This document shows, piece after piece, positions 1-64,000 of a DNA stretch of 64,000 nucleotides. Positions within the stretch are counted from its first letter, which is position 1. Each line of letters begins with the position of its first letter. The DNA lies in contig CT971583.1 of NCBI GenBank assembly GCA_000063505.1, forward strand, positions 248,001-312,000, in the 5' to 3' direction. The notes under the pieces are model-generated. The model ran no database searches. It saw only the letters and a list, made by a program, of their open reading frames with translations, and was not told the DNA's origin. A program made the position numbers and the translations under genes. This stretch comes from Synechococcus sp. WH 7803 (GTDB taxonomy: Bacteria > Cyanobacteriota > Cyanobacteriia > PCC-6307 > Cyanobiaceae).

Positions 1-1
1 C

Positions 2-403
2 ACCATCCTCGGGCCTGATCCAACCTTGCAGCAGCGCCTGCTTCTGCCGGGAATGGTGGGGTCGATGGCCTCCTGGTATGCGCGGGCCACGGTGTTCGTG
101 CTCCCCTCGCGCTTCGAGGGGTTCCCCAATGTGTTGTTGGAAGCGATGGCGGCCGGATGTGCCTGCGTGGCCAGCGACTGTCTCACCGGCCCTGCGGAGT
201 TGATCGAGCAGGGCGTGAACGGCGTGCTCATGCCCTGCGAAGCGTCCACCTCCGACTGGGTTTTGGCGATCGATCAGTTGCTCGGTGACGCCGCGCGCCG
301 CAGACGCCTGGCCGCTGCCGCGATGCGCGTACGTGAGCGATTCGCGCCCGAACGCCTCCGCCATGATTTTCTGGAAGCTCTGCGGCCACTGAGCGATGGA
401 TGA
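2..403 (+). CDS. Glycosyltransferase, GT4 family, C-terminal part (5' end outside window)
   Basis: The reading frame is open to the left edge, so only the C-terminal 133 residues are present. They contain the retaining-glycosyltransferase EX7E-type motif (RFEGFPNVLLEA) followed by MAAGCACVASD, which is typical of the GT-B fold donor-binding domain in GT4 enzymes such as WaaG- or capsule-type transferases. The protein probably adds a sugar to a lipid-linked or outer-membrane glycan on the cytoplasmic side of the inner membrane. It overlaps the next glycosyltransferase gene by 8 bases, so the two are co-transcribed and probably translationally coupled. Donor and acceptor cannot be deduced. An internal TTG at 26 is not the real start, because homologous sequence continues upstream of it. 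Confidence 0.85.
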   Translation, partial: TILGPDPTLQQRLLLPGMVGSMASWYARATVFVLPSRFEGFPNVLLEAMAAGCACVASDCLTGPAELIEQGVNGVLMPCEASTSDWVLAIDQLLGDAARRRRLAAAAMRVRERFAPERLRHDFLEALRPLSDG

Positions 404-1679
404 TCTCTGGGTCGTATTGCCCCACCTCGGGGCCGGCGGCGCTCAGAAGGTCGGTCTGCTGGCGGCCGAACACTTCGCCTCCCAGGGCCTGCGGGTGCGG
501 GTGTTGTCCCTGCGTCATGGACACCCGATCAAGCACGCCCTCCCCGCGGGGGTTGAGGTGTTCGATCTTGGGCCGGATGAAGCGGTCCTGCATCCCTGGC
601 TGCGCGATGTCGCCGATCGTTCTCTGCCGGCTCGGATGCGGCGCTTCAGCCTGGCGCAGGTGCTCAAAGTGCAGCGTGCCGCCTTGCGCCTGGCGATCAT
701 GGTGTGCTGGCCGTTGATCGAACGCCAGATGCATCCCCAGCGCAGCACCTGGGCGACGCGTCTGCTGATGCGGGGGATGCCCCGCCTGGCCGGGTATCGC
801 TATGCCCGCCTGCGCCAGCTGGTTCAGCAGCGCCAGCCCAGGCGCATCCTGTCCTTGCTGACCAAAACCAACGTTCTCTGCTGCGCGGCTGCCTGGGATC
901 TTCCCCTGCATCTGGTGGTGTCTGAGCGCAATGACCCGCGCCGTCAACAGCTGGAGCCGCTTTGGCGTCGGCTGCGCTCGTTGTTTTACCGCCGGGCCGA
1001 TGTGGTCACAGCCAACACCCAAGGGGTGATTGATGCGTTGCAGGAGATGGGGGCCTGGCAACGGCTCGAATTGCTGCCCAACCCCCTCCCCGCTGGGCTG
1101 GCCAGGCGGGATGTTGATCGCTCATTGGTGCGCGAGCCCATGGTGCTGGCTGTGGCCCGCTTGGTCCCGCAGAAGGGACTGGATCTGCTGTTGCAGGCCT
1201 TTGCCTCGCTGCCTGAGGCCTGCCGTTCGGGCTGGGGCGTGGTGTTGGTGGGGGATGGCCCAGAGCGGCAAGCGCTCACAGATCAGGCGCGCCAGCTGGG
1301 GATCGCCGAGGCGGTCACCTTTGCGGGCTTCCGGTCCGACCCGGTGAGCTTCATGCAACGAGCTGCGATTTTTGCCCTGCCCTCCCGCTTTGAGGGCATG
1401 CCCAACGCGTTGCTCGAGGCCATGGCCGCGGGGCTGCCCTCCGTGGTGAGTGATGCCTCACCCGGCCCATTGGAAATGGTGAGCGATGGGGTGCATGGAT
1501 GCGTCGTGCCCAATGAGGATTGGCGTGCCTTCGCGCAGGCGCTGGAGCGGTTGATGTCCGATGCGGCGCTGCGGGACCGCCTGGGTGCAGCGGCTCGGGA
1601 CACCTTGTGCTCCCTCGATTGGGCTGTTGTGGAGCCCCACTGGCGCTCGGTGCTGGCCTTGCCCGATCAGGACCCATGA
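396..1679 (+). CDS. Glycosyltransferase, GT4 family
   Basis: This is a 427-residue GT-B fold glycosyltransferase. The N-terminus has the usual GT4 acceptor-domain start (LPHLGAGGAQKV, glycine-rich, residues 8-19). The C-terminal nucleotide-sugar domain has LAVARLVPQKGLDLLL and the EX7E motif with Glu333 and Glu341. The family uses nucleotide-activated sugars with retention of configuration. The ATG at 396 lies inside the end of the upstream glycosyltransferase, and the stop overlaps the next gene's ATG by 4 bases (ATGA), so it sits in a coupled operon with two other transferases and a sulfotransferase. Its closest functional guess is assembly of LPS core or capsular glycan. The sugar specificity is not readable from sequence. 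Confidence 0.88.
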   Translation: MDDLWVVLPHLGAGGAQKVGLLAAEHFASQGLRVRVLSLRHGHPIKHALPAGVEVFDLGPDEAVLHPWLRDVADRSLPARMRRFSLAQVLKVQRAALRLAIMVCWPLIERQMHPQRSTWATRLLMRGMPRLAGYRYARLRQLVQQRQPRRILSLLTKTNVLCCAAAWDLPLHLVVSERNDPRRQQLEPLWRRLRSLFYRRADVVTANTQGVIDALQEMGAWQRLELLPNPLPAGLARRDVDRSLVREPMVLAVARLVPQKGLDLLLQAFASLPEACRSGWGVVLVGDGPERQALTDQARQLGIAEAVTFAGFRSDPVSFMQRAAIFALPSRFEGMPNALLEAMAAGLPSVVSDASPGPLEMVSDGVHGCVVPNEDWRAFAQALERLMSDAALRDRLGAAARDTLCSLDWAVVEPHWRSVLALPDQDP

Positions 1680-2824
1680 CGGCGCCATCCAGGCCTGATC
1701 GACTGTTGGTGCTGGCCCCGACACGCCGGGCTGCCAGTGAAACCTTCATTCGCGCCAATCTGGAAGGGCTTCCTTTTGCCACAACGGCGTTCTTTGGTGA
1801 TGAGCGCCCTCTGCGCAGCCCTTGGCGGCTGGTGTATGGCACCGCCATCCTGCTCAGCAAGCTGCTCACGCGCCTGCGCTGTCCGTGGCTGGCGACCTGG
1901 CCAGCCTCCTGGGTCACCTGGGCCCTCATTCACCGCTGTCGGCCCGACGCCGTGCTGGTGGAGTTCGGCTTTGAAGCGGTGCGGGTGATGGAGGCCTGTG
2001 CCTGGACCGGGGTGCCCTTGGTTGTGCACTTCCGCGGTTCCGATGCGTCCGCAAGGAATCGGCTGGGGATGTTGGAGGAGCGTTACCGGCGGCTGATGCG
2101 CATTGCCTCGGCTGTGATCGTGAAGTCCAGGCCCATGGCTGACACCTTGCTGGACCTGGGTGCTTCAGCCGATTGGTTGCTGATCAGTCCGTCCGGCGCG
2201 AACACTGCGCTGTTTGAGGGAAGCCGGCCAGCCGCTGCCGATCCGGTGTTGCTGGCTGTGGGGCGGTTCGTGGAAAAGAAAGGACCGCTGCACACGATCC
2301 GTTCCTTTGCGCAGCTGTGCCATCAGTCCACAGCTTCCACACCGAGGCTGCAGTTGTGGATGGTGGGTGAGGGGCCTCTGTTGGCAGAAGCCCAGGCGCT
2401 GGTGCAGTCTCTGGCGCTCACCCAGCAGGTGCGGCTGTTGGGCGTGCGCTCACAGGTTGAGGTTGCCGCGCTGATGCGTGAGGTGCGAGCGTTTGTGCAG
2501 CACTCCCTTGTGGCTGCAGATGGCGACAGCGAGGGCAGCCCGGTGGCCGTGATGGAAGCCCAGCTCAGTGGTCTGCCCGTGGTGGCTACCCGCCATGCCG
2601 GTATTCCCGATGTGGTGCTCGATGGGGAGAGCGGGTTTCTTGTTGATGAAGGCGATGAGACGGCGATGGCTGCGGCCATGGCCCGGGTTGTGAACGACCG
2701 GGAGTTGGCGGCCCGTCTGGGAGACTGCGGGCGACGGCGTGTGCTGGCGGGTTTCACCGTGGACCATCACCTCCGCCAGGTGTCGGAGCTGTTGCGCAAG
2801 GTGATTGAGGCCTCCCGGCGATGA
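1676..2824 (+). CDS. Glycosyltransferase, GT4 family (third of operon)
   Basis: This 382-residue protein has the late GT4 signature: LAVGRFVEKKG in the middle, then EGSPVAVMEA with Glu286 and Glu294, and GLPVVATRHAGIPD. Enzymes with this arrangement, such as colanic-acid-type WcaL/AmsK-like proteins, transfer a hexose to an exopolysaccharide repeat unit. The frame is open upstream as far as about 1520, but I chose the ATG at 1676. It overlaps the preceding stop by 4 bases, and the upstream extension lies entirely over the coding sequence of the previous gene and has no family similarity. The gene ends in an ATGA overlap with the sulfotransferase. Acceptor and donor are unknown. Confidence 0.85.
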   Translation: MTAPSRPDRLLVLAPTRRAASETFIRANLEGLPFATTAFFGDERPLRSPWRLVYGTAILLSKLLTRLRCPWLATWPASWVTWALIHRCRPDAVLVEFGFEAVRVMEACAWTGVPLVVHFRGSDASARNRLGMLEERYRRLMRIASAVIVKSRPMADTLLDLGASADWLLISPSGANTALFEGSRPAAADPVLLAVGRFVEKKGPLHTIRSFAQLCHQSTASTPRLQLWMVGEGPLLAEAQALVQSLALTQQVRLLGVRSQVEVAALMREVRAFVQHSLVAADGDSEGSPVAVMEAQLSGLPVVATRHAGIPDVVLDGESGFLVDEGDETAMAAAMARVVNDRELAARLGDCGRRRVLAGFTVDHHLRQVSELLRKVIEASRR

Positions 2825-3687
2825 CAAAGCTTCTGCTCATCCGTGGCCTTGGCCACAGCGGCACCACCATCCTCGATCTGGCCCTTGGCGCTCACCCGCA
2901 GATGGTTGGCCTGGGTGAAGCGGCGCGCATCCTGGAGCGACCTGCCCCGGCCGATGGTGATCGCGGCCCGGCTCGCTTGCGCGGGGAGTTGCGCTTCGAA
3001 CGTCGCTGCACCTGTGGGGCGGTGGCTGCTCAGTGTCCCGTCTGGGGGCCGCTCCTGGAGTGGCTGCCTGCCCATGACCACTGGTCTTTGGCGGCCAAGA
3101 TGCACCGTCTTCTCGAGGGGCTCGAGCGGGTGCGCGACCCGCAGCAGGCGCCTCCGGCCTGGGTTGTGGATTCCTACCAGGACGATTTCGTCCTCCCGTT
3201 TGTGCAGGATCCCAAGCTTGAAATCCGCATCGTGCATCTCACCCGCGACGTGCGCTCCTGGGTGCATTCCCGGGCGCGCCGCGGGCGAGAGCAGGGCCGT
3301 TGGCTGCCGGGTCTACGCCCGGCACTGCGCTGGTGCCGCACGAATGCCCACCATGATCGTCTGTTGCAGCGCGGTCCCCATCCAGTGCTGCGGGTGGGAT
3401 ACGAAGAGCTGGCGCTCGAGCCTGAAGCCACCCTCAAGCGTTTGTGCCGTTGGCTGGATCTCGACTTCTCGGAGCAGATGCTGCAGCCAGGCTCATACAG
3501 CCAAAGCCATGTGCTGTCAGGCAATCGCATGCGCTTTGACCCTGAGCGCAGTGCTGCCATTCGCTACGACAACGCCTGGATGGCAAGGCCCTCAGGGGCT
3601 GCTGAGCTGGCGCTTGCTGTGCCCTGGGTGGCTGAGCTCAATCGCCGGCTTGTTTATTCCGCAGCCGGCGACGCCCGAAAGCGATAA
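2821..3687 (+). CDS. Sulfotransferase family protein
   Basis: The 288-residue product starts with RGLGHSGTTILDLALGAHP (residues 8-26), a P-loop-like 5'-phosphosulfate-binding loop of PAPS-dependent sulfotransferases. A later stretch, VHLTRDVRSWVHSRARRGR, matches the 3'-phosphate-binding segment with its conserved arginine and serine. The family moves a sulfuryl group from PAPS to a hydroxyl or amine, often on carbohydrates. As the last gene of a coupled glycosyltransferase operon (4-base overlap with the upstream gene), it probably sulfates the glycan those enzymes make. Its 3' end overlaps the convergent membrane-protein gene by 34 bases. The acceptor is not known. Confidence 0.82.
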   Translation: MTKLLLIRGLGHSGTTILDLALGAHPQMVGLGEAARILERPAPADGDRGPARLRGELRFERRCTCGAVAAQCPVWGPLLEWLPAHDHWSLAAKMHRLLEGLERVRDPQQAPPAWVVDSYQDDFVLPFVQDPKLEIRIVHLTRDVRSWVHSRARRGREQGRWLPGLRPALRWCRTNAHHDRLLQRGPHPVLRVGYEELALEPEATLKRLCRWLDLDFSEQMLQPGSYSQSHVLSGNRMRFDPERSAAIRYDNAWMARPSGAAELALAVPWVAELNRRLVYSAAGDARKR

Positions 3688-5495
3688 ATCCGTCCGTTGC
3701 GGACGCGGTCGCTGTAGCGATACACCTCCTCGTAGTCGTTGAGGGTGTCGCCGAGGAATCCCAGCCCGCCCTTGTCGATGTTGATCAACAGATCTCCGGC
3801 TTTGGGCTGGTAGTCGGAGCCTTTGTTGATCCCATCCACAACGCTGTAGCGGCGTGTGTCGGGATCTAAGTACACCAGGCGGTCGTAATGGAAGCGGTCG
3901 AGATGGCGATTGCGGCGAAACCACGATTTGGTGAAGATCACATTCACATCGCGGCCGCTGCGTCTGGTGTCTCGGGTGATGGTTTCAATGCGCTCCACCG
4001 TTTGCAGCCAGGACGCCTGTTTGGTTTTCAGGTTGACGACGCGCTCGAGAAAGTTGTCGTCAACCTGGTGTTCTACGGCAATGAATCCTGCGCAACCAAC
4101 GACCCCTACCAAGGCTGTGGCACCAGCGCTTCCCAGGCGGCGAGAGAGCCTGGGTGCGATCCAGGCGGTCCAGGCAAAGGCCAGGTCCAGCACGGCCACC
4201 AGCTGCACCGGAAGCGCCATGTAACTGCTGCCCTCGTATCCCACCAGCACGTAAAGCGCGCCTGCGTACAGCACAGCGCCGCTGCTGAGTCCATCCAGGA
4301 GCTGGATGGATCCTCCATGCCGTAGCAGGGTGCTGATGCGGATTCCTAGGTAGGCGAGGGGAATCCACAGGCGAGGATCCGAGGAGAGCTGGTAGATGTC
4401 GTTGGAGCTGTAAGCCGTTTTGCCGTGGTACAGGCTTGGCAGGTAACTGAGGTAGACGTACGCCAGAACGACCACGACGAGCAAGCTGCTGATCCAGAGT
4501 TCGAGCTGATACGAGCGCAACCAGCGACCGATCCAGGCCATCCGCGTCGGCCGCTGCAGCGCGGCCAGCGTTAGGGCTGGTCGTCCCTCAATCCGTCCAG
4601 CTGCTCCAGCGATCAGCGTGACCAGCGCTGGTGTGACAAACAGCAGCACGGCGATCTCCTTGAAAAAGAGCCCGATCAGGGCCCAGATCAAGGTGAGTGC
4701 CTGGCTGCGCCGATCGCCGCTTTGCAGCGCATCGAAGTAACAAACGCTGAAGGCCATCAGGCACAGGGTGAGCATGCGCTCGGCGTAGATCAGCTGAAAG
4801 AAGGCAAAGCCGGTGGATGGTGCCGAGAGCAGCAGCAGGCTGATCAGCAGCAGCAGAGCCTTGGCTGGAGGCCCCGGGCTCAGGCGCCGGATCAGGCGAT
4901 GGGCCAAGACCACGATGGCGAGCAGTTCAGCGGCGCTCACCAGCATCCAGACCTTCACGTAGGCCGTGAACCAGCTCAGAACATGCAGATCCTGGTGGGC
5001 CAGGGGGAAGAAGCGGTAGTCGTTGCGCAGCATCGTTTCCGAGATGAACTCGTAGCGGACGCTGAAGTTGTCGAGCAGTTTGTGGTCGATGATGCCGTCG
5101 TACCAGCCCACCAGCTCGGGAAACAACCAGTGGGTGCCGTTGACCATCGCCACGGTGTAGGCGATGAACAGCAGCAGCACGATCGGGTGCTCGCGAGCGA
5201 AGCTCAGCAGTTGCCGATGCCACGGTTTGCCTGTGGGTTGCTGCTGGGGGTCACGGCGGCTGAACCAGAGCAACCCCACAACCGCCAAGCCCAGCAGGAT
5301 GAGCCACAGATCGTGGGATGTGCGGTTGTAGTGGTAAAGGAGGTCTCGGCCTTCGCTGCTGCGCGGGGAAGGCAGGGAGTTCAACGACCGCAGCAGCCAC
5401 AACCAGGCCACCAGGGCTGCGGCGCCCAGGGCACTGCAGAGACCAACCATCCAGGCCCACCGCTGACGACGCCGTTGAACGAGGCTCTGAAACAT
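3654..5495 (-). CDS. Multi-pass membrane protein, unknown function; paralog of the neighbour at 5508-7121
   Basis: The 613-residue product has many hydrophobic segments through about residue 480, then a soluble C-terminal tail of about 100 residues (VIFTKSWF, then YSVVDGINKGSDYQPKAGD). It is clearly homologous to the adjacent gene: both share a block with NGTHW/HGTNW, FISETM/FIAETM, RFFPLAHQDLH, LSWFTAYVKVWML and the same tail layout. The order of membrane helices with a conserved polar loop (HQDLH) after the early helices is reminiscent of GT-C glycosyltransferases, but I see no diagnostic motif. It lies 12 bases downstream of its paralog and in the same transcription unit as kdsA, which suggests a role in a KDO-linked surface glycan. 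I do not recognise the family. Confidence 0.75.
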   Translation of the reverse strand: MFQSLVQRRRQRWAWMVGLCSALGAAALVAWLWLLRSLNSLPSPRSSEGRDLLYHYNRTSHDLWLILLGLAVVGLLWFSRRDPQQQPTGKPWHRQLLSFAREHPIVLLLFIAYTVAMVNGTHWLFPELVGWYDGIIDHKLLDNFSVRYEFISETMLRNDYRFFPLAHQDLHVLSWFTAYVKVWMLVSAAELLAIVVLAHRLIRRLSPGPPAKALLLLISLLLLSAPSTGFAFFQLIYAERMLTLCLMAFSVCYFDALQSGDRRSQALTLIWALIGLFFKEIAVLLFVTPALVTLIAGAAGRIEGRPALTLAALQRPTRMAWIGRWLRSYQLELWISSLLVVVVLAYVYLSYLPSLYHGKTAYSSNDIYQLSSDPRLWIPLAYLGIRISTLLRHGGSIQLLDGLSSGAVLYAGALYVLVGYEGSSYMALPVQLVAVLDLAFAWTAWIAPRLSRRLGSAGATALVGVVGCAGFIAVEHQVDDNFLERVVNLKTKQASWLQTVERIETITRDTRRSGRDVNVIFTKSWFRRNRHLDRFHYDRLVYLDPDTRRYSVVDGINKGSDYQPKAGDLLINIDKGGLGFLGDTLNDYEEVYRYSDRVRNGRIYRFRASPAAE

Positions 5496-5507
5496 GATGT
5501 GCGCTCT

Positions 5508-7993
<2,486 letters not shown>

Positions 7994-8045
7994 CTAGGCC
8001 TCATGCTGGAGCGGGCCGTAATCTGCGCCCAGATCTGGCCAGCCG

Positions 8046-8762
8046 GTGACCACCCTCGCTCCGATTCCGATTTTCATCGGTTACGACCCGCGCGAGCGGG
8101 CTGCCACCAATGTGCTGATCGACAGCCTCTACCAGCACAGCTCATCGCCGCTGGCGATCACGCCCCTGGTGACCCCCCAGCTGGAGGCGCAGGGGCTGTA
8201 CCGGCGCCAGCGGGACCCGAAACAGAGCACAGCCTTTTCCTTCACCCGCTTCCTGGTGCCCTATCTGATGGGATACGAGGGCTGGGCGGTGTTCATGGAC
8301 TGCGACATGCTCTGCCGTGGAGATATCAAGCAGCTCTGGGATCAGCGGGATGACCGCTACGGGGCGATGTGTGTGCAGCACGAGCACGTGCCCGGTGAAA
8401 CGGTGAAATTTCTGGGTGAAGTGCAAAGCGCTTACCCCAAGAAAAACTGGAGTTCGTTGATGCTGCTCAACTGCAGCCGTTGCACCAAGCTCAGCGTGGA
8501 TTATGTGAACACGGCCAGCGGCTTGGAGCTGCACCGCTTCCACTGGCTGGAGGGCGACCACGAGATTGGCGCTCTGGATGGCGGTTGGAACCATCTGGTG
8601 GATGTGCAGGCGCCACCAACGGCGGCGGCCCAGGAGGGTGGACCGCGCCTGCTGCACTGGACCCTCGGCGGTCCCTGGTTCCGGGAGCAGCGCACGATGG
8701 GTGGGCCGCTTGCGGCGGAATGGTTTGCGGCCCGCGATGACGCCATGAAGCTCTGGGACTGA
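8046..8762 (+). CDS. GT8-like glycosyltransferase (GT-A fold)
   Basis: The 238-residue product begins with a GT-A-like segment (IPIFIGYDPRER) and has a DXD-type metal/nucleotide site, Asp85-Cys86-Asp87, inside AVFMDCDML, preceded by a hydrophobic strand. This pattern is seen in GT8-like transferases and related proteins of unknown acceptor. A later NWSSLMLLNC segment and HWTLGGPW near the C-terminus fit the family fold. Translation probably starts at a GTG (8046). The stop overlaps the kdsB ATG by one base (TGATG), which ties it to KDO metabolism. It could transfer a sugar onto a KDO-containing glycan, but that is inference from context. Confidence 0.75.
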   Translation: MTTLAPIPIFIGYDPRERAATNVLIDSLYQHSSSPLAITPLVTPQLEAQGLYRRQRDPKQSTAFSFTRFLVPYLMGYEGWAVFMDCDMLCRGDIKQLWDQRDDRYGAMCVQHEHVPGETVKFLGEVQSAYPKKNWSSLMLLNCSRCTKLSVDYVNTASGLELHRFHWLEGDHEIGALDGGWNHLVDVQAPPTAAAQEGGPRLLHWTLGGPWFREQRTMGGPLAAEWFAARDDAMKLWD

Positions 8763-9580
8763 TGGCCATGGCGATTCAGCGTTCAGTGGTGGCGGTGCCA
8801 GCCCGGCTGGCCTCCTCCCGCCTGCCCGACAAGGTGTTGGCTGACATCGGCGGTAAGCCGATGATTCAGCGGGTGCTGGAACGCTGCGCCCAGGCCGCTG
8901 GGCCTGCAGCCGTGGTGCTCTGCACGGACAGCTCTCGGCTGCAGCAGCTGGCGCAGGGGTGGGGCTTCCCGGTGCTGATGACGGCGGAGTCTTGCAGTTC
9001 CGGCAGCGAGCGCATCGCCTCGGTGGCCGACCAGCTGGTGGCGCTGGCCTGGGGTGAGCAGGCTGATGCATACGACTCGGTTCAGAGGGCGCACAGGTTG
9101 TTGTGCACGGCGGTGATCAATGTGCAGGGAGACCAGCCCTTTCTCGATCCCGCCGTGGTCACGGCGATGGTTGAGGAATTCGGGCGGCGTGAGCCGGTGC
9201 CGGCCGTGGTCACACCGATCTACCGCTTGAGCGCGGACACCATCCACAACCCGGCTGTGGTGAAGACCCTGGTGGCCCACGACGGCCGGGCGTTGTATTT
9301 CTCCCGTTCCGCGATCCCCCACGTTCGCGATGTCGATCCCGCTGACTGGCATCGCCATGCGCCGTACTGGGGCCATGTGGGCATGTACGGCTTCCGCGCC
9401 GATGTGCTGGCTCAATGGGATCAGCTGCCGGCCTCTCCCCTTGAGGATCTTGAGCGCCTGGAGCAGCTGCGCCTGATCGAAGCCGGTCACACGATCGCCA
9501 CCTTCAGCGTGGAGGGAACGTCGTTGTCGGTAGATACACCGGAGCAGCTGGAGGAGGCGCGCCGCATGGCTCGGACCTAG
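8762..9580 (+). CDS. kdsB: 3-deoxy-manno-octulosonate cytidylyltransferase (CMP-KDO synthetase)
   Basis: KdsB activates KDO with CTP to form CMP-KDO, the donor for KDO transferases. The 272-residue product has the family N-terminus VAVPARLASSRLPDKVL with the nucleotide-binding loop, the metal-site segment INVQGDQPFLDP, and downstream YFSRSAIPH and HVGMYGFR blocks. Length is slightly above the roughly 250 residues of the E. coli enzyme. Two start codons, 8762 and 8768, are possible. The first gives a one-base overlap with the upstream glycosyltransferase gene. No KDO transferase gene is present in this window, so the transferase that uses the product must lie elsewhere. Confidence 0.95.
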   Translation: MAMAIQRSVVAVPARLASSRLPDKVLADIGGKPMIQRVLERCAQAAGPAAVVLCTDSSRLQQLAQGWGFPVLMTAESCSSGSERIASVADQLVALAWGEQADAYDSVQRAHRLLCTAVINVQGDQPFLDPAVVTAMVEEFGRREPVPAVVTPIYRLSADTIHNPAVVKTLVAHDGRALYFSRSAIPHVRDVDPADWHRHAPYWGHVGMYGFRADVLAQWDQLPASPLEDLERLEQLRLIEAGHTIATFSVEGTSLSVDTPEQLEEARRMART

Positions 9581-9582
9581 CC

Positions 9583-10830
9583 ATGGGCGCGATCCCTCGC
9601 CTTGCGCTTCCGGGCATTCCCCCGGACCTGACGCCGGCCCTTGCTGAGCAGGTGCGGCTTCAGGGCCACGGTCGCTTGGCGTTGGTGGGAGGTGCCGTTC
9701 GCGATGCCCTCCGGCATCAACTCCACGGTGCCTCCTGGCAGGGGCTGCCGGACCTCGATCTGGTGCTGGAGGGATCCTGCTCCGCCGTGGCCCTTGGTTT
9801 GCAGCAACGGCTCGGCACTGAACGGGTGTCGTGGTTGCAGCTGCATGAGCGCTACGGCACGGCGGAGCTGAGGCTGGATGGCGTGCTGATCGATCTGGCT
9901 GCTGCCCGCCAGGAGTGCTATCCCGCTCCTGGGGAGAACCCTGTGGTGCAGCCAGGACCCCTCGAAGACGATCTCTGGCGCCGGGACTTCACGGTGAATG
10001 CCATGGCGTTGGTGTTGCAGGCTGATGGCAGCCAGCAGCTGCTCGATCCCCACGGCGGCCTCGCCCACCTGGCTGCACGCCAGTTGGTGCTTCTGCATGC
10101 AGCCAGCGTTGCCGATGATCCAACCCGTGTGATCCGGGCTGCCCGTTACGGCGCCCGGCTTGGATTCGAGCTGGACTCGGGATCTCTGCAGCAGCTTCAG
10201 ACCACGCTGGAGCGCTGGCCCTGGGCCTGGCGGCAAGGCGATGCTCTCGATCGGGTGCCTCCGGCCTTGGGCACGCGCCTGCGCATGGAGCTTGATCTGC
10301 TGCTGGAGCGGGAACCCTGGCCGCAGGCTCTGGCCTTGCTCCAGCACTGGTCGGCGCTGCCCCTGCTGGATCCGTTGTTGCAGAGCAAGGTCAAGCTCAG
10401 CCGCAGACTGCGGCGGGCCGCCCGCCTGCAACTGCCGTTGCTGAGTGCCTTGATCGCCGCGGCTGGGGAACCCGTCGCTCTGGCCCAGCGCCTGCAGATT
10501 CCCATCCAGCAACTGCGCTGGCTGGAGCAGCTGCAAGAGCTGCGGCAGTGGTTGGAGCAGGAGGTGTTGCCCCAGCCGTGGCGGCAGTGGGGTGCGCGGG
10601 AGTGGACGGCGCGCCTTGAACAGGCCAACTGGCCGGCGCCGGTGGTGGCGCTGGCTGCCGTGGAAGCCCCACTCTGCTGGCGTCCGTTGCTGCGTTGGTG
10701 GGGGCGCTGGCGGCATGCCACCGCCGCGGTCAGCGCCAACGACTTGATCGCCGAGGGCCTCCAACCCGGACCGCTGCTGGGGGAGGCCCTGCGTCGCTCC
10801 CGGGACCAGGTGCTGGAGGGACTGCGATGA
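9583..10830 (+). CDS. cca: tRNA nucleotidyltransferase (CCA-adding or A/CC-adding enzyme)
   Basis: The 415-residue class II nucleotidyltransferase adds all or part of the CCA end to tRNAs. Visible motifs are LALVGGAVRDAL (residues 31-42), the catalytic DLDLVLEG with its two aspartates, RRDFTVNAMAL, and the DPTRVIRAARYGARLGFELD neck-domain helix. The single tRNA in this window lacks an encoded CCA, which fits the need for this activity. Some cyanobacteria split the job between CC-adding and A-adding enzymes, and sequence reading alone does not tell which this is. It starts 2 bases after kdsB and overlaps the next gene by 4 bases, although it is a housekeeping gene surrounded by glycan genes. 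Confidence 0.9.
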   Translation: MGAIPRLALPGIPPDLTPALAEQVRLQGHGRLALVGGAVRDALRHQLHGASWQGLPDLDLVLEGSCSAVALGLQQRLGTERVSWLQLHERYGTAELRLDGVLIDLAAARQECYPAPGENPVVQPGPLEDDLWRRDFTVNAMALVLQADGSQQLLDPHGGLAHLAARQLVLLHAASVADDPTRVIRAARYGARLGFELDSGSLQQLQTTLERWPWAWRQGDALDRVPPALGTRLRMELDLLLEREPWPQALALLQHWSALPLLDPLLQSKVKLSRRLRRAARLQLPLLSALIAAAGEPVALAQRLQIPIQQLRWLEQLQELRQWLEQEVLPQPWRQWGAREWTARLEQANWPAPVVALAAVEAPLCWRPLLRWWGRWRHATAAVSANDLIAEGLQPGPLLGEALRRSRDQVLEGLR

Positions 10831-12320
10831 AGCGCTGGCTGCCGCTTCTGGTGCTGCTGGTGTGTGCTGCCTTTGCGTTCAGAGCGCTCGGGTTGATCGA
10901 CGCCACGGGCCTCTGGACCGACGAGCTTTACACCACCGGCAAAAGCTTTCAGCCCAGCTACCCCGCCCTGCTCCAGATGCTCAGTCGGGACACCCATCCG
11001 CCCTTTTATTACTCGTTGCTCTGGATCTGGGGGCAGCTGCTGACCCCTTCAGCGGTCACGCTGCGCCTGTTCTCCTGGGTGACGTATCTCGCCGGAGGTT
11101 TGGTGATCACCGCCCAGGCCGGACGTCTGACTTCGGTCCGCCCGCGCCTGGCGATGGCGCTAGCGGCCTTGTTCGCTTTCTGCTCGCCTTACCCCGTGCG
11201 CTTTGCAATCGAAGGCAAGGGCTATGCCCTGTTGGTGTTGCTGGTGGCGTTGGCCTGGTGGTGGCGCCAGCGTCAGCGGCCGCTGCTCTACGGCCTTGCC
11301 GTGGCCCTGGCGGCCTGCACCCATTTCTATGGACTGTTTCTGTTCGCGCTGACGAGCCTCTGGGACGCCAGCAGGCGGCGCTGGCCTCTGGCCGGGGTTG
11401 GGGCTGGGGCGCTTGTGCCCTCGCTGCTCTGGATCGTGGTGGCCTCGGCCTACCTGCTGCGCAGTGGCACGGGGGCCTGGATCGGTACCCCGGATTTCGC
11501 CCTGCTGGAAGACACCCTGGCGAGGGGGTTGGGATTGTGGCCGCTGCCCAAGTTGGTCGTATTGCTGCTCGTTTTGGCGGCGATTCAGCGCTGGGGATGT
11601 CACCCCACCAGCAGAGTCGCAGCGGGCGACTGGCCTGCGGCCGACCGCAGTGGTTTGATCCCTTCGCTCTTGATGGTGCTGGCCGTGGTGGCGGTGTCGT
11701 TCTTTAAGCCCCTGGCCTTCAGCCGTTATTTCGTGGTGCTGCTGCCGGCGTTGATCCCCTGGTTGGCGCTGCGGGCCGCGGCTCTTCCCCTCAATCGGCT
11801 CGGCCAATGGCTTGGAGGCTCGGCCCTGGTTTTGCTGCTGCTGAGCTGGTGGTGGCACAGCTTTGCCGATCTGGATCCTGCCCTGAGCGGGCAGGTGGCA
11901 CGGGAATCCAACCAATTCCAGTTGCTCAGTCGCCAGCTGCAGGCTGAACCGCATCGCTACTCGCGACGGGCCCGTTTGTTCAATCTCAGTGATCGCATGG
12001 AGACGGCGGCCGGGCGGATGGATCCGCCGCCCGTTCCCTGGGGCGATGGCGATGCGCTGCAACGGGCTTTGATCAGCCGTCCAGCACCTTCCCAGCTCTG
12101 GCTGGCCGACAGCGGCAGTGCCCGTGCTTCCCGTCCCCGTCTCAACCGCCTGCAGCAACAGGCAGAAGCTGCCGGTTACCGCTGTGAAGCCGTGGATCTG
12201 GAAGCGCCCTATGCCCAGCTTCGGCGCTGTGCGCCGGTTGGGGTCAGCGGCACCAGCGGCTTGCCGTCGGCCAGTGCCGCTCCAGATCCACGTATGGAAA
12301 CAGCTGCTCCACAGCCCTGA
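10827..12320 (+). CDS. GT-C glycosyltransferase, PMT/ArnT-like membrane protein
   Basis: The 497-residue polytopic protein starts with a membrane helix and then LWTDELYT, an acidic motif in the first extracytoplasmic loop, followed by DTHPPFYYSLLWIW. These two features are characteristic of the dolichyl-phosphate-mannose / ArnT-type GT-C superfamily, which uses polyprenyl-phosphate sugars on the periplasmic face. About ten further hydrophobic segments follow, ending in a soluble C-terminal domain. I chose the ATG at 10827, which makes an ATGA overlap with cca. The frame is open further upstream, but only over cca coding sequence. Its 3' end overlaps the convergent sulfotransferase gene by 77 bases. 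It probably modifies a surface glycan. The sugar is unknown. Confidence 0.8.
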   Translation: MKRWLPLLVLLVCAAFAFRALGLIDATGLWTDELYTTGKSFQPSYPALLQMLSRDTHPPFYYSLLWIWGQLLTPSAVTLRLFSWVTYLAGGLVITAQAGRLTSVRPRLAMALAALFAFCSPYPVRFAIEGKGYALLVLLVALAWWWRQRQRPLLYGLAVALAACTHFYGLFLFALTSLWDASRRRWPLAGVGAGALVPSLLWIVVASAYLLRSGTGAWIGTPDFALLEDTLARGLGLWPLPKLVVLLLVLAAIQRWGCHPTSRVAAGDWPAADRSGLIPSLLMVLAVVAVSFFKPLAFSRYFVVLLPALIPWLALRAAALPLNRLGQWLGGSALVLLLLSWWWHSFADLDPALSGQVARESNQFQLLSRQLQAEPHRYSRRARLFNLSDRMETAAGRMDPPPVPWGDGDALQRALISRPAPSQLWLADSGSARASRPRLNRLQQQAEAAGYRCEAVDLEAPYAQLRRCAPVGVSGTSGLPSASAAPDPRMETAAPQP

Positions 12321-13098
12321 GGTCGTCGGCCAGCAGGCTGCCCATCGCAGCCAGAAGGTCGTCAGGTATCACGTTGCCGGTGGCACTCACGTTCACCCGC
12401 TGGTGCCAGGCCGGTTCGGCGTAGGGAAGGTTCAGGAATCCACAGAGTTCGGCGTAGGACTCGCGTTGGAAGAGGGTTTCGTAGAGGCCGAGATAGCAGT
12501 GCTCGAGCCCGAAACTCTCATTGAGATTGTGCAGCGTGCGGCCGTATCCACTGCGCAGTCCGGGAGCCTTACGCACCCGCCGGCGCAGGGCGGCGATTTC
12601 GCTTGCAGCATCCCGCTGGCCGAGTTTGCGCTGCTTCATGCGTTGGCTGGAGATCAGCCGTTCGATCGGATCCCGCATCAGGAACACGGGCTTCACCGCA
12701 ATGCCCCGTTGCTGGAAGCTGGCCTGAATGCTCTGGAGGGTGTCAGCCGAGAGGGCGGCATACGACGGCGTGATGTCGCCGGTGAGCCTGGCCTTGCCGC
12801 CGTTGCGGCGCAGCAACCAGGCGAAATAGTCGTAGTAAAGGCCCGGCTGGCGGATGAACAGCTGACGCATCCAGCTGCGCGGCTGGATCCAGCTGCGCGG
12901 CCGGCTCAGGGACATCTCAATGCGCCGGAATCGGGCCAGAGCCGGCAGGGTGCGGGCATCGTGCACGTGGTATTCCTTCAACACGCCGAAGTCGGTATCG
13001 CCCCTGGCCTGCAGCTGCTGATGCAGCCATGAGGTGCCGGCTTTCTGGGCGCCGACGCCCAGCAGGAAGTGGCCGAGGACTGGGGATGATTCAGTCAT
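12244..13098 (-). CDS. Sulfotransferase domain protein
   Basis: The 284-residue protein has the PAPS 5'-phosphosulfate loop GAQKAGTSWL near residues 16-25 and the 3'-phosphate segment FLMRDPIERLISSQ around residues 136-149. It also has HVHDARTLP and GDITPSYAAL, which are typical of bacterial heparan-type or Stf-like sulfotransferases. It should transfer sulfate from PAPS to a carbohydrate hydroxyl. It is the second sulfotransferase in the glycan block and is only distantly similar to the one at 2821-3687. It overlaps kdsC by 8 bases at its start, so it is probably in the kdsD-kdsC transcription unit. A short in-frame duplication (period 18 bases) lies near residues 66-77. Confidence 0.82.
   Translation of the reverse strand: MTESSPVLGHFLLGVGAQKAGTSWLHQQLQARGDTDFGVLKEYHVHDARTLPALARFRRIEMSLSRPRSWIQPRSWMRQLFIRQPGLYYDYFAWLLRRNGGKARLTGDITPSYAALSADTLQSIQASFQQRGIAVKPVFLMRDPIERLISSQRMKQRKLGQRDAASEIAALRRRVRKAPGLRSGYGRTLHNLNESFGLEHCYLGLYETLFQRESYAELCGFLNLPYAEPAWHQRVNVSATGNVIPDDLLAAMGSLLADDLRAVEQLFPYVDLERHWPTASRWCR
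12869..12901. repeat. Short direct repeat, period 18 bases, inside sulfotransferase gene
   Basis: The 15-base string ATCCAGCTGCGCGGC occurs at 12869-12883 and again at 12887-12901. In the sulfotransferase frame (minus strand) this encodes a duplicated PRSW(I/M) hexapeptide. It looks like a recent in-frame slippage duplication that keeps the reading frame. Confidence 0.8.
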
Positions 13099-13654
13099 TG
13101 CGGTCTCGCCATCCCTGGCGGCGCAGGATCTCCCAGTTACCTCGCGCCTGCAGGATGCGCTCGGCCAGTTCCCTCACCGCGCCGTGCCCGCCACGGTTCT
13201 GCAGCACGGCATCGGCCTGATGCCGCAAAGGGCGGCAGGCGTCGCTTGGGGCCAGCAGCAGCCCCACGTGCCCCTTGACGGCCAGGTCGTTGAGGTCATC
13301 GCCGAGAAAGGCCGTTTGCCGGGGCGCGATGCCCAGCTCCTGCTGGAGTGCGGCCAGGGCGGGTGGCTTGTCCTTGATCCCCACCAGGCAGTGCCTGATG
13401 CCCAGTTGGCGGGCCCGCACTTCCGTGGCACCTCCCTGGCCGCCGCTGAGAAAAGCCAGCTGCAGGCCGGCCTGTTGCAGCAAACGGATGCCAAGGCCAT
13501 CACGCACATCGAAGCGTTTCTGCAGCTGCCCGTCGGCACTGAACCAGAGGCCGCCATCGGTGAGCACTCCATCCACATCCAGCACCAACAGCTGGATGTC
13601 GGCCAGTTGTTGGCGCCGTTTGCGCCACCGCCATTCGCGCTGCAGGTGTCGCAT
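13091..13654 (-). CDS. kdsC: 3-deoxy-manno-octulosonate-8-phosphatase (HAD family)
   Basis: KdsC removes phosphate from KDO 8-phosphate to give KDO. The 187-residue size matches the C0-type HAD phosphatases without a cap domain. The nucleophile motif LVLDVDGVLTDGG is near residues 23-35. It is followed by RFDVRDGLGIRLL, the motif II region LAFLSGG, a lysine in VGIKDKP, and motif III GDDLNDLAVKG. These residues are also shared with N-acylneuraminate-type phosphatases, but the neighbourhood (kdsD upstream, kdsA and kdsB nearby) supports KDO. It sits one base after the stop of the kdsD-like gene and overlaps the downstream sulfotransferase start by 8 bases. Confidence 0.9.
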   Translation of the reverse strand: MRHLQREWRWRKRRQQLADIQLLVLDVDGVLTDGGLWFSADGQLQKRFDVRDGLGIRLLQQAGLQLAFLSGGQGGATEVRARQLGIRHCLVGIKDKPPALAALQQELGIAPRQTAFLGDDLNDLAVKGHVGLLLAPSDACRPLRHQADAVLQNRGGHGAVRELAERILQARGNWEILRRQGWRDRND

Positions 13655-14697
13655 CAGGCCAATCCGGCCTGAACGAGATCGTGCAGACGCAACAGGCCGA
13701 GCAGCCCATCCTTCTCGTCCACCACTGGCAGTACGGAGATCGGCTTGCGTCGGTTGTGCTCCATGCGCTGGATCGCTTCCACCGCCAGAAGGTCGGCCGA
13801 CACGGTGATCGGGTCTGCTGTCATCAGTTCACCAGCGGTGAGCGTCGGCCAGCGTTCCGGACCGTGATCACGCAGGGCTCGGCGCAGATCGCCGTCGGTG
13901 ATCAGTCCCTGCAGGCGACCCGGTTGGCTGGAATCTTCCACCCAGCCACTGCCGATTGCCCCTTGGGTGAGGCCGCTGATCACCTCGGCCAGCGGTGTGG
14001 CAGGAGTGATCGATGGCAGTTGGGCAACAGGAACCATCAGGTCGGCCACGGTCATCGTGAGCTGCTTGCCGAGGGCACCAGCTGGGTGGTTCAAGGCAAA
14101 GTCTGCCTGCGAGATGCCGCGCCGTTCCATCCACACCGCGGCCAGGGCATCGCCGATGGCCATGGCCACGGCGGTGCTGGCCGTGGGGGCGAGGTTCAGG
14201 GGGCAGACCTCCCGATCCACGGAGGCGTCGAGGGCCACATCGCTGCCGCGGGCGAGGGAGGAATCGGCGCGTCCCACCAATGCGATCCGGGCTGTGCCAC
14301 GCCGTTTGAGGTGGGGCAGCAGATCGAGCAGCTCGGCGGTTTCGCCACTGTTGGACAGCAGCAGGCAGACATCGTCGGCCGCCACCACCCCGAGATCGCC
14401 GTGCAGGGCATCGAGGGGGTTGAGGTAGAGGGCCATCAGGCCGATGGAGGAGAAGGTGGCGGCGATCTTGCGGGCCACGATGCCGCTTTTGCCCACGCCC
14501 GTGATCACCAATTTGGCCTTGCGGTCTGCACAGCGCTCCAGCAGGGTCAACGCTCCCTCCACTTGGTCCGCATGGAGCCGTGCCGCTGCCGCCGCGATGG
14601 CGGCAGCCTCCTCTTGCAGGCAGCGGGTGAGTGCGGACACGATCGCAGGATCAAGTTGGTCGGCATTCTCGGCCACGACAGGAATGCTGTGGTTCAT
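13654..14697 (-). CDS. kdsD: Arabinose-5-phosphate isomerase (SIS domain plus two CBS domains)
   Basis: This enzyme interconverts ribulose 5-phosphate and arabinose 5-phosphate, the first step to KDO. The protein has an N-terminal SIS domain with GVGKSGIVARKIAATFSSIG and LNPLDALHGDLG. A long C-terminal region follows with two CBS repeats (TAGELMTADPITVSADLLAVEAI is in the second) ending at LLRLHDLVQAG. This is the KdsD/KpsF/GutQ layout. I prefer the ATG at 14697 (347 residues); a GTG at 14718 would add 7 residues and almost abut the divergent ligase gene. It is upstream of kdsC with one base shared. Capsule-type KpsF and LPS-type KdsD cannot be separated by sequence reading. Confidence 0.92.
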   Translation of the reverse strand: MNHSIPVVAENADQLDPAIVSALTRCLQEEAAAIAAAAARLHADQVEGALTLLERCADRKAKLVITGVGKSGIVARKIAATFSSIGLMALYLNPLDALHGDLGVVAADDVCLLLSNSGETAELLDLLPHLKRRGTARIALVGRADSSLARGSDVALDASVDREVCPLNLAPTASTAVAMAIGDALAAVWMERRGISQADFALNHPAGALGKQLTMTVADLMVPVAQLPSITPATPLAEVISGLTQGAIGSGWVEDSSQPGRLQGLITDGDLRRALRDHGPERWPTLTAGELMTADPITVSADLLAVEAIQRMEHNRRKPISVLPVVDEKDGLLGLLRLHDLVQAGLA

Positions 14698-14732
14698 CTC
14701 TGGCAGGCTTGGAAGCACAAGAGCGATAACGA

Positions 14733-15947
14733 TTGACAGGATTGCCCCAACGCCTGGCCTCCCCTTGGCTGGATCTGTTGCTGCCGCTTTCCCTCCTCGG
14801 GCTGGCGTGGCAGCGCAGCGGTGATCCAGCGGGGATGATCTGGATCCTGGCGCTCTGGTGCGGCTTCAAGCTGCTGGGGAACGTGCCGGGGCAACCGGCC
14901 TATGCCGTACTGCTCGGTGTTCTGGCGGTGAGCGTGGGCGCTGTGATTCATCCGGTGAGCGTGGCGGCGCCCACCGATCTCATCCTCGTGTTGCTGGCGT
15001 TCGCCGCAGGCCTGCGCCAGTCACCGGCGCAATGGCCCCTGGCTCTCTGGATGGTGCTGGGCACCGTTGTGGTGTCGCTTCCGTTTGTGGAATTCGATCG
15101 ACTGAACGGCAATCTTGATGTCATTCCCTGGTCTGTTCTGCGTGATCGTCTGCCGCAGGAAGCCCTTCGCATCCAGAAAATCACCATCAACCGCAGCGGA
15201 TACCTGTATGGCCTGCTGGCCCTCGTGGGTTACGGGCTGTCCCGCTGGGAGATGCGGGTCTGGTGGTCCCGTGGGGCGGCGCTGATCGCTGCGCTCAGCT
15301 TTGTGTTGGCCTTTGGCACGGGCTCGCGGGCTGCGCTGCTCTTTCCGATTCTCGCTGTGGTCGGGGCTGAACTGTGTTGGCAGCGTCGCCAGTGGGTGGC
15401 TCGCCATGGCCGGGCCCTGGCGGCTGCCGTTCTCAGCCTGAGCCTGGTGTTCAACCTGCTGCTGTATGCCCCCTCCAGCCCGTTGGCGAACCTGAATCCC
15501 AGCGATGCCGGGCGTGCCCGCGTGGCTCAGTGCTTCGTGCTGCGCTCCCTGCGCTCGGGCCCTGATCTGTTCACCGGCCAGGGGTATGACCGGGTGTCGG
15601 AGTATTGCGCCAGCAAGGTGTTTCTTCCCGGGTACACCACGGGGATTCCCCACGCGCACAATGTGTTTCTGCAGGTGCTCGCTGATCACGGGCTTGTGAG
15701 CCTGGTGCTGCTGCTGATCGCCTTGGGGTTCACGTTTCAACGCCTGTTTCAGGGATTGGCCGGGGATCAGGGGCCGCTGTGCAGGCTCGCTCTGGCCTGT
15801 GCTGTGTTCATCCTGATGTCGTCTCTGGTGGAGTCCACCCTGTTGAAAACCTCCTTGCAGCAGGTGATCACCGGTTACCTCCTGGCTCTGGCCTGGATGC
15901 CGGGTGTGGCACGTCCCAAAGACAATGCCCGTACCATCGCCCCATGA
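14733..15947 (+). CDS. O-antigen ligase / Wzy-like polymerase family membrane protein
   Basis: The roughly 404-residue polytopic protein has about ten to twelve hydrophobic segments. It carries the O-antigen ligase family features: GTGSRAALL in the middle, and a large loop ending in GIPHAHNVFLQVLADHGLVSLVLL, where the conserved histidine-asparagine pair precedes a helix. Family members join polysaccharide to lipid A core (WaaL) or polymerise repeat units (Wzy) at the periplasmic face. Translation appears to begin at a TTG (14733 or 14742); no ATG is available before residue 35. The stop overlaps the pcrA start by 4 bases. It is divergent from kdsD with 35 bases between, so promoters must overlap coding DNA. 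Ligase and polymerase cannot be told apart here. Confidence 0.78.
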   Translation: MTGLPQRLASPWLDLLLPLSLLGLAWQRSGDPAGMIWILALWCGFKLLGNVPGQPAYAVLLGVLAVSVGAVIHPVSVAAPTDLILVLLAFAAGLRQSPAQWPLALWMVLGTVVVSLPFVEFDRLNGNLDVIPWSVLRDRLPQEALRIQKITINRSGYLYGLLALVGYGLSRWEMRVWWSRGAALIAALSFVLAFGTGSRAALLFPILAVVGAELCWQRRQWVARHGRALAAAVLSLSLVFNLLLYAPSSPLANLNPSDAGRARVAQCFVLRSLRSGPDLFTGQGYDRVSEYCASKVFLPGYTTGIPHAHNVFLQVLADHGLVSLVLLLIALGFTFQRLFQGLAGDQGPLCRLALACAVFILMSSLVESTLLKTSLQQVITGYLLALAWMPGVARPKDNARTIAP

Positions 15948-18331
15948 GCTTTCTTGCCGGACTCAACGACGCCCAGCGCCGGGCGGTGGATCACCATGAG
16001 GGTCCTTTGCTGGTGGTGGCCGGTGCCGGCAGTGGCAAGACCCGGGCACTCACGCACAGGATTGCCCATCTGATTGGTGAGCATGGTGCCGATCCCGCCC
16101 AGATCCTGGCGGTGACCTTCACCAACAAGGCCGCACGGGAGATGAAGGAGCGTTTGGAGCTCCTCTTGGCCCAGCGTCTGGCGCAGAGCCAGTACGGCCA
16201 ACCTTGGAGCACCCTGCCGCCGGTGGAGCAACGTCAGCTGCGTTCACGGATTTACCGGGAGGTCACCAAGGAGTTGTGGATCGGCACGTTCCACGCCCTC
16301 TTCGCGCGGATGCTGCGTTACGACATCGATAAGTTCAAAGACAGCGAGGGTCTGACCTGGACCAAGCAGTTCTCCATCTACGACGAGGCCGATGCCCAGA
16401 GCCTGGTGAAGGAGATCGTGACCCAGGAGCTTCAGCTTGACCCCAAGCGCTTCGAACCCAAAAAAACCCGTTGGGCGATTAGCAACGCCAAGAATCAGGG
16501 GTGGCTGCCCGATCAACTCGAGGCCAATGCCGAGGGTCAGCGGGGCAAGCTCACCGCCGATGTGTACCGGCGCTACCGCAAGGCCCTGGCGGCGAACAAT
16601 GCCCTTGATTTCGATGATCTGCTGTTGCTGCCCGTGCAGCTTCTGCAGCAGAACGAACAGGTGCGCAGTTACTGGCACCGACGCTTCGCCCACGTGTTGG
16701 TGGATGAATACCAAGACACCAACCGCACCCAGTACGAGCTGATCAAGCTGCTGGTGACCGATGGCAAGGATCCCCAGGTTTACAACAACTGGGCTGGACG
16801 TTCGGTGTTTGTGGTGGGCGATGCCGATCAGAGCATCTACAGCTTCCGGGCGGCGGACTTCACGATCCTGATGGGCTTTCAGGACGACTTTGGTGATCAG
16901 CAGTCCGACGAGGCCACCCGCACCATGGTGAAGCTTGAGGAGAACTATCGCTCCACAGCCACCATCCTCGAGGCCGCCAATGCCTTGATCGCCAACAACA
17001 GCGAGCGCATCGACAAGGTGCTGCGTCCAACCCGCGGCGAGGGGGAGCTGATTTCGCTCACCCGCTGTGACGATGAGATCGCTGAGGCCGAAGCCGTGGT
17101 GCATCGACTGCGGATGATGGAGGCGGCCAACCCCGAACTCACCTGGGGGGACATGGCTTGCCTTTATCGCACCAATGCCCAGTCGCGTGCGCTGGAGGAA
17201 TCCCTGGTGCGCTGGCGGATCCCTTACGTGGTGGTAGGTGGTCTGCGCTTCTACGACCGTCGTGAAATCAAGGACGTGCTCGGCTACCTGCGCCTGCTGA
17301 TCAACCCGGCCGACACCGTGAGTCTGTTGCGGGTGATCAATGTGCCCAAACGGGGGATCGGCAAAACCACGATTCAGCGGCTCACCGATGCGGCCAATCA
17401 ACTGGGCATTCCCCTCTGGGATGTGGTGAGTGATCCCGAAGCGGTGCGCTCCCTCGGTGGTCGCTCCGCCAAGGGATTGCTGCAGTTCTGTGAACTGATC
17501 AACGGCTTGCGTGAACAGCTTCACAACACGACTCCCTCCGACCTGATTCAGCAGGTGATGGAGCGCAGCGGCTACGTGAGCGAACTGATCACTGAAGGCA
17601 CCGATGAGGCGGAGGAACGCCGGCGCAACCTGCAGGAGTTGGTGAACGCAGGACTGCAGTACCAGGAGGAGAACGACGAGGGGGATCTCGAGGGTTTTCT
17701 GGCCTCCGCAGCTCTGGCCAGCGATGCGGACAGCAAGGACACCGCCGCTGATCGCGTCACCCTGATGACCCTGCACAGCAGCAAGGGGCTGGAATTTCCT
17801 GTGGTGTGCCTGGTGGGCCTGGAGCAGGGGCTGTTCCCCAGTTATCGCTCCCTCGACGATCCCGCTTCGCTGGAGGAAGAGCGGCGACTCTGTTATGTGG
17901 GCATCACCCGGGCCAAAGAGCGTCTGTTCCTCTCCCATGCCAGCGAGCGGCGCCTCTGGGGCGGCATGCGCGAACCGGCGGTGCCGAGCGTGTTTCTCTC
18001 TGAGTTGCCGGAAGCGTTGGTGCAGGGGGAGATTCCCCGCTCAGGCGGAGCAGCGATCCGTCGGGAACAACGGTTAGACCGCCTTACCCGAGTGGATCGA
18101 GACCAACCCAGCAGCGCCCCTGCCAACGCGGTGCGCCGTCGTCAGGCCGGCCCGGCTCCAGGCAAGCGTTGGAGCGTGGGTGACCGGGTGCTGCACAGCA
18201 GCTTCGGGGAAGGCGAGGTCACGCACACCTTCGGCAGTGGCGAAAAGGTGTCGATCGCGGTGAAGTTCGCCGGCATGGGCCCCAAAATCCTCGATCCACG
18301 CCTGGCACCGATCGAGCCCATCGATCGCTGA
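15944..18331 (+). CDS. pcrA: ATP-dependent DNA helicase, UvrD/PcrA type
   Basis: The 795-residue superfamily 1A helicase unwinds DNA 3'-5' in repair and replication restart. The order of motifs is complete: AGAGSGKTRALTHRIAHL (Walker A), FTNKAAREMKER (Ia), WIGTFHALFARMLR, LVDEYQDTN (II), VGDADQSIYSFRAAD (III), EENYRST (IV), VTLMTLHSSKGLEFPVV (V) and YVGITRAKERL (VI). A C-terminal Tudor-like domain (WSVGDRVLHSSFGEGEV) matches the RNA-polymerase-interacting tail of PcrA. I chose the ATG at 15944 because it directly precedes the conserved FLAGLNDAQRRAV and gives an ATGA overlap with the upstream ligase gene. The frame is open upstream only over that gene. Confidence 0.96.
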   Translation: MSFLAGLNDAQRRAVDHHEGPLLVVAGAGSGKTRALTHRIAHLIGEHGADPAQILAVTFTNKAAREMKERLELLLAQRLAQSQYGQPWSTLPPVEQRQLRSRIYREVTKELWIGTFHALFARMLRYDIDKFKDSEGLTWTKQFSIYDEADAQSLVKEIVTQELQLDPKRFEPKKTRWAISNAKNQGWLPDQLEANAEGQRGKLTADVYRRYRKALAANNALDFDDLLLLPVQLLQQNEQVRSYWHRRFAHVLVDEYQDTNRTQYELIKLLVTDGKDPQVYNNWAGRSVFVVGDADQSIYSFRAADFTILMGFQDDFGDQQSDEATRTMVKLEENYRSTATILEAANALIANNSERIDKVLRPTRGEGELISLTRCDDEIAEAEAVVHRLRMMEAANPELTWGDMACLYRTNAQSRALEESLVRWRIPYVVVGGLRFYDRREIKDVLGYLRLLINPADTVSLLRVINVPKRGIGKTTIQRLTDAANQLGIPLWDVVSDPEAVRSLGGRSAKGLLQFCELINGLREQLHNTTPSDLIQQVMERSGYVSELITEGTDEAEERRRNLQELVNAGLQYQEENDEGDLEGFLASAALASDADSKDTAADRVTLMTLHSSKGLEFPVVCLVGLEQGLFPSYRSLDDPASLEEERRLCYVGITRAKERLFLSHASERRLWGGMREPAVPSVFLSELPEALVQGEIPRSGGAAIRREQRLDRLTRVDRDQPSSAPANAVRRRQAGPAPGKRWSVGDRVLHSSFGEGEVTHTFGSGEKVSIAVKFAGMGPKILDPRLAPIEPIDR

Positions 18332-18335
18332 TCCG

Positions 18336-20489
18336 TCAGGGCGATGGCGCCTTTGCTGAATGCACAACGCCGATCCGGCGCCAGGGCTGCATTGGATCGT
18401 TCTCGAGACGCTGACTCACCTCTGGCGCCACACTGATCAGCAGTGGGCCGCAGGTTTGCGGGTCCACGAGCAGCTCCAGCAACGCGCGAGACCGTGCGCT
18501 CACGCTGGGGGTGTCGCCGAGGATCAGGGCCACAGGCGGCTCGCCTTGTTTCGTTGGGTCGAGCAGGCTCCAGGCGTTGCGGTTTGCAGGGGCCAGGCTG
18601 CTGGCGTGACCCGCCTCCAGAAGCTCCAGGGCCTGGGGCAGAGCAGGAATCGCGTTCGCTGTCAGGGTCACCCGCAGGCTTGGATTGCTCAGCATTTCGC
18701 CGAGATGGCCAAGCAAGCCGAAGCCGGTGATGTCAGTGGCGGCGTGGATGGCCCCAGGCTGCTCTTGCGTGAGCTTGAGAAGCGCATCCAGCAAGGGGTG
18801 CTGGCTCGTGGCCATCTGCTCCAGCGCGGTGTCGAGGGCTGTGGGCCGGGCTGCTCCGGCCATGGCCGCGGCGAAGAGTACGCCGGTGCCAAGCGGCCGG
18901 CTGATCAGCAGATGATCGCCAGCCTGCAGGGTCGTTTTCTGCCAGAACCCGTGCGCACACTGGCCGGTCACGCTCAGGCTGACCTGGAGGGATCGGCTCA
19001 GGGGAGCTGCGGCCATGCCCTCCCGGCTCTCCAGGGTGTGGCCGCCGATCAGCGGTGTGCCTTGGGGGTCGAGGGCTGAACGGATGCCGGCCAGGGTCTG
19101 ACTCAGGAGGGAGGCCTGCTCTGCAGGCACCGCCTGGGGGAGGGTCACCACCGTTTGGGCGGCCAGCACCCGTGCGCCGCAGGCCCAGAGATCGGAGCAG
19201 GCATGCAGGGCGGTGAGTCGGCCGTTGAGCCAGGGATCGCTGACCAGGGCCGGGAACCCATCCACGCTCTGAATCAAAGCGTTGTCTGGTGCATCAGTCT
19301 GGATGGGGAGAAGCGCGGCATCCTCGGGCTGCACTTGATCGCCGGCCAGACCGGCGTCTCGCAGCGCCTGCTCCAGCGGCGCGGCCGGAAGTTTGGCTGC
19401 GCAGCCCCGACAGGCCATCGCTGCGTTGCTCTGCATGGCCGATGGGCGGCGGAACAGGGCCATGAAGCGGGCATCGATGCGGCGCTTCCAGCGCCAGAGC
19501 AGGGGGTGGGGACCGATCAGCTGGCTGCCGCGCAAGGCCCAGGCCGTTGGTTGACCGTTGCGGAAGCCGCCGAGCAGCTGCAGGGCTCTGCGCTGGGGGC
19601 GCCAGGGTTGCAGCCGTTGGCCCCGGATTGCCGCCTCCAGATTGCGCGCCAGGGGACTGGCGGCACGCACAGCCCAAACGCCAGAGGCGGGTCTGGGGTC
19701 TGACGTGATCTCGGCACAGTCGCCGGCAGCGAACAGTTGCGGGTGCCCTGTCACCTGCAGCGTGGAGTCGGTGAGCACCCTGCCGCTGGCGGGATCGCAG
19801 GGTAGACCGCTGCAGGCCAGCCAGGGAGGGGCGCTGCTGCCGGTGCACAACAGTCCTGTGCTGGCGCTGGATGGGGCCTCGCCGCTGAGCTGATGCACAC
19901 CAGCGCGTTGCAAGGCCTCATGCAGCGATGGGTGCAGGTGCCCGGCGCGCACCTGCAGTTCCAGTGCACGGTGGGGCCAGCGTTGCCGCAGCGCCAGCAC
20001 CGTTTCCACGGCGGCCAGTCCACTGCCGACAACGCGGAAAGGTGCGTCTGCAGCGCTTGCATCCAGGGTGTGCCGATCCTGAGCGCCGAGGTAAGCCAAG
20101 GCCGGCTCCAGAGGTTTGATCGGCATCAGAGCGCTCTCTGCTCCGGCAGCCTGACGGGTGATGGCCCCGAGGTTGAGGCTGAGCCATTCGTAGCTGAGAT
20201 CAGGGCGTTGCTTGAGCTGCAGGCGCCGCGCCACTGGATCCAGGCCAGTGATCTCGGCCACCACCAGGGCCACCCCGGCCTGGTCCGCCAGGGCACGCAG
20301 ATCGATCGCAACCGACTCCAGCTCGTACAGACCGGCAATCAGCCCTGGCACCATGCCTGAGTAAAGCGCTGTGCTGCTTCGGCTCACCAGGGTGATCAAG
20401 CCGGGAGGGCGCTGGTGGGGTTGCATCGCCCAGCGGCGCAGCAGCAAGGCGTGGCTGTGGCCACCGCCAGCCAGCACAAGGCTGCTCAT
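18336..20489 (-). CDS. selD: Pyridine-nucleotide oxidoreductase-SelD fusion (selenide, water dikinase)
   Basis: The 717-residue protein has two parts. Residues 1 to about 350 form an FAD/NAD(P)-dependent oxidoreductase of the type II NADH dehydrogenase-like family, with LAGGGHSHALLL at the N-terminus, VVGSGLAAVETVLAL in the middle and FAAGDCAEI later. From about residue 358 it is SelD, which makes selenophosphate from selenide and ATP. The active-site element CxxK is Cys363-Ala-Ala-Lys366, so a cysteine and not selenocysteine is used. Downstream are VDGFPALVSDPW, IGGHTLES, DITGFGLLGHLGEML and DPQTCGPLL. The start at 20489 follows galE with a 4-base overlap. Such fusions are known in some cyanobacteria and algae. 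The oxidoreductase may supply or reduce a selenium substrate, which is inference. Confidence 0.92.
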   Translation of the reverse strand: MSSLVLAGGGHSHALLLRRWAMQPHQRPPGLITLVSRSSTALYSGMVPGLIAGLYELESVAIDLRALADQAGVALVVAEITGLDPVARRLQLKQRPDLSYEWLSLNLGAITRQAAGAESALMPIKPLEPALAYLGAQDRHTLDASAADAPFRVVGSGLAAVETVLALRQRWPHRALELQVRAGHLHPSLHEALQRAGVHQLSGEAPSSASTGLLCTGSSAPPWLACSGLPCDPASGRVLTDSTLQVTGHPQLFAAGDCAEITSDPRPASGVWAVRAASPLARNLEAAIRGQRLQPWRPQRRALQLLGGFRNGQPTAWALRGSQLIGPHPLLWRWKRRIDARFMALFRRPSAMQSNAAMACRGCAAKLPAAPLEQALRDAGLAGDQVQPEDAALLPIQTDAPDNALIQSVDGFPALVSDPWLNGRLTALHACSDLWACGARVLAAQTVVTLPQAVPAEQASLLSQTLAGIRSALDPQGTPLIGGHTLESREGMAAAPLSRSLQVSLSVTGQCAHGFWQKTTLQAGDHLLISRPLGTGVLFAAAMAGAARPTALDTALEQMATSQHPLLDALLKLTQEQPGAIHAATDITGFGLLGHLGEMLSNPSLRVTLTANAIPALPQALELLEAGHASSLAPANRNAWSLLDPTKQGEPPVALILGDTPSVSARSRALLELLVDPQTCGPLLISVAPEVSQRLENDPMQPWRRIGVVHSAKAPSP

Positions 20490-21562
20490 GCGTTCGCTGG
20501 ATCCGGCCCGTATCCCGAAGGATTGGCTGACTGCCAGGCCCAGCCGTCGCGGCAGATGTCGTGGAGATTGCGCCGCGTGCTCCATCCCAGCCGCTCCTTG
20601 GCTGCTGCTGGATCGGCCACCGTGATCGCCGCATCGCCCGCACGACGTTGCTGGATGCTGTGGGGGATGGGCCGTCCGCAGGCCGTCTCGAACGCCTGGA
20701 TGACCTCCAGCACCGAGGCTCCATGGCCGCTGCCGAGGTTGAGGGTGAGCACCTGGGGGGACTCCTGCAACAGGGTGTCTAAGGCGGCGCGATGTCCCTC
20801 CGCCAGATCCATCACGTGGATGTAATCGCGAATGCAGGTGCCATCGGTTGTGGGCCAGTCGCCTCCGAACACGGCGATCTCGGGCCGACGGCCCACGGCC
20901 ACCTGGCTCACAAAGGGGAAGAGATTGTTGGGGCGCCCGAGGGGGTCTTCGCCGATGCGACCGGAGGGATGGGCGCCGACGGGGTTGAAGTAACGCAGGC
21001 AGCCGATCCGCCACTGTTCCGGGGCGCTGGCTGCCAGATCATTCAGCAGGCGTTCAACCGCGGCTTTGGTGTGTCCGTAGGGATTGATCGGTTGGATCGG
21101 TGCGCCTTCTTTGATCGGTACCGCCTCGGGATAGCCGTAGAGGGTGGCGCTGCTGCTGAACACCAGGGTGCGGCATCCGAACTCCTGCATCGCCTTCAGC
21201 AGGCTCACCGTGCCACCCACGTTCACATCCCAGTAGTGCAGAGGGTTCTGTACGGACTCCCCCACGGCTTTGAGGCCTGCGAAATGCACGACGGCCTCAA
21301 TCGGGCGTAAGTGTGCAGCTGCGTCGCTGAAGACCTGCTCAAGACAACGGGCGTCTCTGATGTCCCCACGCACCGGTCGGAGGCGTTGGCTGGATCGCTC
21401 AGAGGAAGTCAGCCCAGCCAGCTCTGCCACGCGCGTCAAGGCGATCGGCGAGCTGTTGCTGAAATCATCCAGCACGATTAAGTCGTGCCCTGCTTCGAGC
21501 AGAACCACGCAGGTGTGGCTGCCGATGAATCCGGCACCCCCAGTGACCAGAAGCTGCGCCAT
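20486..21562 (-). CDS. galE: UDP-glucose 4-epimerase
   Basis: The 358-residue extended short-chain dehydrogenase interconverts UDP-glucose and UDP-galactose. It has the NAD-binding TGGAGFIGSHTCVVLLEAGHDL at residues 7-28, the catalytic serine region FSSSATLYG and the YxxxK pair in YGHTKAAVE. GalE-specific blocks are also present: LRYFNPVGAHPSGRIGEDP, TCIRDYIHVMDLAEGH and NLGSGHG. It would provide UDP-galactose for galactolipids and for the glycans built by the nearby transferases. It is transcribed with selD by a 4-base overlap and faces away from hisS, with about 73 bases between them. The substrate could include the N-acetyl forms. Confidence 0.93.
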   Translation of the reverse strand: MAQLLVTGGAGFIGSHTCVVLLEAGHDLIVLDDFSNSSPIALTRVAELAGLTSSERSSQRLRPVRGDIRDARCLEQVFSDAAAHLRPIEAVVHFAGLKAVGESVQNPLHYWDVNVGGTVSLLKAMQEFGCRTLVFSSSATLYGYPEAVPIKEGAPIQPINPYGHTKAAVERLLNDLAASAPEQWRIGCLRYFNPVGAHPSGRIGEDPLGRPNNLFPFVSQVAVGRRPEIAVFGGDWPTTDGTCIRDYIHVMDLAEGHRAALDTLLQESPQVLTLNLGSGHGASVLEVIQAFETACGRPIPHSIQQRRAGDAAITVADPAAAKERLGWSTRRNLHDICRDGWAWQSANPSGYGPDPANA

Positions 21563-21635
21563 GGATTGACCTTATGGCAGAAAACAAACTCTGTGGCCAT
21601 CGAAGGGCAGACTGATCTGCGATCTCAGGTGTTGT

Positions 21636-22961
21636 GTGAGTCAGCTGCAGAGCCTGCGCGGCATGGTCGATCTGCTGCCGGAGCAGACCCGCCGCTGGCA
21701 GGCGGTCGAAGCCGTCGCCCGTGACCACTTTCGCCGGGCTGGGGTCGAGGAGATCCGCACGCCTCTGCTGGAGGTCACTGAATTGTTCGCCCGCGGTATC
21801 GGTGAGGGCACCGATGTGGTGGGCAAAGAGATGTACAGCTTTTTGGATCGTGGGGAGCGCTCCTGCACCCTGCGGCCGGAGGGCACGGCGTCCGTGGTGC
21901 GGGCGGCGATGCAGCACGGTCTTCTGAACCAGGGTGCCCAGAAGCTCTGGTATGCCGGACCGATGTTCCGCTACGAGCGCCCCCAGGCCGGCCGCCAGCG
22001 CCAGTTCCATCAGATCGGTGTGGAGTGCCTGGGCGTCAGCAGTGCTCGCAGCGACGTGGAGGCGATCGCTCTTGCCTGGGATCTGCTGGCGGCTCTCGGT
22101 GTGCAGGGCCTGGAGCTGGAAATCAACAGCCTCGGCACCCCTGAGGATCGCCAGTGCTATCGCGCTGAGCTTGTGGCCTGGCTCGAGGCTCGCCGGGACC
22201 AGCTTGATGCTGATTCTCAGCAACGCCTCACCACCAATCCCCTGCGCATCCTCGACAGCAAGAACAAGGCCACCCAGGCTCTGTTGGCGGACGCCCCCAC
22301 CTTGTTGGAGGCGTTGAGCCCCGAAAGTGCCCAGCGCTTTGCGCAGGTGCAGGCTCTGCTGCATCAGCTGGGGATTCCCTTCAAGCTCAATACTCGGCTG
22401 GTGCGGGGTCTGGATTACTACGGCCACACCGCCTTTGAGATCACCAGCGATCAGCTCGGAGCTCAGGCCACGGTCTGCGGCGGTGGCCGCTACGACGGCC
22501 TGGTGGAGCAGCTTGGAGGCCCGGCCACCCCCGCGATCGGCTGGGCTCTGGGCATGGAGCGCTTGCTGCTGGTGCTTGAGGCTGCGGCCAAGGCGGATCC
22601 TGCCGGAGCCGCTGCCCAGCTCACCATGTCAGCGCCGCCGGAGGTGTATGTGGTCAATCGCGGCGAAGCCGCTGAAGCCGTGGCTCTCAGTCTCACCCGC
22701 AGCCTGCGCCTGGCCGGTGTGGCGGTGGAGCTGGATGGCTCCGGTGCCGCGTTCGGCAAGCAGTTCAAGCGTGCTGATCGCAGCGGCGCTCCCTGGGCCG
22801 CCGTGATCGGTGATGAAGAAGCGGCCAGCGGGGTGGTGTGCCTCAAACCTCTCTTGCGTGAAGGCGGCGACCAGCGCCTGCCTCTCTCCGATCCAGCTGC
22901 AATCGTGACCATCCTGCACAGCGCCCCAAAATCCAGTCTGGAAAGTGAGGAAGAGCGATAA
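21636..22961 (+). CDS. hisS: Histidyl-tRNA synthetase
   Basis: The 441-residue class II aminoacyl-tRNA synthetase charges tRNA-His. It shows motif 2 elements ([28 protein letters not shown]) and the histidine-specific motifs [13 protein letters not shown] and [14 protein letters not shown]. The C-terminal anticodon-binding domain starts near residue 330. A GTG at 21636 gives the expected N-terminus ([18 protein letters not shown]). It stands alone, divergent from galE, with 35 bases before the dehydrogenase gene downstream. Confidence 0.95.
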
Positions 22962-22996
22962 CCTTCAGCGATTCTTGGCGCCGACTGCCCTCACCG

Positions 22997-24439
22997 ATGC
23001 CTGCTGCTCCCATCCGCTCCATCTGCTGCATCGGTGCCGGCTATGTGGGCGGCCCCACCATGGCGGTGATTGCTGATCGCTGCGCCGACATTCAAGTCAC
23101 CGTGGTGGACATCAACCAGGCGCGCATCGACGCCTGGAATGACCCGGATCTCAGCAAGCTGCCGGTGTATGAGCCCGGCCTCGATGCCGTGGTGGGCCGC
23201 GCCCGCAGCCGAAATCTGCGCTTTTCCACGGCGGTGGATGAAGCGATCGCCGCTGCCGACATGGTGTTCATTTCCGTGAACACCCCCACCAAAACCAAAG
23301 GCCTGGGCGCAGGCCAGGCCAGCGATCTGCGCTGGGTTGAGGCCTGCGCTCGCCAGGTTGCCAAGTCCGCCCAGGGGCACACCATCGTGGTGGAGAAAAG
23401 CACCTTGCCGGTGCGCACCGCCGAGGCCGTGAAAGCCATCCTTTCGGCAGCGCAGCAATCCGATCACGGGGAGCCCCGCAGTTTTGCGGTGCTGTCCAAT
23501 CCCGAATTCCTGGCCGAAGGCACCGCAGTTCGGGATCTCGAATCACCCGACCGCGTGTTGATCGGTGGTGAGCATCCGGAAGCGATTGATGCGTTGGCGT
23601 CCGTCTACGGCCATTGGGTTCCCCAGGAGCGCATCCTGCGCACCAATCTGTGGAGCAGTGAGCTCTCCAAGCTCACGGCCAATGCGTTCCTTGCTCAGCG
23701 GATCAGCTCGATTAACTCCGTCGCAGCTCTCTGCGAAGCCACTGGCGCCGATGTGCGTGAGGTGGCCCGGGCGATCGGTACCGACAGTCGTATCGGTCCC
23801 AAGTTCCTGAATGCCGGCCCAGGCTTTGGGGGGAGCTGCTTTCAGAAGGACATCCTCAACCTGGTGTACCTCTGTCGCCATTTCGGCTTGCCCGAGGTGG
23901 CCGACTACTGGGAATCCGTGGTGAATCTGAACAGTTGGCAACAGCACCGCATCGCCCGCACGGTGGTGCAAAAGCTGTTCGGCACTGTGACCGGCAAGCG
24001 CCTGGCGATTCTTGGCTTTGCCTTTAAGGCCGACACCAACGACACCCGCGAAGCGCCGGCGATCCGTATCGCCAGGGATCTACTGGAAGAAGGAGCGCAG
24101 TTGGCCATCCATGATCCCAAAGTGGAGTCTGAGCAGATTGCCCGCGATCTGGGTTTGATCGCGAGTGAAGCCCCGGATGCAGAGTCCGGCCCCACCCGGG
24201 CCTCTCTCAGCGGCGAAGGCACCTGGTGGCCGAGCGCATCTGTGGCCGATGCCCTGGACGGGGCTGATGGTGTTTTGATTCTCACGGAGTGGAACGAGTA
24301 CCGGCAGCTCGATTGGTCTGATCTGGCCCAGCGCATGCGTCAGCCCGCCTGGGTGTTCGACGCGCGCTCGGTGGTGTCGCGGGAAGCGATCCACGCGGCA
24401 GGTTTGCAGCTCTGGCGTGTGGGAGACGGTGACGCATGA
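22997..24439 (+). CDS. ugd: UDP-glucose 6-dehydrogenase
   Basis: The 480-residue enzyme oxidises UDP-glucose to UDP-glucuronate with two NAD+. The Rossmann start ICCIGAGYVGGPTMAVIA is near residue 9. EKSTLPVRTAE, SNPEFLAEGTAVRDL, and the catalytic-cysteine loop GPGFGGSCFQKD with Cys281 follow. The C-terminal domain has GFAFKADTNDTREAPAI. Its long form and NPEFLAEGTAV motif resemble the eukaryote-like UGDH group more than the short bacterial one. A 30-residue insert before the C-terminal tail (roughly residues 392-422) appears unusual. The stop overlaps the epimerase start by 4 bases, which forms a UDP-GlcA to UDP-GalA pair. Confidence 0.93.
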   Translation: MPAAPIRSICCIGAGYVGGPTMAVIADRCADIQVTVVDINQARIDAWNDPDLSKLPVYEPGLDAVVGRARSRNLRFSTAVDEAIAAADMVFISVNTPTKTKGLGAGQASDLRWVEACARQVAKSAQGHTIVVEKSTLPVRTAEAVKAILSAAQQSDHGEPRSFAVLSNPEFLAEGTAVRDLESPDRVLIGGEHPEAIDALASVYGHWVPQERILRTNLWSSELSKLTANAFLAQRISSINSVAALCEATGADVREVARAIGTDSRIGPKFLNAGPGFGGSCFQKDILNLVYLCRHFGLPEVADYWESVVNLNSWQQHRIARTVVQKLFGTVTGKRLAILGFAFKADTNDTREAPAIRIARDLLEEGAQLAIHDPKVESEQIARDLGLIASEAPDAESGPTRASLSGEGTWWPSASVADALDGADGVLILTEWNEYRQLDWSDLAQRMRQPAWVFDARSVVSREAIHAAGLQLWRVGDGDA

Positions 24440-25467
24440 CCACGGATGCCAGGCCCATTCTGATCACCGGGGCTGCCGGTTTTATCGGCGCCGCTCTCGC
24501 GCAGCGCCTGCTCCAGCGTGGCGACCGCGTGGTGGGCATCGACAGTCTCAACAGCTATTACGACCCCTCCCTCAAGCAGGCTCGCCTGCAGCAGATCGAA
24601 GCCGTGGCGGCCCCTGGCGCCTGGAGCTTCTGTCACCAAGCGCTGGAAGCCGCGGACGCCCTGCAGGAGCTGTTTGCCCGGGAGAAGCCCCGGGTGGTGG
24701 TGAATCTGGCTGCCCAGGCAGGGGTGCGCTACTCCCTGGAGAACCCTGCGGCTTACATCCAGAGCAACCTGGTGGGCTTCGGCAACATCCTCGAAGGTTG
24801 CCGGCATCACGGGGTGGAGAACCTGGTGTACGCCTCCAGCAGTTCGGTGTACGGCGGTAACCGCAATCTGCCCTTCCATGAGCAGCAGCCGGTGAACCAT
24901 CCGGTGAGCCTGTATGCCGCCAGCAAGAAGGCCAATGAATTGATGGCCCACACCTACAGCCATTTGTATGGGCTGCCGGCCACCGGTCTGCGTTTTTTCA
25001 CCGTGTATGGCCCTTGGGGCCGACCGGACATGGCGCCGATGTTGTTCGCCAAGGCAATCCTGGCGGGCGAGCCGATCAAGGTGTTCAACCACGGCAAGAT
25101 GCAGCGCGATTTCACCTACATCGACGACATCGTGGAAGGGGTGCTGCGCTGCTGCGACAAGCCCGCCACCGCCAACCCCAACTTCGATGCCTTGGCACCC
25201 GATCCGTCAACGGCGGCGGCGCCCCACCGGGTGTTCAACATCGGCAACAGCCAACCAACAGAACTGTTGCGCTTCATCGAGGTGATGGAACAGGCCTTGG
25301 GGCGTCAAGCGATCAAGGATTTTCAGCCGATGCAGCCAGGAGATGTGGTGGCGACGGCTGCTGACACGTCAGCTCTGGAGTCCTGGGTGGGCTTCAAGCC
25401 AAGCACTCCGATTGAAGAGGGAATTGCCCAATTTGCACACTGGTACCGCAGCTTTTACGGGCACTGA
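24436..25467 (+). CDS. UDP-glucuronate 4-epimerase-like NAD-dependent epimerase
   Basis: The 343-residue extended SDR protein has TGAAGFIGAALAQRLL at residues 11-26, the active-site stretch YASSSSVYGGN and the YxxxK of LYAASKKANELMA. It also has the family blocks TGLRFFTVYGPWGRPDMAP and RDFTYIDDIVEGV. These match capsular UDP-glucuronate epimerases (cap1J / plant GAE type), which make UDP-galacturonate. Direct coupling to the UDP-glucose dehydrogenase gene (ATGA overlap) supports UDP-GlcA as substrate. It ends 4 bases before the terminator region of the oppositely oriented psbEFLJ operon. UDP-glucose-type epimerisation is the alternative. Confidence 0.88.
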   Translation: MTTDARPILITGAAGFIGAALAQRLLQRGDRVVGIDSLNSYYDPSLKQARLQQIEAVAAPGAWSFCHQALEAADALQELFAREKPRVVVNLAAQAGVRYSLENPAAYIQSNLVGFGNILEGCRHHGVENLVYASSSSVYGGNRNLPFHEQQPVNHPVSLYAASKKANELMAHTYSHLYGLPATGLRFFTVYGPWGRPDMAPMLFAKAILAGEPIKVFNHGKMQRDFTYIDDIVEGVLRCCDKPATANPNFDALAPDPSTAAAPHRVFNIGNSQPTELLRFIEVMEQALGRQAIKDFQPMQPGDVVATAADTSALESWVGFKPSTPIEEGIAQFAHWYRSFYGH

Positions 25468-25471
25468 GCAT

Positions 25472-25498
25472 AAAAAAAGCCGGCATTACAGCCGGCTT
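25472..25498 (-). terminator. Rho-independent terminator of the psbEFLJ operon
   Basis: The sequence contains GCCGGC (25479-25484), a 6-base loop ATTACA, and GCCGGC (25491-25496), extended by an AA/TT pair. On the minus strand the stem is followed by a run of five further T residues (25476-25472). This lies 22 bases after the psbJ stop and is a textbook intrinsic terminator. It also sits 4 bases beyond the epimerase stop on the other strand. The T-tract exists only in the minus direction, so it should terminate the psb transcript and not the epimerase transcript. Confidence 0.9.
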
Positions 25499-25519
25499 CA
25501 GAAAGTTTGCCCTTCAAGA

Positions 25520-25720
25520 TCAGGCGGAACCAACACCGGTGTAGGAGCCGTAGAAGAACAGTCCCACCACGAACAGCACAGCCATACCACCAGCTGTGGC
25601 TACCAGCCAGAGGGGCAGGGTGCCTTCGGTCCAACGGGAACGCCAAGCGACAGCGGGGCGACCGTCGGGAAGACGATCGGGAATACGTCCGTCAGGAAGA
25701 CCTGATTTCTTACCACTCAT
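25520..25720 (-). CDS. psbJ: Photosystem II reaction center protein J
   Basis: The 66-residue single-span membrane protein belongs to PSII and regulates electron flow near the QB site. The hydrophobic helix [20 protein letters not shown] near residues 37-56 and the C-terminal [10 protein letters not shown] are typical of PsbJ. The N-terminus is longer than in beta-cyanobacteria (about 40 residues in total there), as in marine picocyanobacteria, and has the repeated [12 protein letters not shown] segment. It is the last gene of psbE-psbF-psbL-psbJ, 11 bases after psbL. Confidence 0.95.
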
Positions 25721-25731
25721 GATTGGAGTCC

Positions 25732-25851
25732 TCAGTTGAAGAAGTAGCTGGAGAAGAGGATGCCCGTGGTGAACACCACCAACAAGCCGAGGTAGAGGCT
25801 TGTGCGGTTCAGCTCAACCGGCAGGTTGTTGGGGTTGGGATTGCGCTCCAT
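25732..25851 (-). CDS. psbL: Photosystem II reaction center protein L
   Basis: This 39-residue gene encodes PsbL, needed for QA function and PSII dimers. The translation begins [20 protein letters not shown], followed by a single helix ([15 protein letters not shown]) and a YFFN end. Its length and sequence are essentially those of the universal PsbL. It lies between psbF and psbJ in the conserved operon. Confidence 0.97.
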
Positions 25852-25869
25852 GGGATGTCAGGAAGGGGA

Positions 25870-26007
25870 TCAGCGTCGGATGAACTGCATGGCGGCCAGC
25901 GCGCCCAGGAAAAACACGGTGGGAACGCCGAGTGTGTGAACGGCAAGCCAGCGCACCGTGAAGATCGGATAGTTGCGCGGCGTGGAGGTGGCGGGGGATT
26001 GGGTCAT
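25870..26007 (-). CDS. psbF: Cytochrome b559 subunit beta
   Basis: The 45-residue protein has the soluble head [19 protein letters not shown], His24 as the axial haem ligand in [10 protein letters not shown], and one membrane helix ending in QFIRR. With PsbE it binds one haem across the thylakoid membrane, next to the PSII reaction centre. It is located 9 bases after psbE and 18 bases before psbL in the operon. Confidence 0.97.
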
Positions 26008-26016
26008 GGTTCAGCT

Positions 26017-26265
26017 TTATTGCAAACGGTCGTCGAGTTGGGACTTGCCCTCGTAGCGCTGGCTCACGACCGGAGCTTTGCTTTCGGTGGCCTGGAAGTA
26101 GGCGTCAGGACGGGGAGTTCCGAAAGCGTCGTAGGCCAGGCCGGTGGACACAAACAGGAATCCCGCCAGGAAGATGGAGGGCAGTGTGATGGCGTGGATC
26201 ACCCAGTAGCGGATGCTGGTGATGATCTCAAAAAACGGGCGTTCCCCGGTGGAGCCGGCGGCCAT
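26017..26265 (-). CDS. psbE: Cytochrome b559 subunit alpha
   Basis: The 82-residue protein carries the haem ligand His24 in [18 protein letters not shown], followed by a lumenal domain ([11 protein letters not shown] and the C-terminal [13 protein letters not shown]). It pairs with PsbF in the PSII core. It is the first gene of the psbEFLJ operon. ycf48 and the rubredoxin gene, both involved in PSII assembly, lie directly upstream on the same strand. Confidence 0.97.
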
Positions 26266-26296
26266 GACTTCGGGCGTATCAGCTCGGTGATCCTAG

Positions 26297-26332
26297 GGGT
26301 AGGGCTCCGGCCATCGCGGCCGGGACCTACCC
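26297..26332. other. GC-rich imperfect inverted repeat between ycf48 and psbE
   Basis: GGGTAGG (26297-26303) pairs with CCTACCC (26326-26332), and CCGGCC (26307-26312) pairs with GGCCGG (26318-26323), leaving a small internal loop and a 5-base apical loop. It lies between the ycf48 stop and the psbE start. It has no T-run on either strand, so it may be a factor-dependent terminator for the rubA-ycf48 transcript, a 5'-leader structure, or a protein-binding site in the psbE promoter region. Confidence 0.6.
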
Positions 26333-26352
26333 ATGGTTACGAAGCGTTGCCC

Positions 26353-27363
26353 TTAGCTCACCGCCGTCCAGTGCAGCATCAAGCCACGCTCGCCGAGGAG
26401 GAAGGCGTGCTCCTGCCCCTGGCTGTCGTTGAACACAAAGCGGTTGAAATTGGTCGGTGCTTGCCGACTTTCGGGATCGCGCTCCCAGCTGTCGCCTCCA
26501 TCACGGCTCACCAGCAGGGTGCCGTTGCCGCCTCCGGCCCAGATGGCACCGTCCTTGGACCAGGCCATGTCCATATACCCATAACCGTTGGTGATGGGGA
26601 TGATCGGCTTGCTCCAGCTCTCGAAGTCCTCAGCAGTGTCATTGAGACGGATCTGTGCCCCCCGAGCCACCATCCAGAGGTTTCCATCGGGCTGGTAGCC
26701 AATGCTCTGCAGCCTCTGGCTGCTCACACGCTGGTGCACTTGCCACACGTCTTGGCCAGGCGTCCAGGTGGCATAGAAATTGCCCAGACTGCTCACACTC
26801 ACGTAACTGCCATCGGCACCACGGCGCAGATCGCGGACTGCTCCGGCGGCGTCGCTCACCTTCGCTTCCCAGCTGCCGCCGCCGTCGCGGGTGCGGTAGA
26901 CCGCGCCCACGTTGGTGGCCAACTCGGCACTGTCAGGACCCAGAGCGGTGATCAGGTAAGGCTCGCCTGGAAGTTTGGTATCCAGGAACAAGCGAGTCCA
27001 GTTCTGGCCGCCGTCGGTGGTGTGCATTAGCAGGCCAGGCTGCCCGGCAATCCAGCCGTCGTCTCCCTCAAAAGCGATGCTGAGCAGGCGGAAGTTCTCC
27101 TCGTCGGGGAGATCAAGGCTGCGTTCGTTCCAGCTGGATCCACCATCGTTGGTTTCCAGGATCAAGCGGTTGCTGCCCACCAGAAAGCCATGATCAGCGC
27201 TGGTGAACGCCACATCCAAGGGATTGGCGTCTGTGTTGAGGTCCACCACTTGCCAGGGACTGCTCGTGGCCATGGGAACCCGGGTGGTGACACAGCCTCC
27301 GAGACCGAAGCCGATGCAGGCCACCAGCACGAGCTGGATCAGGGGTTTGAGCAAGGAAGACAT
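26353..27363 (-). CDS. ycf48: Photosystem II stability/assembly factor Ycf48 (HCF136), lipoprotein
   Basis: Ycf48 helps insert newly made D1 into PSII on the lumenal side. The 336-residue product has a lipoprotein signal with the lipobox LGGC (Cys24), then a beta-propeller. Repeated blade motifs are visible: FTSADHGFLVGSNRLILETNDGG, GWIAGQPGLLMHTTDGGQNW, AVYRTRDGGGSWEAKV, and AWSKDGAIWAGGGNGTLLVSRDGGDSWE. I chose the ATG at 27363 since it gives an intact lipoprotein signal. An upstream in-frame ATG at 27429 would add 22 non-hydrophobic residues. It lies between the rubredoxin gene and psbE, the classic PSII assembly cluster. Confidence 0.94.
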   Translation of the reverse strand: MSSLLKPLIQLVLVACIGFGLGGCVTTRVPMATSSPWQVVDLNTDANPLDVAFTSADHGFLVGSNRLILETNDGGSSWNERSLDLPDEENFRLLSIAFEGDDGWIAGQPGLLMHTTDGGQNWTRLFLDTKLPGEPYLITALGPDSAELATNVGAVYRTRDGGGSWEAKVSDAAGAVRDLRRGADGSYVSVSSLGNFYATWTPGQDVWQVHQRVSSQRLQSIGYQPDGNLWMVARGAQIRLNDTAEDFESWSKPIIPITNGYGYMDMAWSKDGAIWAGGGNGTLLVSRDGGDSWERDPESRQAPTNFNRFVFNDSQGQEHAFLLGERGLMLHWTAVS

Positions 27364-27394
27364 ACCGGGCACGGAATACAACGGGGCAACGCGA

Positions 27395-27823
27395 TCAGCG
27401 CAGGGAATAGAGCGAAAGGAAAAAGGCAAAGCCGAGGAGCAGGCCGCCGAAGATCAGAACATTCTTCTGCCCGGGGGTAAGGCGATTGACCCCCAGGCCG
27501 TAGTTGAGGTTCTCCTCGAAGCCGCTGGCCTTGGAACGGGGGCCGATGTCGCGGAAAGCACCAACCCTGCTGCGGCAAACCGGGCAGCGGAAACTGGCGG
27601 CATCCAGATCTTCAAAGGCAGTGCCAGTGGGGATCGCCAGCTTCTTCACCCCTTCCTCGGGGTCGTACACATAGCCGCAACTGCGGCATTCAAAACGGTG
27701 CGTGCGTGGATCACTTGCCTCGGCGAGCGTCTGCTCAGCGGGCGTCTCAGGAGCTTCCTGAGGGGCTTCGGATTCAGCGTCTGCAGCCACAACGTTCTCT
27801 GGGGCCTGTGATTCGTCGCTCAC
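27395..27823 (-). CDS. rubA: Membrane-anchored rubredoxin (RubA)
   Basis: The 142-residue protein has an acidic, alanine-rich N-terminal extension of about 40 residues. A rubredoxin domain follows with the four iron ligands Cys46, Cys49, Cys80 and Cys83 (FECRSCGYVYDPEEG and FRCPVCRSRVG). A C-terminal membrane helix (NVLIFGGLLLGFAFFLSLY) anchors it. In cyanobacteria this rubredoxin is needed for photosystem assembly in the thylakoid. Translation starts at GTG. It is upstream of ycf48 in the same direction and divergent from ndhC by 100 bases, where both promoters should lie. Confidence 0.94.
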   Translation of the reverse strand: MSDESQAPENVVAADAESEAPQEAPETPAEQTLAEASDPRTHRFECRSCGYVYDPEEGVKKLAIPTGTAFEDLDAASFRCPVCRSRVGAFRDIGPRSKASGFEENLNYGLGVNRLTPGQKNVLIFGGLLLGFAFFLSLYSLR

Positions 27824-27923
27824 CGTCGCTCATCCGGGCTGCATCACTCTATCGGCGTGATCAGGGCAAACGTCAGATGGTGGCTGCAAATGCCAGACTG
27901 GCCCGCAGATCGGAGCCCCTTTG

Positions 27924-28286
27924 ATGTTTGTGCTTCCGGGATACGACGCCTTTCTCGGCTTTCTGCTGATCGCAGCAGCCGTGCCGGTGCTGGCGTTGGT
28001 CACCAACAAACTGCTGGCTCCACGAAGCCAGGATGGAGAACGACAGCTCACCTACGAATCGGGCATGGAGCCGATCGGTGGTGCCTGGATTCAGTTCAAC
28101 ATCCGCTATTACATGTTTGCGTTGGTCTTCGTGATCTTCGATGTGGAGACCGTGTTCCTCTATCCCTGGGCTGTGGCCTTCCACCGCCTGGGCTTGCTGG
28201 CCTTCATCGAAGCGCTGATTTTCATCGCCATTCTCGTGGTGGCTCTTGCTTACGCCTGGCGCAAGGGCGCCCTGGAGTGGAGCTGA
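27924..28286 (+). CDS. ndhC: NDH-1 subunit 3 (NdhC)
   Basis: The 120-residue, three-helix membrane subunit belongs to the NDH-1 (NAD(P)H/ferredoxin:plastoquinone oxidoreductase) complex in the thylakoid. It has the conserved loop [26 protein letters not shown] and [16 protein letters not shown] prefer the ATG at 27924 to the TTG immediately before it. It leads the ndhC-ndhK-ndhJ operon with 4 bases before ndhK. Confidence 0.96.
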
Positions 28287-28290
28287 CCCC

Positions 28291-29064
28291 ATGACCCCAT
28301 CCACTGACCGTTCTGCAATGGCCGGAGAGTCCCCTTCCATTCAGGCCCTGCGCGATCTGCGCGAGGCCAGCTGCGGTCCTGTGGCCGGTGCCGCCGACGG
28401 CGCCCCCACGGTGACCCAAGACCTGAGTGAGAACGTGATTCTCACCAGCCTTGATGACCTGCACAACTGGGCCCGTTTGAGCAGCCTCTGGCCGCTTCTT
28501 TATGGCACGGCCTGCTGTTTCATCGAATTTGCAGCGCTGCTCGGCTCGCGATTTGATTTCGACCGCTTCGGTCTTGTGCCCCGCAGCTCACCGCGCCAGG
28601 CCGACCTGCTGATCGTGGCCGGCACGGTGACGATGAAAATGGCCCCGGCTCTGGTGCGGCTCTACGAACAGATGCCCGAGCCCAAATACGTGATCGCCAT
28701 GGGAGCGTGCACCATCACCGGCGGCATGTTCAGCGCTGATTCCACAACGGCGGTGCGCGGCGTCGACAAGCTCATCCCCGTGGATCTCTACATGCCGGGT
28801 TGCCCCCCGCGCCCTGAGGCCATTTTTGATGCAGTCATCAAGCTCAGGAAGAAAGTGGCGAATGAATCCGTTGCCGATCGTCGTCAGCTGCAGCAGACCC
28901 ATCGCTATTGCACCGTTGCCCATGCGATGACTGCAGTCGAACCCATCGTCACCGGTGCCTATCTCCGCGCCGAAACCCAAGTAGCTGCGCTTCAACCAGG
29001 CGCCGGCCTGCCCATGCCCGCCCTGGAAACCGCAGACGCTGTTCAACCTTCTGAGCCCTCATGA
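28291..29064 (+). CDS. ndhK: NDH-1 subunit K, [4Fe-4S] N2 cluster protein
   Basis: The 257-residue peripheral-arm subunit carries the N2-type cluster that hands electrons to plastoquinone. The four cysteine ligands are visible: Cys75-Cys76 in [10 protein letters not shown], Cys140 in MGACTITGG and Cys171 in [10 protein letters not shown]. The N-terminal 45 residues are a variable extension; a second ATG at 28318 is possible. The C-terminus has an extra 40 residues (after VANES) that are only loosely conserved. The stop overlaps the ndhJ start by 4 bases. Confidence 0.95.
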
Positions 29065-29609
29065 GCCCCACTCCTGATAAGCAAGCGAACGCTGATGCTC
29101 CCGTGGCTGTGGCCCCTGCGCCCGGCCCGGTGAGTCAATGGCTTAGCCAGCAAGGTTTCGAGCATGAGCTGCTCGAGCCCGATCACGTGGGTGTGGAGCA
29201 GATCGCTGTGGAAGCGTTGTTCTTGCCCGTGATTGCCGCTGCACTCAAAAGCCACGGCTTCGACTACCTGCAGTGCCAGGGTGGCTATGACGAAGGCCCC
29301 GGAGAGCGGCTGGTGTGCTTCTACCACCTGCTGGCGATGGCGGAGGTTGCCGAAGGCAGTGCCGACCAGGTGCGTGAGGTGCGCCTGAAGGTGTTCCTGT
29401 CCCGTGAAGGGCAGCCCAGTGTTCCCAGCCTTTATGGCCTGTTCCGCGGTGCCGACTGGCAGGAGCGCGAGACCTTCGACATGTTCGGCATTCAGTTCGA
29501 AGGGCATCCCCATCCCAAGCGCCTGCTCATGCCGGAAGACTGGACGGGCTGGCCCCTGCGCAAGGACTACGTGCAACCTGATTTCTACGAAATGCAGGAC
29601 GCCTATTGA
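29061..29609 (+). CDS. ndhJ: NDH-1 subunit J
   Basis: The 182-residue soluble NDH-1 subunit (complex I 30-kDa type) shows the signature region [23 protein letters not shown] and then [12 protein letters not shown] near the C-terminus. It binds NdhK in the peripheral arm. Its N-terminus is extended by an alanine/proline-rich stretch. It closes the ndhCKJ operon and overlaps the convergent yvcK-like gene by 7 bases. Confidence 0.95.
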
Positions 29610-31054
29610 TGCGCGCTTTGCTGGCCGGCTGAACCCTGTAGATCTTTTTTGTGTTTGCGGTAGAAGCGCATCACCGCCAAAGCTAGTGAGCGTGGATCGT
29701 GACGCAGGGTGGCCGTGGGTCTGCTTCCCTGCAGCGGCGCTTCCATCACGTCGTAGCCCTCGGAGAGCAACTGCCGCCTGTTGCAAACAACCGGTTCAGC
29801 TCCTCTTGATTTGTAGTAGGCGATCAAAGGGGAGTCAGCGATCGCTTCCTGGGCTAGCACCGCATCGAACAGCCGTTGATTGATGCCGAGCGAGGCCAGT
29901 TGTGCTTCGATCGCACGCAGATGCCCGCTCACATCGAGCCCATCGGTTTCGCCGGGCTGGGTCATCAGATTGCAGATGTAGAGCCGTGGAGCACGGCTGC
30001 GTTGAATCGCTGTGACTAGTTCGGGCACCAGCAGATTCGGAAGCAATGAGGTGTAAAGGCTTCCTGGCCCCAGAAGAATCAGATCCGCATGGGCAATGGC
30101 CTCCAGCGCGCGCGGAAGCGCTGGCGGTCGCTCCGGCAAACAGCCCAGACGCACGATCGGGCTTGGCGCCTTGCCGATCACCGATTCCCCTTCGATGCGT
30201 CGCCCGTCCTCCAGTTCCGCCCACAGCCTTACATCGGCGTTGGTGGCCGGCACCACCTGACCCTGCACGGCCAGGACGCGGCTCGAGGCGGTGATGGCCG
30301 TCTCCAGATTGCCGGTAATCGCTGTTAAGGCCGAGAGAAAGAGGTTGCCGAAGCTGTGGCCTTCCAGTCCGGTTCCCGAGGAGAAGCGGTATTGAAACAG
30401 GCGCGTCAGCAGAGGCTCCTCGGTGGAGAGGGCGGCCAGACAATTGCGGATGTCGCCCGGCGGCTGCACTCCGAGCTCGCGGCGCAGCACACCGCTGCTG
30501 CCGCCGTCGTCGGCCACTGTGACGATCGCGGTGATGTGACTGCTGTAGCGCTTCAAGCCACTCAGCAGGGTGGACAAGCCGGTGCCACCGCCGATGGCCA
30601 CGATGTTCGGCCCGCGATTCAGTCGGCTCTTGGCACGCAGAGCATCCACCAGCACGGTGTCTTTTTCAGGAGCAAGAGCCTGTTGGATCGAGCCGAAACT
30701 GCGGCTCTGGCCCCAGAGAAGCAGGCCGATCCCCACCAGCAACACGAGAGGACCGGTGATTCCGCGGGGCATCACGCGCGTGATCCAGCTCAGGGATTCT
30801 TGGATGGCCCAGAGCGTCCAGTAAATCGGTTGAAGGTCGGCCCAAACGGCTGCACCGAGCAGGGCCAGCACCAGTCCGATGCCGGAGGTGAGCAGCCAGC
30901 GCTTCACCACCAACCCTGGCTGCAGCCAGCGCATCGCTCGCCGGGAGCGCAGCATCAGATCGCGCTGCCGCTCCGCCTGCATCGCGCGGATGCGTTCACG
31001 GTTTCCGCGGCGTGGAAGTCTGGTCAACTGCGATCCGAAGCGAGGGGTTCGCAT
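29603..31054 (-). CDS. YvcK/CofD-like protein (UDP-sugar-binding gluconeogenesis factor) with N-terminal membrane anchor
   Basis: The 483-residue protein has a basic N-terminus and two hydrophobic helices in the first 125 residues, then a CofD/YvcK fold domain. Diagnostic segments are [36 protein letters not shown] and [13 protein letters not shown], then [16 protein letters not shown]. In Bacillus YvcK binds UDP-GlcNAc and affects growth on gluconeogenic carbon and cell shape; the cyanobacterial role is not settled. I chose the ATG at 31054; a TTG at 31063 is the other option. It is convergent to ndhJ and divergent from the ABC ATPase. Confidence 0.88.
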
Positions 31055-31137
31055 CCCTTGCAATCACCAAACTGTACGGAAGCTGGCCCCAATGGCCATC
31101 CCCCCGAGCCAAACCCGGCAGGATGGCTTGAGATGCA

Positions 31138-31959
31138 ATGCGGCCTCCAATGAGCCGGCCGAGCGCCACCCCAGCAACAACCCAGACGCCCGTGGTGGAG
31201 ATGCGCGATCTCACCATGCAATGGGGCCCCAGGCCTGTGCTCGATCGGGTGTCGCTCACCATGAACCCCGGTGAGCGCATCGCCGTTGTTGGTCCTTCCG
31301 GTGCCGGTAAATCCACGGTGTTGCGGCTGCTTGCTGGTCTGCAGCTGCCAACAGGTGGTGAGCTGCGCCTTTTCGGGGAACCGCAGACCTACCTGCGCCT
31401 CGATCAGCGCCGGCCTCCGGATGTGCGATTGGTGTTTCAGAACCCAGCTCTGCTGGCTTCCCTCACGGTGGAGGAAAACGTTGGTTTTCTGCTCACCCGT
31501 CTGGGACGCCTGAAGCCTGCCCAGATTCGCGAGCGGGTGCAGCAGTGCCTCGAAGCTGTTGGCCTTCATGAGGTGGCCGAGAAGTATCCAGGTCAGTTGA
31601 GTGGTGGCATGCAGAAACGGGTGAGCTTTGCCCGGGCCCTGATCGATGACCCCGACCGGGAGGAGGGGGCGATGCCCTTGCTGCTCTACGACGAGCCCAC
31701 GGCTGGCTTGGATCCGGTGGCATCCACGCGAATTGAAGATTTGATTGTGAAAACCACCACGGTGGCGCGGGGTTGTTCGGTGGTCGTGAGTCACGTTCAC
31801 AGCACGATTGAACGGTCTGCTGAACGGATCGTGATGTTGTATGGCGGGCGCTTTCAGTGGGATGGAAGCGTGGAGGACTACCGCAATTCAGACAATCCTT
31901 ATGTGGTTCAGTTCAGGACGGGTAACCTGCGCGGACCGATGCAACCCTCCGACCAGTAA
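31138..31959 (+). CDS. ABC transporter ATPase of MCE/lipid-transport type (MlaF-like)
   Basis: The 273-residue ATPase has Walker A GPSGAGKST near residues 57-65, the Q-loop LVFQNPALL, the signature LSGGMQKRVSFARAL, and Walker B LLLYDEPTAGLDP. The LSGGMQKR signature is typical of the Mkl/MlaF group that powers MCE-dependent lipid trafficking between membranes. The next gene, 3 bases downstream, encodes an MCE-domain protein, which supports this assignment. No permease (MlaE) gene lies nearby. An ATG at 31150 is an alternative start. Confidence 0.9.
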   Translation: MRPPMSRPSATPATTQTPVVEMRDLTMQWGPRPVLDRVSLTMNPGERIAVVGPSGAGKSTVLRLLAGLQLPTGGELRLFGEPQTYLRLDQRRPPDVRLVFQNPALLASLTVEENVGFLLTRLGRLKPAQIRERVQQCLEAVGLHEVAEKYPGQLSGGMQKRVSFARALIDDPDREEGAMPLLLYDEPTAGLDPVASTRIEDLIVKTTTVARGCSVVVSHVHSTIERSAERIVMLYGGRFQWDGSVEDYRNSDNPYVVQFRTGNLRGPMQPSDQ

Positions 31960-31962
31960 TTC

Positions 31963-32895
31963 ATGCGCCGTAGTGTCCGCGAAGCCCTGGTCGGTTTTTC
32001 GCTTGTTGGAGCGATCGCCGGATTTGCAGGCACCATGCTCTGGCTGAGGGGCGTACGTCTGGGATCGGAAACCTGGACGGTTCAGGCGGATTTCCAGAAT
32101 GCCGGTGGTCTTGCTAACCGCTCGCCCGTCACGTTTAGGGGAATCACCGTGGGAACGGTGCGAGCGATCGATGTCACTCCCATGGCCGTTAGAGCCACAT
32201 TGGAGATCAATCAGGACGACCTCCAGCTCCCCCTGCCCGTGAAGGCCGTGGTCTCCTCTGCATCCCTGTTGGGAGGGGATTCCCAGGTGGAGCTCCTCAC
32301 CACAGGCACGCCGGTGCCGAAGAACGCGCCATCGCCGAAAGCGCGGAACTGCAAAAACAGCGGTGTTCTGTGCGAGGGGGCCACGATTCCAGGCCAGTCA
32401 GGTGCCAGCCTGACGTCGGTGACCGCAAGCCTTGAGCAACTTCTCGATCAGGCTCAGAAATCGAACTTGATCCCCCAGTTGGTGGAGTCCACCAAGCAGT
32501 TCGGAACGACCAGCGAGGATGCGTCCAAATTCCTCGACACAGCTGACGTCGCGGCACAAAACGTGGATGCGCTCGTGCAGCAACTGCGCGCTGAGGTGTC
32601 CCGAGCCCAGCCCACGATCGACAACCTCAACCGCGCGACAGCGGAAGCGGCTGCGGCTGCGGCCAGCATCAACAACCTGGCCAAGGCGTTTGATAATCCA
32701 GAAACGGTGAGTGATCTCAAGCAGACCGTCACCAACGCCAAGCAGCTCACGGCCCGGATTGATGCCGTGGGCGGAGACATCGAACAGCTCACCGACGACC
32801 GTCAGTTCATGCAAGGTCTCCGCAGCGTGATGATTGGCCTTGGTGCCTTCTTCGACGAGGTCTACCCGGCCAGGACGGGGACCTCGAACGAATGA
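31963..32895 (+). CDS. MCE (MlaD/TGD2-like) substrate-binding protein
   Basis: The 310-residue protein has one N-terminal membrane helix (residues 11-30) and an MCE domain. Its hallmark is VQADFQNAGGLANRSPVTFRGI, followed by VGTVRAIDVTP. A long helical, coiled-coil-prone region follows (about residues 145-290), rich in alanine and glutamine. Such proteins form hexameric rings that carry phospholipids between inner and outer membranes; the plant chloroplast homolog is TGD2. It is directly downstream of the MlaF-like ATPase. It is convergent with chlD, 7 bases apart. Confidence 0.9.
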   Translation: MRRSVREALVGFSLVGAIAGFAGTMLWLRGVRLGSETWTVQADFQNAGGLANRSPVTFRGITVGTVRAIDVTPMAVRATLEINQDDLQLPLPVKAVVSSASLLGGDSQVELLTTGTPVPKNAPSPKARNCKNSGVLCEGATIPGQSGASLTSVTASLEQLLDQAQKSNLIPQLVESTKQFGTTSEDASKFLDTADVAAQNVDALVQQLRAEVSRAQPTIDNLNRATAEAAAAAASINNLAKAFDNPETVSDLKQTVTNAKQLTARIDAVGGDIEQLTDDRQFMQGLRSVMIGLGAFFDEVYPARTGTSNE

Positions 32896-32902
32896 CGCCG
32901 GT

Positions 32903-35071
32903 TCAGGTCACCGAATTGATCGCCTCCATGGCCACAGCGGCAATGGCCTGATCGCTGGCCTTGGGCAGCTGCACGTATTTGCCACCCGCGGCTTCGGCAA
33001 GGTCTTTGCCCATGCCGCTGCCAATGAACTTGCGCTCGGTGTCGATCACCAGCAGCTTGATTTCAAGCATGCGGTAGCGACCCGCCACATCGAGAACCTC
33101 CTGCTTGAGATCGGGCTTCTCCTCTCCTTCAAGCTCCGGCTGGCCCAGGGACGTGCTGAGAGGGACGTTGCCGCGTCCATCCGTGATCGCCACCACCACC
33201 ACTTGCCCAAGATCGCCCGTGGCCAAAGCATTGGCACCAACGCGAGCCGCCTGGGTGAGCCCATGGGCGAGGGGGGAGCCGCCGCCGCAGGGCATCGATT
33301 CCAGCCGCCGGCGGGCGGCCGTGATCGAGCGGGTGGGCGGCAGCAACACTTCGGCCTGATCGCCGCGGAAGGGAATCAGAGCCACTTCATCGCGGTTTTC
33401 ATAGGCCTCAGTGAGCAGCCTGATCACCGCTCCCTTGGCGCTCTGCATTCGGTTCAGGGCCATCGATCCACTGGCATCCACCAGGAAGATCACCAACGCT
33501 CCAGCTTGTCGCTGCAGCAGCTTGGCGCGCAGGTCTGATTCCTCCACGATCACGGTGCGCTCCGGTTGGCGTGCTCGGCGTGCTTTTTGGTAAGGCGCAG
33601 CCGCTCGCAGCGTGGCATCAACGGCGATGCGCCTCACCGGCCCGCGGGGGAGCATCGGTTTCACGTAACGGCCCCGGCTGTCACTGAGCACCACCGAACG
33701 GCTGCCACTGTTGCCGCTTTTGCTCTTGGCGGCATTGAACAGCAGCAGGTCGGGATCGATCGCTACCGCCTCGGGATCCAGCATGAACTCTTCGGGCACC
33801 GAGGGTGGTGCCTCGTCCTGCTCCGAGTCCTCGTCATCGTTGCTGTCGTCGTCTTCGCTGTCGTTGTCGTCGCTGCTGTCTTCCGGTGGATCGTTGTCGT
33901 CGTCAGCGGATCCCTCCGGTGGGGGAGGCGTGTCGTCGCTGTTCTGCTCACCGGGGTCCGGCGGTGGTGGCGGGGTCTGATCGTCGGGCTGCTCGGGCGG
34001 CGGCGGTGGCTCCATCTGCTGATCCGGTGGCGGCAACTGGGAGGCGCGGGGTGCAATCACCAGAGCCACAGCCACCTGCAGGTCATCGGCCTCCACCTGA
34101 TCGCGACCACTGAGGGCCGCATGGGCTTTGGCCACGCGCACGGCATACAACTCAGAGCGATGCCCTTCCACGCCGCCGCGGATGGCTTCGGTGACCAGAT
34201 ATTCGATCTGCTCGCGACTGATCTGCACATCCGGGAGCCATTGCCGGGCCAGCAGCAGCTGGGTGGCCAGGGCATCGGTGTCTTCCTTCCAGCGCTCCGC
34301 GAAGCTGCGGCTGCACTGTCCGTGGCTGAGCACCGCATTGGTGATCTCCACCCGCTGTTCGGTGCTCACCAGCTGATCAGCTGAGAGCGCGATGGCAAAG
34401 CGGTCGAGCAGGTGATCGCGAACGTTCCCTTCCTCTGGGTTATACGTGGCGATCAACAGCGGCCTGCAGGGGTGGCTGAGGCTCAACCCCTCCCGTTCCA
34501 CCTGGTTCTCGCCCGCTCCCACGGCGGCCAGAAGGAGATTGACGATGCCGTCATCCAACAGGTTGAGCTCGTCCACATACAGCACCCCACGGTGGGCTTC
34601 CGCCAGCAGGCCGGGCTGAAACACGGGGCTGCCACTGCTCAGGGAGGCGGTCACGTCCACAGCCCCCACGAGGCGGTCTTCCGTGATGCCCAGGGGGACC
34701 TGAACGAAAGGAGCGGGAATCACCGTGGACGCTGGTTCAGCGCCGAGGGTGTCGCGGAGGCTGCTGCCCCATTCCTCCGGTCGTTGCGGATCCAGATTGC
34801 GGCCCGGCCCAATCGGCACCGGTGCGTTGGCTGGGTCGAGGATTTCAATCGGTGGGAGCAAGGCATGCAGACCCCGTGCCAGCACTGACTTGCCGGTGCC
34901 TCGGCCGCCGGCGATGATCACGCCGCCCAGCCCTGGATCCACAGCAGCCAGCATCAGGGCGAGCTTCAGGGTTCCATGGCCGGTGATCGCCGCCAACGGA
35001 AAGGCGCGGTTGGCTTGATCCATCGCTGCTGTCTTGGCCACGCCGCTGGCGACCCCTCCACCTGAAACCAT
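32903..35071 (-). CDS. chlD: Magnesium chelatase subunit D
   Basis: ChlD works with ChlI and ChlH to insert Mg2+ into protoporphyrin IX. The roughly 722-residue product has an N-terminal AAA+ domain with the P-loop-like [38 protein letters not shown] and [18 protein letters not shown]. Next comes a proline- and acid-rich linker of about 80 residues ([10 protein letters not shown], then runs of D/E/S). The C-terminal VWA domain has the MIDAS motif [12 protein letters not shown] placed the start at the ATG at 35071; an ATG at 35023 ([16 protein letters not shown]) is equally plausible. It is divergent from folK. Confidence 0.95.
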
Positions 35072-35092
35072 GAACGTTTGCCGGCCCATCGC

Positions 35093-35602
35093 GTGAGCGC
35101 CAGTCTCGCTGATCAGGCTTGTTCTCTGGCAGTGGCGTTGGGGGCCAATCGTCCCAGTGCTGCGGGCAGCCCCCAACAGACCCTGATCGATGTGCGCCCA
35201 CAGCTCGAACAATTGTTGTGCGACTGGGCTCAGATCAGCCTGTCCCGCATCAGCTGCTCATGGTCGCCCTTGCTGGAGACGGCTCCGGTGGGAGGGCCGC
35301 CCGGTCAGCCGATGTACTGCAATGCCGTGCTCCTGATCCGCGGTGTGCCTGGTGCTCCAGATGCGGAGGCGGCGCTGGCGTTGCTGGATCGTCTCCAAGC
35401 GCTGGAGGCGCAGTACGGCCGCGATCGCGATCGCGAAGTGCGTTGGGGGCCCAGGTCGCTGGATCTGGATCTGCTCTTCTGGGGTGACTGGCGGCTGGAG
35501 CATCCCCGGCTGGTGTTGCCGCATCCACGCCTGCATCTCCGCTCTTTCGTGATGGAACCTTTGCTCGCGGCCATGCAGCGTTCCACGCACTGGCGCTCCT
35601 GA
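35093..35602 (+). CDS. folK: 2-amino-4-hydroxy-6-hydroxymethyldihydropteridine pyrophosphokinase
   Basis: HPPK adds pyrophosphate to hydroxymethyl-dihydropterin in folate synthesis. The 169-residue product has [14 protein letters not shown] near the N-terminus and the central signature [18 protein letters not shown] with the two metal-binding aspartates, then [20 protein letters not shown] at 35093 gives the best start; a TTG at 35078 is in frame upstream. It is divergent from chlD with a very short spacer and convergent with the ABC exporter gene, with one base between their stops. Confidence 0.93.
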
Positions 35603-35603
35603 G

Positions 35604-37289
35604 TCAGGTCGAAACCGCGACGGTTGCAAGGTCGATCACGACATCGGCCAGGTTCAACAACGCCGGGTCGTGGCTGCTCACCAGCACCAGTCGCTGCCTG
35701 GATCGTTCCTGAATCACCGTGCGCACCTGGGCTGCCGCAACGGCATCCAGGAATGCTGTGGGTTCATCCAGCACGTCCACCGGCCGGTCCCGGAGCCAGG
35801 CGCGCAACAGGCCGAGTCGGTGAATCTCACCGCCGGAAAAGGGGTTCTGGGCCAGAGCCATCGGAGCATCCAGACCGTCTGGTCGATCGAGCAGATGCGC
35901 CAGTCCCAGGCGCTGCAGCCAGGTTGCGATCGTGGCGTCCGGGATCTCGCGGCCAAGCACCAGGTTGTCGCGCAGGCTGGCCTCAAACAGTGCCGCATGC
36001 TGGGGCGCGCAGGCCATCAATGCATGCAGTTGCCTGGCGCCTGCCGGTCCCGAGAGCTGCCAGCATTCAGCCCCGCAGCTGATGGTCCAGGCACTGTGTT
36101 CCTCCCCCTGTAAACCGCTGATCTGATCGAGCAGGGTGGTCTTGCCCCAGCCCGAGGGCCCCGTCACCGCGACCAGCTGGTTGGGGAGCAGGCGCAGGCT
36201 GTGGATTCGGCCGTTCCGCCGTGATGCGCTGCACCAGTCCAGCTGCGTCCAGCGATCGCGCTCCAGCGTCGCCAGTGCAAGAGCGTTCAGCACAGTTCCG
36301 GTGGCCTGCTCCGGGCCTGGGCGCAGTTGCTCGCGGCGCAGACAGAGGGCTTCATAGCCGGGAAGGTTGCCCAGGCACAGGCGCCGGGCCTGGACCACAC
36401 CACTGAGGGAGGATCCGGCCCGGTAAGCCAGCACCAGCGTGGTGGTGAGCACGTCGGTGGTCAGGGCGTCACCTTGCAGGAGCAGCCAGAGACTGGCGAT
36501 CGCCACCACCAGCGTGTCGCGCCAGGCGTTGTAGCCCGCGCGGCGGCGTACCCGCTCCCGCAGCAGCCAGCGCCCTTTGGCGGTTTCCTGGGCGAATCGA
36601 TCGAGGAGCCAGCGTTCGGCGGCTGCCGCGCGAACGGCCTTGAGGCCATGCAGGCCATCGCCCACGGTGCGCTGCAGTGCCGCATTCAGGCGGCTCTGGA
36701 TCCGACCCAGACCCCAACTTCCTGAACGCTGCAAGAGGGCGGCGATGGCGGTGGCCATCAGGGCCAGCAGCAGCGGCCAGGCAGCCGTGCGTCCCACCAG
36801 CAGCACGCTGGCCAAGTAGATCAGCATCGCCAGCAGGGCTTGCAGCATGCGCACCGCCTGGTCCAGCCCCAGGGCGGTGCGATTGATGTCGGCCATGAGC
36901 AACGCCAGCAAATCTCCGCGGCCGAGTTGCTCCAGTTGGGTCGATGACGCTGAAAACACCTGTTGCAGGAGTTGCTGGCGCAAACGATCCGTGAAACCGG
37001 AGCGCAGTTGCTCCCGGCTCACCGCCACGCGTCCCTGGATCAATCCACGCAGAAGGATCAAACCCACCAGCAGGGCAAGACTTGTGGTCAGCGGCAGGTT
37101 GACGCTCAGCCCAGGCATCGCGTTTTGGGCTGATCCTTTGCTGAGCAGCAACGTGATAGCCAGGCCCAGCCCTGCGATGTCCAGCACACTGCTGACGGCG
37201 CTCAAGCCAGCCAGTTGGCCGAGGTGCCCCCAACCAGCTTCTTGAGCCAGTGCCTTGAAGAGCTGAAGCTGTCTCCAGCGGGGCAGCAC
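35604..37289 (-). CDS. ABC exporter half-transporter (fused permease-ATPase)
   Basis: The 561-residue product contains an ABC type-1 membrane domain with about six helices in the first 320 residues and a C-terminal ATPase domain. Visible ATPase motifs are VTGPSGWGKTTLLDQISG (Walker A), PQHAALF (Q-loop), PFSGGEIHRLGLLRAWL (signature) and VDVLDEPTAFLD (Walker B). The order resembles CydD/CydC- or MsbA-like exporters. The signature lacks the usual LSGGQ glutamine. I chose the GTG at 37289. The frame is open upstream to 37796, but only opposite the NUDIX gene and without family similarity. Substrate is unknown. Confidence 0.85.
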   Translation of the reverse strand: MLPRWRQLQLFKALAQEAGWGHLGQLAGLSAVSSVLDIAGLGLAITLLLSKGSAQNAMPGLSVNLPLTTSLALLVGLILLRGLIQGRVAVSREQLRSGFTDRLRQQLLQQVFSASSTQLEQLGRGDLLALLMADINRTALGLDQAVRMLQALLAMLIYLASVLLVGRTAAWPLLLALMATAIAALLQRSGSWGLGRIQSRLNAALQRTVGDGLHGLKAVRAAAAERWLLDRFAQETAKGRWLLRERVRRRAGYNAWRDTLVVAIASLWLLLQGDALTTDVLTTTLVLAYRAGSSLSGVVQARRLCLGNLPGYEALCLRREQLRPGPEQATGTVLNALALATLERDRWTQLDWCSASRRNGRIHSLRLLPNQLVAVTGPSGWGKTTLLDQISGLQGEEHSAWTISCGAECWQLSGPAGARQLHALMACAPQHAALFEASLRDNLVLGREIPDATIATWLQRLGLAHLLDRPDGLDAPMALAQNPFSGGEIHRLGLLRAWLRDRPVDVLDEPTAFLDAVAAAQVRTVIQERSRQRLVLVSSHDPALLNLADVVIDLATVAVST

Positions 37290-37418
37290 GGTTGCAGCAG
37301 CTGTGGGGTCAGCGGTGGTCAGCGTGTGATCGTGCAAAAACGGGAAGCCCAACCAGTGACGTGCCGCTGACGATCCTGCCGTGCAACCGCCATGCTGGTG
37401 CCCGCTTTGCTCTCCTTC

Positions 37419-37979
37419 ATGGCACCTCTGCCAGCCTCCGAGCCTTACGAGCTGCTTGAAACCATCGAGGCGATGGACGCGCGCAAGATTCGCTTCGAGC
37501 GCAATCGCATCAAGTTGCCCATGGGTGTGGAGGGCACGTTCGGACTCATTCGCCATCCCGGCGCATCCCTCGCCGTGCCGATCACCAACGACGGACAGGT
37601 GGTGGTGCTGCGTCAGTACCGCTTCGCCGTTCAAGCCCGTTTGTTGGAATTTCCTGCCGGAACGCTGGAGGACGGGGAAGATCCACTGGAGTCGATGCAG
37701 CGGGAACTCGGGGAAGAGGCGGGGTACAGCGCGGCCCGCTGGGATGCACTGGGTCCGATGCTGCCCTGCCCCGGGTATTCCGATGAGGTGATCCACTGCT
37801 TTCTTGCTAGGGATCTCACGGCGCTGGAGAACCCGCCTGCAGGCGATGACGATGAAGACCTGGAGGTGGTGCTGATGGATCCAGCGGAGCTGGATGCCCG
37901 ATTGGCGTCAGGTGAGGAGTGGCTGGATGGCAAGAGCGTCACCGCCTGGTATCGCGCCAAACAACTGCTCAATCTCTGA
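37419..37979 (+). CDS. NUDIX hydrolase, ADP-ribose pyrophosphatase type
   Basis: The 186-residue protein has a complete NUDIX box, starting GTLEDGEDPLESMQRELGEE, that supplies the REUXEE catalytic motif. It is preceded by VVVLRQYRFAVQARLLEFPAG, a hallmark of the ADP-ribose pyrophosphatase (NudF-like) group. A proline 15 residues or so after the box (PCPGYSDE) also fits that group. It probably hydrolyses ADP-ribose or a related nucleoside diphosphate sugar. An upstream ATG at 37392 would add nine residues. The photolyase gene follows 14 bases later. Confidence 0.9.
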   Translation: MAPLPASEPYELLETIEAMDARKIRFERNRIKLPMGVEGTFGLIRHPGASLAVPITNDGQVVVLRQYRFAVQARLLEFPAGTLEDGEDPLESMQRELGEEAGYSAARWDALGPMLPCPGYSDEVIHCFLARDLTALENPPAGDDDEDLEVVLMDPAELDARLASGEEWLDGKSVTAWYRAKQLLNL

Positions 37980-37993
37980 TCAAGACCGTTCCG

Positions 37994-39472
37994 ATGACCG
38001 CTTCCCGCACGCTGTTCTGGCACCGCCGCGATCTTCGCCTGGCGGACAACACTGGTCTTCACGCGGCTGCGGCGCTCGGGCCTGCGGTCACCGGGGTGTA
38101 CGTGCTCGACCCAGCCATCATCGCGCCACCTCCCGAGTTGCCGCCCATGGCTCCGGCGCGGTTGTGGTTCCTGGTGGAAAGCCTGGTGGAACTGCAGCAG
38201 CGTTGGCGGGACGCTGGCAGTCGTCTGCTGGTGGTAGCCGGGGATCCGGTGCAGCGACTGCCGCAGCTGGCATCGCTTCTGGAGGCCGCGGCAGTGGTTT
38301 GGAGCCGTGATGTGGAGCCCTATGCCCGCGAGCGCGACCGTCAGGTGGCGCGGGCTTTGCAGGCCTCTGGCCGCAAGGTGCTCGTCGATTGGGATCAGTT
38401 GCTGGTGGCTCCAGAGCTGCTCAAAACCGGCGGCGGTGACCCCTATCGCGTGTATGGCCCCTTTCTGCGCAACTGGCGCGGTCAGGTGGAACTCAGCGAA
38501 CCCGGCACGGTTGAGGCTCCGACGGGGCTGATCGATCTGGATGCTGCCTGCTTGGATGCGCTGCAGACGGCTGCGGGTGAGCTCGGTCGCCTCTGTGCCG
38601 AGGGGCAGCGCGACCTGGAGCAGCTCCGCTCCGGCCATGGCTTCAAAGGCATGGATCTCTGCCCTTGCCGTCCCGGCGAAGCGGCGGCTGCCGGTCAGTT
38701 GGCGGTCTTCGCGGATGGTCCGCTGCTGGGTTATGAGCCGGATCGCAATTTCCCAGGCACCGCTGGCACCTCCGGCCTCAGTGCTGCACTCAGTGTGGGC
38801 ACCGTTAGTCCGAGGCAGGCCTGGTGCGCGGCTCAGGCCGCGAAGGATCTGGCCCGTAGTGATGAACAGCGTCAGGCCATTGCTGTGTGGGAACAAGAGT
38901 TGTGCTGGCGCGAGTTCTACCAGCAGGCCCTGTTCCACTTTCCGGAGCTGGCGGATGGTCCTTACAGGGAACAGTGGCGTCGTTTCCCTTGGGAGAACAA
39001 CGAAGACTGGTTCGACTTCTGGAAAGACGGCCAGACCGGCATGCCGATCATTGATGCGGCGATGCGGCAGCTCAATGAAACCGGTTGGATGCACAACCGC
39101 TGCCGCATGATCGTGGCTTCATTCCTGGTGAAAGACCTGATCTGCGACTGGCGCTGGGGTGAGCGGGCCTTCATGGAGCTGGAGGTGGATGGCGACCTGG
39201 CCGCCAACAACGGCGGCTGGCAGTGGAGTGCCAGCAGCGGCATGGATCCCAAGCCTCTGCGCATCTTTAATCCCGCCACCCAGGCGTCCAAATTCGATGC
39301 CGATGGGGACTACATCCGCCGCTGGGTCCCGGAGCTGCGCCATGTGTGCACCAAGGATCTGCTCAGCGGCGACATCGGTGCTCTCGAACGCAGGGGGTAT
39401 CCGGAGCCCCTGGTGAATCACAAGATTCAGCAGGCACGCTTCAAAGCGCTCTACGCCACCATCAAAGGCTGA
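37994..39472 (+). CDS. phrA: Deoxyribodipyrimidine photolyase (cryptochrome/photolyase family)
   Basis: The 492-residue flavoprotein repairs cyclobutane pyrimidine dimers with blue light. The N-terminal Rossmann antenna domain starts TLFWHRRDLRLADNTGLHAA. The C-terminal FAD domain shows NFPGTAGTSGLSAALSVGTVSPRQ, WREFYQQALFHFP, TGMPIIDAAMRQLNETGWMHNRCRM, and WQWSASSGMDPKPLRIFNP. I chose the ATG at 37994 immediately before that N-terminus. It probably forms a unit with the NUDIX gene upstream. A second, split photolyase-like pair lies 2.5 kb away. Confidence 0.95.
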   Translation: MTASRTLFWHRRDLRLADNTGLHAAAALGPAVTGVYVLDPAIIAPPPELPPMAPARLWFLVESLVELQQRWRDAGSRLLVVAGDPVQRLPQLASLLEAAAVVWSRDVEPYARERDRQVARALQASGRKVLVDWDQLLVAPELLKTGGGDPYRVYGPFLRNWRGQVELSEPGTVEAPTGLIDLDAACLDALQTAAGELGRLCAEGQRDLEQLRSGHGFKGMDLCPCRPGEAAAAGQLAVFADGPLLGYEPDRNFPGTAGTSGLSAALSVGTVSPRQAWCAAQAAKDLARSDEQRQAIAVWEQELCWREFYQQALFHFPELADGPYREQWRRFPWENNEDWFDFWKDGQTGMPIIDAAMRQLNETGWMHNRCRMIVASFLVKDLICDWRWGERAFMELEVDGDLAANNGGWQWSASSGMDPKPLRIFNPATQASKFDADGDYIRRWVPELRHVCTKDLLSGDIGALERRGYPEPLVNHKIQQARFKALYATIKG

Positions 39473-39487
39473 GACAACGGTCGGCGA

Positions 39488-40720
39488 TCAGGCGGCAACG
39501 TCGCAGGTTTGGTTGGCCTTGACGGGGCGCTCGAGCAGCAGGGATTTGATCACCGTGATCACGCGGCTCTGTTGGTCGACGCTGAGTTCAGGGAAAATCG
39601 GCAAGCTGAGCACCTCACTGCAAAGTTGTTCGGTGATCGGCAGAGACCCCGGGGCCAGGTTCAGATCGCTGTAAGCCGGTTGGCGATGAATGGGGATCGG
39701 GTAATAGATGATCGTGTTCACGCCCTGTTGCTGGAGGCTCTGTTTGAGCCAGTCGCGGCAACGGCTATCGGGAAGTCCATGGTCATTGCAGACCGCCGGA
39801 CAGCTGCCGCCGCAGAGTTCTTGCCCGTTTGCGCAGCGCTGAATGCGGATCACGAACTGATTCCAACCATGGCCCCCATGGGCATCTGATTCGGGAAGCT
39901 GCACGCCAGGAAGATCCTGAAGGGCTGCGCTGTAGCGGGCGGCAATGGCCGCACGGCGCTCCACCCAGCGATTGAGATGGGGCAGCTTCACATTGAGAAC
40001 GGCTGCCTGGAGGGCATCGAGTCGGCTGTTGTAACCGAGATCGGTGTGCAGGTAGCGGCGTGGCATGCCATGCACGGCCAGTTCGCGCATGCGCTGAGCC
40101 AATTCCGGGCTGTGGCAGCACACGGCGCCACCGTCGCCCGCGGCGCCGAGGTTCTTGGTGGGGAAGAAACTGAAGCAACCCACGTCCCCCCAACTGCCCA
40201 CACTCCGTCCGTTCCACTGGGCACCGGTGGCCTGGGCGCAGTCTTCCACCACGCGCAAGCCGTGACGTTCAGCGATGGTCATCAGTCGGGTCATGTCCAC
40301 CGGCCTGCCGAACAGGTGCACCGGCATGAGCGCACGGGTTCTGGAGGTGATCGCCGCTTCCATGCGGTTCAGGTCGATCAGGTAGGTCGACGGGTCCACG
40401 TCCACGAACACCGGCGTGGCACCCACGGCACTGATCGCTTCAGCCGTGGCAAAAAAACTGAAGGAGGCGGTGATCACTTCATCGCCGCGGCCAATCCCCA
40501 GGCCACGCAAGGCCAAGATCAGGGCATCCGTCCCGCTGTTGCAACCGACGGCATGGGGTGTGCCAACAGCCTCTGCGAAAGAGCACTCGAAGGCCTGGAT
40601 CTCGGAACCGCCGATGTATTGGCCGCTGTGCAGCACCCGCAGCACTGCGGCATCGAGTTCTGGCCCGAGATCCGCGAGCTGTTGGCTGAGACTGAAGGGT
40701 GGCACCTGCATGGGGGGCAC
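39488..40720 (-). CDS. DegT/DnrJ/EryC1/StrS aminotransferase with a Cys-rich insert
   Basis: The 410-residue PLP enzyme has the sugar-aminotransferase features SGTDALILALRG, VEDCAQATGA, and the PLP lysine Lys189 in FSFFPTKNLGAAGDGGAV. The family makes amino sugars from keto-sugar nucleotides. Between about residues 296 and 321 there is an insert with five cysteines (Cys296, 303, 307, 311, 321) and little similarity to canonical enzymes, which could bind a metal. The gene starts one base after the thioredoxin-like gene's stop, so they form one unit. The sugar substrate is unknown, since no other genes for nucleotide amino sugars are adjacent. Confidence 0.88.
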   Translation of the reverse strand: MPPMQVPPFSLSQQLADLGPELDAAVLRVLHSGQYIGGSEIQAFECSFAEAVGTPHAVGCNSGTDALILALRGLGIGRGDEVITASFSFFATAEAISAVGATPVFVDVDPSTYLIDLNRMEAAITSRTRALMPVHLFGRPVDMTRLMTIAERHGLRVVEDCAQATGAQWNGRSVGSWGDVGCFSFFPTKNLGAAGDGGAVCCHSPELAQRMRELAVHGMPRRYLHTDLGYNSRLDALQAAVLNVKLPHLNRWVERRAAIAARYSAALQDLPGVQLPESDAHGGHGWNQFVIRIQRCANGQELCGGSCPAVCNDHGLPDSRCRDWLKQSLQQQGVNTIIYYPIPIHRQPAYSDLNLAPGSLPITEQLCSEVLSLPIFPELSVDQQSRVITVIKSLLLERPVKANQTCDVAA

Positions 40721-40721
40721 C

Positions 40722-41354
40722 TTAAGCCGGGCTCCCGAACCACGGCGGTTCTTGTCCGGGATGCCATTTGATGTTGCAACCGATCGAGGGGGTCTGCTGG
40801 TCGCGAACTGGCTGACCAGCCAGGACAGAATCCATGGCTTCTCTCAGATCATGACCATCAAGGGCGGCTGCGCTTCCCGGCCGGCTGCCATCCAGCTGCC
40901 CTCTGTATCGCAGGGTTTGTTGTGCGCCGGAGTCTGGTGCAAACAGATAAAACTCCGGTGTGCAAGCGCCGCGAAGATCCTTCGCCAAGCTCTGCTGCTC
41001 GTCGAAGAGGTACGGAAACGTCCAGCCCAGGTGTTCGGCCTGCTGGCGCAGGCCTGGCGGTCCGTCCTGCGGATGGCTGATCACGCTGTTGCTCGAGACG
41101 GCGAGCAGCGAGACGCGATGGCCGTAGTCGCTCTCCAGGCGGCTGAGTTCCGGTTCCACGTGCTTCACGAATGGGCAGTGGGCGCAGATCAGCATCACCA
41201 GCACCGGTTGGTTGGGTAGATCGTCGTGGCCCAGGTCGCTCATTGGCGTGGGGGTGCCAGGGACTGGCTGCGCCAGCTGGCCGCTCACGATGGGCAGACG
41301 GAAGGCGGGGAGTGGGTGCCCGAGGGGCAGCATCGTGGATGGAGTGAGCACCAT
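40722..41354 (-). CDS. Thioredoxin-like / AhpC-TSA family protein
   Basis: The 210-residue protein has a thioredoxin-like fold domain with the CxxC pair ICAHCPFVKHVEPEL and the downstream TPEFYLFAPDSG, where a threonine-proline provides the usual cis-proline. It belongs to the group of thiol-disulfide proteins annotated as redoxin or AhpC/TSA-like, often of about 190-210 residues in cyanobacteria. It may reduce or detoxify a thiol target. I used the ATG at 41354; the frame is open far upstream, but only opposite another gene. It sits upstream of the DegT gene on the same strand and is divergent from the lipoprotein gene by about 69 bases. Confidence 0.85.
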   Translation of the reverse strand: MVLTPSTMLPLGHPLPAFRLPIVSGQLAQPVPGTPTPMSDLGHDDLPNQPVLVMLICAHCPFVKHVEPELSRLESDYGHRVSLLAVSSNSVISHPQDGPPGLRQQAEHLGWTFPYLFDEQQSLAKDLRGACTPEFYLFAPDSGAQQTLRYRGQLDGSRPGSAAALDGHDLREAMDSVLAGQPVRDQQTPSIGCNIKWHPGQEPPWFGSPA

Positions 41355-41423
41355 GCGTCCGGCCCGACGTCTGCAATTGCCTTGATCTTGGATCAGAATC
41401 CGGCCTCTCGAGGTGAGGCGTTG

Positions 41424-41951
41424 GTGCGCTGGGTTCAAAAGGCTCCTGCAGGTCTTGCGGCCCTGACAGTCCTGATGACGGGTTGTGGAGGATCTCCGCA
41501 GGCCACCTGGGCTGTGTTCCCCCTGCAGCGCAGGGTTCCCCATGACGGGCTGGCGGTGGTCAGTCAGCCCGATGGATTTGGTCTGCACCTCTTCCTCGAG
41601 ACGGACACCCGTGATCCGGCAGTCTGCAAACCCCGCTGGTTTGCGGACGCTGCGCGACTCTTCAATGGCAATGGCACCGCTCCGTTCAGCGCTGGCCTGG
41701 CTCCCCGTTCGGAGTTTTTTGCCGTTGTCCAGCGTGATTCCGTTCTGAAAGCGCTGCAACGCGAGTTGCAGGCCCTGTGTGCAGATCGGGCCCCGAAGGC
41801 GCGCTGGCAGTGGGTTCAACCACCGACGACGGCTTCGGAGGTGGTCCCCGTCGCGCTTCCGGCTCTGGAGGAGCAGGATTTGCTCATCGATCCCGCTGAG
41901 GAGCTCAAGCGGGAAGAGGCGTTGCTCAAAGATGAGCAATCAAACCCCTAA
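41424..41951 (+). CDS. Putative lipoprotein of unknown function
   Basis: The 175-residue product starts at a GTG (41424) with a basic start and the segment LAALTVLMTGC, whose Cys21 gives a lipobox-like end, so it is probably a lipoprotein. The rest has no domain that I recognise. It contains two cysteine-bearing stretches (DPAVCKPRWF and LQALCADRAP) and a glutamate-rich C-terminus. It is divergent from the thioredoxin-like gene. Its end overlaps by 4 bases with the convergent photolyase-like small gene. The start is uncertain, because a TTG immediately upstream also exists. Confidence 0.6.
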   Translation: MRWVQKAPAGLAALTVLMTGCGGSPQATWAVFPLQRRVPHDGLAVVSQPDGFGLHLFLETDTRDPAVCKPRWFADAARLFNGNGTAPFSAGLAPRSEFFAVVQRDSVLKALQRELQALCADRAPKARWQWVQPPTTASEVVPVALPALEEQDLLIDPAEELKREEALLKDEQSNP

Positions 41952-42403
41952 AAGCCCTCCCAAACCACCGGCTCGGCCTCACGCCAGTAACGGCTGAAGC
42001 GTCCAAGGCGCGGTGGCCGCGGCAGTCTCACAAAGGGCTCGGGTTCCAGTCGTTCCAGGGGGCATTGGCTCTCAATCTGGGCTGCGATTCTTTCCAGACG
42101 AGGGTCGACGGGACGGCTGGTCACGATTCCATCGGCCTGATGACGCTCGGCGAAGCGGATCACCTCGGCCGCCACATCGCCTTTGCGCAGGGTCACGGAA
42201 CAGTCGAGGGCGCACTCGTAGAGAAAGCCCAGGCGTTTGCGGCTGATGCCGGCGTCTTCGATCCACTGCGTGTCGAACACAAACAGAGCTGGGGCGTTCG
42301 ACCAGGCGAGCCGGGCAGGGTTGCGGGAGCCGAGGGCTTCCTCGTGGATCCAGAGGATCGGGTTTTGGAACGGCATGGGGTGCGGGGCTGTCGGATCGGT
42401 CAC
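41948..42403 (-). CDS. Small photolyase-type Rossmann domain protein (antenna-domain-like)
   Basis: The 151-residue protein resembles the N-terminal DNA_photolyase Rossmann domain: it has ILWIHEEALGSRNPARLAW, PALFVFDTQWIE, and a DGIVTSRPVDPR segment. It lacks the FAD domain. It begins with a GTG (42403) at the base next to the stop of the gene encoding the FAD domain, so the two halves of a photolyase/cryptochrome are in separate genes and in reversed order. It may bind a folate or flavin antenna, or nothing. It overlaps by 4 bases at the 3' end with the lipoprotein gene on the other strand. Confidence 0.72.
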   Translation of the reverse strand: MTDPTAPHPMPFQNPILWIHEEALGSRNPARLAWSNAPALFVFDTQWIEDAGISRKRLGFLYECALDCSVTLRKGDVAAEVIRFAERHQADGIVTSRPVDPRLERIAAQIESQCPLERLEPEPFVRLPRPPRLGRFSRYWREAEPVVWEGF

Positions 42404-43333
42404 TCAGCGCTTCGGCCGGGCGAAGGCGGCGCTGGCACTGCCTCGGGAGTTGTTGTTGCGGCGCCGGCTGGGGACATCCCGGATTGCAGGCTGGGGCGCG
42501 AACAGCTGCGATTCCAGCTGGTCGTAACTTCCCTCGAACGGGCAGGTGTCGGCGCTCGGGCAGCTCTTGCAGTATTTGCCGTCGCTGTAGCGCTCCAGGT
42601 TGCCGCGATTGAAGAAGTAAGGCTTGTGACTGAAGCTGCTGGCAACCCATTGCCAGCTGAGGTGGTTGCTGGCGGGATCCCCGTCGAGCAGGTGCTCCAG
42701 GAACCAGTCGGCGCCAGCTTTCCAATGCACCCGGCGCCAGTGCACCAGATAGGCCGCCATCCACATCCGCGCGTGGTTGTGGAGCCAGCCGCTGCTCACC
42801 AGATCGTCTCTGAATCCATCCATGCAGGCCAGTCCCGTGCGGCCTTCGCGTACGTCGTCGGGAAGCTCCCGGCTGTAACTGGCTGGATCGTGGCCGGTCT
42901 TCAGCTCTTCTTGGCTCTCATGGATGGAATCGCCGAGATCGCTCCACATCCGCTGCCAGAAGTCGCGCCAACCCAGTTCATTAATCAGCTTGCCGCCGTC
43001 GTCCCTGCCTTGGCCGCGATCCCGCAGTTGGGCAAACACCACCTCTCGGATCTCCGCCAGGGTGAGAACGCCATGGCGAATCCAGGGGGACAAGCGGGTG
43101 ACGGCACCCTTGAGATGGTTGCGGCTGCGTCCATAGCGCTTCGCATCCATCCGTTGCAACTGGCTTTCGGCCGCCTGTCGGCCGCCTTGGATTCGGCTGA
43201 GTGGCCCCTGGGCGCTGGGGAATTCGCTGGCCAGGAGTTGATCGAGTGCGTCGCGATCCGCAAGGTCTCTCGGTAGATCCCCTGGCTGTTCAGGCCATGG
43301 CAGGGGGGTGACAGGGGGTAAGGGCAGCACCAC
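42404..43333 (-). CDS. FAD-binding domain of photolyase/cryptochrome (stand-alone) with Cys cluster
   Basis: The roughly 309-residue protein matches only the C-terminal FAD-binding half of the photolyase family. It has SPWIRHGVLTLAEIREVV, ELGWRDFWQRMW, GLACMDGFRDDLVSSGWLHN and MWMAAYLVHWRRVHW, then NHLSWQWVASSFSHKPYFFN. Near the C-terminus, Cys255, Cys258 and Cys264 lie in YCKSCPSADTCPF, a possible metal or redox site. I chose the GTG at 43333. The frame is open to 43435, but that region overlaps the divergent fabI promoter. It partners the small Rossmann gene immediately downstream. A DNA repair or blue-light sensing role is open. Confidence 0.78.
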   Translation of the reverse strand: MVLPLPPVTPLPWPEQPGDLPRDLADRDALDQLLASEFPSAQGPLSRIQGGRQAAESQLQRMDAKRYGRSRNHLKGAVTRLSPWIRHGVLTLAEIREVVFAQLRDRGQGRDDGGKLINELGWRDFWQRMWSDLGDSIHESQEELKTGHDPASYSRELPDDVREGRTGLACMDGFRDDLVSSGWLHNHARMWMAAYLVHWRRVHWKAGADWFLEHLLDGDPASNHLSWQWVASSFSHKPYFFNRGNLERYSDGKYCKSCPSADTCPFEGSYDQLESQLFAPQPAIRDVPSRRRNNNSRGSASAAFARPKR

Positions 43334-43449
43334 GGGATCACGGGAACGCCGCCATCCTGTCGATCGCCGGAGACAACTGCGACAGCCATCGCAGGGCAGG
43401 GGTGCGGGATGGGAGAGAATCCCCACACTGTTCAACGTCAGCCGGTCCG

Positions 43450-44232
43450 ATGCTTCTCGATCTCACGGGCAAGAAGATTCTCGTTACCGGCATTGCCAAC
43501 AACCGATCGATCGCCTGGGGGATCGCCCAGCAGCTCAAAGCTGCAGGCGCTGAGCTGGGCATCACCTACCTCCCCGATGACAAGGGCCGTTTCGAGGCGA
43601 AGGTTCGTGAGCTCACCGCACCCCTGGAGCCGTCCCTGTTCCTCCCCTTAAACGTGCAGGACGCAGCCCAAATGGAGGCTGTGTTCAGTGAGATCAAGAG
43701 CCAGTGGGGGGTGCTCGATGGCCTGGTGCACTGTCTGGCCTTCGCCGGGAAGGAGGAGCTCGTGGGCGATTACAGCGCCACGACAGCCGAAGGCTTCGCC
43801 CGGGCGCTTGAGATCAGCGCTTACTCCTTGGCCCCGCTCTGCCGCCATGCCAAGCCCCTGTTCAGCGAAAAGGCTGGAGTCGTCACCCTCACCTATCTCG
43901 GCGCTGAGCGGGCGATTCCCAACTACAACGTGATGGGTGTGGCCAAGGCGGCCCTCGAAGCCTCTGTGCGCTACCTCTCCGCCGAACTCGGCCCTGAGAA
44001 GCAAGTGCGCGTGAATGCGATCAGTGCCGGTCCGATCCGCACCCTGGCCAGCTCGGCCATCGGCGGCATTCTCGACATGATCCACAACGTGGAGGAGAAG
44101 GCTCCCCTGCGCCGCACGGTCACGCAAACCGAGGTGGGCAACACCGCGGCGTTTCTCCTCAGTGAGCTCTCAAGCGGCATTTCCGGGCAAACGCTTTACG
44201 TGGATGCCGGTTACTGCATCAACGGCATGTGA
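43450..44232 (+). CDS. fabI: Enoyl-ACP reductase (NADH), FabI
   Basis: FabI performs the last reduction in each cycle of type II fatty acid synthesis. The 260-residue protein begins MLLDLTGKKILVTGIANNRS and has the FabI catalytic pair Tyr159 and Lys166 (YNVMGVAK). GPIRTLASSAI and SGQTLYVDAGY support this further. An ATG at 43450 is used; the upstream in-frame sequence is not conserved. It is divergent from the photolyase-like gene. hisB follows 40 bases later in the same direction. Confidence 0.96.
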   Translation: MLLDLTGKKILVTGIANNRSIAWGIAQQLKAAGAELGITYLPDDKGRFEAKVRELTAPLEPSLFLPLNVQDAAQMEAVFSEIKSQWGVLDGLVHCLAFAGKEELVGDYSATTAEGFARALEISAYSLAPLCRHAKPLFSEKAGVVTLTYLGAERAIPNYNVMGVAKAALEASVRYLSAELGPEKQVRVNAISAGPIRTLASSAIGGILDMIHNVEEKAPLRRTVTQTEVGNTAAFLLSELSSGISGQTLYVDAGYCINGM

Positions 44233-44272
44233 GCCGGCATGATCAACCCAGGCGTCTTCGTTCCTGAGGCTG

Positions 44273-44881
44273 ATGATGCGGACAGGTGAAATCCACCGGG
44301 TCACCGGAGAAACCGATGTGCAGGTGCGCCTGAACCTCGATGGCAGCGGCCAGTGCCAGGCCAGCACCGGTGTGGCTTTTCTTGATCACATGCTCCAACA
44401 GATCAGCAGCCATGGCCTGATCGATCTTGAGATCAGCGCGCGCGGGGACACGCACATTGATGATCACCACACCAATGAAGATGTGGGCATCGCCGTGGGT
44501 CAGGCCCTGGCTCAGGCCCTCGGGGACCGCCGCGGCATTCATCGCTTTGGCCACTTCCTCGCGCCGCTTGATGAAGCGCTGGTGCAGGTGGCCCTGGATT
44601 GTTCCGGCCGGCCGCATCTGAGTTACAGCCTCAGCATTCCCAGCCAGAAAATCGGCACATATGACACTGAGTTGGTGAAGGAGTTCTTCGTGGCGGTGGT
44701 GAACAACAGCGGGCTCACCCTGCACATTCGCCAGCTCGACGGTGCCAATTCCCACCACATCGTGGAGGCTTGTTTCAAGGCCTTCGCCCGGGCGTTGCGC
44801 CAAGCCACGGAAATCGACCCACGCCGGGCCGATGCGGTGCCAAGCAGCAAGGGAGTGCTGGAGCAGGCGGGCATGAACTAA
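44273..44881 (+). CDS. hisB: Imidazoleglycerol-phosphate dehydratase
   Basis: HisB dehydrates imidazole glycerol phosphate in histidine synthesis. The 202-residue length is that of the monofunctional enzyme. Metal-binding and family blocks are [50 protein letters not shown] and [17 protein letters not shown]. The start at the first of two ATGs (44273) is likely. It follows fabI and precedes the carotenoid oxygenase gene with 55 bases between. Confidence 0.95.
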
Positions 44882-44936
44882 AGCGCGCGCTTCACAGTCC
44901 GTTACGAGAGGATGGTGGGGCATTGCTCCGTCTTCT

Positions 44937-46424
44937 GTGACTGTTGCTCCCGCTGTTGACCGCTTTGCGCGCTCGGAATGGGCCAGTGCCTTTCGCAATG
45001 TGGAGCAGGAGCTCACCGATGTGCCCCTGACCCCGGCGCGCGGCACCATCCCTTCCGACTTGGTCGGAACCCTGTACCGCAACGGTCCCGGTCGGCTTGA
45101 GCGCAATGGCCAGCGCGTGCATCACCCCTTCGATGGCGATGGGATGATCACGGCCCTGCGCTTTGAAGAGGGCGCGCTTGCCCTCAGCAATCGCTTTGTG
45201 CGAACCGCCGGTTGGCAGGAAGAGGAAGCAGCGGGAAAGGTGCTGTATCGCGGTGTGTTCGGCAGCCAGAAGCCCGGCGGGCGCTTGGCGAATGCCTTTG
45301 ATCTGCGCTTAAAGAACATCGCCAACACCGGGGTGGTGCAGTTGGGTGACCAATTACTGGCGCTCTGGGAAGCGGCGGAACCGCATGCGCTGGATCCCCG
45401 CACCCTGGAAACCCATGGCATCAGCCTTCTGGGCGGCGTGCTCAAGAAAGGTGAGGCCTTCAGTGCGCACCCGCGCTTCGATCCCGGCCATCACGACCGT
45501 CCACGCATGGTCACCTTCGGGGTCAAAACCGGACCGCGCAGCACCATCCGCTTGATGGAGTTCGCCACCGAAACCGACGCTGCTGCAGGCATCAAGGCCG
45601 GCGATCTTCTCTGTGAACGCAAAGACAGTTTCAACGGCTTTGCTTTTCTCCACGATTTTGCGATCACACCCAACTGGGCGGTGTTTCTTCAGAACGCCAT
45701 CGCCTTCAATCCTCTGCCGTTTGTCCTCGGCCAGAAGGGGGCGGCGCAGTGCCTGGAGTCGAAGCCGGATGGTCAGGCCAAGTTCTGGTTGATTCCCCGG
45801 GAAAGCGGTGCCTTCGCCGGGCAGCCGCCACGCATCGTTGATGCCCCGGATGGCTTTGTGTTCCACCACCTCAACGCTTGGGAAGACGACGGCGATGTGG
45901 TGGTGGAAAGCATCTATTACAGCGATTTCCCCTCGGTTGGCCCGGAGATGGACTTCACCGCAGTGGATTTCGATCTGATTCCAGAGGGCCTGCTGGAGCA
46001 ATGCCGCATCACCCTGGAGAGTGGTGAGGTGAAGACCACGCGCCTGAGCGAACGCTGCTGCGAATTCGCCATGGTGAATCCTGACAAGGAAGGTCTCCCT
46101 TGTCGCTATGCCTGGATGGCCGCCGCCGCTCGGGAGCAGGGCAATGACCCCCTGCAGGTGATCAAGAAGCTGGATCTCAGCACTGGGGATCGCCAGATCT
46201 GGAGTGCCGCACCCCATGGTTTCGTCAGCGAACCGCTGATGGTTCCCCGCCCCGGTGCCAGCGCTGAGGACGATGGCTGGATCCTGGAACTGGTCTGGAA
46301 TGGGGCTCGGGAAGGATCCGACCTGGTGATTCTTGATGCAGCTGATCTCAAGGAGGTTGCCGTGATTGAGCTGCCTCTAGCGATTCCCCACGGGCTGCAT
46401 GGCAGCTGGGTGGAAGCCCGCTGA
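44937..46424 (+). CDS. Carotenoid cleavage oxygenase (RPE65/ACO family)
   Basis: The 495-residue protein belongs to the Fe(II)-dependent carotenoid oxygenases. The four iron-ligand histidine regions are recognisable: SAHPRF (His178), FLHDFAIT (His239), FHHLNAWEDDGD (His310 or 311), and HGLHGSW (His485/488). Near the N-terminus is GTLYRNGPGRLERNG. It would cleave a carotenoid or apocarotenoid to an aldehyde such as retinal, with the exact substrate unknown. The GTG at 44937 is used. Its upstream neighbours fabI and hisB are in the same direction but unrelated in function. Confidence 0.92.
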   Translation: MTVAPAVDRFARSEWASAFRNVEQELTDVPLTPARGTIPSDLVGTLYRNGPGRLERNGQRVHHPFDGDGMITALRFEEGALALSNRFVRTAGWQEEEAAGKVLYRGVFGSQKPGGRLANAFDLRLKNIANTGVVQLGDQLLALWEAAEPHALDPRTLETHGISLLGGVLKKGEAFSAHPRFDPGHHDRPRMVTFGVKTGPRSTIRLMEFATETDAAAGIKAGDLLCERKDSFNGFAFLHDFAITPNWAVFLQNAIAFNPLPFVLGQKGAAQCLESKPDGQAKFWLIPRESGAFAGQPPRIVDAPDGFVFHHLNAWEDDGDVVVESIYYSDFPSVGPEMDFTAVDFDLIPEGLLEQCRITLESGEVKTTRLSERCCEFAMVNPDKEGLPCRYAWMAAAAREQGNDPLQVIKKLDLSTGDRQIWSAAPHGFVSEPLMVPRPGASAEDDGWILELVWNGAREGSDLVILDAADLKEVAVIELPLAIPHGLHGSWVEAR

Positions 46425-46530
46425 TCGGATGGATTCTGAGAGAACTGGCGGCTAACGCGTCACCGTTCAGTCACCCGCGCATCGTCCGAGGGATTGAGAC
46501 TGCCTTCAGGTTGTGTCGTCGCCGTCCGCC

Positions 46531-47235
46531 ATGCGCCCTTGGACATCCGCTCTTCGCCTCTTCGCCGTTCCGATGGCGGTCGTGGCGCTTCCTGCACTTT
46601 CAACGCCGCTGCGGGCGCAGGTTCAGGGACCTCGATGCAACGGCACCGTGCTGCACCTGACTGTGCAGGAGCGAGGCGATACGCGCACCGACCGTTTTCG
46701 CTTCCTGCTTCGTTTGGAGGCTGAAGGGTCCAAGGCCGCTGCTGCTCTGGAGCAGCTCAATGGTCGTCTCGCCCGGGTGCGCACAGAGCTCAGGCCCTTG
46801 GTGCAAGGCGATCTGGAAGTGCCGGCGCCGAACACATTCCCCATCGGTCAATCGCAGTCTCCTGATCGCTACCGGGCGTCCACAACCATCCGAGGCTCGG
46901 TCAGTCGCAGCAAGTACGACACGCTGATTCAGCGGGCCGGCCGCCTGCCCGGGGTTCGCCTCCAGGGCATGACCTCCCTGGCTTCAGTGCAGGGCCAGAC
47001 GGAGCTGGAGGAGCGCTTGCTCAAGCGGGCCTTGGAGCGTGGTCAGTCGCAGGCGGCGCGCACGGCTTCCGCCCTGGGGCTATCCAAGGTGAAGTTGTTG
47101 CGCATTGATCAGCGCAGCCAGCCCGCGACCCGTGGGCTGGCGATGGCGGCAACGGCCGCTCCCCGCTTCAGACCCGGGGAGGCTCCGCTTCCCACCGGGA
47201 GTCTGAGCCTCACCCTGGATTACTGCCTGTCCTAA
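46531..47235 (+). CDS. Exported SIMPL-domain (DUF541-like) protein
   Basis: The 234-residue product starts at an ATG (46531) with a signal peptide (WTSALRLFAVPMAVVALPAL, likely cleavage after PLRAQ). The mature part has repeated patterns typical of SIMPL proteins: GTVLHLTVQERGDTRTDR, a segment SLASVQGQTELEERLLKRALE, and SLTLDYCL at the end. SIMPL proteins are periplasmic and of unclear biochemical function. A start a few codons upstream is possible. It lies alone between the carotenoid oxygenase and the MFS transporter genes, with 106 bases of leader that show no clear gene. Confidence 0.68.
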   Translation: MRPWTSALRLFAVPMAVVALPALSTPLRAQVQGPRCNGTVLHLTVQERGDTRTDRFRFLLRLEAEGSKAAAALEQLNGRLARVRTELRPLVQGDLEVPAPNTFPIGQSQSPDRYRASTTIRGSVSRSKYDTLIQRAGRLPGVRLQGMTSLASVQGQTELEERLLKRALERGQSQAARTASALGLSKVKLLRIDQRSQPATRGLAMAATAAPRFRPGEAPLPTGSLSLTLDYCLS

Positions 47236-47292
47236 GCCGCCAAGCACAACCCGATGATCCCTTCACACTGAGCTCGTTGTTGCACGCTTGCT

Positions 47293-48525
47293 GTGCGTGA
47301 TCGCCTGCTTTGGCTGTTCAGCCTTCTCTTTGTTCTCTGGTTGGTCTGGGTGGAGACCGGCTTTCAGTACTACGAAAGGGCGCTCGGTTCGGAGTTGCTT
47401 GTTCGGCCAGCGGGTCTGGCCCTGATTGCAGGCAGCTTTCTGGTGCCCTACGGGCTTGTGCAGGTTCCCGTGGGGCGACTGATCGATCGCGGCCGGGTTG
47501 AGCTCTGGCTGCTTCTGGCTGCGTTGGTCGCTGCGAGTTGCAGCGTGGTGTTTGCCCGCAGTGAAACCCTCATGGGGTTGTTGCTCTCCCGGATCGGCAC
47601 GGGGATGGCTTGTGCCGTTGCATTCCCGGCTTCGGCGGTTCTGGCGCGGCGCACCCTGCCGACCCATCGCTTTGCGTTGGCGATGGGATGCACCGATGCT
47701 CTGGTGGGTTTGGGGGCTGCGCTCGCTGCGCTGGTTCCCCTGCTTCTGGGTCGCTCAGCCTGGCGGGGTTTGGTGCTGCTCCAGGGCCTTTCGCTGCTGC
47801 TGGTGGTGGCCTTGCCGGTGTTGCTCCTGGGTGTGTGCAGCAACGGGCGGGCCCGGGTGGAATCGCTGCCGATCAGCGCGTCTGTGGTGAACGTGCCGCG
47901 CTGGAGCCGGGGGGGCGTGCTGCGACTGATTCAGTGCTGCCTGCTCTATGCCTGGGGGCTGGGATTTGTGTTCGGGATGGCCCAGTACGGCCTTCTCTCC
48001 ACCCTGAAGGGATGGTCCAGCCCCTTGATGGAAGGACTCACCCTCACCATGTCCATCGGTTTGATGGTGGGCATGGTCGGCAGTGGGGCGCTGGGTGGTC
48101 GGCCTCAGCGACGGGGCCGTGTGCTGCTGCTGGGAACCCTCCTCACGCTGTTGTCCCTGCTTCTTCTGCTGGCATCCTGGATTCCCCAACCGCTGTTGCA
48201 GCTGCCGGCGCTCACCTTCGGCATCGGCATGGGTTCGGCCGTTTTGGCCTTCCCGATTGCGGAGGCCTCGGCTCCTGCCGGACAGACGGCGATGACCGTT
48301 TCGATCGTCAACACCTGCGGAACCCTGATGGGCGGAGTGATGACCGTGGTGTCAGGCTTGATCCTGCAGGCTTCGCCAAGCGGTGATCTCTCGCTGGTGC
48401 TGGTGATCTATGGCGCACTCGCCCTGTTTGGGGTCGCGATGGCGGGCTGGATCAGCTTGAACCCGGAGCCTGTTGACGCTGCTGCCATTCCTTCCAGGCC
48501 AGACGCGGTGCCGTCCAGAGAGTGA
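47293..48525 (+). CDS. Major facilitator superfamily transporter
   Basis: The 410-residue polytopic protein has about twelve hydrophobic segments in two halves. VPVGRLIDRGR follows helix 2, at the place of the MFS loop motif, and LLSRIGTGMACAVAFPAS corresponds to the early helix 4/5 region. The first helix has an aromatic-acidic character (LVWVETGFQYYER) common in sugar-phosphate/anion-type MFS proteins. Substrate and direction are unknown. A GTG at 47293 is the likely start. The 3' end overlaps the BCCT transporter gene (convergent) by 74 bases. Confidence 0.85.
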   Translation: MRDRLLWLFSLLFVLWLVWVETGFQYYERALGSELLVRPAGLALIAGSFLVPYGLVQVPVGRLIDRGRVELWLLLAALVAASCSVVFARSETLMGLLLSRIGTGMACAVAFPASAVLARRTLPTHRFALAMGCTDALVGLGAALAALVPLLLGRSAWRGLVLLQGLSLLLVVALPVLLLGVCSNGRARVESLPISASVVNVPRWSRGGVLRLIQCCLLYAWGLGFVFGMAQYGLLSTLKGWSSPLMEGLTLTMSIGLMVGMVGSGALGGRPQRRGRVLLLGTLLTLLSLLLLLASWIPQPLLQLPALTFGIGMGSAVLAFPIAEASAPAGQTAMTVSIVNTCGTLMGGVMTVVSGLILQASPSGDLSLVLVIYGALALFGVAMAGWISLNPEPVDAAAIPSRPDAVPSRE

Positions 48526-50032
48526 TCAGCACCAGGGGGGTGACCGGAACGGCTGAAATCACAATGAAGGCCTGCAGAGCATTGATCGATGTGCTGTCTC
48601 CCAGGCTGGTTCCGATGCGCAGCAACACCAGGGTGAGGCTGCCAATCATCAGGGCCCAGAACAGACGCAGAAGGGCGGGTGGCTTGCGCTGGGCACTCAC
48701 CACCATGGCAGCCGCGTAGCTCATCGAGTCGGCGCTGGTGGCCATGAACAGCACCACCAGAATCAGACCAACAGGAATCAGCAGCCAGGGGAGTGGGAGC
48801 TGGCCAAGGATGGCGAGCAGAGCGCCTGCTTCGCCACTGGCAGCCAGAGGGCCACTGATGGCTCCTGGATTGCTCAGCTCCAGTTGCATGCCAGTGCCCC
48901 CCAGCAGGGTGAACCAAAGATTGGTCACGATTGGGCAGAGGATCGCCACGGCGAGCACCAGTTCGCGCAGGGTTCGGCCCCGGCTCACGCCTGCGGTGAA
49001 CAGCCCCATCAAGGGGGCGTATCCAAGAAACCAGCCCCAGTAGAACACCGTCCAGGCATTGACCCAGTTATCGGGCCCACGGTTGGGAGCCAGGGCCATC
49101 GGCACCAAGTTGCTCACGTAGAGCGTGAAGGAACTGGCGAAGTGTTGAATCAGCCAAACACCGGGCCCCAGCAGAAGCAAGGCCGCTGCGAGGCCAAGCG
49201 TCAGCCAAACGTTCACTTCCGACAGCCATTTGATGCCCCGTTGAATGCCGCTCACCGTGGATGTGGCGAACACGGCGGTGAGCAGGACCACCACCAACGA
49301 CTGCAGCCCTGCGCTGTCGCTGAGGCCAGGCAGCATGCCGGCGGCGTTGCTCAGCTGCAGTGACAGGAAGCCGAGGGGGCCCACCGTGCCAGCAATGGCT
49401 GCCACCACAGACAGTCCGTCGGCCAAGTCCCCAAGCGGGCCTTCGACCCATCGATGGGGAAGCAGTCCCACCAGAAGAGTGCGAGGCCGCAGGGGTTCTC
49501 CGCGCTGCTCCTGGATCGACAGGGTGATTGTGACCGTGGTGGCCACCAGTGCCCAAGCCAGGAATCCCCAGTGCAGGAAGCTCACGGCCAAAGAGGGATC
49601 GACAGCTGCCGCTGTGGAACCTTTGACAGCGCTGAAATAGGGCGCGGGCGTGCGGAAGTGGAACAGGGGCTCGGCCGCTGACCAGAACACACCGCCACCC
49701 GCCAGCAGCGTGCAGATCAGCACGGCGCACCAGTCAAAGAATTTCAGGCTTGGCTTGGCATCGACGCCTCCCAAGCGCAGGCGTCCCACGGGACTGATCG
49801 CCATCACCACGGCAATTACGAACAGCAACAGCACCATCCACTGCCACAAGCCGCCCAGGGATCCACTGACGATGGCTTTGCCGGAGCTGGTGAATTGCTG
49901 GGCGAGTGTGAGGTCAACGGCCGCCAGCACCAGGAAGGCCAGCAGAGGCCCTGCGCCGATCCAGAGGGGAGGACGACGCCACCAGGGCCCTGCCGAAACA
50001 GGACCGTCGCCGAGGTTGGTTGGATCGCTCAC
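48452..50032 (-). CDS. BCCT family transporter (betaine/choline-type)
   Basis: The 526-residue transporter has about twelve helices and the BCCT signature region NAWTVFYWGWFLGYAPLMGLF, with the aromatic cage motif, and GVFWSAAEPLFHF in an early loop. These proteins use sodium or proton gradients to import quaternary-amine or trimethylamine-like compounds such as glycine betaine or carnitine. It is the last gene of a four-gene unit with an oxidase, a leucine-dehydrogenase-like protein and a SABATH methyltransferase, 35 bases after the oxidase gene. It probably brings in the substrate for that pathway. Confidence 0.92.
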   Translation of the reverse strand: MSDPTNLGDGPVSAGPWWRRPPLWIGAGPLLAFLVLAAVDLTLAQQFTSSGKAIVSGSLGGLWQWMVLLLFVIAVVMAISPVGRLRLGGVDAKPSLKFFDWCAVLICTLLAGGGVFWSAAEPLFHFRTPAPYFSAVKGSTAAAVDPSLAVSFLHWGFLAWALVATTVTITLSIQEQRGEPLRPRTLLVGLLPHRWVEGPLGDLADGLSVVAAIAGTVGPLGFLSLQLSNAAGMLPGLSDSAGLQSLVVVLLTAVFATSTVSGIQRGIKWLSEVNVWLTLGLAAALLLLGPGVWLIQHFASSFTLYVSNLVPMALAPNRGPDNWVNAWTVFYWGWFLGYAPLMGLFTAGVSRGRTLRELVLAVAILCPIVTNLWFTLLGGTGMQLELSNPGAISGPLAASGEAGALLAILGQLPLPWLLIPVGLILVVLFMATSADSMSYAAAMVVSAQRKPPALLRLFWALMIGSLTLVLLRIGTSLGDSTSINALQAFIVISAVPVTPLVLITLWTAPRLAWKEWQQRQQAPGSS

Positions 50033-50067
50033 GAAAACGCCTTAACGAAGAACTGACGGGTCGCGCT

Positions 50068-51255
50068 TCAGGCGCGCACGGCCTCACGTTGATGACTCCA
50101 GCAGGAGAGATCCACGGCCGGTGATTCACCGCAGGCCAGTCGGGCGAGGGAATCGCCAACGAGAGGAGCGAATTTGAACGCCTGGCCCGAGCCGCCTGCA
50201 AACAGGCTGAGCTTTGGCGTGAGGCGATCGAGAACGAAGTTCACATCGCTCGTCATGGAGTAGGGGCTCATCACCGTCTCCACCCGCTCCTGCACTCCGT
50301 TGAGTTCGTTGAACAGGAAGGTGTCGAGAAGTTCGAGCAGTCGCGCCGGGGCTTCACTGCACATGGCATTCGGTTCAGCAACCCGCAGCTCCTTGGGAGC
50401 CCAGTCGATACCGGCCTTGATGCGCGGCCGTCCATCTGCCGTGTGGCTGAGGACAGGGAATCCGTAGTACAGGCCGCCATCGTCGCCGCGTTCCCGTTGG
50501 AAGCAGAACCATTGCGGATAGCGATCTGCCAAGGCGGGGTCAACGGTGTAATGCGCCCACAACATCGGCCAGATCTCGAGCTTTGGAGACAGACCCAGCG
50601 GGGCCAGCAACAGATCGCTCCAGATGCCGCAAGCCACCACCACCTGATCGGCAGCGATGTGATGACCGTCAGCCAGGGTCACGCCGCCGCCGTCGGCATC
50701 AATTCCTTTCACTGGAGTGCCCTCCAGAAGGCGATGACCCGCCTGTTCCGCTGTGCGCCGCCAGTGGGCGATCACCTTGTCACTGCGGACTGCTCCTGCG
50801 GTGGGTTCGAATAAACCTGTGAAGTCGGCCTTGGGTTTGAGGGGAAAACGTTCGGCGATCTCCTTTGCGCTCAGAGCCTCGTAGGGAATGTTCTGTTCAT
50901 CCATTACCCGCCGGGCACCGGGAATGGACCCTTCGATGGTTTCTTCGTCCCAACTTTCGCCGTAGAACAACAACCCGTGGGTTTCCCTCAGGGGCTCTCC
51001 GGCGTGCTGCTCTTCCTGCCGCCAGAGGCGATTGGCCTCCTGGGCCAGTCGGCAGAGCACCGGGTCGGAATACATCTCCCGGAACATCCGGGTTTCACCG
51101 AAGCTGCTGGCCCGTGCATGGGCCAGCGTCTTCGCTTCCAACAGCACGACATCACGCACTCCCCGTCGGCCGAGAGCTGCTGCACAGCTCAGGCCAGCCA
51201 TGCCGCCACCGACTATCACGACCTCGGCCTTGACAGGCATTGGTGATTGGCTCAT
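50068..51255 (-). CDS. Sarcosine/N-methyltryptophan oxidase-like FAD enzyme (MTOX type)
   Basis: The 395-residue flavoprotein has the N-terminal dinucleotide fold VVIVGGGMAGLSCAAALG and the sarcosine-oxidase-like ASSFGETRMFRE stretch. Its C-terminal segment, SPYSMTSDVNFVLD then GGSGQAFKFAP, aligns with the flavin-attachment region of monomeric sarcosine oxidase. Where the covalent cysteine (Cys315 in the Bacillus enzyme) would be, this protein has Ser330, so the flavin is probably not covalently held. Lys361 in GQAFKF is conserved. It should oxidise an N-methyl amino acid with release of formaldehyde and hydrogen peroxide. Its start overlaps the dehydrogenase stop by 4 bases. Confidence 0.88.
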   Translation of the reverse strand: MSQSPMPVKAEVVIVGGGMAGLSCAAALGRRGVRDVVLLEAKTLAHARASSFGETRMFREMYSDPVLCRLAQEANRLWRQEEQHAGEPLRETHGLLFYGESWDEETIEGSIPGARRVMDEQNIPYEALSAKEIAERFPLKPKADFTGLFEPTAGAVRSDKVIAHWRRTAEQAGHRLLEGTPVKGIDADGGGVTLADGHHIAADQVVVACGIWSDLLLAPLGLSPKLEIWPMLWAHYTVDPALADRYPQWFCFQRERGDDGGLYYGFPVLSHTADGRPRIKAGIDWAPKELRVAEPNAMCSEAPARLLELLDTFLFNELNGVQERVETVMSPYSMTSDVNFVLDRLTPKLSLFAGGSGQAFKFAPLVGDSLARLACGESPAVDLSCWSHQREAVRA

Positions 51256-52307
51256 GCAGCGTCTCCAAAACTGAGGCCGATGGGATCATGCTCCCGTTCT
51301 GCGGCCACTTCCACCAGAGCATCACCCACCGACAGCCCCTGGTCACGCTGATTGAGATAGTTGGTTGCGCGTTGACGCACTTCCTGGCGAACGAAGGCGT
51401 ACACATCGTTGGCACCAGCACCTTCCCAGGCATCCGGTGAAAAGCGTTCGATCGAATCGGCAATCACGGCACCGGCATTCACCAGTGGGTCGGGCAGCAC
51501 GCGGATGTTGCGGCGGCGTAGATCGTCAGCAAGTTGGGGCTGCTGGAAGGGGGCATTGGCCGCTGGTACCACCGCAGCAACCTTCAGTGCGGAGGCCATC
51601 TCCGCATTGATCAGCCCGGAAATGGAGCAGGGGATCAGGAGATCCACCTTGATCTCCCACCAAGGACAGTCGCTGGGCAGGGGGGTGGCTCCAGGAAAAC
51701 TCGCGCGTGATCGGTCGAGATCGGCCGTGAACACAGTCCAACCGTGCTCGACCAGCACGCGAGCCACAGTGCCTCCCACGGCGCCGCAGCCATGCACAAG
51801 AGCACGGCCAGGGGTGGCCTGGCTGAGTTCGGCTTCGAGGACAGCTTCAACGGCGCCCAACGTGCCGTGGGCCGTAGCGGCACTGGCATCCACCGGGCTT
51901 CCGACAGCAGCCAGCACATGGGGGGTAAGCGCCGTCAGGCGCTCCATGTCTTCCAGGCTGGTGTTCAGATCACAGCCGGTGATCATGGCGCCATCGAGGG
52001 ATTCGAGCAGGCCAGCCGTGACCTGGATCAGCTCGTCCTTCACCGCCGCTGGTTCAGCAGCGCGCGCCACGATCTTGCCTCCGGCGAACCCCGTTCCATA
52101 GAGGTCATGCTTGTGCGTCATCAGCCCTGCCAGGCGTTCTCCGTCGGCGATGCACGCTGCGTCGCTTGGATAGTTGAGCAAGCGCAGACCGCCATTGGCG
52201 GGGCGGGCGGAGTCGGTGTTCTCCGCGACGACAAACACCGAGAGATGATCTGAGACGTGCTCAGCCAGCACCGACACGGTCGGCTTGGGACGGGTGATCG
52301 TTGTCAT
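51252..52307 (-). CDS. Leucine/Glu/Phe/Val dehydrogenase-like protein
   Basis: The 351-residue product matches the amino acid dehydrogenase family. PANGGLRLL, then THKHDLYGTGFAGGK with Lys66 and Lys78, and Asp113 in TGCDLN correspond to the two catalytic lysines and the aspartate of leucine dehydrogenase. The NAD domain has HGCGAVGGTVARVL and PCSISGLINAEMASAL. It may deaminate an amino acid to a 2-oxo acid or run in reverse. I chose the ATG at 52307, which shares its last base with the upstream stop; upstream sequence is not family-like. It is in the middle of the coupled operon. Confidence 0.85.
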   Translation of the reverse strand: MTTITRPKPTVSVLAEHVSDHLSVFVVAENTDSARPANGGLRLLNYPSDAACIADGERLAGLMTHKHDLYGTGFAGGKIVARAAEPAAVKDELIQVTAGLLESLDGAMITGCDLNTSLEDMERLTALTPHVLAAVGSPVDASAATAHGTLGAVEAVLEAELSQATPGRALVHGCGAVGGTVARVLVEHGWTVFTADLDRSRASFPGATPLPSDCPWWEIKVDLLIPCSISGLINAEMASALKVAAVVPAANAPFQQPQLADDLRRRNIRVLPDPLVNAGAVIADSIERFSPDAWEGAGANDVYAFVRQEVRQRATNYLNQRDQGLSVGDALVEVAAEREHDPIGLSFGDAA

Positions 52308-53344
52308 CAGGCCACTTTCTCCATCATTTGGTGGTGTTCGACGTAATCGAGGCTCCACTCGCTCGGTGCATCGGCAATGCGTTGCTGGAGGCGCTCATAA
52401 ACGAGGTCAGCGGCCTTGTCACCGGCAGCACTGGCGAAGCTATGGCGACTCCAGCTGCGGATTGTGGCCATCAGGCCTGCCGCAAAGGTGGCCGTATCGC
52501 CATCCTCGTTCCAGCGCCTGCGGTATGGGCACTTCACGTACACCGTGCGTTCATCCACCAGACGCAGGCCGTTGCGGTAAGGCGCTGATGATTCGTCCTT
52601 CAGCGGCGCCATGAATTCATCGGGGGACTTGTAGAAGTTCAGCACCGTGCCGTTGCGGTACTGCTCCTCACTGATCACCCCTTCGTCGGCCAATTCACGC
52701 CAGATCTGATGCAACTGGTCGTGCACATTGCGTGTCTCGCCGCCGTTGTGTCCGAGATAGCGGCCTTCATGGTCCCGTGACAGGTTCACGGTCAGCAGCC
52801 GGCCACCCACAATCAGCTCGCGGCTGCGCAGTTCCAGCACATAGGTCCAGTCCTTGAGGGCCTGGGCCGTGAAGCGCTGCAGCGCATCGGCGTCTCCCGA
52901 GGCCAACACGTGGGTATGGGTATTGAGCGGTCCGGGTGACTCGCTCAGCCAGTGCATGGCTGTTGCGGAGAAGCCGAAACTAATGGTGTTGGGGCCGACG
53001 GAGGGCTCGTAAAAACTCCGGGCACTCACCAGAACGGTGGGCTTGGGGTCCCTGGGAATCTGCAGCGCCAGATTTTCGGCCAGGGCCACGTTGTCGTTGC
53101 TTGGCAGATCGTTGCCGATCAACGTGAGGTGAGCCTGCGGCTGCTTGGCATGCAGGCGATCGAGGATCTGGCTCCAGAGCCCTACGGCGGTCCCTCCATC
53201 GGCTGCTCCGTAATCGATCAGCACGTGGCTGTCAGATACAGGAAGTTGATCCACACAAGTCAGGGCCCAGTCCGAGGCGGCTTCAATGCAGAGGAGAGCG
53301 CCTTCGGTCTGCGCGCTGTAACCCGTGGTCATGGCAATGGCCAT
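52307..53344 (-). CDS. SABATH-type SAM-dependent carboxyl methyltransferase
   Basis: The 345-residue protein has clear SABATH family blocks: GYSAQTEGALL at the N-terminus, IDYGAADGGTAVGLW (SAM site), LTLIGNDLPSNDN, ARSFYEPSVGPNTISFGFSA followed by TAMHWLSESP, and GGRLLTVNLSRD. In plants these enzymes methylate carboxyl groups of salicylate, jasmonate, indole acetate or caffeine precursors. The tryptophan in HWLS usually contacts the substrate. Its substrate in a cyanobacterium is unknown. The stop and the start of the next gene overlap by one base. The start at 53344 could shift to an internal ATG at residue 5. Confidence 0.86.
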   Translation of the reverse strand: MAIAMTTGYSAQTEGALLCIEAASDWALTCVDQLPVSDSHVLIDYGAADGGTAVGLWSQILDRLHAKQPQAHLTLIGNDLPSNDNVALAENLALQIPRDPKPTVLVSARSFYEPSVGPNTISFGFSATAMHWLSESPGPLNTHTHVLASGDADALQRFTAQALKDWTYVLELRSRELIVGGRLLTVNLSRDHEGRYLGHNGGETRNVHDQLHQIWRELADEGVISEEQYRNGTVLNFYKSPDEFMAPLKDESSAPYRNGLRLVDERTVYVKCPYRRRWNEDGDTATFAAGLMATIRSWSRHSFASAAGDKAADLVYERLQQRIADAPSEWSLDYVEHHQMMEKVA

Positions 53345-53420
53345 AGACCTCGTCAGCGACAGCGTTCACGGTACAGGAGTCGTCTGTCAGGACTTCGTGA
53401 CATAGGTCACCACGGTGGTC

Positions 53421-54014
53421 TCAGGCCTCCATGAGCAGTTGCCGGAGCTTGGGTTCCAGCAGGGCAAAGGCCCGCCCCCGATGACCCTGCGCTTTCTTTT
53501 CTGGCGTGGTCATCTCGGCGAAGGTGCGTGCGGTGCCATCCACTTCGAAGATCGGGTCGTAGCCGAAACCACCCTCGCCTCGGGGGCTGCGCGTGATCTG
53601 GCCAGCGCAGCGACCCTCCACTTCCAGCAACACGCGACCACCAGGAGCGGCCAGACACAAGGCCGCGCTGAAATGGGCACTACGGTCGTCGCGATCCTTC
53701 AGGGCCTCGAGCAGTCGGCTGATCCGTTCCGGGTCGGTTGGGGCATAGCGGGCGGACTGCACCCCAGGGGCTCCGTTGAGAGCATCAACGCTCAGGCCTG
53801 AGTCGTCGGCAAGAGCCCAGGACGCTGTGGCGTCAGCGACGGCCACGGCTTTCAAACGGGCATTGGCAGCGAAGGTCTGCCCCGTTTCCTCCACGTCCAG
53901 ACCGTCCGGCTGGGCTGTGATCTGCAGAGGAAGACCGGTCAGTAGGTGTTCGAATTCACGAATCTTGCCGAGATTGCCACTGGCGATCACCAGGGTGCGC
54001 AGGGACGGGCTCAT
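53421..54014 (-). CDS. rdgB: XTP/dITP diphosphatase (RdgB/HAM1)
   Basis: The 197-residue house-cleaning pyrophosphatase removes deaminated purine nucleotides. It has the family N-terminus LVIASGNLGKIREFEHLL, the ALADDSGLSVDALNGAPGVQSARYA active-site region split over residues 66-90, and GEGGFGYDPIF, with AQGHRGRAF near the C-terminus. It is downstream of the phosphohexomutase gene with a 4-base overlap. Confidence 0.95.
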   Translation of the reverse strand: MSPSLRTLVIASGNLGKIREFEHLLTGLPLQITAQPDGLDVEETGQTFAANARLKAVAVADATASWALADDSGLSVDALNGAPGVQSARYAPTDPERISRLLEALKDRDDRSAHFSAALCLAAPGGRVLLEVEGRCAGQITRSPRGEGGFGYDPIFEVDGTARTFAEMTTPEKKAQGHRGRAFALLEPKLRQLLMEA

Positions 54015-55474
54015 GCGGCCTCCGCGAAGCTGCGGGCCCAGGCGAGCACCTCAGCCACCCGCTCAGCATCCGGCGCCTCGCAGTAGAGGCGCAACAGCGG
54101 TTCGGTTCCTGAGAACCGCAGCATCAGCCAATGGCTTGGACCGAGTCGCAGCTTCACCCCATCGGTGGTGATCACCTCTTGAACGGCCACACCGGCTACG
54201 GACTGCGGTGGCTGCTCCCCGAGCAGGGCCTCAAGGCGGCGGCGCGCATCCATGTCGGGCAGGCGCAGGTCGAGGCGGTCGTAATGGCAGGCCCCCCCGC
54301 AGCGATTGCGCAAGGCTTCGAGCCGTTTGCCCAGAGGCTTGCCGCCATCCACAAGAGCCTCGAGCACCAACATCGCAGCGAACAGGGCGTCCCGCTCTGG
54401 CAGGTGCATGCCGAAGCCCACGCCGCCGGATTCCTCGCCACCGATCAAGACCTCTCCGCTCAGCATCTCAGCGGCGATGTACTTGAAGCCCACGGGCAGT
54501 TCAAGCACGGTTCGACCAAGATCCTCGGCAACGAGGCGCATCAGATCAGAGCCACTCACGGTCTTCACGACCGTGCCCGGCAGCGCTCTCGCCCCTGCCA
54601 GATGGTCGATCAGCAGAGGCATTAACTGCTGAGTACTACAGAAACAACCGGTCTCATCAACCGCTGCGATCCTGTCGCCATCGCCATCGAACACCAGCCC
54701 GACGGCCGGCTGTCCCGCTTGCGTGGAGGTCTGTACCGCGGCGATCAGTTGCTCGAGATGGGGGGCCAGGGGTTCCGGCGGGCATCCCCCGAAGAGGGGA
54801 TCACGGCTGCTGCGGATTTCGGTGACGATCCCTTCCGCCTCAGGACCCAGGAGGTCTTGCACACAGCCGGCGGCGGAACCGTGCATCGGATCCACGATCA
54901 CCTTCAGGCCCATCGATCTCAGCCCCTGGGTGATGGCGCTCAGATTGAGCTTGTTGCGCAGGCCCTGGAGATGCTCGCCCCGCGCATCAAACCGGGGAAG
55001 GTCGCCAGCGACAGGAATGGAGAGTCCGCCGGCAGCCAGTCGTTGTTCCACCGCAGCCGTGAAGTCACCTTCCACGGAGCCGCCAAAGGGCCCTTTGATC
55101 TTCAAACCCAACCACTCCGGTGGGTTGTGACTGGCGGTGATCACGAGGGCGCCGAGGGCCTGGCGCTGCACCACAGCCCAGCTGCAGGCGGGCGTGGGCA
55201 CCGGCGTGCTGGTGAGCAATGGATCCAACCCAGCCCCGCGCACCGACGCGGCGATCGCTTCGGCTAGCTCAGGGGCCAGAAAGCGTCGGTCGTAACCGAT
55301 CACCACCGTGCGGCTCTTGAGGCCTTCAGGCGCTTGGTAAGCCAGTTCCTGAGCTGCTGCGGCCGCCACCGGAAGCAGTCGTTCCACGGTGATGTCCACC
55401 CCAAGAATTCCGCGCCACCCATCGGTTCCAAAACGGATGGGTGCTGCCGTTAGGGGAAGAGGAGCCGACGCCAT
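54011..55474 (-). CDS. Phosphoglucomutase/phosphomannomutase family protein
   Basis: The 487-residue alpha-D-phosphohexomutase interconverts hexose 1- and 6-phosphates. It has RFGTDGWRGILG at the N-terminus, the phosphoserine loop ITASHNPPEWLGLKIKG, the metal loop FDGDGDRIAAVDE, the sugar-binding GGEESGGVGFG and the phosphate-binding RFSGTEPLLRLY. It may feed GDP-mannose or UDP-glucose for the glycan genes at the left of this window. I used the ATG at 55474; the frame upstream is not conserved. It overlaps rdgB by 4 bases and is divergent from the nuclease gene. Confidence 0.92.
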   Translation of the reverse strand: MASAPLPLTAAPIRFGTDGWRGILGVDITVERLLPVAAAAAQELAYQAPEGLKSRTVVIGYDRRFLAPELAEAIAASVRGAGLDPLLTSTPVPTPACSWAVVQRQALGALVITASHNPPEWLGLKIKGPFGGSVEGDFTAAVEQRLAAGGLSIPVAGDLPRFDARGEHLQGLRNKLNLSAITQGLRSMGLKVIVDPMHGSAAGCVQDLLGPEAEGIVTEIRSSRDPLFGGCPPEPLAPHLEQLIAAVQTSTQAGQPAVGLVFDGDGDRIAAVDETGCFCSTQQLMPLLIDHLAGARALPGTVVKTVSGSDLMRLVAEDLGRTVLELPVGFKYIAAEMLSGEVLIGGEESGGVGFGMHLPERDALFAAMLVLEALVDGGKPLGKRLEALRNRCGGACHYDRLDLRLPDMDARRRLEALLGEQPPQSVAGVAVQEVITTDGVKLRLGPSHWLMLRFSGTEPLLRLYCEAPDAERVAEVLAWARSFAEAA

Positions 55475-55526
55475 AGGAAGCCTGCAATGCACTGGATCTA
55501 GCAGCCGGCCGCCGTAACGTCGGCCC

Positions 55527-57005
55527 ATGGGTGACACCCGCTCTGCTGACAAGCCGCTCACGGATCGTCTGCTGCGCAGCTGGACGCGCTGCCGCCGACG
55601 GGCCTGGCTGGATCGCCATGGAAGCAACCAGCTGAGGCTTTACACGGCCCATCGCACGCTTCAGCTTGATGATCAGCAGCGCAGTTTTGTGGCGCTCCTG
55701 GCCAGGAAGCCTGGCCATGGACTACAGGCCTGCGCACAGGGAGAGGAGGGTGTGGTGGGCTTGCGGCTGCGCTCCACCACCCGCGAGGGGCTGGCGGTGG
55801 AGGCTCACCCTGCGCTTCTCCAGCGTCGCGCGGGCTCCAGTCGTTGGGGTGACTTTGTTTACCGGCCTGTGCTGGCCCGGCAGGGGCGACGGCTGACGCG
55901 TGAACACAGGCTGCAGCTGGCCCTGGCCGGGCGCCTGCTCGAACAGCTCCAGCAAGCCCCTGTCCGCGACGGCCTGGCTTTGGCTGGATCCGGTCGGCGC
56001 CTCGAGCGCGAAAGAGTGCCGCTCGGCGGGGCACTTCAGCGTCAACTCGATGAGTCGCTCACCAAGCTGGCGGCGGATCTGAAGCGCCCCACCCCGCCGG
56101 CTCTGGCGGCGGACCGACGCAAGTGCACGTTGTGTTCATGGCGTGGTGTATGCAACGCCGACGCCGCCCGTGAAGGCCATCTCAGCGAAGTGAGCGGCAT
56201 CGGTGCCAAGCGCAGAGACATGCTGATCGAGATCGGCATCGATGGCTTGGCCGCTCTGGCTGATGCCGATCCAGAGCGGCTGGCGCTGCAGCTCGAGCGC
56301 TTCGGTGAACAGCACGGTGCAGTGGCGGCACCTCTGGTGGCGCAGGCACGGGCCCAGCGCGATGGATGTGCGGAGCTCCTGGCTGTACCACCGGCCCTGC
56401 CGGAACTGGCTGAAGCACCTGGGGTGTTGTTGTACGACATCGAATCCGATCCCGATGCCCGCGACGATTTCCTGCATGGATTCGTGCGTTTGCCCAGAGG
56501 ATTGGAGGGCCGCTGGGATCTCTCCCGCGCCACCTATCACCCTCTTCTGGCCCTGCAGGAGCATGGAGAGGGGGCTTGTTGGACCCGCCTCCAACGGATG
56601 TTGCGGCAGTACCCCGATTGGCCCGTGCTCCATTACGGAGAAACGGAATCCCTGGCCCTGCGCCGCATGGCCCAGCGTCAGGGGGTGGGGGATGCGGATC
56701 TGGCGGCGTTGCGACGTCGGCTGGTGGATGTGCATGAGCGACTCCGCCGTCATTGGCGTCTGCCGCTGAACAGCTATGGGCTCAAAACCGTGGCGGACTG
56801 GCTCGGCTTTCGCTGGGGACAGACGGGGGTGGATGGTGCCCGGGCACTGCTGTGGTGGCGGCAGTGGCGGGGAACCGGGCCGGGAGGCCGGGGCCACGTG
56901 CAGGCGCTGCGCTGGATTTTTGCTTACAACCGGGATGACGGCCTGGCGACCTGGGCGGTGGCCGCCTGGTTATTGGCGCAAGACGAAACGCTCGGAAAGG
57001 GTTAA
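55527..57005 (+). CDS. TM0106-type RecB/Cas4-like nuclease with RNase H-like domain
   Basis: The 492-residue protein belongs to the family of RecB-like putative nucleases with a C-terminal ribonuclease H-like (YprB) domain. Cys22 near the N-terminus plus Cys200, Cys203 and Cys209 (KCTLCSWRGVC) form a Cas4/AddB-like four-cysteine set that could hold an iron-sulfur cluster. A helix-hairpin-helix-like GIGAKRRDMLIEIG follows. The RNase H-like part has LLYDIESDPDARDDF and HYGETESLALRRMA. It may act in DNA repair. It is divergent from the phosphohexomutase gene and overlaps the ygfZ-like gene by 4 bases at the 3' end. Confidence 0.82.
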   Translation: MGDTRSADKPLTDRLLRSWTRCRRRAWLDRHGSNQLRLYTAHRTLQLDDQQRSFVALLARKPGHGLQACAQGEEGVVGLRLRSTTREGLAVEAHPALLQRRAGSSRWGDFVYRPVLARQGRRLTREHRLQLALAGRLLEQLQQAPVRDGLALAGSGRRLERERVPLGGALQRQLDESLTKLAADLKRPTPPALAADRRKCTLCSWRGVCNADAAREGHLSEVSGIGAKRRDMLIEIGIDGLAALADADPERLALQLERFGEQHGAVAAPLVAQARAQRDGCAELLAVPPALPELAEAPGVLLYDIESDPDARDDFLHGFVRLPRGLEGRWDLSRATYHPLLALQEHGEGACWTRLQRMLRQYPDWPVLHYGETESLALRRMAQRQGVGDADLAALRRRLVDVHERLRRHWRLPLNSYGLKTVADWLGFRWGQTGVDGARALLWWRQWRGTGPGGRGHVQALRWIFAYNRDDGLATWAVAAWLLAQDETLGKG

Positions 57006-57874
57006 CGCCCGCTGGGTGGATCTTGAAAGGCTCCTGGGCGCTTCACAGTCACCGTTAGTGGATGGGGCCTGGAGTCCGTGGGTTCGCTCTGCAGGGTTGT
57101 GGCCTCGAGCGCTTGGCGGCGGATCAGCGCTAAGCCAAGCCGAGGTTCAGTCCCGTTGGGATCCGCAACGCTGGTGATGCGTCCGGCCCGTTCCCCGTTC
57201 AGAACCAGCGCATCGCCGGGTTGGAGGTCTGCGGCCCCTGGATCTGCGCATTGCCAGCATCGCAACTGCTGCTTCACCGCACCGCGCGAGCCCAGTTTGG
57301 CCAGGGTCTCCTGGCCCAGGTAACAGCCCTTGTCGAGGTTCACCCACCCCGCCAGGCCCAGTTCAAAGGGATTGGTGTCGCCCGTGATCTCTTCGGCCCC
57401 GAGGGGCCAGCCCTGCTGAAGCCGCCAGCGCTCCAGATCGGCTGCTGTGCACGCTTGCGTTTGATTCCATGGCGCAGGAACGATGGCGTCGTCATCGAGC
57501 CACAGCACGGTCTCCACGCCTGGTGCCTGGTCGCTGCTCAAGTGCTGCAGGCGCCTTTGTTGTCGCGGTGCACCAAGCCGGACGCGGTCTGCTGGGAAGA
57601 TCACCCGATCCAGGCCTTGGGCCAGCTGGTCAGCGTCACCGTTGAGCACCAGCACATCGGCGCCCTGGTCGTCGAGGCGTAGTTCCAGCAGGGCCTGCAA
57701 CCGGCCCGTGGCATTGAGCCAGCACGCTTGGATGATTGGCCCTGAGGGTGCGCCTTCCACCTTGGCGCTCGTCTGGCCGTTCAGGAATCCTGCGCAGCCC
57801 GAGCCTTCCAGTCGGACGACAGCAAAGTGCTCGTCCCAGAGAAGGGCTTGGGGTTTCGATCCGTCCACCGTCAC
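57002..57874 (-). CDS. ygfZ: YgfZ/GcvT-like folate-binding protein
   Basis: The 290-residue protein has the YgfZ signature [17 protein letters not shown] (the KGCYxGQE motif with its conserved cysteine) and a GcvT-like beta fold upstream ([13 protein letters not shown] and [11 protein letters not shown]). YgfZ binds tetrahydrofolate and supports iron-sulfur enzyme function, as in MiaB and others. It starts at a GTG that overlaps the pyrE stop by 4 bases. Its end overlaps the nuclease gene by 4 bases in convergent orientation. Confidence 0.9.
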
Positions 57875-58452
57875 GCCGACAGCTCCTGCGCGCGGGTTGC
57901 CACGTCACTCAGTTTGAACAGGCTGACCAGCTCGAGATCGGCCGCGGCCATGGCGGCGCTGCCCCCTTCCTCGCGGTCCACAATCGTGACCACCCGCTTC
58001 ACGGTGTACCCCGCTTCACGGAGCTGCTGCACCGCTTTGATCGATGAGCCACCGGTGGTCACGACGTCTTCCAGCACTGTGACCCGGGCTCCTGGCTGGG
58101 GTAGGGGCCCCTCGAGCCAGGCGCCAGTGCCATGGCCCTTGGCCTGTTTGCGCACGATCAGGGCATCGAGTGCCCGGCCCTGGTGCGCGGCTGCCATGGC
58201 CACACCGCTCACGAGAGGGTCAGCACCAAGGGTGAGTCCACCCACCGCCACCGCGTCGGCCTCCACGAGCGCGAGCATCGCCGGACTCAGCAGGGCCAGG
58301 CCGGTTCCGCTGAGGGCGACCGGCTTGCAATTCACGTAATGGTCGCTGCTGCGGCCCGAGGCCAGGGTGAAGTGTCCAAACCGATAGGCCTCCCGCGCCA
58401 GGCGGTCGAGAAGAACATCGCGATCCATGGATGGGTCGGAACGATCGGTCAT
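57871..58452 (-). CDS. pyrE: Orotate phosphoribosyltransferase
   Basis: PyrE makes orotidine 5'-phosphate from orotate and PRPP in pyrimidine synthesis. The 193-residue product has [33 protein letters not shown], the lysine in [11 protein letters not shown] and the PRPP-binding [19 protein letters not shown]. The ATG at 58452 is preferred; 58428 is possible. It is co-directional with ygfZ (4-base overlap) and divergent from the exported-protein gene. Confidence 0.93.
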
Positions 58453-58510
58453 GGGGGCTGGTGCGTGGCGAATCCTCTGCCTAGTTTGCGCGCAGTGGTG
58501 GTTTCGTTCC

Positions 58511-59032
58511 GTGGCCTGGCATCGCCTCAGCCCGTTGCTTCTGTTCTTGCCCTTGGCTCTGTGCCCCCAAGGACTGGCCAAGCCGATGGTCTGCACCACC
58601 ACCCTGGAGGCACCTGCACAGGTGTCGGCTTTGGCTGAGGGTGTCGCCCAGCCTGTGGAGGTGACCCGATGTGCCCCGGTGGAAACCACCGAGGCTTTGG
58701 TGGAGCGTCGCTTCTACACCTGGACGTCGTCCTATGCCCGAGGGGTCGACCTTCTGCACCAGGTGACTGATCTGTTTGGTATCGCGCTGGCTGGGCCCGA
58801 TGGTCAGCGCTTGATGGGTCTGGGATTCCCCGACCAAACCATCATCTGGGACGGATCCGCTCTTCAGAACACCACCCGGGTTCTGCTCGAAGAGCAGAGT
58901 GCACCCATTCCCTGGCGCACGGTTGATTTATCCAATGGATTCGGCAGCAGCCTGGCGGAGGAGATGCAGCAGCCCGAGCCCGTGGTGCAGCCATCGCCCG
59001 ACCCCTTTCCCGCTGTTCGTGCTTTGTGGTAA
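58511..59032 (+). CDS. Exported protein of unknown function
   Basis: The 173-residue product has a signal peptide ([17 protein letters not shown], cleavage likely after GLA) and a mature part with three cysteines in total, of which [10 protein letters not shown] and [11 protein letters not shown] may form a disulfide. I recognise no domain. The C-terminus is proline- and glutamate-rich. Translation from the GTG at 58511 is my best choice, since the upstream frame (open to 58427) lies in the pyrE promoter region. A tRNA gene follows 12 bases later. It is a conserved-looking but undescribed periplasmic protein. Confidence 0.62.
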
Positions 59033-59044
59033 GACCTCGGTTGC

Positions 59045-59117
59045 GGGGGTCTAGCAATCTGGTGAATGCAGCGAACTCATAATTCGCCTAAGGCGAGTTC
59101 GATCCTCGCGACCCCCA
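59045..59117 (+). tRNA. tRNA-Met (CAT anticodon)
   Basis: The 73 bases fold into a full cloverleaf. The acceptor GGGGGTC (59045-59051) pairs with GACCCCC (59110-59116), with discriminator A at 59117. The D arm (GCA/TGC) has GG in the loop. The anticodon stem GCGAA/TTCGC holds the loop CTCATAA with CAT at 59078-59080. The T stem GCGAG/CTCGC has the loop TTCGATC. No CCA is encoded. A CAT anticodon fits elongator Met, or tRNA-Ile modified to lysidine; the initiator is unlikely because the acceptor begins with a G-C pair. It lies between two protein genes in the same direction. Confidence 0.9.
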
Positions 59118-59130
59118 TCCCCTCTCCCGA

Positions 59131-60438
59131 ATGCGCCCACTCCTGCTGATCGCGCTGCTGGTTCTGCCGGCTCTGTTTTCAGCCGCCGAGGTGGCCCTGC
59201 TGAGGCTCAGACCCAGTCAGGTGCAGGAGTTCAACGAGCAAGACCGGCCTGGCGCCCAGGCGTTGCTGAGGTTGCAGCGGCGTTTCCCGACAGCGCTGCT
59301 CATGACCCAGTTCGGGACGTCGCTCTCGCTCGTGGCGCTCGGCTGGACGGGCCGCGGCTTTGGTCAGCGCTGGTGGCCGCTGGACATGGCCTCCGGTCGT
59401 TGGTGGGATCTGGCCTGGTTCCTGGTGCTGGTGGTGCTGGCCACCCTGATTGCCGGGCTGTTGCCGCGAGCCTGGGTGTTGAGTGGCCCCGAGCGCGCGG
59501 CGCTGCAGCTGGGGCCGGTGCTGGAGGGTGCCATCCGGGCACTCCAGCCCCTGCTCGCGGTCCTCAATGCTCTGGCGGCTGTTCTTCTGCGCGTCGCCGG
59601 CCTCAGCCAACGCTGGGGTGCCACCGTCTCGGTGCTGTCGGCCAGTGAGCTGGAGACCCTGATCGAAAGCGGTGGCGTGACCGGTCTGAAGCCCGATGAA
59701 CGCAACATCCTCGAGGGTGTGTTCGCGTTGCGCGACACCCAGGTGCGCGAGGTGATGGTGCCCCGCTCCGGGATGGTGACCCTGCCAGTTGAGGTGCGCT
59801 TCGCTGGGTTGATGGAGGCGGTGCATCGCACCCGCCATGCCCGTTTTCCGGTGATCGGGCAATCGCTTGACGACGTGCGTGGTGTGCTCGATCTCAGGCG
59901 CCTGGCCGAACCGATCGCCCGGGGGGAACTGAAGGAAGACTCGTCGCTCGAGCCTTACCTGATGCCTGCTGAGACCGTTCTGGAAACCAGCAACCTTGCG
60001 GATCTCCTGGCGATCATCCGTTCAGGGCATCCCCTGCTTCTGGTGGTGGATGAACACGGCGGGACTGAGGGGCTGGTCACCGCTGCCGATCTCAACGGCG
60101 AAATCGTCGGTGATGAACCTGCCGAGGAGAGCGATGAGCCTGATCTCCAGGCGGTGGAAGGCCAGCCGGGAGCCTGGCTCGTTGCGGGTGATCTGGAGAT
60201 CTTCGAGCTCAACCGCCAGCTCGGGTTGGATCTGCCAGAGGCCAGCGACCATCACACCCTGGCCGGTTTCCTGCTGGAAAAACTGCAGCACATCCCCTCC
60301 CCAGGAGAAGCGCTTCGCCATGACGGTGTTCAGTTCGAGATCTTCGCCATGGCGGGACCTCGCATCGTGAGGGTGCGTCTGGTGCTGCCCGACCAGGAGG
60401 TCTCAACCCAGGACTCGTCCAAGCCAGAAGAGCCTTAG
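59131..60438 (+). CDS. CNNM/CorC (HlyC) family transmembrane protein with CBS domains
   Basis: The 435-residue protein has an N-terminal DUF21 membrane domain of about four helices with LFSAAEVALLRLRPSQVQ. Two CBS domains follow (VREVMVPRSGMVTLP is in the first; LADLLAIIRSGHPLLLVVDEHGGTEGLVT in the second). The C-terminal CorC_HlyC domain has the EIFELNRQLGLDLPE segment. Such proteins are often linked with magnesium or cobalt transport or efflux. It is not a haemolysin despite older naming. It follows the tRNA gene by 13 bases and precedes the Gfo/Idh/MocA dehydrogenase gene by 60 bases. Confidence 0.9.
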   Translation: MRPLLLIALLVLPALFSAAEVALLRLRPSQVQEFNEQDRPGAQALLRLQRRFPTALLMTQFGTSLSLVALGWTGRGFGQRWWPLDMASGRWWDLAWFLVLVVLATLIAGLLPRAWVLSGPERAALQLGPVLEGAIRALQPLLAVLNALAAVLLRVAGLSQRWGATVSVLSASELETLIESGGVTGLKPDERNILEGVFALRDTQVREVMVPRSGMVTLPVEVRFAGLMEAVHRTRHARFPVIGQSLDDVRGVLDLRRLAEPIARGELKEDSSLEPYLMPAETVLETSNLADLLAIIRSGHPLLLVVDEHGGTEGLVTAADLNGEIVGDEPAEESDEPDLQAVEGQPGAWLVAGDLEIFELNRQLGLDLPEASDHHTLAGFLLEKLQHIPSPGEALRHDGVQFEIFAMAGPRIVRVRLVLPDQEVSTQDSSKPEEP

Positions 60439-60498
60439 TTCGTTTCGCTAACCGCCGCGTCGATCACCGATAATCAGCGCGTTCGCGCAGGCCCGCTG

Positions 60499-61503
60499 AT
60501 GACCGACACCATGGTTCCGGTGAAGGTCGGCGTGATTGGCATCGGCAACATGGGCTGGCACCATGCCCGCGTTCTCAGCCTGCTGAAAGACGCTGATCTA
60601 ATTGGTGTGGCCGATCCGGATTCCGCCCGAGGCGCTCTGGCCAAAGAGCAGTTCGGATGTCGCTGGTTCGCTGATTACCGCGACATGCTCGCTGAGGTCG
60701 AGGCCGTTTGTATTGCTGTTCCGACCCTGCTCCACCACCCCGTGGGTCTGGCTTGCCTGGAAGCCGGTGTGCACGTCTTGATTGAAAAGCCCATCGCGGC
60801 AAGCCAGGAGGAGGCCGCTGCCCTGATTGATGCCGCCAGCAGAGGCGGCCGCTTGCTTCAGGTCGGCCACATCGAGCGCTTCAACCCCGCCTTCAGGGAG
60901 CTCACCAAAGTGGTGGCCAACGAGGAGGTTGTGGTGCTCGAAGCCCGTCGTCACAGCCCCCATGCCGACCGCGCCAACGATGTGTCGGTGGTTCTGGATC
61001 TGATGATTCACGATCTCGATCTTGTGCTTGAGCTCGCCGGCTCATCGGTGGTGCATCTGGCTGCGGCCGGTGGCCGCAGTTCGTCGGGCCCGATCGATTA
61101 CGTGAATGCCACGCTCGGGTTTGAGAATGGTGTGGTGGCCAGTCTCACGGCCAGCAAGATGAGTCATCGCAAGATCAGAAGTCTCAGCGCTCACTGCCGC
61201 TCGAGCCTGGTGGAGACAGACTTTCTCAATCACAACCTGCACATCCACCGCCGCGCCCATGAGTGGTATTCGGCTGATCACGGAGAACTGCTCTACAGAA
61301 ACGACGGGTTCATTGAGGAGGTGAGCACCACGTCGATTGAGCCCCTCTACGCCGAGCTCGAGCACTTCTTGCAGTGTGTGCGAGGCCAGGAGACCCCAGC
61401 GGTGGATGGGCAGCAGGCCTCCAGGGCGTTGCGGTTGGCGGATCTGATTGAGCAGGCGGTGGAACAACCTGGCGTTGGCATTCCGCTCGAGGCGCCGATC
61501 TGA
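60499..61503 (+). CDS. Gfo/Idh/MocA family oxidoreductase
   Basis: The 334-residue NAD(P)-dependent dehydrogenase has the N-terminal Rossmann fold GVIGIGNMGWHHARVLS, the conserved EKPIAASQEEA with its catalytic-site lysine, and a GHIERFNPA segment. This pattern occurs in sugar-nucleotide 3-dehydrogenases such as WlbA and in inositol-type dehydrogenases. It may oxidise a UDP-sugar or free sugar acid, which fits a surface-glycan role. Substrate is unknown. Its 3' end is 25 bases from the convergent phosphorylase-kinase-like gene. Confidence 0.85.
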   Translation: MTDTMVPVKVGVIGIGNMGWHHARVLSLLKDADLIGVADPDSARGALAKEQFGCRWFADYRDMLAEVEAVCIAVPTLLHHPVGLACLEAGVHVLIEKPIAASQEEAAALIDAASRGGRLLQVGHIERFNPAFRELTKVVANEEVVVLEARRHSPHADRANDVSVVLDLMIHDLDLVLELAGSSVVHLAAAGGRSSSGPIDYVNATLGFENGVVASLTASKMSHRKIRSLSAHCRSSLVETDFLNHNLHIHRRAHEWYSADHGELLYRNDGFIEEVSTTSIEPLYAELEHFLQCVRGQETPAVDGQQASRALRLADLIEQAVEQPGVGIPLEAPI

Positions 61504-61528
61504 GTCGGCGCTCCCGTCCTTCTGTGAT

Positions 61529-64000
61529 TCAGTTCAGAGTGTCCCGATCGGCGAGCTGACGCAGAGCTGCGATCTGCCAGTGACGGCAGAGGGCAGGGGA
61601 TGAGCGGTAGAACTGATCCCACGCACTGGCTTTGTGCTGGGCGTAATCGGCCTCCTTCAGGTCAGGATGCGTGGCATGCCAGCCCACGCGAACGGCATGG
61701 CCGATCACCACATCCAGAGCGATGTCGTCCTCAATCTGGATCTGGGGGTTGGCGGTGGCAAAAGCCATCAGTGAGAGCAGGCTTTCCGTGCACAGTTGCC
61801 GGTATTCGGGTGCGGTGATGCGGCTGAGGAGATGTTCAACCTGGATCGCAAAGTTGCGCTCACCGGGGGTTTTCTCCAGCAGGAGGGCGCTGGTCAGGCG
61901 ATTGCGGCGTTCGAGTTTGTCGCCAATCACCAGTCCCCGACAGTGGTGCAGAAGCGACCAGATGCCTGCGTAGAACTCCTTGGGCACCTGCTGGAGTGAG
62001 CCAAGACGGATGCGATGTTGGAGCCAGTCGCTGCCACCGGGACCGGTTTCAAGCGGTTCGGGCACCGTCCATTGCACCTGACCGCGCACGTGCAGCAACT
62101 CCCTTCGCTGCAAGGCGTCGCGGGCATGATCGACATCCGCCAGCACCGTGCGCAGCCGTTGGCCAAGGCGGTGCGGCGGCTCGTCACACACGGCCTCAAA
62201 GGCTTCGTCCTGGCTGAGTTGTCGTTCAGCAGCAAGCTCAGACGTGAGCAAAAGCATCAACTGTCCGAGCTGGAAGGTCAGAGAACCGCGGATCATGTCG
62301 GGTTCGCGCCTGGCGATCCCGTCGAGGGCCAGCAGGAGTTCCTGCTGCAGCATCCACTCGCGACCATCACTGCCGCAGGTTTGCTCGATCAGAGCTGCAA
62401 TCGCCTGGCTGGACACGGGGGTGCTCAGTCGTGAGGCCTTGGTGTAATTGCGTCCAACCACCACCTGCTTCTGCCGGCTGAGCAGGTCGATCAGTGCGTC
62501 GTCCAGCTGCGGGTGAATGAGTCCCATGGCGCCGGCGCAGCGACGGGCCACGTTCCAGTCCTCCTGCTGCAACCCGCGTCGGTAGATCTCCTCCAGCAGC
62601 GTTTTGATTTCTACCGGAGCTCCGTTAGGGCCGCTCAGGATCGCCGAGCTTCCCAGCTTGCGCGTGAGCAGTTCCAGCACTTCGGCCTGCTCGCGCAGGG
62701 AGTTGCTCGACCAGAGACGCCGTCGCAGCTCCTCCAACGATGTGTCGTCCAGCTCCTGTTCCTGAGCAGCGGTGAGATCACTCAGATCGGTCGAAGCCTT
62801 GAGCAGTTGCCTGGCATTGGCCGTGGGGGGCAGTTCAGAGGTCGCCAGTGCGTGATGAGGCAGTTCATGCCACTGGGCTCGGGCTGCCAGCGTTTCCAGG
62901 GTTGCGAACTCCACATGCACGTCTTCCACGCAACCACTGCAAAGACGCTCTGTGAGGGCGAGCAGATGGGTGTCTCCTCGCTCCAGCAAGGAGGCCTGCA
63001 CTGGAATCAAGAGCAGGGGTGAACCAGGTCCTTGCCAGTGCCTCTGCAGCAGATGCAGCTCGTTCACCACGCTGTCCACCAGATGTCTGGGGTCGTGGCT
63101 GAGATAAAACGTTCCCTCTTCAAGAACGGCGGGAAGAAAGGCCAGCTGCCGTTCACCCAACCGATAAAGCCTGGCACTGGCGGCAGTCTCAGGCCTTAAA
63201 GGTGGACAACCGCTCAGGCCAAGCGCCTCGTCAACGCCGACGGCGCTCAGGTGTTGACGCAGGGCATCGGAGCTCAGGATTTCGATCCCTGCAGTGTCTA
63301 AATCGCTAACCGGAAGCCCGAGCTCCTTCAGGCGCGAGGCCACGCTGGGGTCGTCGGGCGCCAAGCAGACCAGGACTGACTGCGCGCCTAGAACAGACGG
63401 CAGACGCCGGCCACAGGGATCGAGGTCTGCGGCCTCGATCAGCCCGTCCATCAGCATCTCCCCGAGCCAGGCCAGGCTCTGGGTCCAGAGCAGGGGGACA
63501 TTGTCATTGGCGACGCGTTTCTGGCTCCCGGGGCGCTGGCGTTCGCGTTCCACGGCTTCTGCGGGAACGAGGTAAAGCTCTGGGTAGAGCATCTGGCCGT
63601 TGCGTTCCACCCGAACGGCTTCCAGGCGATGGCGCCACTGTCTGGCGTCGTCCCAGCGCTCTTCAAAACAGGCGGTGATCAATTCATAAGCCAGGAACAG
63701 GGGCCATTCCGATTCCACTCCCTCAAACGTGGCGAGTTCATCGCATTCGTAGTGCAGGCGCGTGATGTCTTCCACCACGGTTTGGTGGCCATCGCGCCTG
63801 AAGCGCTTGTATCCGTAGAGGCCGCCCAGTTCCCGGCGGATGCGTCGGGCGGTGCGTTCAACAAGCTCAGGATCCTCGATCGCCCAGGCGGGATAGCCGA
63901 TCACCGACAAACAGGCGCTGTCCACCTCTTTGCTGGCGGATTCACGTGGGAGAAGCCCCTGCAGCGCTCGCCTTAAACGCACCACGGCTCCGGGAGGGAT
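61529..64000 (-). CDS. Phosphorylase kinase alpha-like / GH15 family protein (5' end outside window)
   Basis: The reading frame runs off the right edge; at least 824 residues are present (the sequence reads on as IPPGAV before the GTG at 63985). The visible part shows a helical toroid with GYPAWAIEDPELVERT, YKRFRRDGHQTV and SEWPLFLAYELITACF. These are features of the eukaryotic phosphorylase kinase alpha/beta subunit group related to GH15 glucoamylases. The long C-terminal part resembles the regulatory domain of that group. Cyanobacterial members may bind glucans or influence glycogen metabolism, but their function is not established. Confidence 0.72.
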   Translation of the reverse strand: MPPGAVVRLRRALQGLLPRESASKEVDSACLSVIGYPAWAIEDPELVERTARRIRRELGGLYGYKRFRRDGHQTVVEDITRLHYECDELATFEGVESEWPLFLAYELITACFEERWDDARQWRHRLEAVRVERNGQMLYPELYLVPAEAVERERQRPGSQKRVANDNVPLLWTQSLAWLGEMLMDGLIEAADLDPCGRRLPSVLGAQSVLVCLAPDDPSVASRLKELGLPVSDLDTAGIEILSSDALRQHLSAVGVDEALGLSGCPPLRPETAASARLYRLGERQLAFLPAVLEEGTFYLSHDPRHLVDSVVNELHLLQRHWQGPGSPLLLIPVQASLLERGDTHLLALTERLCSGCVEDVHVEFATLETLAARAQWHELPHHALATSELPPTANARQLLKASTDLSDLTAAQEQELDDTSLEELRRRLWSSNSLREQAEVLELLTRKLGSSAILSGPNGAPVEIKTLLEEIYRRGLQQEDWNVARRCAGAMGLIHPQLDDALIDLLSRQKQVVVGRNYTKASRLSTPVSSQAIAALIEQTCGSDGREWMLQQELLLALDGIARREPDMIRGSLTFQLGQLMLLLTSELAAERQLSQDEAFEAVCDEPPHRLGQRLRTVLADVDHARDALQRRELLHVRGQVQWTVPEPLETGPGGSDWLQHRIRLGSLQQVPKEFYAGIWSLLHHCRGLVIGDKLERRNRLTSALLLEKTPGERNFAIQVEHLLSRITAPEYRQLCTESLLSLMAFATANPQIQIEDDIALDVVIGHAVRVGWHATHPDLKEADYAQHKASAWDQFYRSSPALCRHWQIAALRQLADRDTLN

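Follow-up and report, generated by a model that had tools for sequence, protein, structure and literature searches.

A conserved operon of picocyanobacteria as a candidate for the synthesis of homarine from lysine

Introduction

The closest described system is the nikkomycin branch, in which NikC, an aminotransferase, and NikD take lysine through piperideine-2-carboxylate to picolinate. The substrate range of NikD includes 3,4-dehydroproline. The carriers of the BCCT family import betaines.

Homarine, the N-methylated form of picolinate, is a nitrogen-containing osmolyte of marine plankton. Two Synechococcus strains, WH8102 and WH7803, were analyzed for it and both contained it, with corrected levels of up to 18 mM, and about 0.2 mM in WH7803. 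It also occurs in diatoms and a haptophyte, and in samples from the North Pacific it was reported, after correction, to make up as much as 0.25% of particulate carbon. According to Heal et al., the compound originates from quinolinate/tryptophan, and both papers of 2021 describe the genes of its synthesis as unknown, a gap that in their view prevents its sources from being traced by genes. Our literature search reached a minority of subscription papers and no preprints, so that a pathway may already be in print.

A related locus appears in the part available to us of the 2010 osmoregulation model for WH8102. There, the carrier BetT (SYNW0229) lies in a predicted operon of five genes, SYNW0229-0233, of which SYNW0230-0233 are given as possible transporter subunits, in line with a reading as betaine uptake, and the genes for glycine betaine synthesis and ProVWX transport are placed at SYNW1913-1917. 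This operon is probably the one studied here, a match made by description rather than with the WH8102 sequence. Both have a BetT-type carrier, and the link to homarine or picolinate is absent from that part of the 2010 model. Homarine is about 100 times lower in WH7803 than in WH8102, though both strains seem to carry the locus.

Here, we analyzed a window of 64,000 nucleotides of the Synechococcus sp. WH 7803 genome, which contains four adjacent genes that we call SAB, LDH, OX, and BCCT. We know of no activity for any of the four proteins. From their sequences we infer substrates, products, and reactions, and we consider it likely that lysine is converted by this operon to homarine (N-methylpicolinate), an osmolyte of the betaine type. 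With slightly less confidence, we favor the view that it is the genetic basis of picocyanobacterial homarine synthesis, through an ELFV lysine 2-dehydrogenase, a NikD-like aromatizing oxidase lacking covalent flavin, and a SABATH picolinate N-methyltransferase.

Results

Organization of the operon

The first-pass annotation had described four genes on one strand, with overlaps of one and four bases followed by a gap of 35 bases, and the open reading frames on the minus strand bear this out (Table 1). The stop codon of SAB shares one base with the start of LDH (TGATG), the stop of LDH overlaps the start of OX by four bases (ATGA), and 35 bases separate OX from BCCT. We placed the start of LDH at the ATG at 52307; an alternative longer frame opens with GTG at 52358. 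The family labels given in that annotation (SABATH, LeuDH-like, MTOX-like, and BCCT) agree with the Pfam domains of the proteins, respectively PF03492, PF00208/PF02812, PF01266, and PF02028.

Table 1. Features of the operon, in positions of the window
Feature	Position	Strand	Description
SAB	52307..53344	-	345 aa; SABATH family (PF03492), S-adenosylmethionine methyltransferase; proposed picolinate N-methyltransferase (homarine synthase)
LDH	51252..52307	-	351 aa; ELFV amino acid dehydrogenase; proposed L-lysine 2-dehydrogenase leading to piperideine-2-carboxylate
OX	50068..51255	-	395 aa; FAD oxidase, MSOX/MTOX/NikD group; proposed oxidase of piperideine-2-carboxylate to picolinate
BCCT carrier	48452..50032	-	526 aa, GTG start; proposed carrier for homarine or a related betaine
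Conserved leader TGTACnGTG...CGCTGACGAGGTC	53345..53375	-	immediately 5' of SAB; possible -10-like stretch and ribosome-binding region

The full leader motif precedes SAB in 35 of the 74 loci with 60 upstream bases, and its 3' block in 39 of them; further upstream, the sequences diverge. The strict motif GTAN8TAC, which we take to be the NtcA-type site, was absent from the 250 bases 5' of SAB in the window and in all 39 loci searched.

Conservation and co-inheritance

The oxidase is present in 40 of the 251 sampled genomes of the family. All 40 also have SAB and LDH, and 39 have BCCT. We fetched the 39 loci of the OX-carrying genomes other than that of the window (L031-L069) and found SAB, LDH, and OX adjacent, in identical order and strand, in every one; BCCT joins them in 38. 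The genes are thus linked beyond chance, and their orthologs are not regularly found apart. When overlaps are counted from the start codon closest to the upstream stop, the 4-base overlap of LDH and OX recurs in 37/39 loci, and that of SAB and LDH spans one base in 32 and four bases in 6, the remaining locus (L033) having no usual start. The distance between OX and BCCT is variable. The earlier proposal of one likely transcription unit with a linked function is supported.

Judged by SAB, the operon appears near-universal in two picocyanobacterial genera: the genus of the window has the gene in 30 of 31 searched genomes, and the second genus in 28 of 34. SAB was not found in the near-complete genomes G225 and G521, and its frame is broken in the G242 sequence. 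Some Prochlorococcus, such as MIT 9201 and MIT 9401, also have the three enzymes. Across the phylum, the SAB profile matches 13 of 292 genomes, all from two picocyanobacterial genera. In 12 of 46 loci, each of them from Prochlorococcus, the fetched stretch includes the three enzymes but lacks BCCT, and a genome-wide search of one Prochlorococcus genome (G229; E <= 1e-50) found no BCCT. Such trios lacking a nearby carrier are consistent with a core of biosynthetic enzymes to which the carrier is an optional addition. In Cyanobium CH-040 (L070/L112), LDH is alone, the stretch that we fetched containing neither SAB nor OX.

The distance correlations among SAB, LDH, and OX are 0.97-0.98 when the Prochlorococcus loci are included, values that these loci inflate. 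Without them, the correlations among the three are 0.81-0.93, against 0.71-0.78 with the neighbor HAM1 and 0.54-0.67 with BCCT. This gives moderate support to a unit of three enzymes and weaker support to the membership of BCCT.

A scan of viral contigs with SAB and OX alignments revealed no viral copies. A match in Hyphomonadaceae (L113) was rejected as evidence of transfer because the contig looks like a chimeric assembly, in which the contig ends with an LDH fragment fused to a truncated frame of alphaproteobacterial type. We set aside L115 (Bacillus) and L116 as ordinary or unrelated.

The dehydrogenase

The AlphaFold model of LDH (pLDDT 87.3) has the ELFV fold, with a Z of 35.9 to the phenylalanine dehydrogenase 1c1d. 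LDH shares this fold and the catalytic Lys, Lys, and Asp (K66, K78, and D113) with the leucine, phenylalanine, and tryptophan dehydrogenases (ELFV; ScyB), while its score against the ScyB equivalog, 99.2, is below the cut-off of 600. A search of the window's genome at E <= 1e-10 found no other ELFV dehydrogenase.

LDH appears to differ from leucine dehydrogenase proper in its pocket. In a MAFFT alignment, N38 occupies the Leu40/Lys89 site and D284 the site of LeuDH Val294/GluDH Ser380, in place of the hydrophobic lining, Leu40 and Val294 presumably forming the side-chain pocket of leucine dehydrogenase. In LeuDH, TrpDH, and E. coli GdhA, the Asp284 site holds V, V, and S, and the Asn38 site L, M, and K, respectively. 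The Asp is found in 84 of the 85 LDH sequences, a set that retains the Bacillus L115, an ordinary homolog with V, as its one exception. The Asn is found in 81 of the 85, the others being one ambiguous letter, two sequences where the site was not found, and T in Bacillus. Three of the five printed HMMER alignments agree with this placement, while in two (8gxd and 3vpx) a two-residue gap would pair Asp284 with an Asp of LeuDH outside the Val294 site. Among 30 control dehydrogenases, 17 were readable by a simple motif, and in all of these Ser and Lys occupy the sites of Asp284 and Asn38, respectively, which is the glutamate dehydrogenase pattern. An Asp/Asn pocket would suit a cationic side chain such as that of lysine. 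To our knowledge, no lysine dehydrogenase has been described in the ELFV family.

The oxidase

The best PDB match of OX is NikD, both by single sequence (132.9 bits, with a sarcosine oxidase next at 124.2) and by profile (145.5 bits, with the next kind at 130.2), although in plain identity OX is as close to 7exs, a sarcosine oxidase (35.1%), as to NikD (33.3%). Its scores are below the cut-offs of the NCBIfam N-methyltryptophan oxidase (186.7 bits against 257) and soxA subfamily (152.1 against 479.65). The earlier label "MTOX-like" is approximate, the protein being under the MTOX cut-off and closest in score to NikD among solved relatives.

OX and NikD belong to the same group of FAD enzymes and share an insertion, missing from MSOX, 7exs, and SolA, in which three alignments concur in pairing E108 of OX with the active-site E101 of NikD. 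The motif TIEGSIPG is found in all 81 OX homologs from the fetched loci. R59 and K361 are also kept, pairing with NikD R53 and K358. D284 lines up with NikD D276 in one alignment but not in two others. Where NikD (Cys321) and MSOX attach FAD covalently to a Cys, OX has Ser330, and where NikD has Trp355, next to the flavin, it has Gln358, both in 12 of 12 aligned homologs. The motif SPY[ST]M is found in 78 of the 81 homologs and was not found in the other three. The loss of the covalent flavin link could weaken the oxidase activity.

The methyltransferase

SAB matches PF03492 with an E-value of 1.2e-21 (77.7 bits, gathering score 29.8). Its nearest solved relatives are the fatty acid O-methyltransferase 5f2k (6.5e-18) and then SAMT by single sequence, and 3b5i and SAMT by profile. 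It is distant from 5f2k and the plant SABATH methyltransferases, with which it shares the family and the HWL pocket motif. One profile alignment (to 8wwq) places Ala16 of SAB where the carboxyl methyltransferases have the Gln of NSxxQ, which we take to be the residue holding the carboxylate. We propose N-methylation by inference, as the structure model is poor (pLDDT 61.8) and the solved relatives are mostly carboxyl methyltransferases.

The carrier

The carrier matches PF02028 with an E-value of 5e-126 (421.5 bits, gathering score 27), a family in common with BetP, CaiT, DddT, and the trimethylamine BCCT carriers. Its aromatic-box motifs, HWGFLAWALV and FYWGWFLGYAP, are altered: relative to 8zw8, the one carrier used in this comparison, Val replaces Tyr in TM4 (W...V instead of W...Y), and Phe and Tyr each replace a Trp in TM8 (WGWFLGY instead of WAWWIAW). 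The full Trp/Tyr box, presumably the trimethylammonium site of BetP-type carriers, is thus not present by the comparison with 8zw8. A betaine-family carrier within the operon fits a betaine product. Our literature search on a betaine transporter and salt in WH7803 or WH8102 found no paper.

Discussion

In the pathway that we propose, LDH would use NAD+ to oxidatively deaminate L-lysine to 2-keto-6-aminocaproate, which would close by itself into piperideine-2-carboxylate. OX would then aromatize this compound with oxygen to give picolinate, as NikD does in nikkomycin synthesis, and SAB would move the methyl of S-adenosylmethionine onto the ring nitrogen of picolinate to yield homarine, which BCCT may keep or recover across the cell membrane. 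The proposed intermediates are those of the nikkomycin branch. A dehydrogenase would stand here where the aminotransferase NikC acts there, and picolinate would become a free betaine instead of part of a peptide antibiotic. The operon cannot be the source of homarine in diatoms and the haptophyte. This, the far lower homarine content of WH7803 than of WH8102, the quinolinate/tryptophan origin given by Heal et al., the missing Cys and Trp355 of OX, and the two alignments that shift Asp284 of LDH weigh against the proposal.

The first-pass annotation had read the operon as catabolic, with BCCT importing an N-methylated amino compound, OX demethylating it, LDH deaminating it for nitrogen, and SAB methylating a carboxylic product. 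The import of betaines by the BCCT family, the place of OX in the DAO group of the sarcosine and N-methyltryptophan oxidases, and the organization in one operon would suit such a route. Yet we find this reading unsupported and very improbable because 12 of 46 loci have the three enzymes with no BCCT nearby, NikD outscores MSOX and MTOX in matches to OX, the pocket site of LDH appears acidic and not aliphatic, the strict NtcA-type site is missing upstream in the window and the 39 loci, and SAB, the first gene, is left without a clear role. It is scarcely probable that the operon serves the housekeeping of glycine betaine, imported by BCCT and turned over by OX as a sarcosine or dimethylglycine oxidase, with LDH and SAB as side enzymes, even though the 2010 model assigns betaine uptake to what is probably this locus and 7exs, which follows NikD among the PDB matches of OX, is a sarcosine oxidase. 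That model places the synthesis and ProVWX genes elsewhere (SYNW1913-1917), the carrier lacks the TM4 Tyr and in TM8 shows F and Y instead of two tryptophans of 8zw8, OX is under the curated MTOX and soxA cut-offs, and LDH and SAB would have no use.

A different product of the same biosynthetic logic, either the ester methyl picolinate or a product of ornithine or another dibasic amino acid, e.g., a pyrrole-2-carboxylate derivative, is unlikely, if less so than the two readings above. The carboxyl methyltransferases that dominate the solved relatives of SAB would suit the ester, an acid in the LDH pocket would accommodate cationic side chains in general, and NikD also oxidizes 3,4-dehydroproline. 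However, the compound measured in both strains is homarine, the N-methyl form, the operon includes a betaine-family carrier, and the alignment to 8wwq puts Ala16 at the position of the Gln that presumably holds the carboxylate.

If homarine synthesis by this operon is confirmed, three or four marker genes would allow the bacterial makers of homarine to be mapped in metagenomes, and the producers among Prochlorococcus would become predictable. A route from lysine would stand beside the assumed quinolinate route, and known enzyme families would gain new activities. The flow of carbon and nitrogen from picocyanobacteria to heterotrophs would then be open to study.

Organization and conservation of the operon

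The four reading frames that the first-pass annotation described as a coupled operon lie where it placed them, all on the minus strand. They encode a SABATH methyltransferase (SAB, PF03492), a LeuDH-like ELFV dehydrogenase (LDH, PF00208/PF02812), an FAD oxidase of the MTOX/NikD group (OX, PF01266, DAO) and a BCCT carrier (PF02028). The spacing is also as described: SAB and LDH overlap by 1 base, LDH and OX by 4, and 35 bases separate OX from BCCT. The window has a GC content of 62-66% (8-kb steps) and covers positions 248001-312000 of a genome of one contig (2366980 bases). A homolog of the downstream MFS gene was not found beside the operon in many fetched relatives; the carotenoid-oxygenase-like frame neighbours the operon in many of them too.

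Coordinates of the operon genes, their surroundings and related loci (window positions unless a locus or genome is named)
Feature	Location	Strand	Remark
SAB	52307-53344	-
LDH	51252-52307	-
OX	50068-51255	-
BCCT	48452-50032	-
HAM1-type pyrophosphatase	53421-54014	-	upstream neighbour
MFS ORF	47293-48525	+	downstream, convergent; 74-base overlap with BCCT 3' end (48452-48525)
Carotenoid-oxygenase-like ORF	44937-46424		labelled by eye
Cyanobium CH-040 LDH homolog	L070 3974-5098; L112 6001-7014
240-aa protein 3' of OX (Prochlorococcus)	L069 3427-4149; L102, L107, L109, L111, L114
LDH fragment, Hyphomonadaceae MAG contig	L113 5850-6410
Distant SABATH-type genes	G222:C1:1325085-1326107; G194:C9:450281-451318
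Broken SAB frames	L035 near 3040; L042 near 7140
Broken OX frame	L068 near 5230-5340		rearranged

The linkage holds among relatives. In a sample of 251 genomes of the window's family, OX occurs in 40, SAB and LDH in 41 each, and BCCT in 39. All 40 genomes with OX have SAB and LDH, and 39 have BCCT, the exception being G229. The additional SAB match, in G194, is remote (E 2.3e-11), and the additional LDH stands alone (G030). We fetched the 39 OX loci besides the window, and the LDH locus of G030: SAB, LDH and OX adjoin and are co-oriented in 39/39 of the OX loci, followed by BCCT in 38, as the proposed operon implies. Taking the start codon closest to the upstream stop, LDH and OX overlap by 4 bases in 37 of the 39, and SAB and LDH by 1 base in 32 and by 4 in 6 (one locus, L033, is without the usual start).

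Whole-genus searches with the SAB profile matched 30/31 genomes of the window's genus (24/24 of good quality) and 28/34 of the genus of G216 (17/19 of good quality), where SAB was not found in the good-quality genomes G225 and G521. Two picocyanobacteria also have distant SABATH-type genes (23-24% identity) that are not part of such an operon. Over 292 genomes across the phylum, SAB matched 13, from two picocyanobacterial genera, and OX matched these 13 plus two weak outsiders.

Searching genome contigs with the LDH alignment yielded 46 loci, several from genomes of the 251-genome sample, so that the two sets are not independent. All four genes are present in 28, RCC307 among them, some interrupted by a contig end. 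Another 12, all Prochlorococcus (including HNLC1, HNLC2, MIT 9201 and MIT 9401), have SAB-LDH-OX without BCCT in the fetched stretch. Contig ends interrupt two more (L098, L114), and Cyanobium CH-040 has LDH alone. Of the rest, L115 and L116 do not belong to the family sought, and L113 appears to be an assembly chimera, in which an LDH fragment runs into a truncated frame of alphaproteobacterial type. Where Synechococcus has BCCT, several Prochlorococcus carry, 3' of OX, a protein of 240 aa with a helix-hairpin-helix-like end (by eye).

Upstream of SAB, among 74 loci with 60 upstream bases, the block TGTACnGTG...CGCTGACGAGGTC is complete in 35, and its 3' part is found in 39. Near variants occur in other Synechococcus; neither block nor near variant was found in the Prochlorococcus loci. 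The block occurs once in the window and nowhere else in the 74 loci, which makes a promoter belonging to the operon itself probable. Strict GTAN8TAC was not found within 250 bases 5' of SAB in the window and 39 loci.

Predicted functions of the four proteins

The AlphaFold model of LDH (pLDDT 87.3) has the ELFV fold (Z 35.9 to PheDH), and catalytic Lys66, Lys78 and Asp113 are retained. At the sites that we take to be side-chain pocket positions in LeuDH/GluDH, Leu40/Lys89 and Val294/Ser380, LDH has Asn38 and Asp284 (MAFFT). The corresponding pairs are L,V in LeuDH 6acf and in 7vid, M,V in TrpDH 5b37, T,V in a Bacillus homolog and K,S in E. coli GdhA. Asp284 is found in 84/85 LDH sequences, the sole exception being the Bacillus control. 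Two of five alignments (8gxd, 3vpx) place a two-residue gap just ahead of this site, so that Asp284 would match a LeuDH Asp farther along; no gap stands there in the remaining three or in MAFFT. We prefer the ungapped placement because it keeps the next Glu in register and because VATSAIE, the stretch present in 10 of the 17 glutamate dehydrogenases read, matches VIADSIE of LDH gap-free. An acid at this site suits a positively charged side chain, and hence lysine as the putative substrate. The LDH homolog of Cyanobium CH-040, ~60% identical and with the same Asn/Asp pocket sites, would be a lone lysine-type dehydrogenase; SAB and OX were not found beside it in the fetched stretch.

NikD converts piperideine-2-carboxylate to picolinate in nikkomycin synthesis, and it is the best solved relative of OX in single-sequence (1.2e-37) and profile (1.8e-41) searches, ahead of sarcosine oxidase 7exs (4.8e-35 and 7.9e-37) and MTOX (3.6e-24 and 1.2e-28). 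We take the functional residues of NikD to be Arg53, Glu101, Tyr258, Asp276, Cys321, Trp355 and Lys358. In MAFFT alignments OX retains Arg53, Tyr258 and Lys358, as do MSOX/MTOX, whereas Glu101 corresponds to OX Glu108 within a short insertion lacking from MSOX, 7exs and E. coli SolA. The motif TIEGSIPG is present in 81/81 OX homologs. However, Cys321 is replaced by Ser and Trp355 by Gln in 12/12 aligned homologs, identity is slightly higher to 7exs (35.1%) than to NikD (33.3%), and Asp276 pairs with OX Asp284 in 1/3 alignments, all of which points against full NikD identity.

SAB sequences share ATAMHWL (79/80) and, aligned to 8wwq, SAB has Ala opposite the Gln of the carboxyl methyltransferase NSxxQ motif, which hints at N- rather than O-methylation. 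BCCT sequences carry HWGFLAWALV (65/66) and FYWGWFLGYAP (63/66); the counterparts in 8zw8, a trimethylamine transporter, are HWGLHAWGIY and FYWAWWIAWSP. Read from these motifs, the cation box is altered relative to 8zw8, which would suit a different, perhaps aromatic, betaine.

A candidate pathway to homarine

Modest singly, these clues jointly indicate one metabolite measured in WH8102 and WH7803, the betaine-type osmolyte homarine (N-methylpicolinate). We consider it fairly probable that the operon makes and retains homarine, although we infer all of the reactions. LDH would convert lysine and NAD+ to piperideine-2-carboxylate, OX would oxidize this with oxygen to picolinate, SAB would methylate picolinate with S-adenosylmethionine to homarine, and BCCT would hold or recapture the product.

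Heal et al. 2021 (PMC8269262) tested two Synechococcus strains, WH8102 and WH7803, and describe homarine in both, as well as in one haptophyte strain and four of six diatoms; they call its synthesis and breakdown pathways uncharacterised, assuming a quinolinate origin. Boysen et al. 2021 (PMC8269247) likewise state that genetic information is missing. The correction to Heal et al. (PMC10134881) reduced the homarine values to 1/25, with up to 18 mM across both Synechococcus strains and ~0.2 mM in WH7803. For WH8102, Mao et al. 2010 (PMC2874817) assign BetT to SYNW0229, within the predicted operon SYNW0229-0233, and suggest that SYNW0230-0233 may encode subunits of a betaine transporter. If this is the homarine-candidate locus, it is already in print as an osmotic operon. 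A link between the operon and homarine was not found in the literature searched, where preprints were outside the scope and subscription papers sparse.

Finally, three loci have broken frames, in SAB (L035, L042) or OX (L068), which may reflect genuine loss or errors of sequencing. If the breaks are real, these strains would be natural non-producers.
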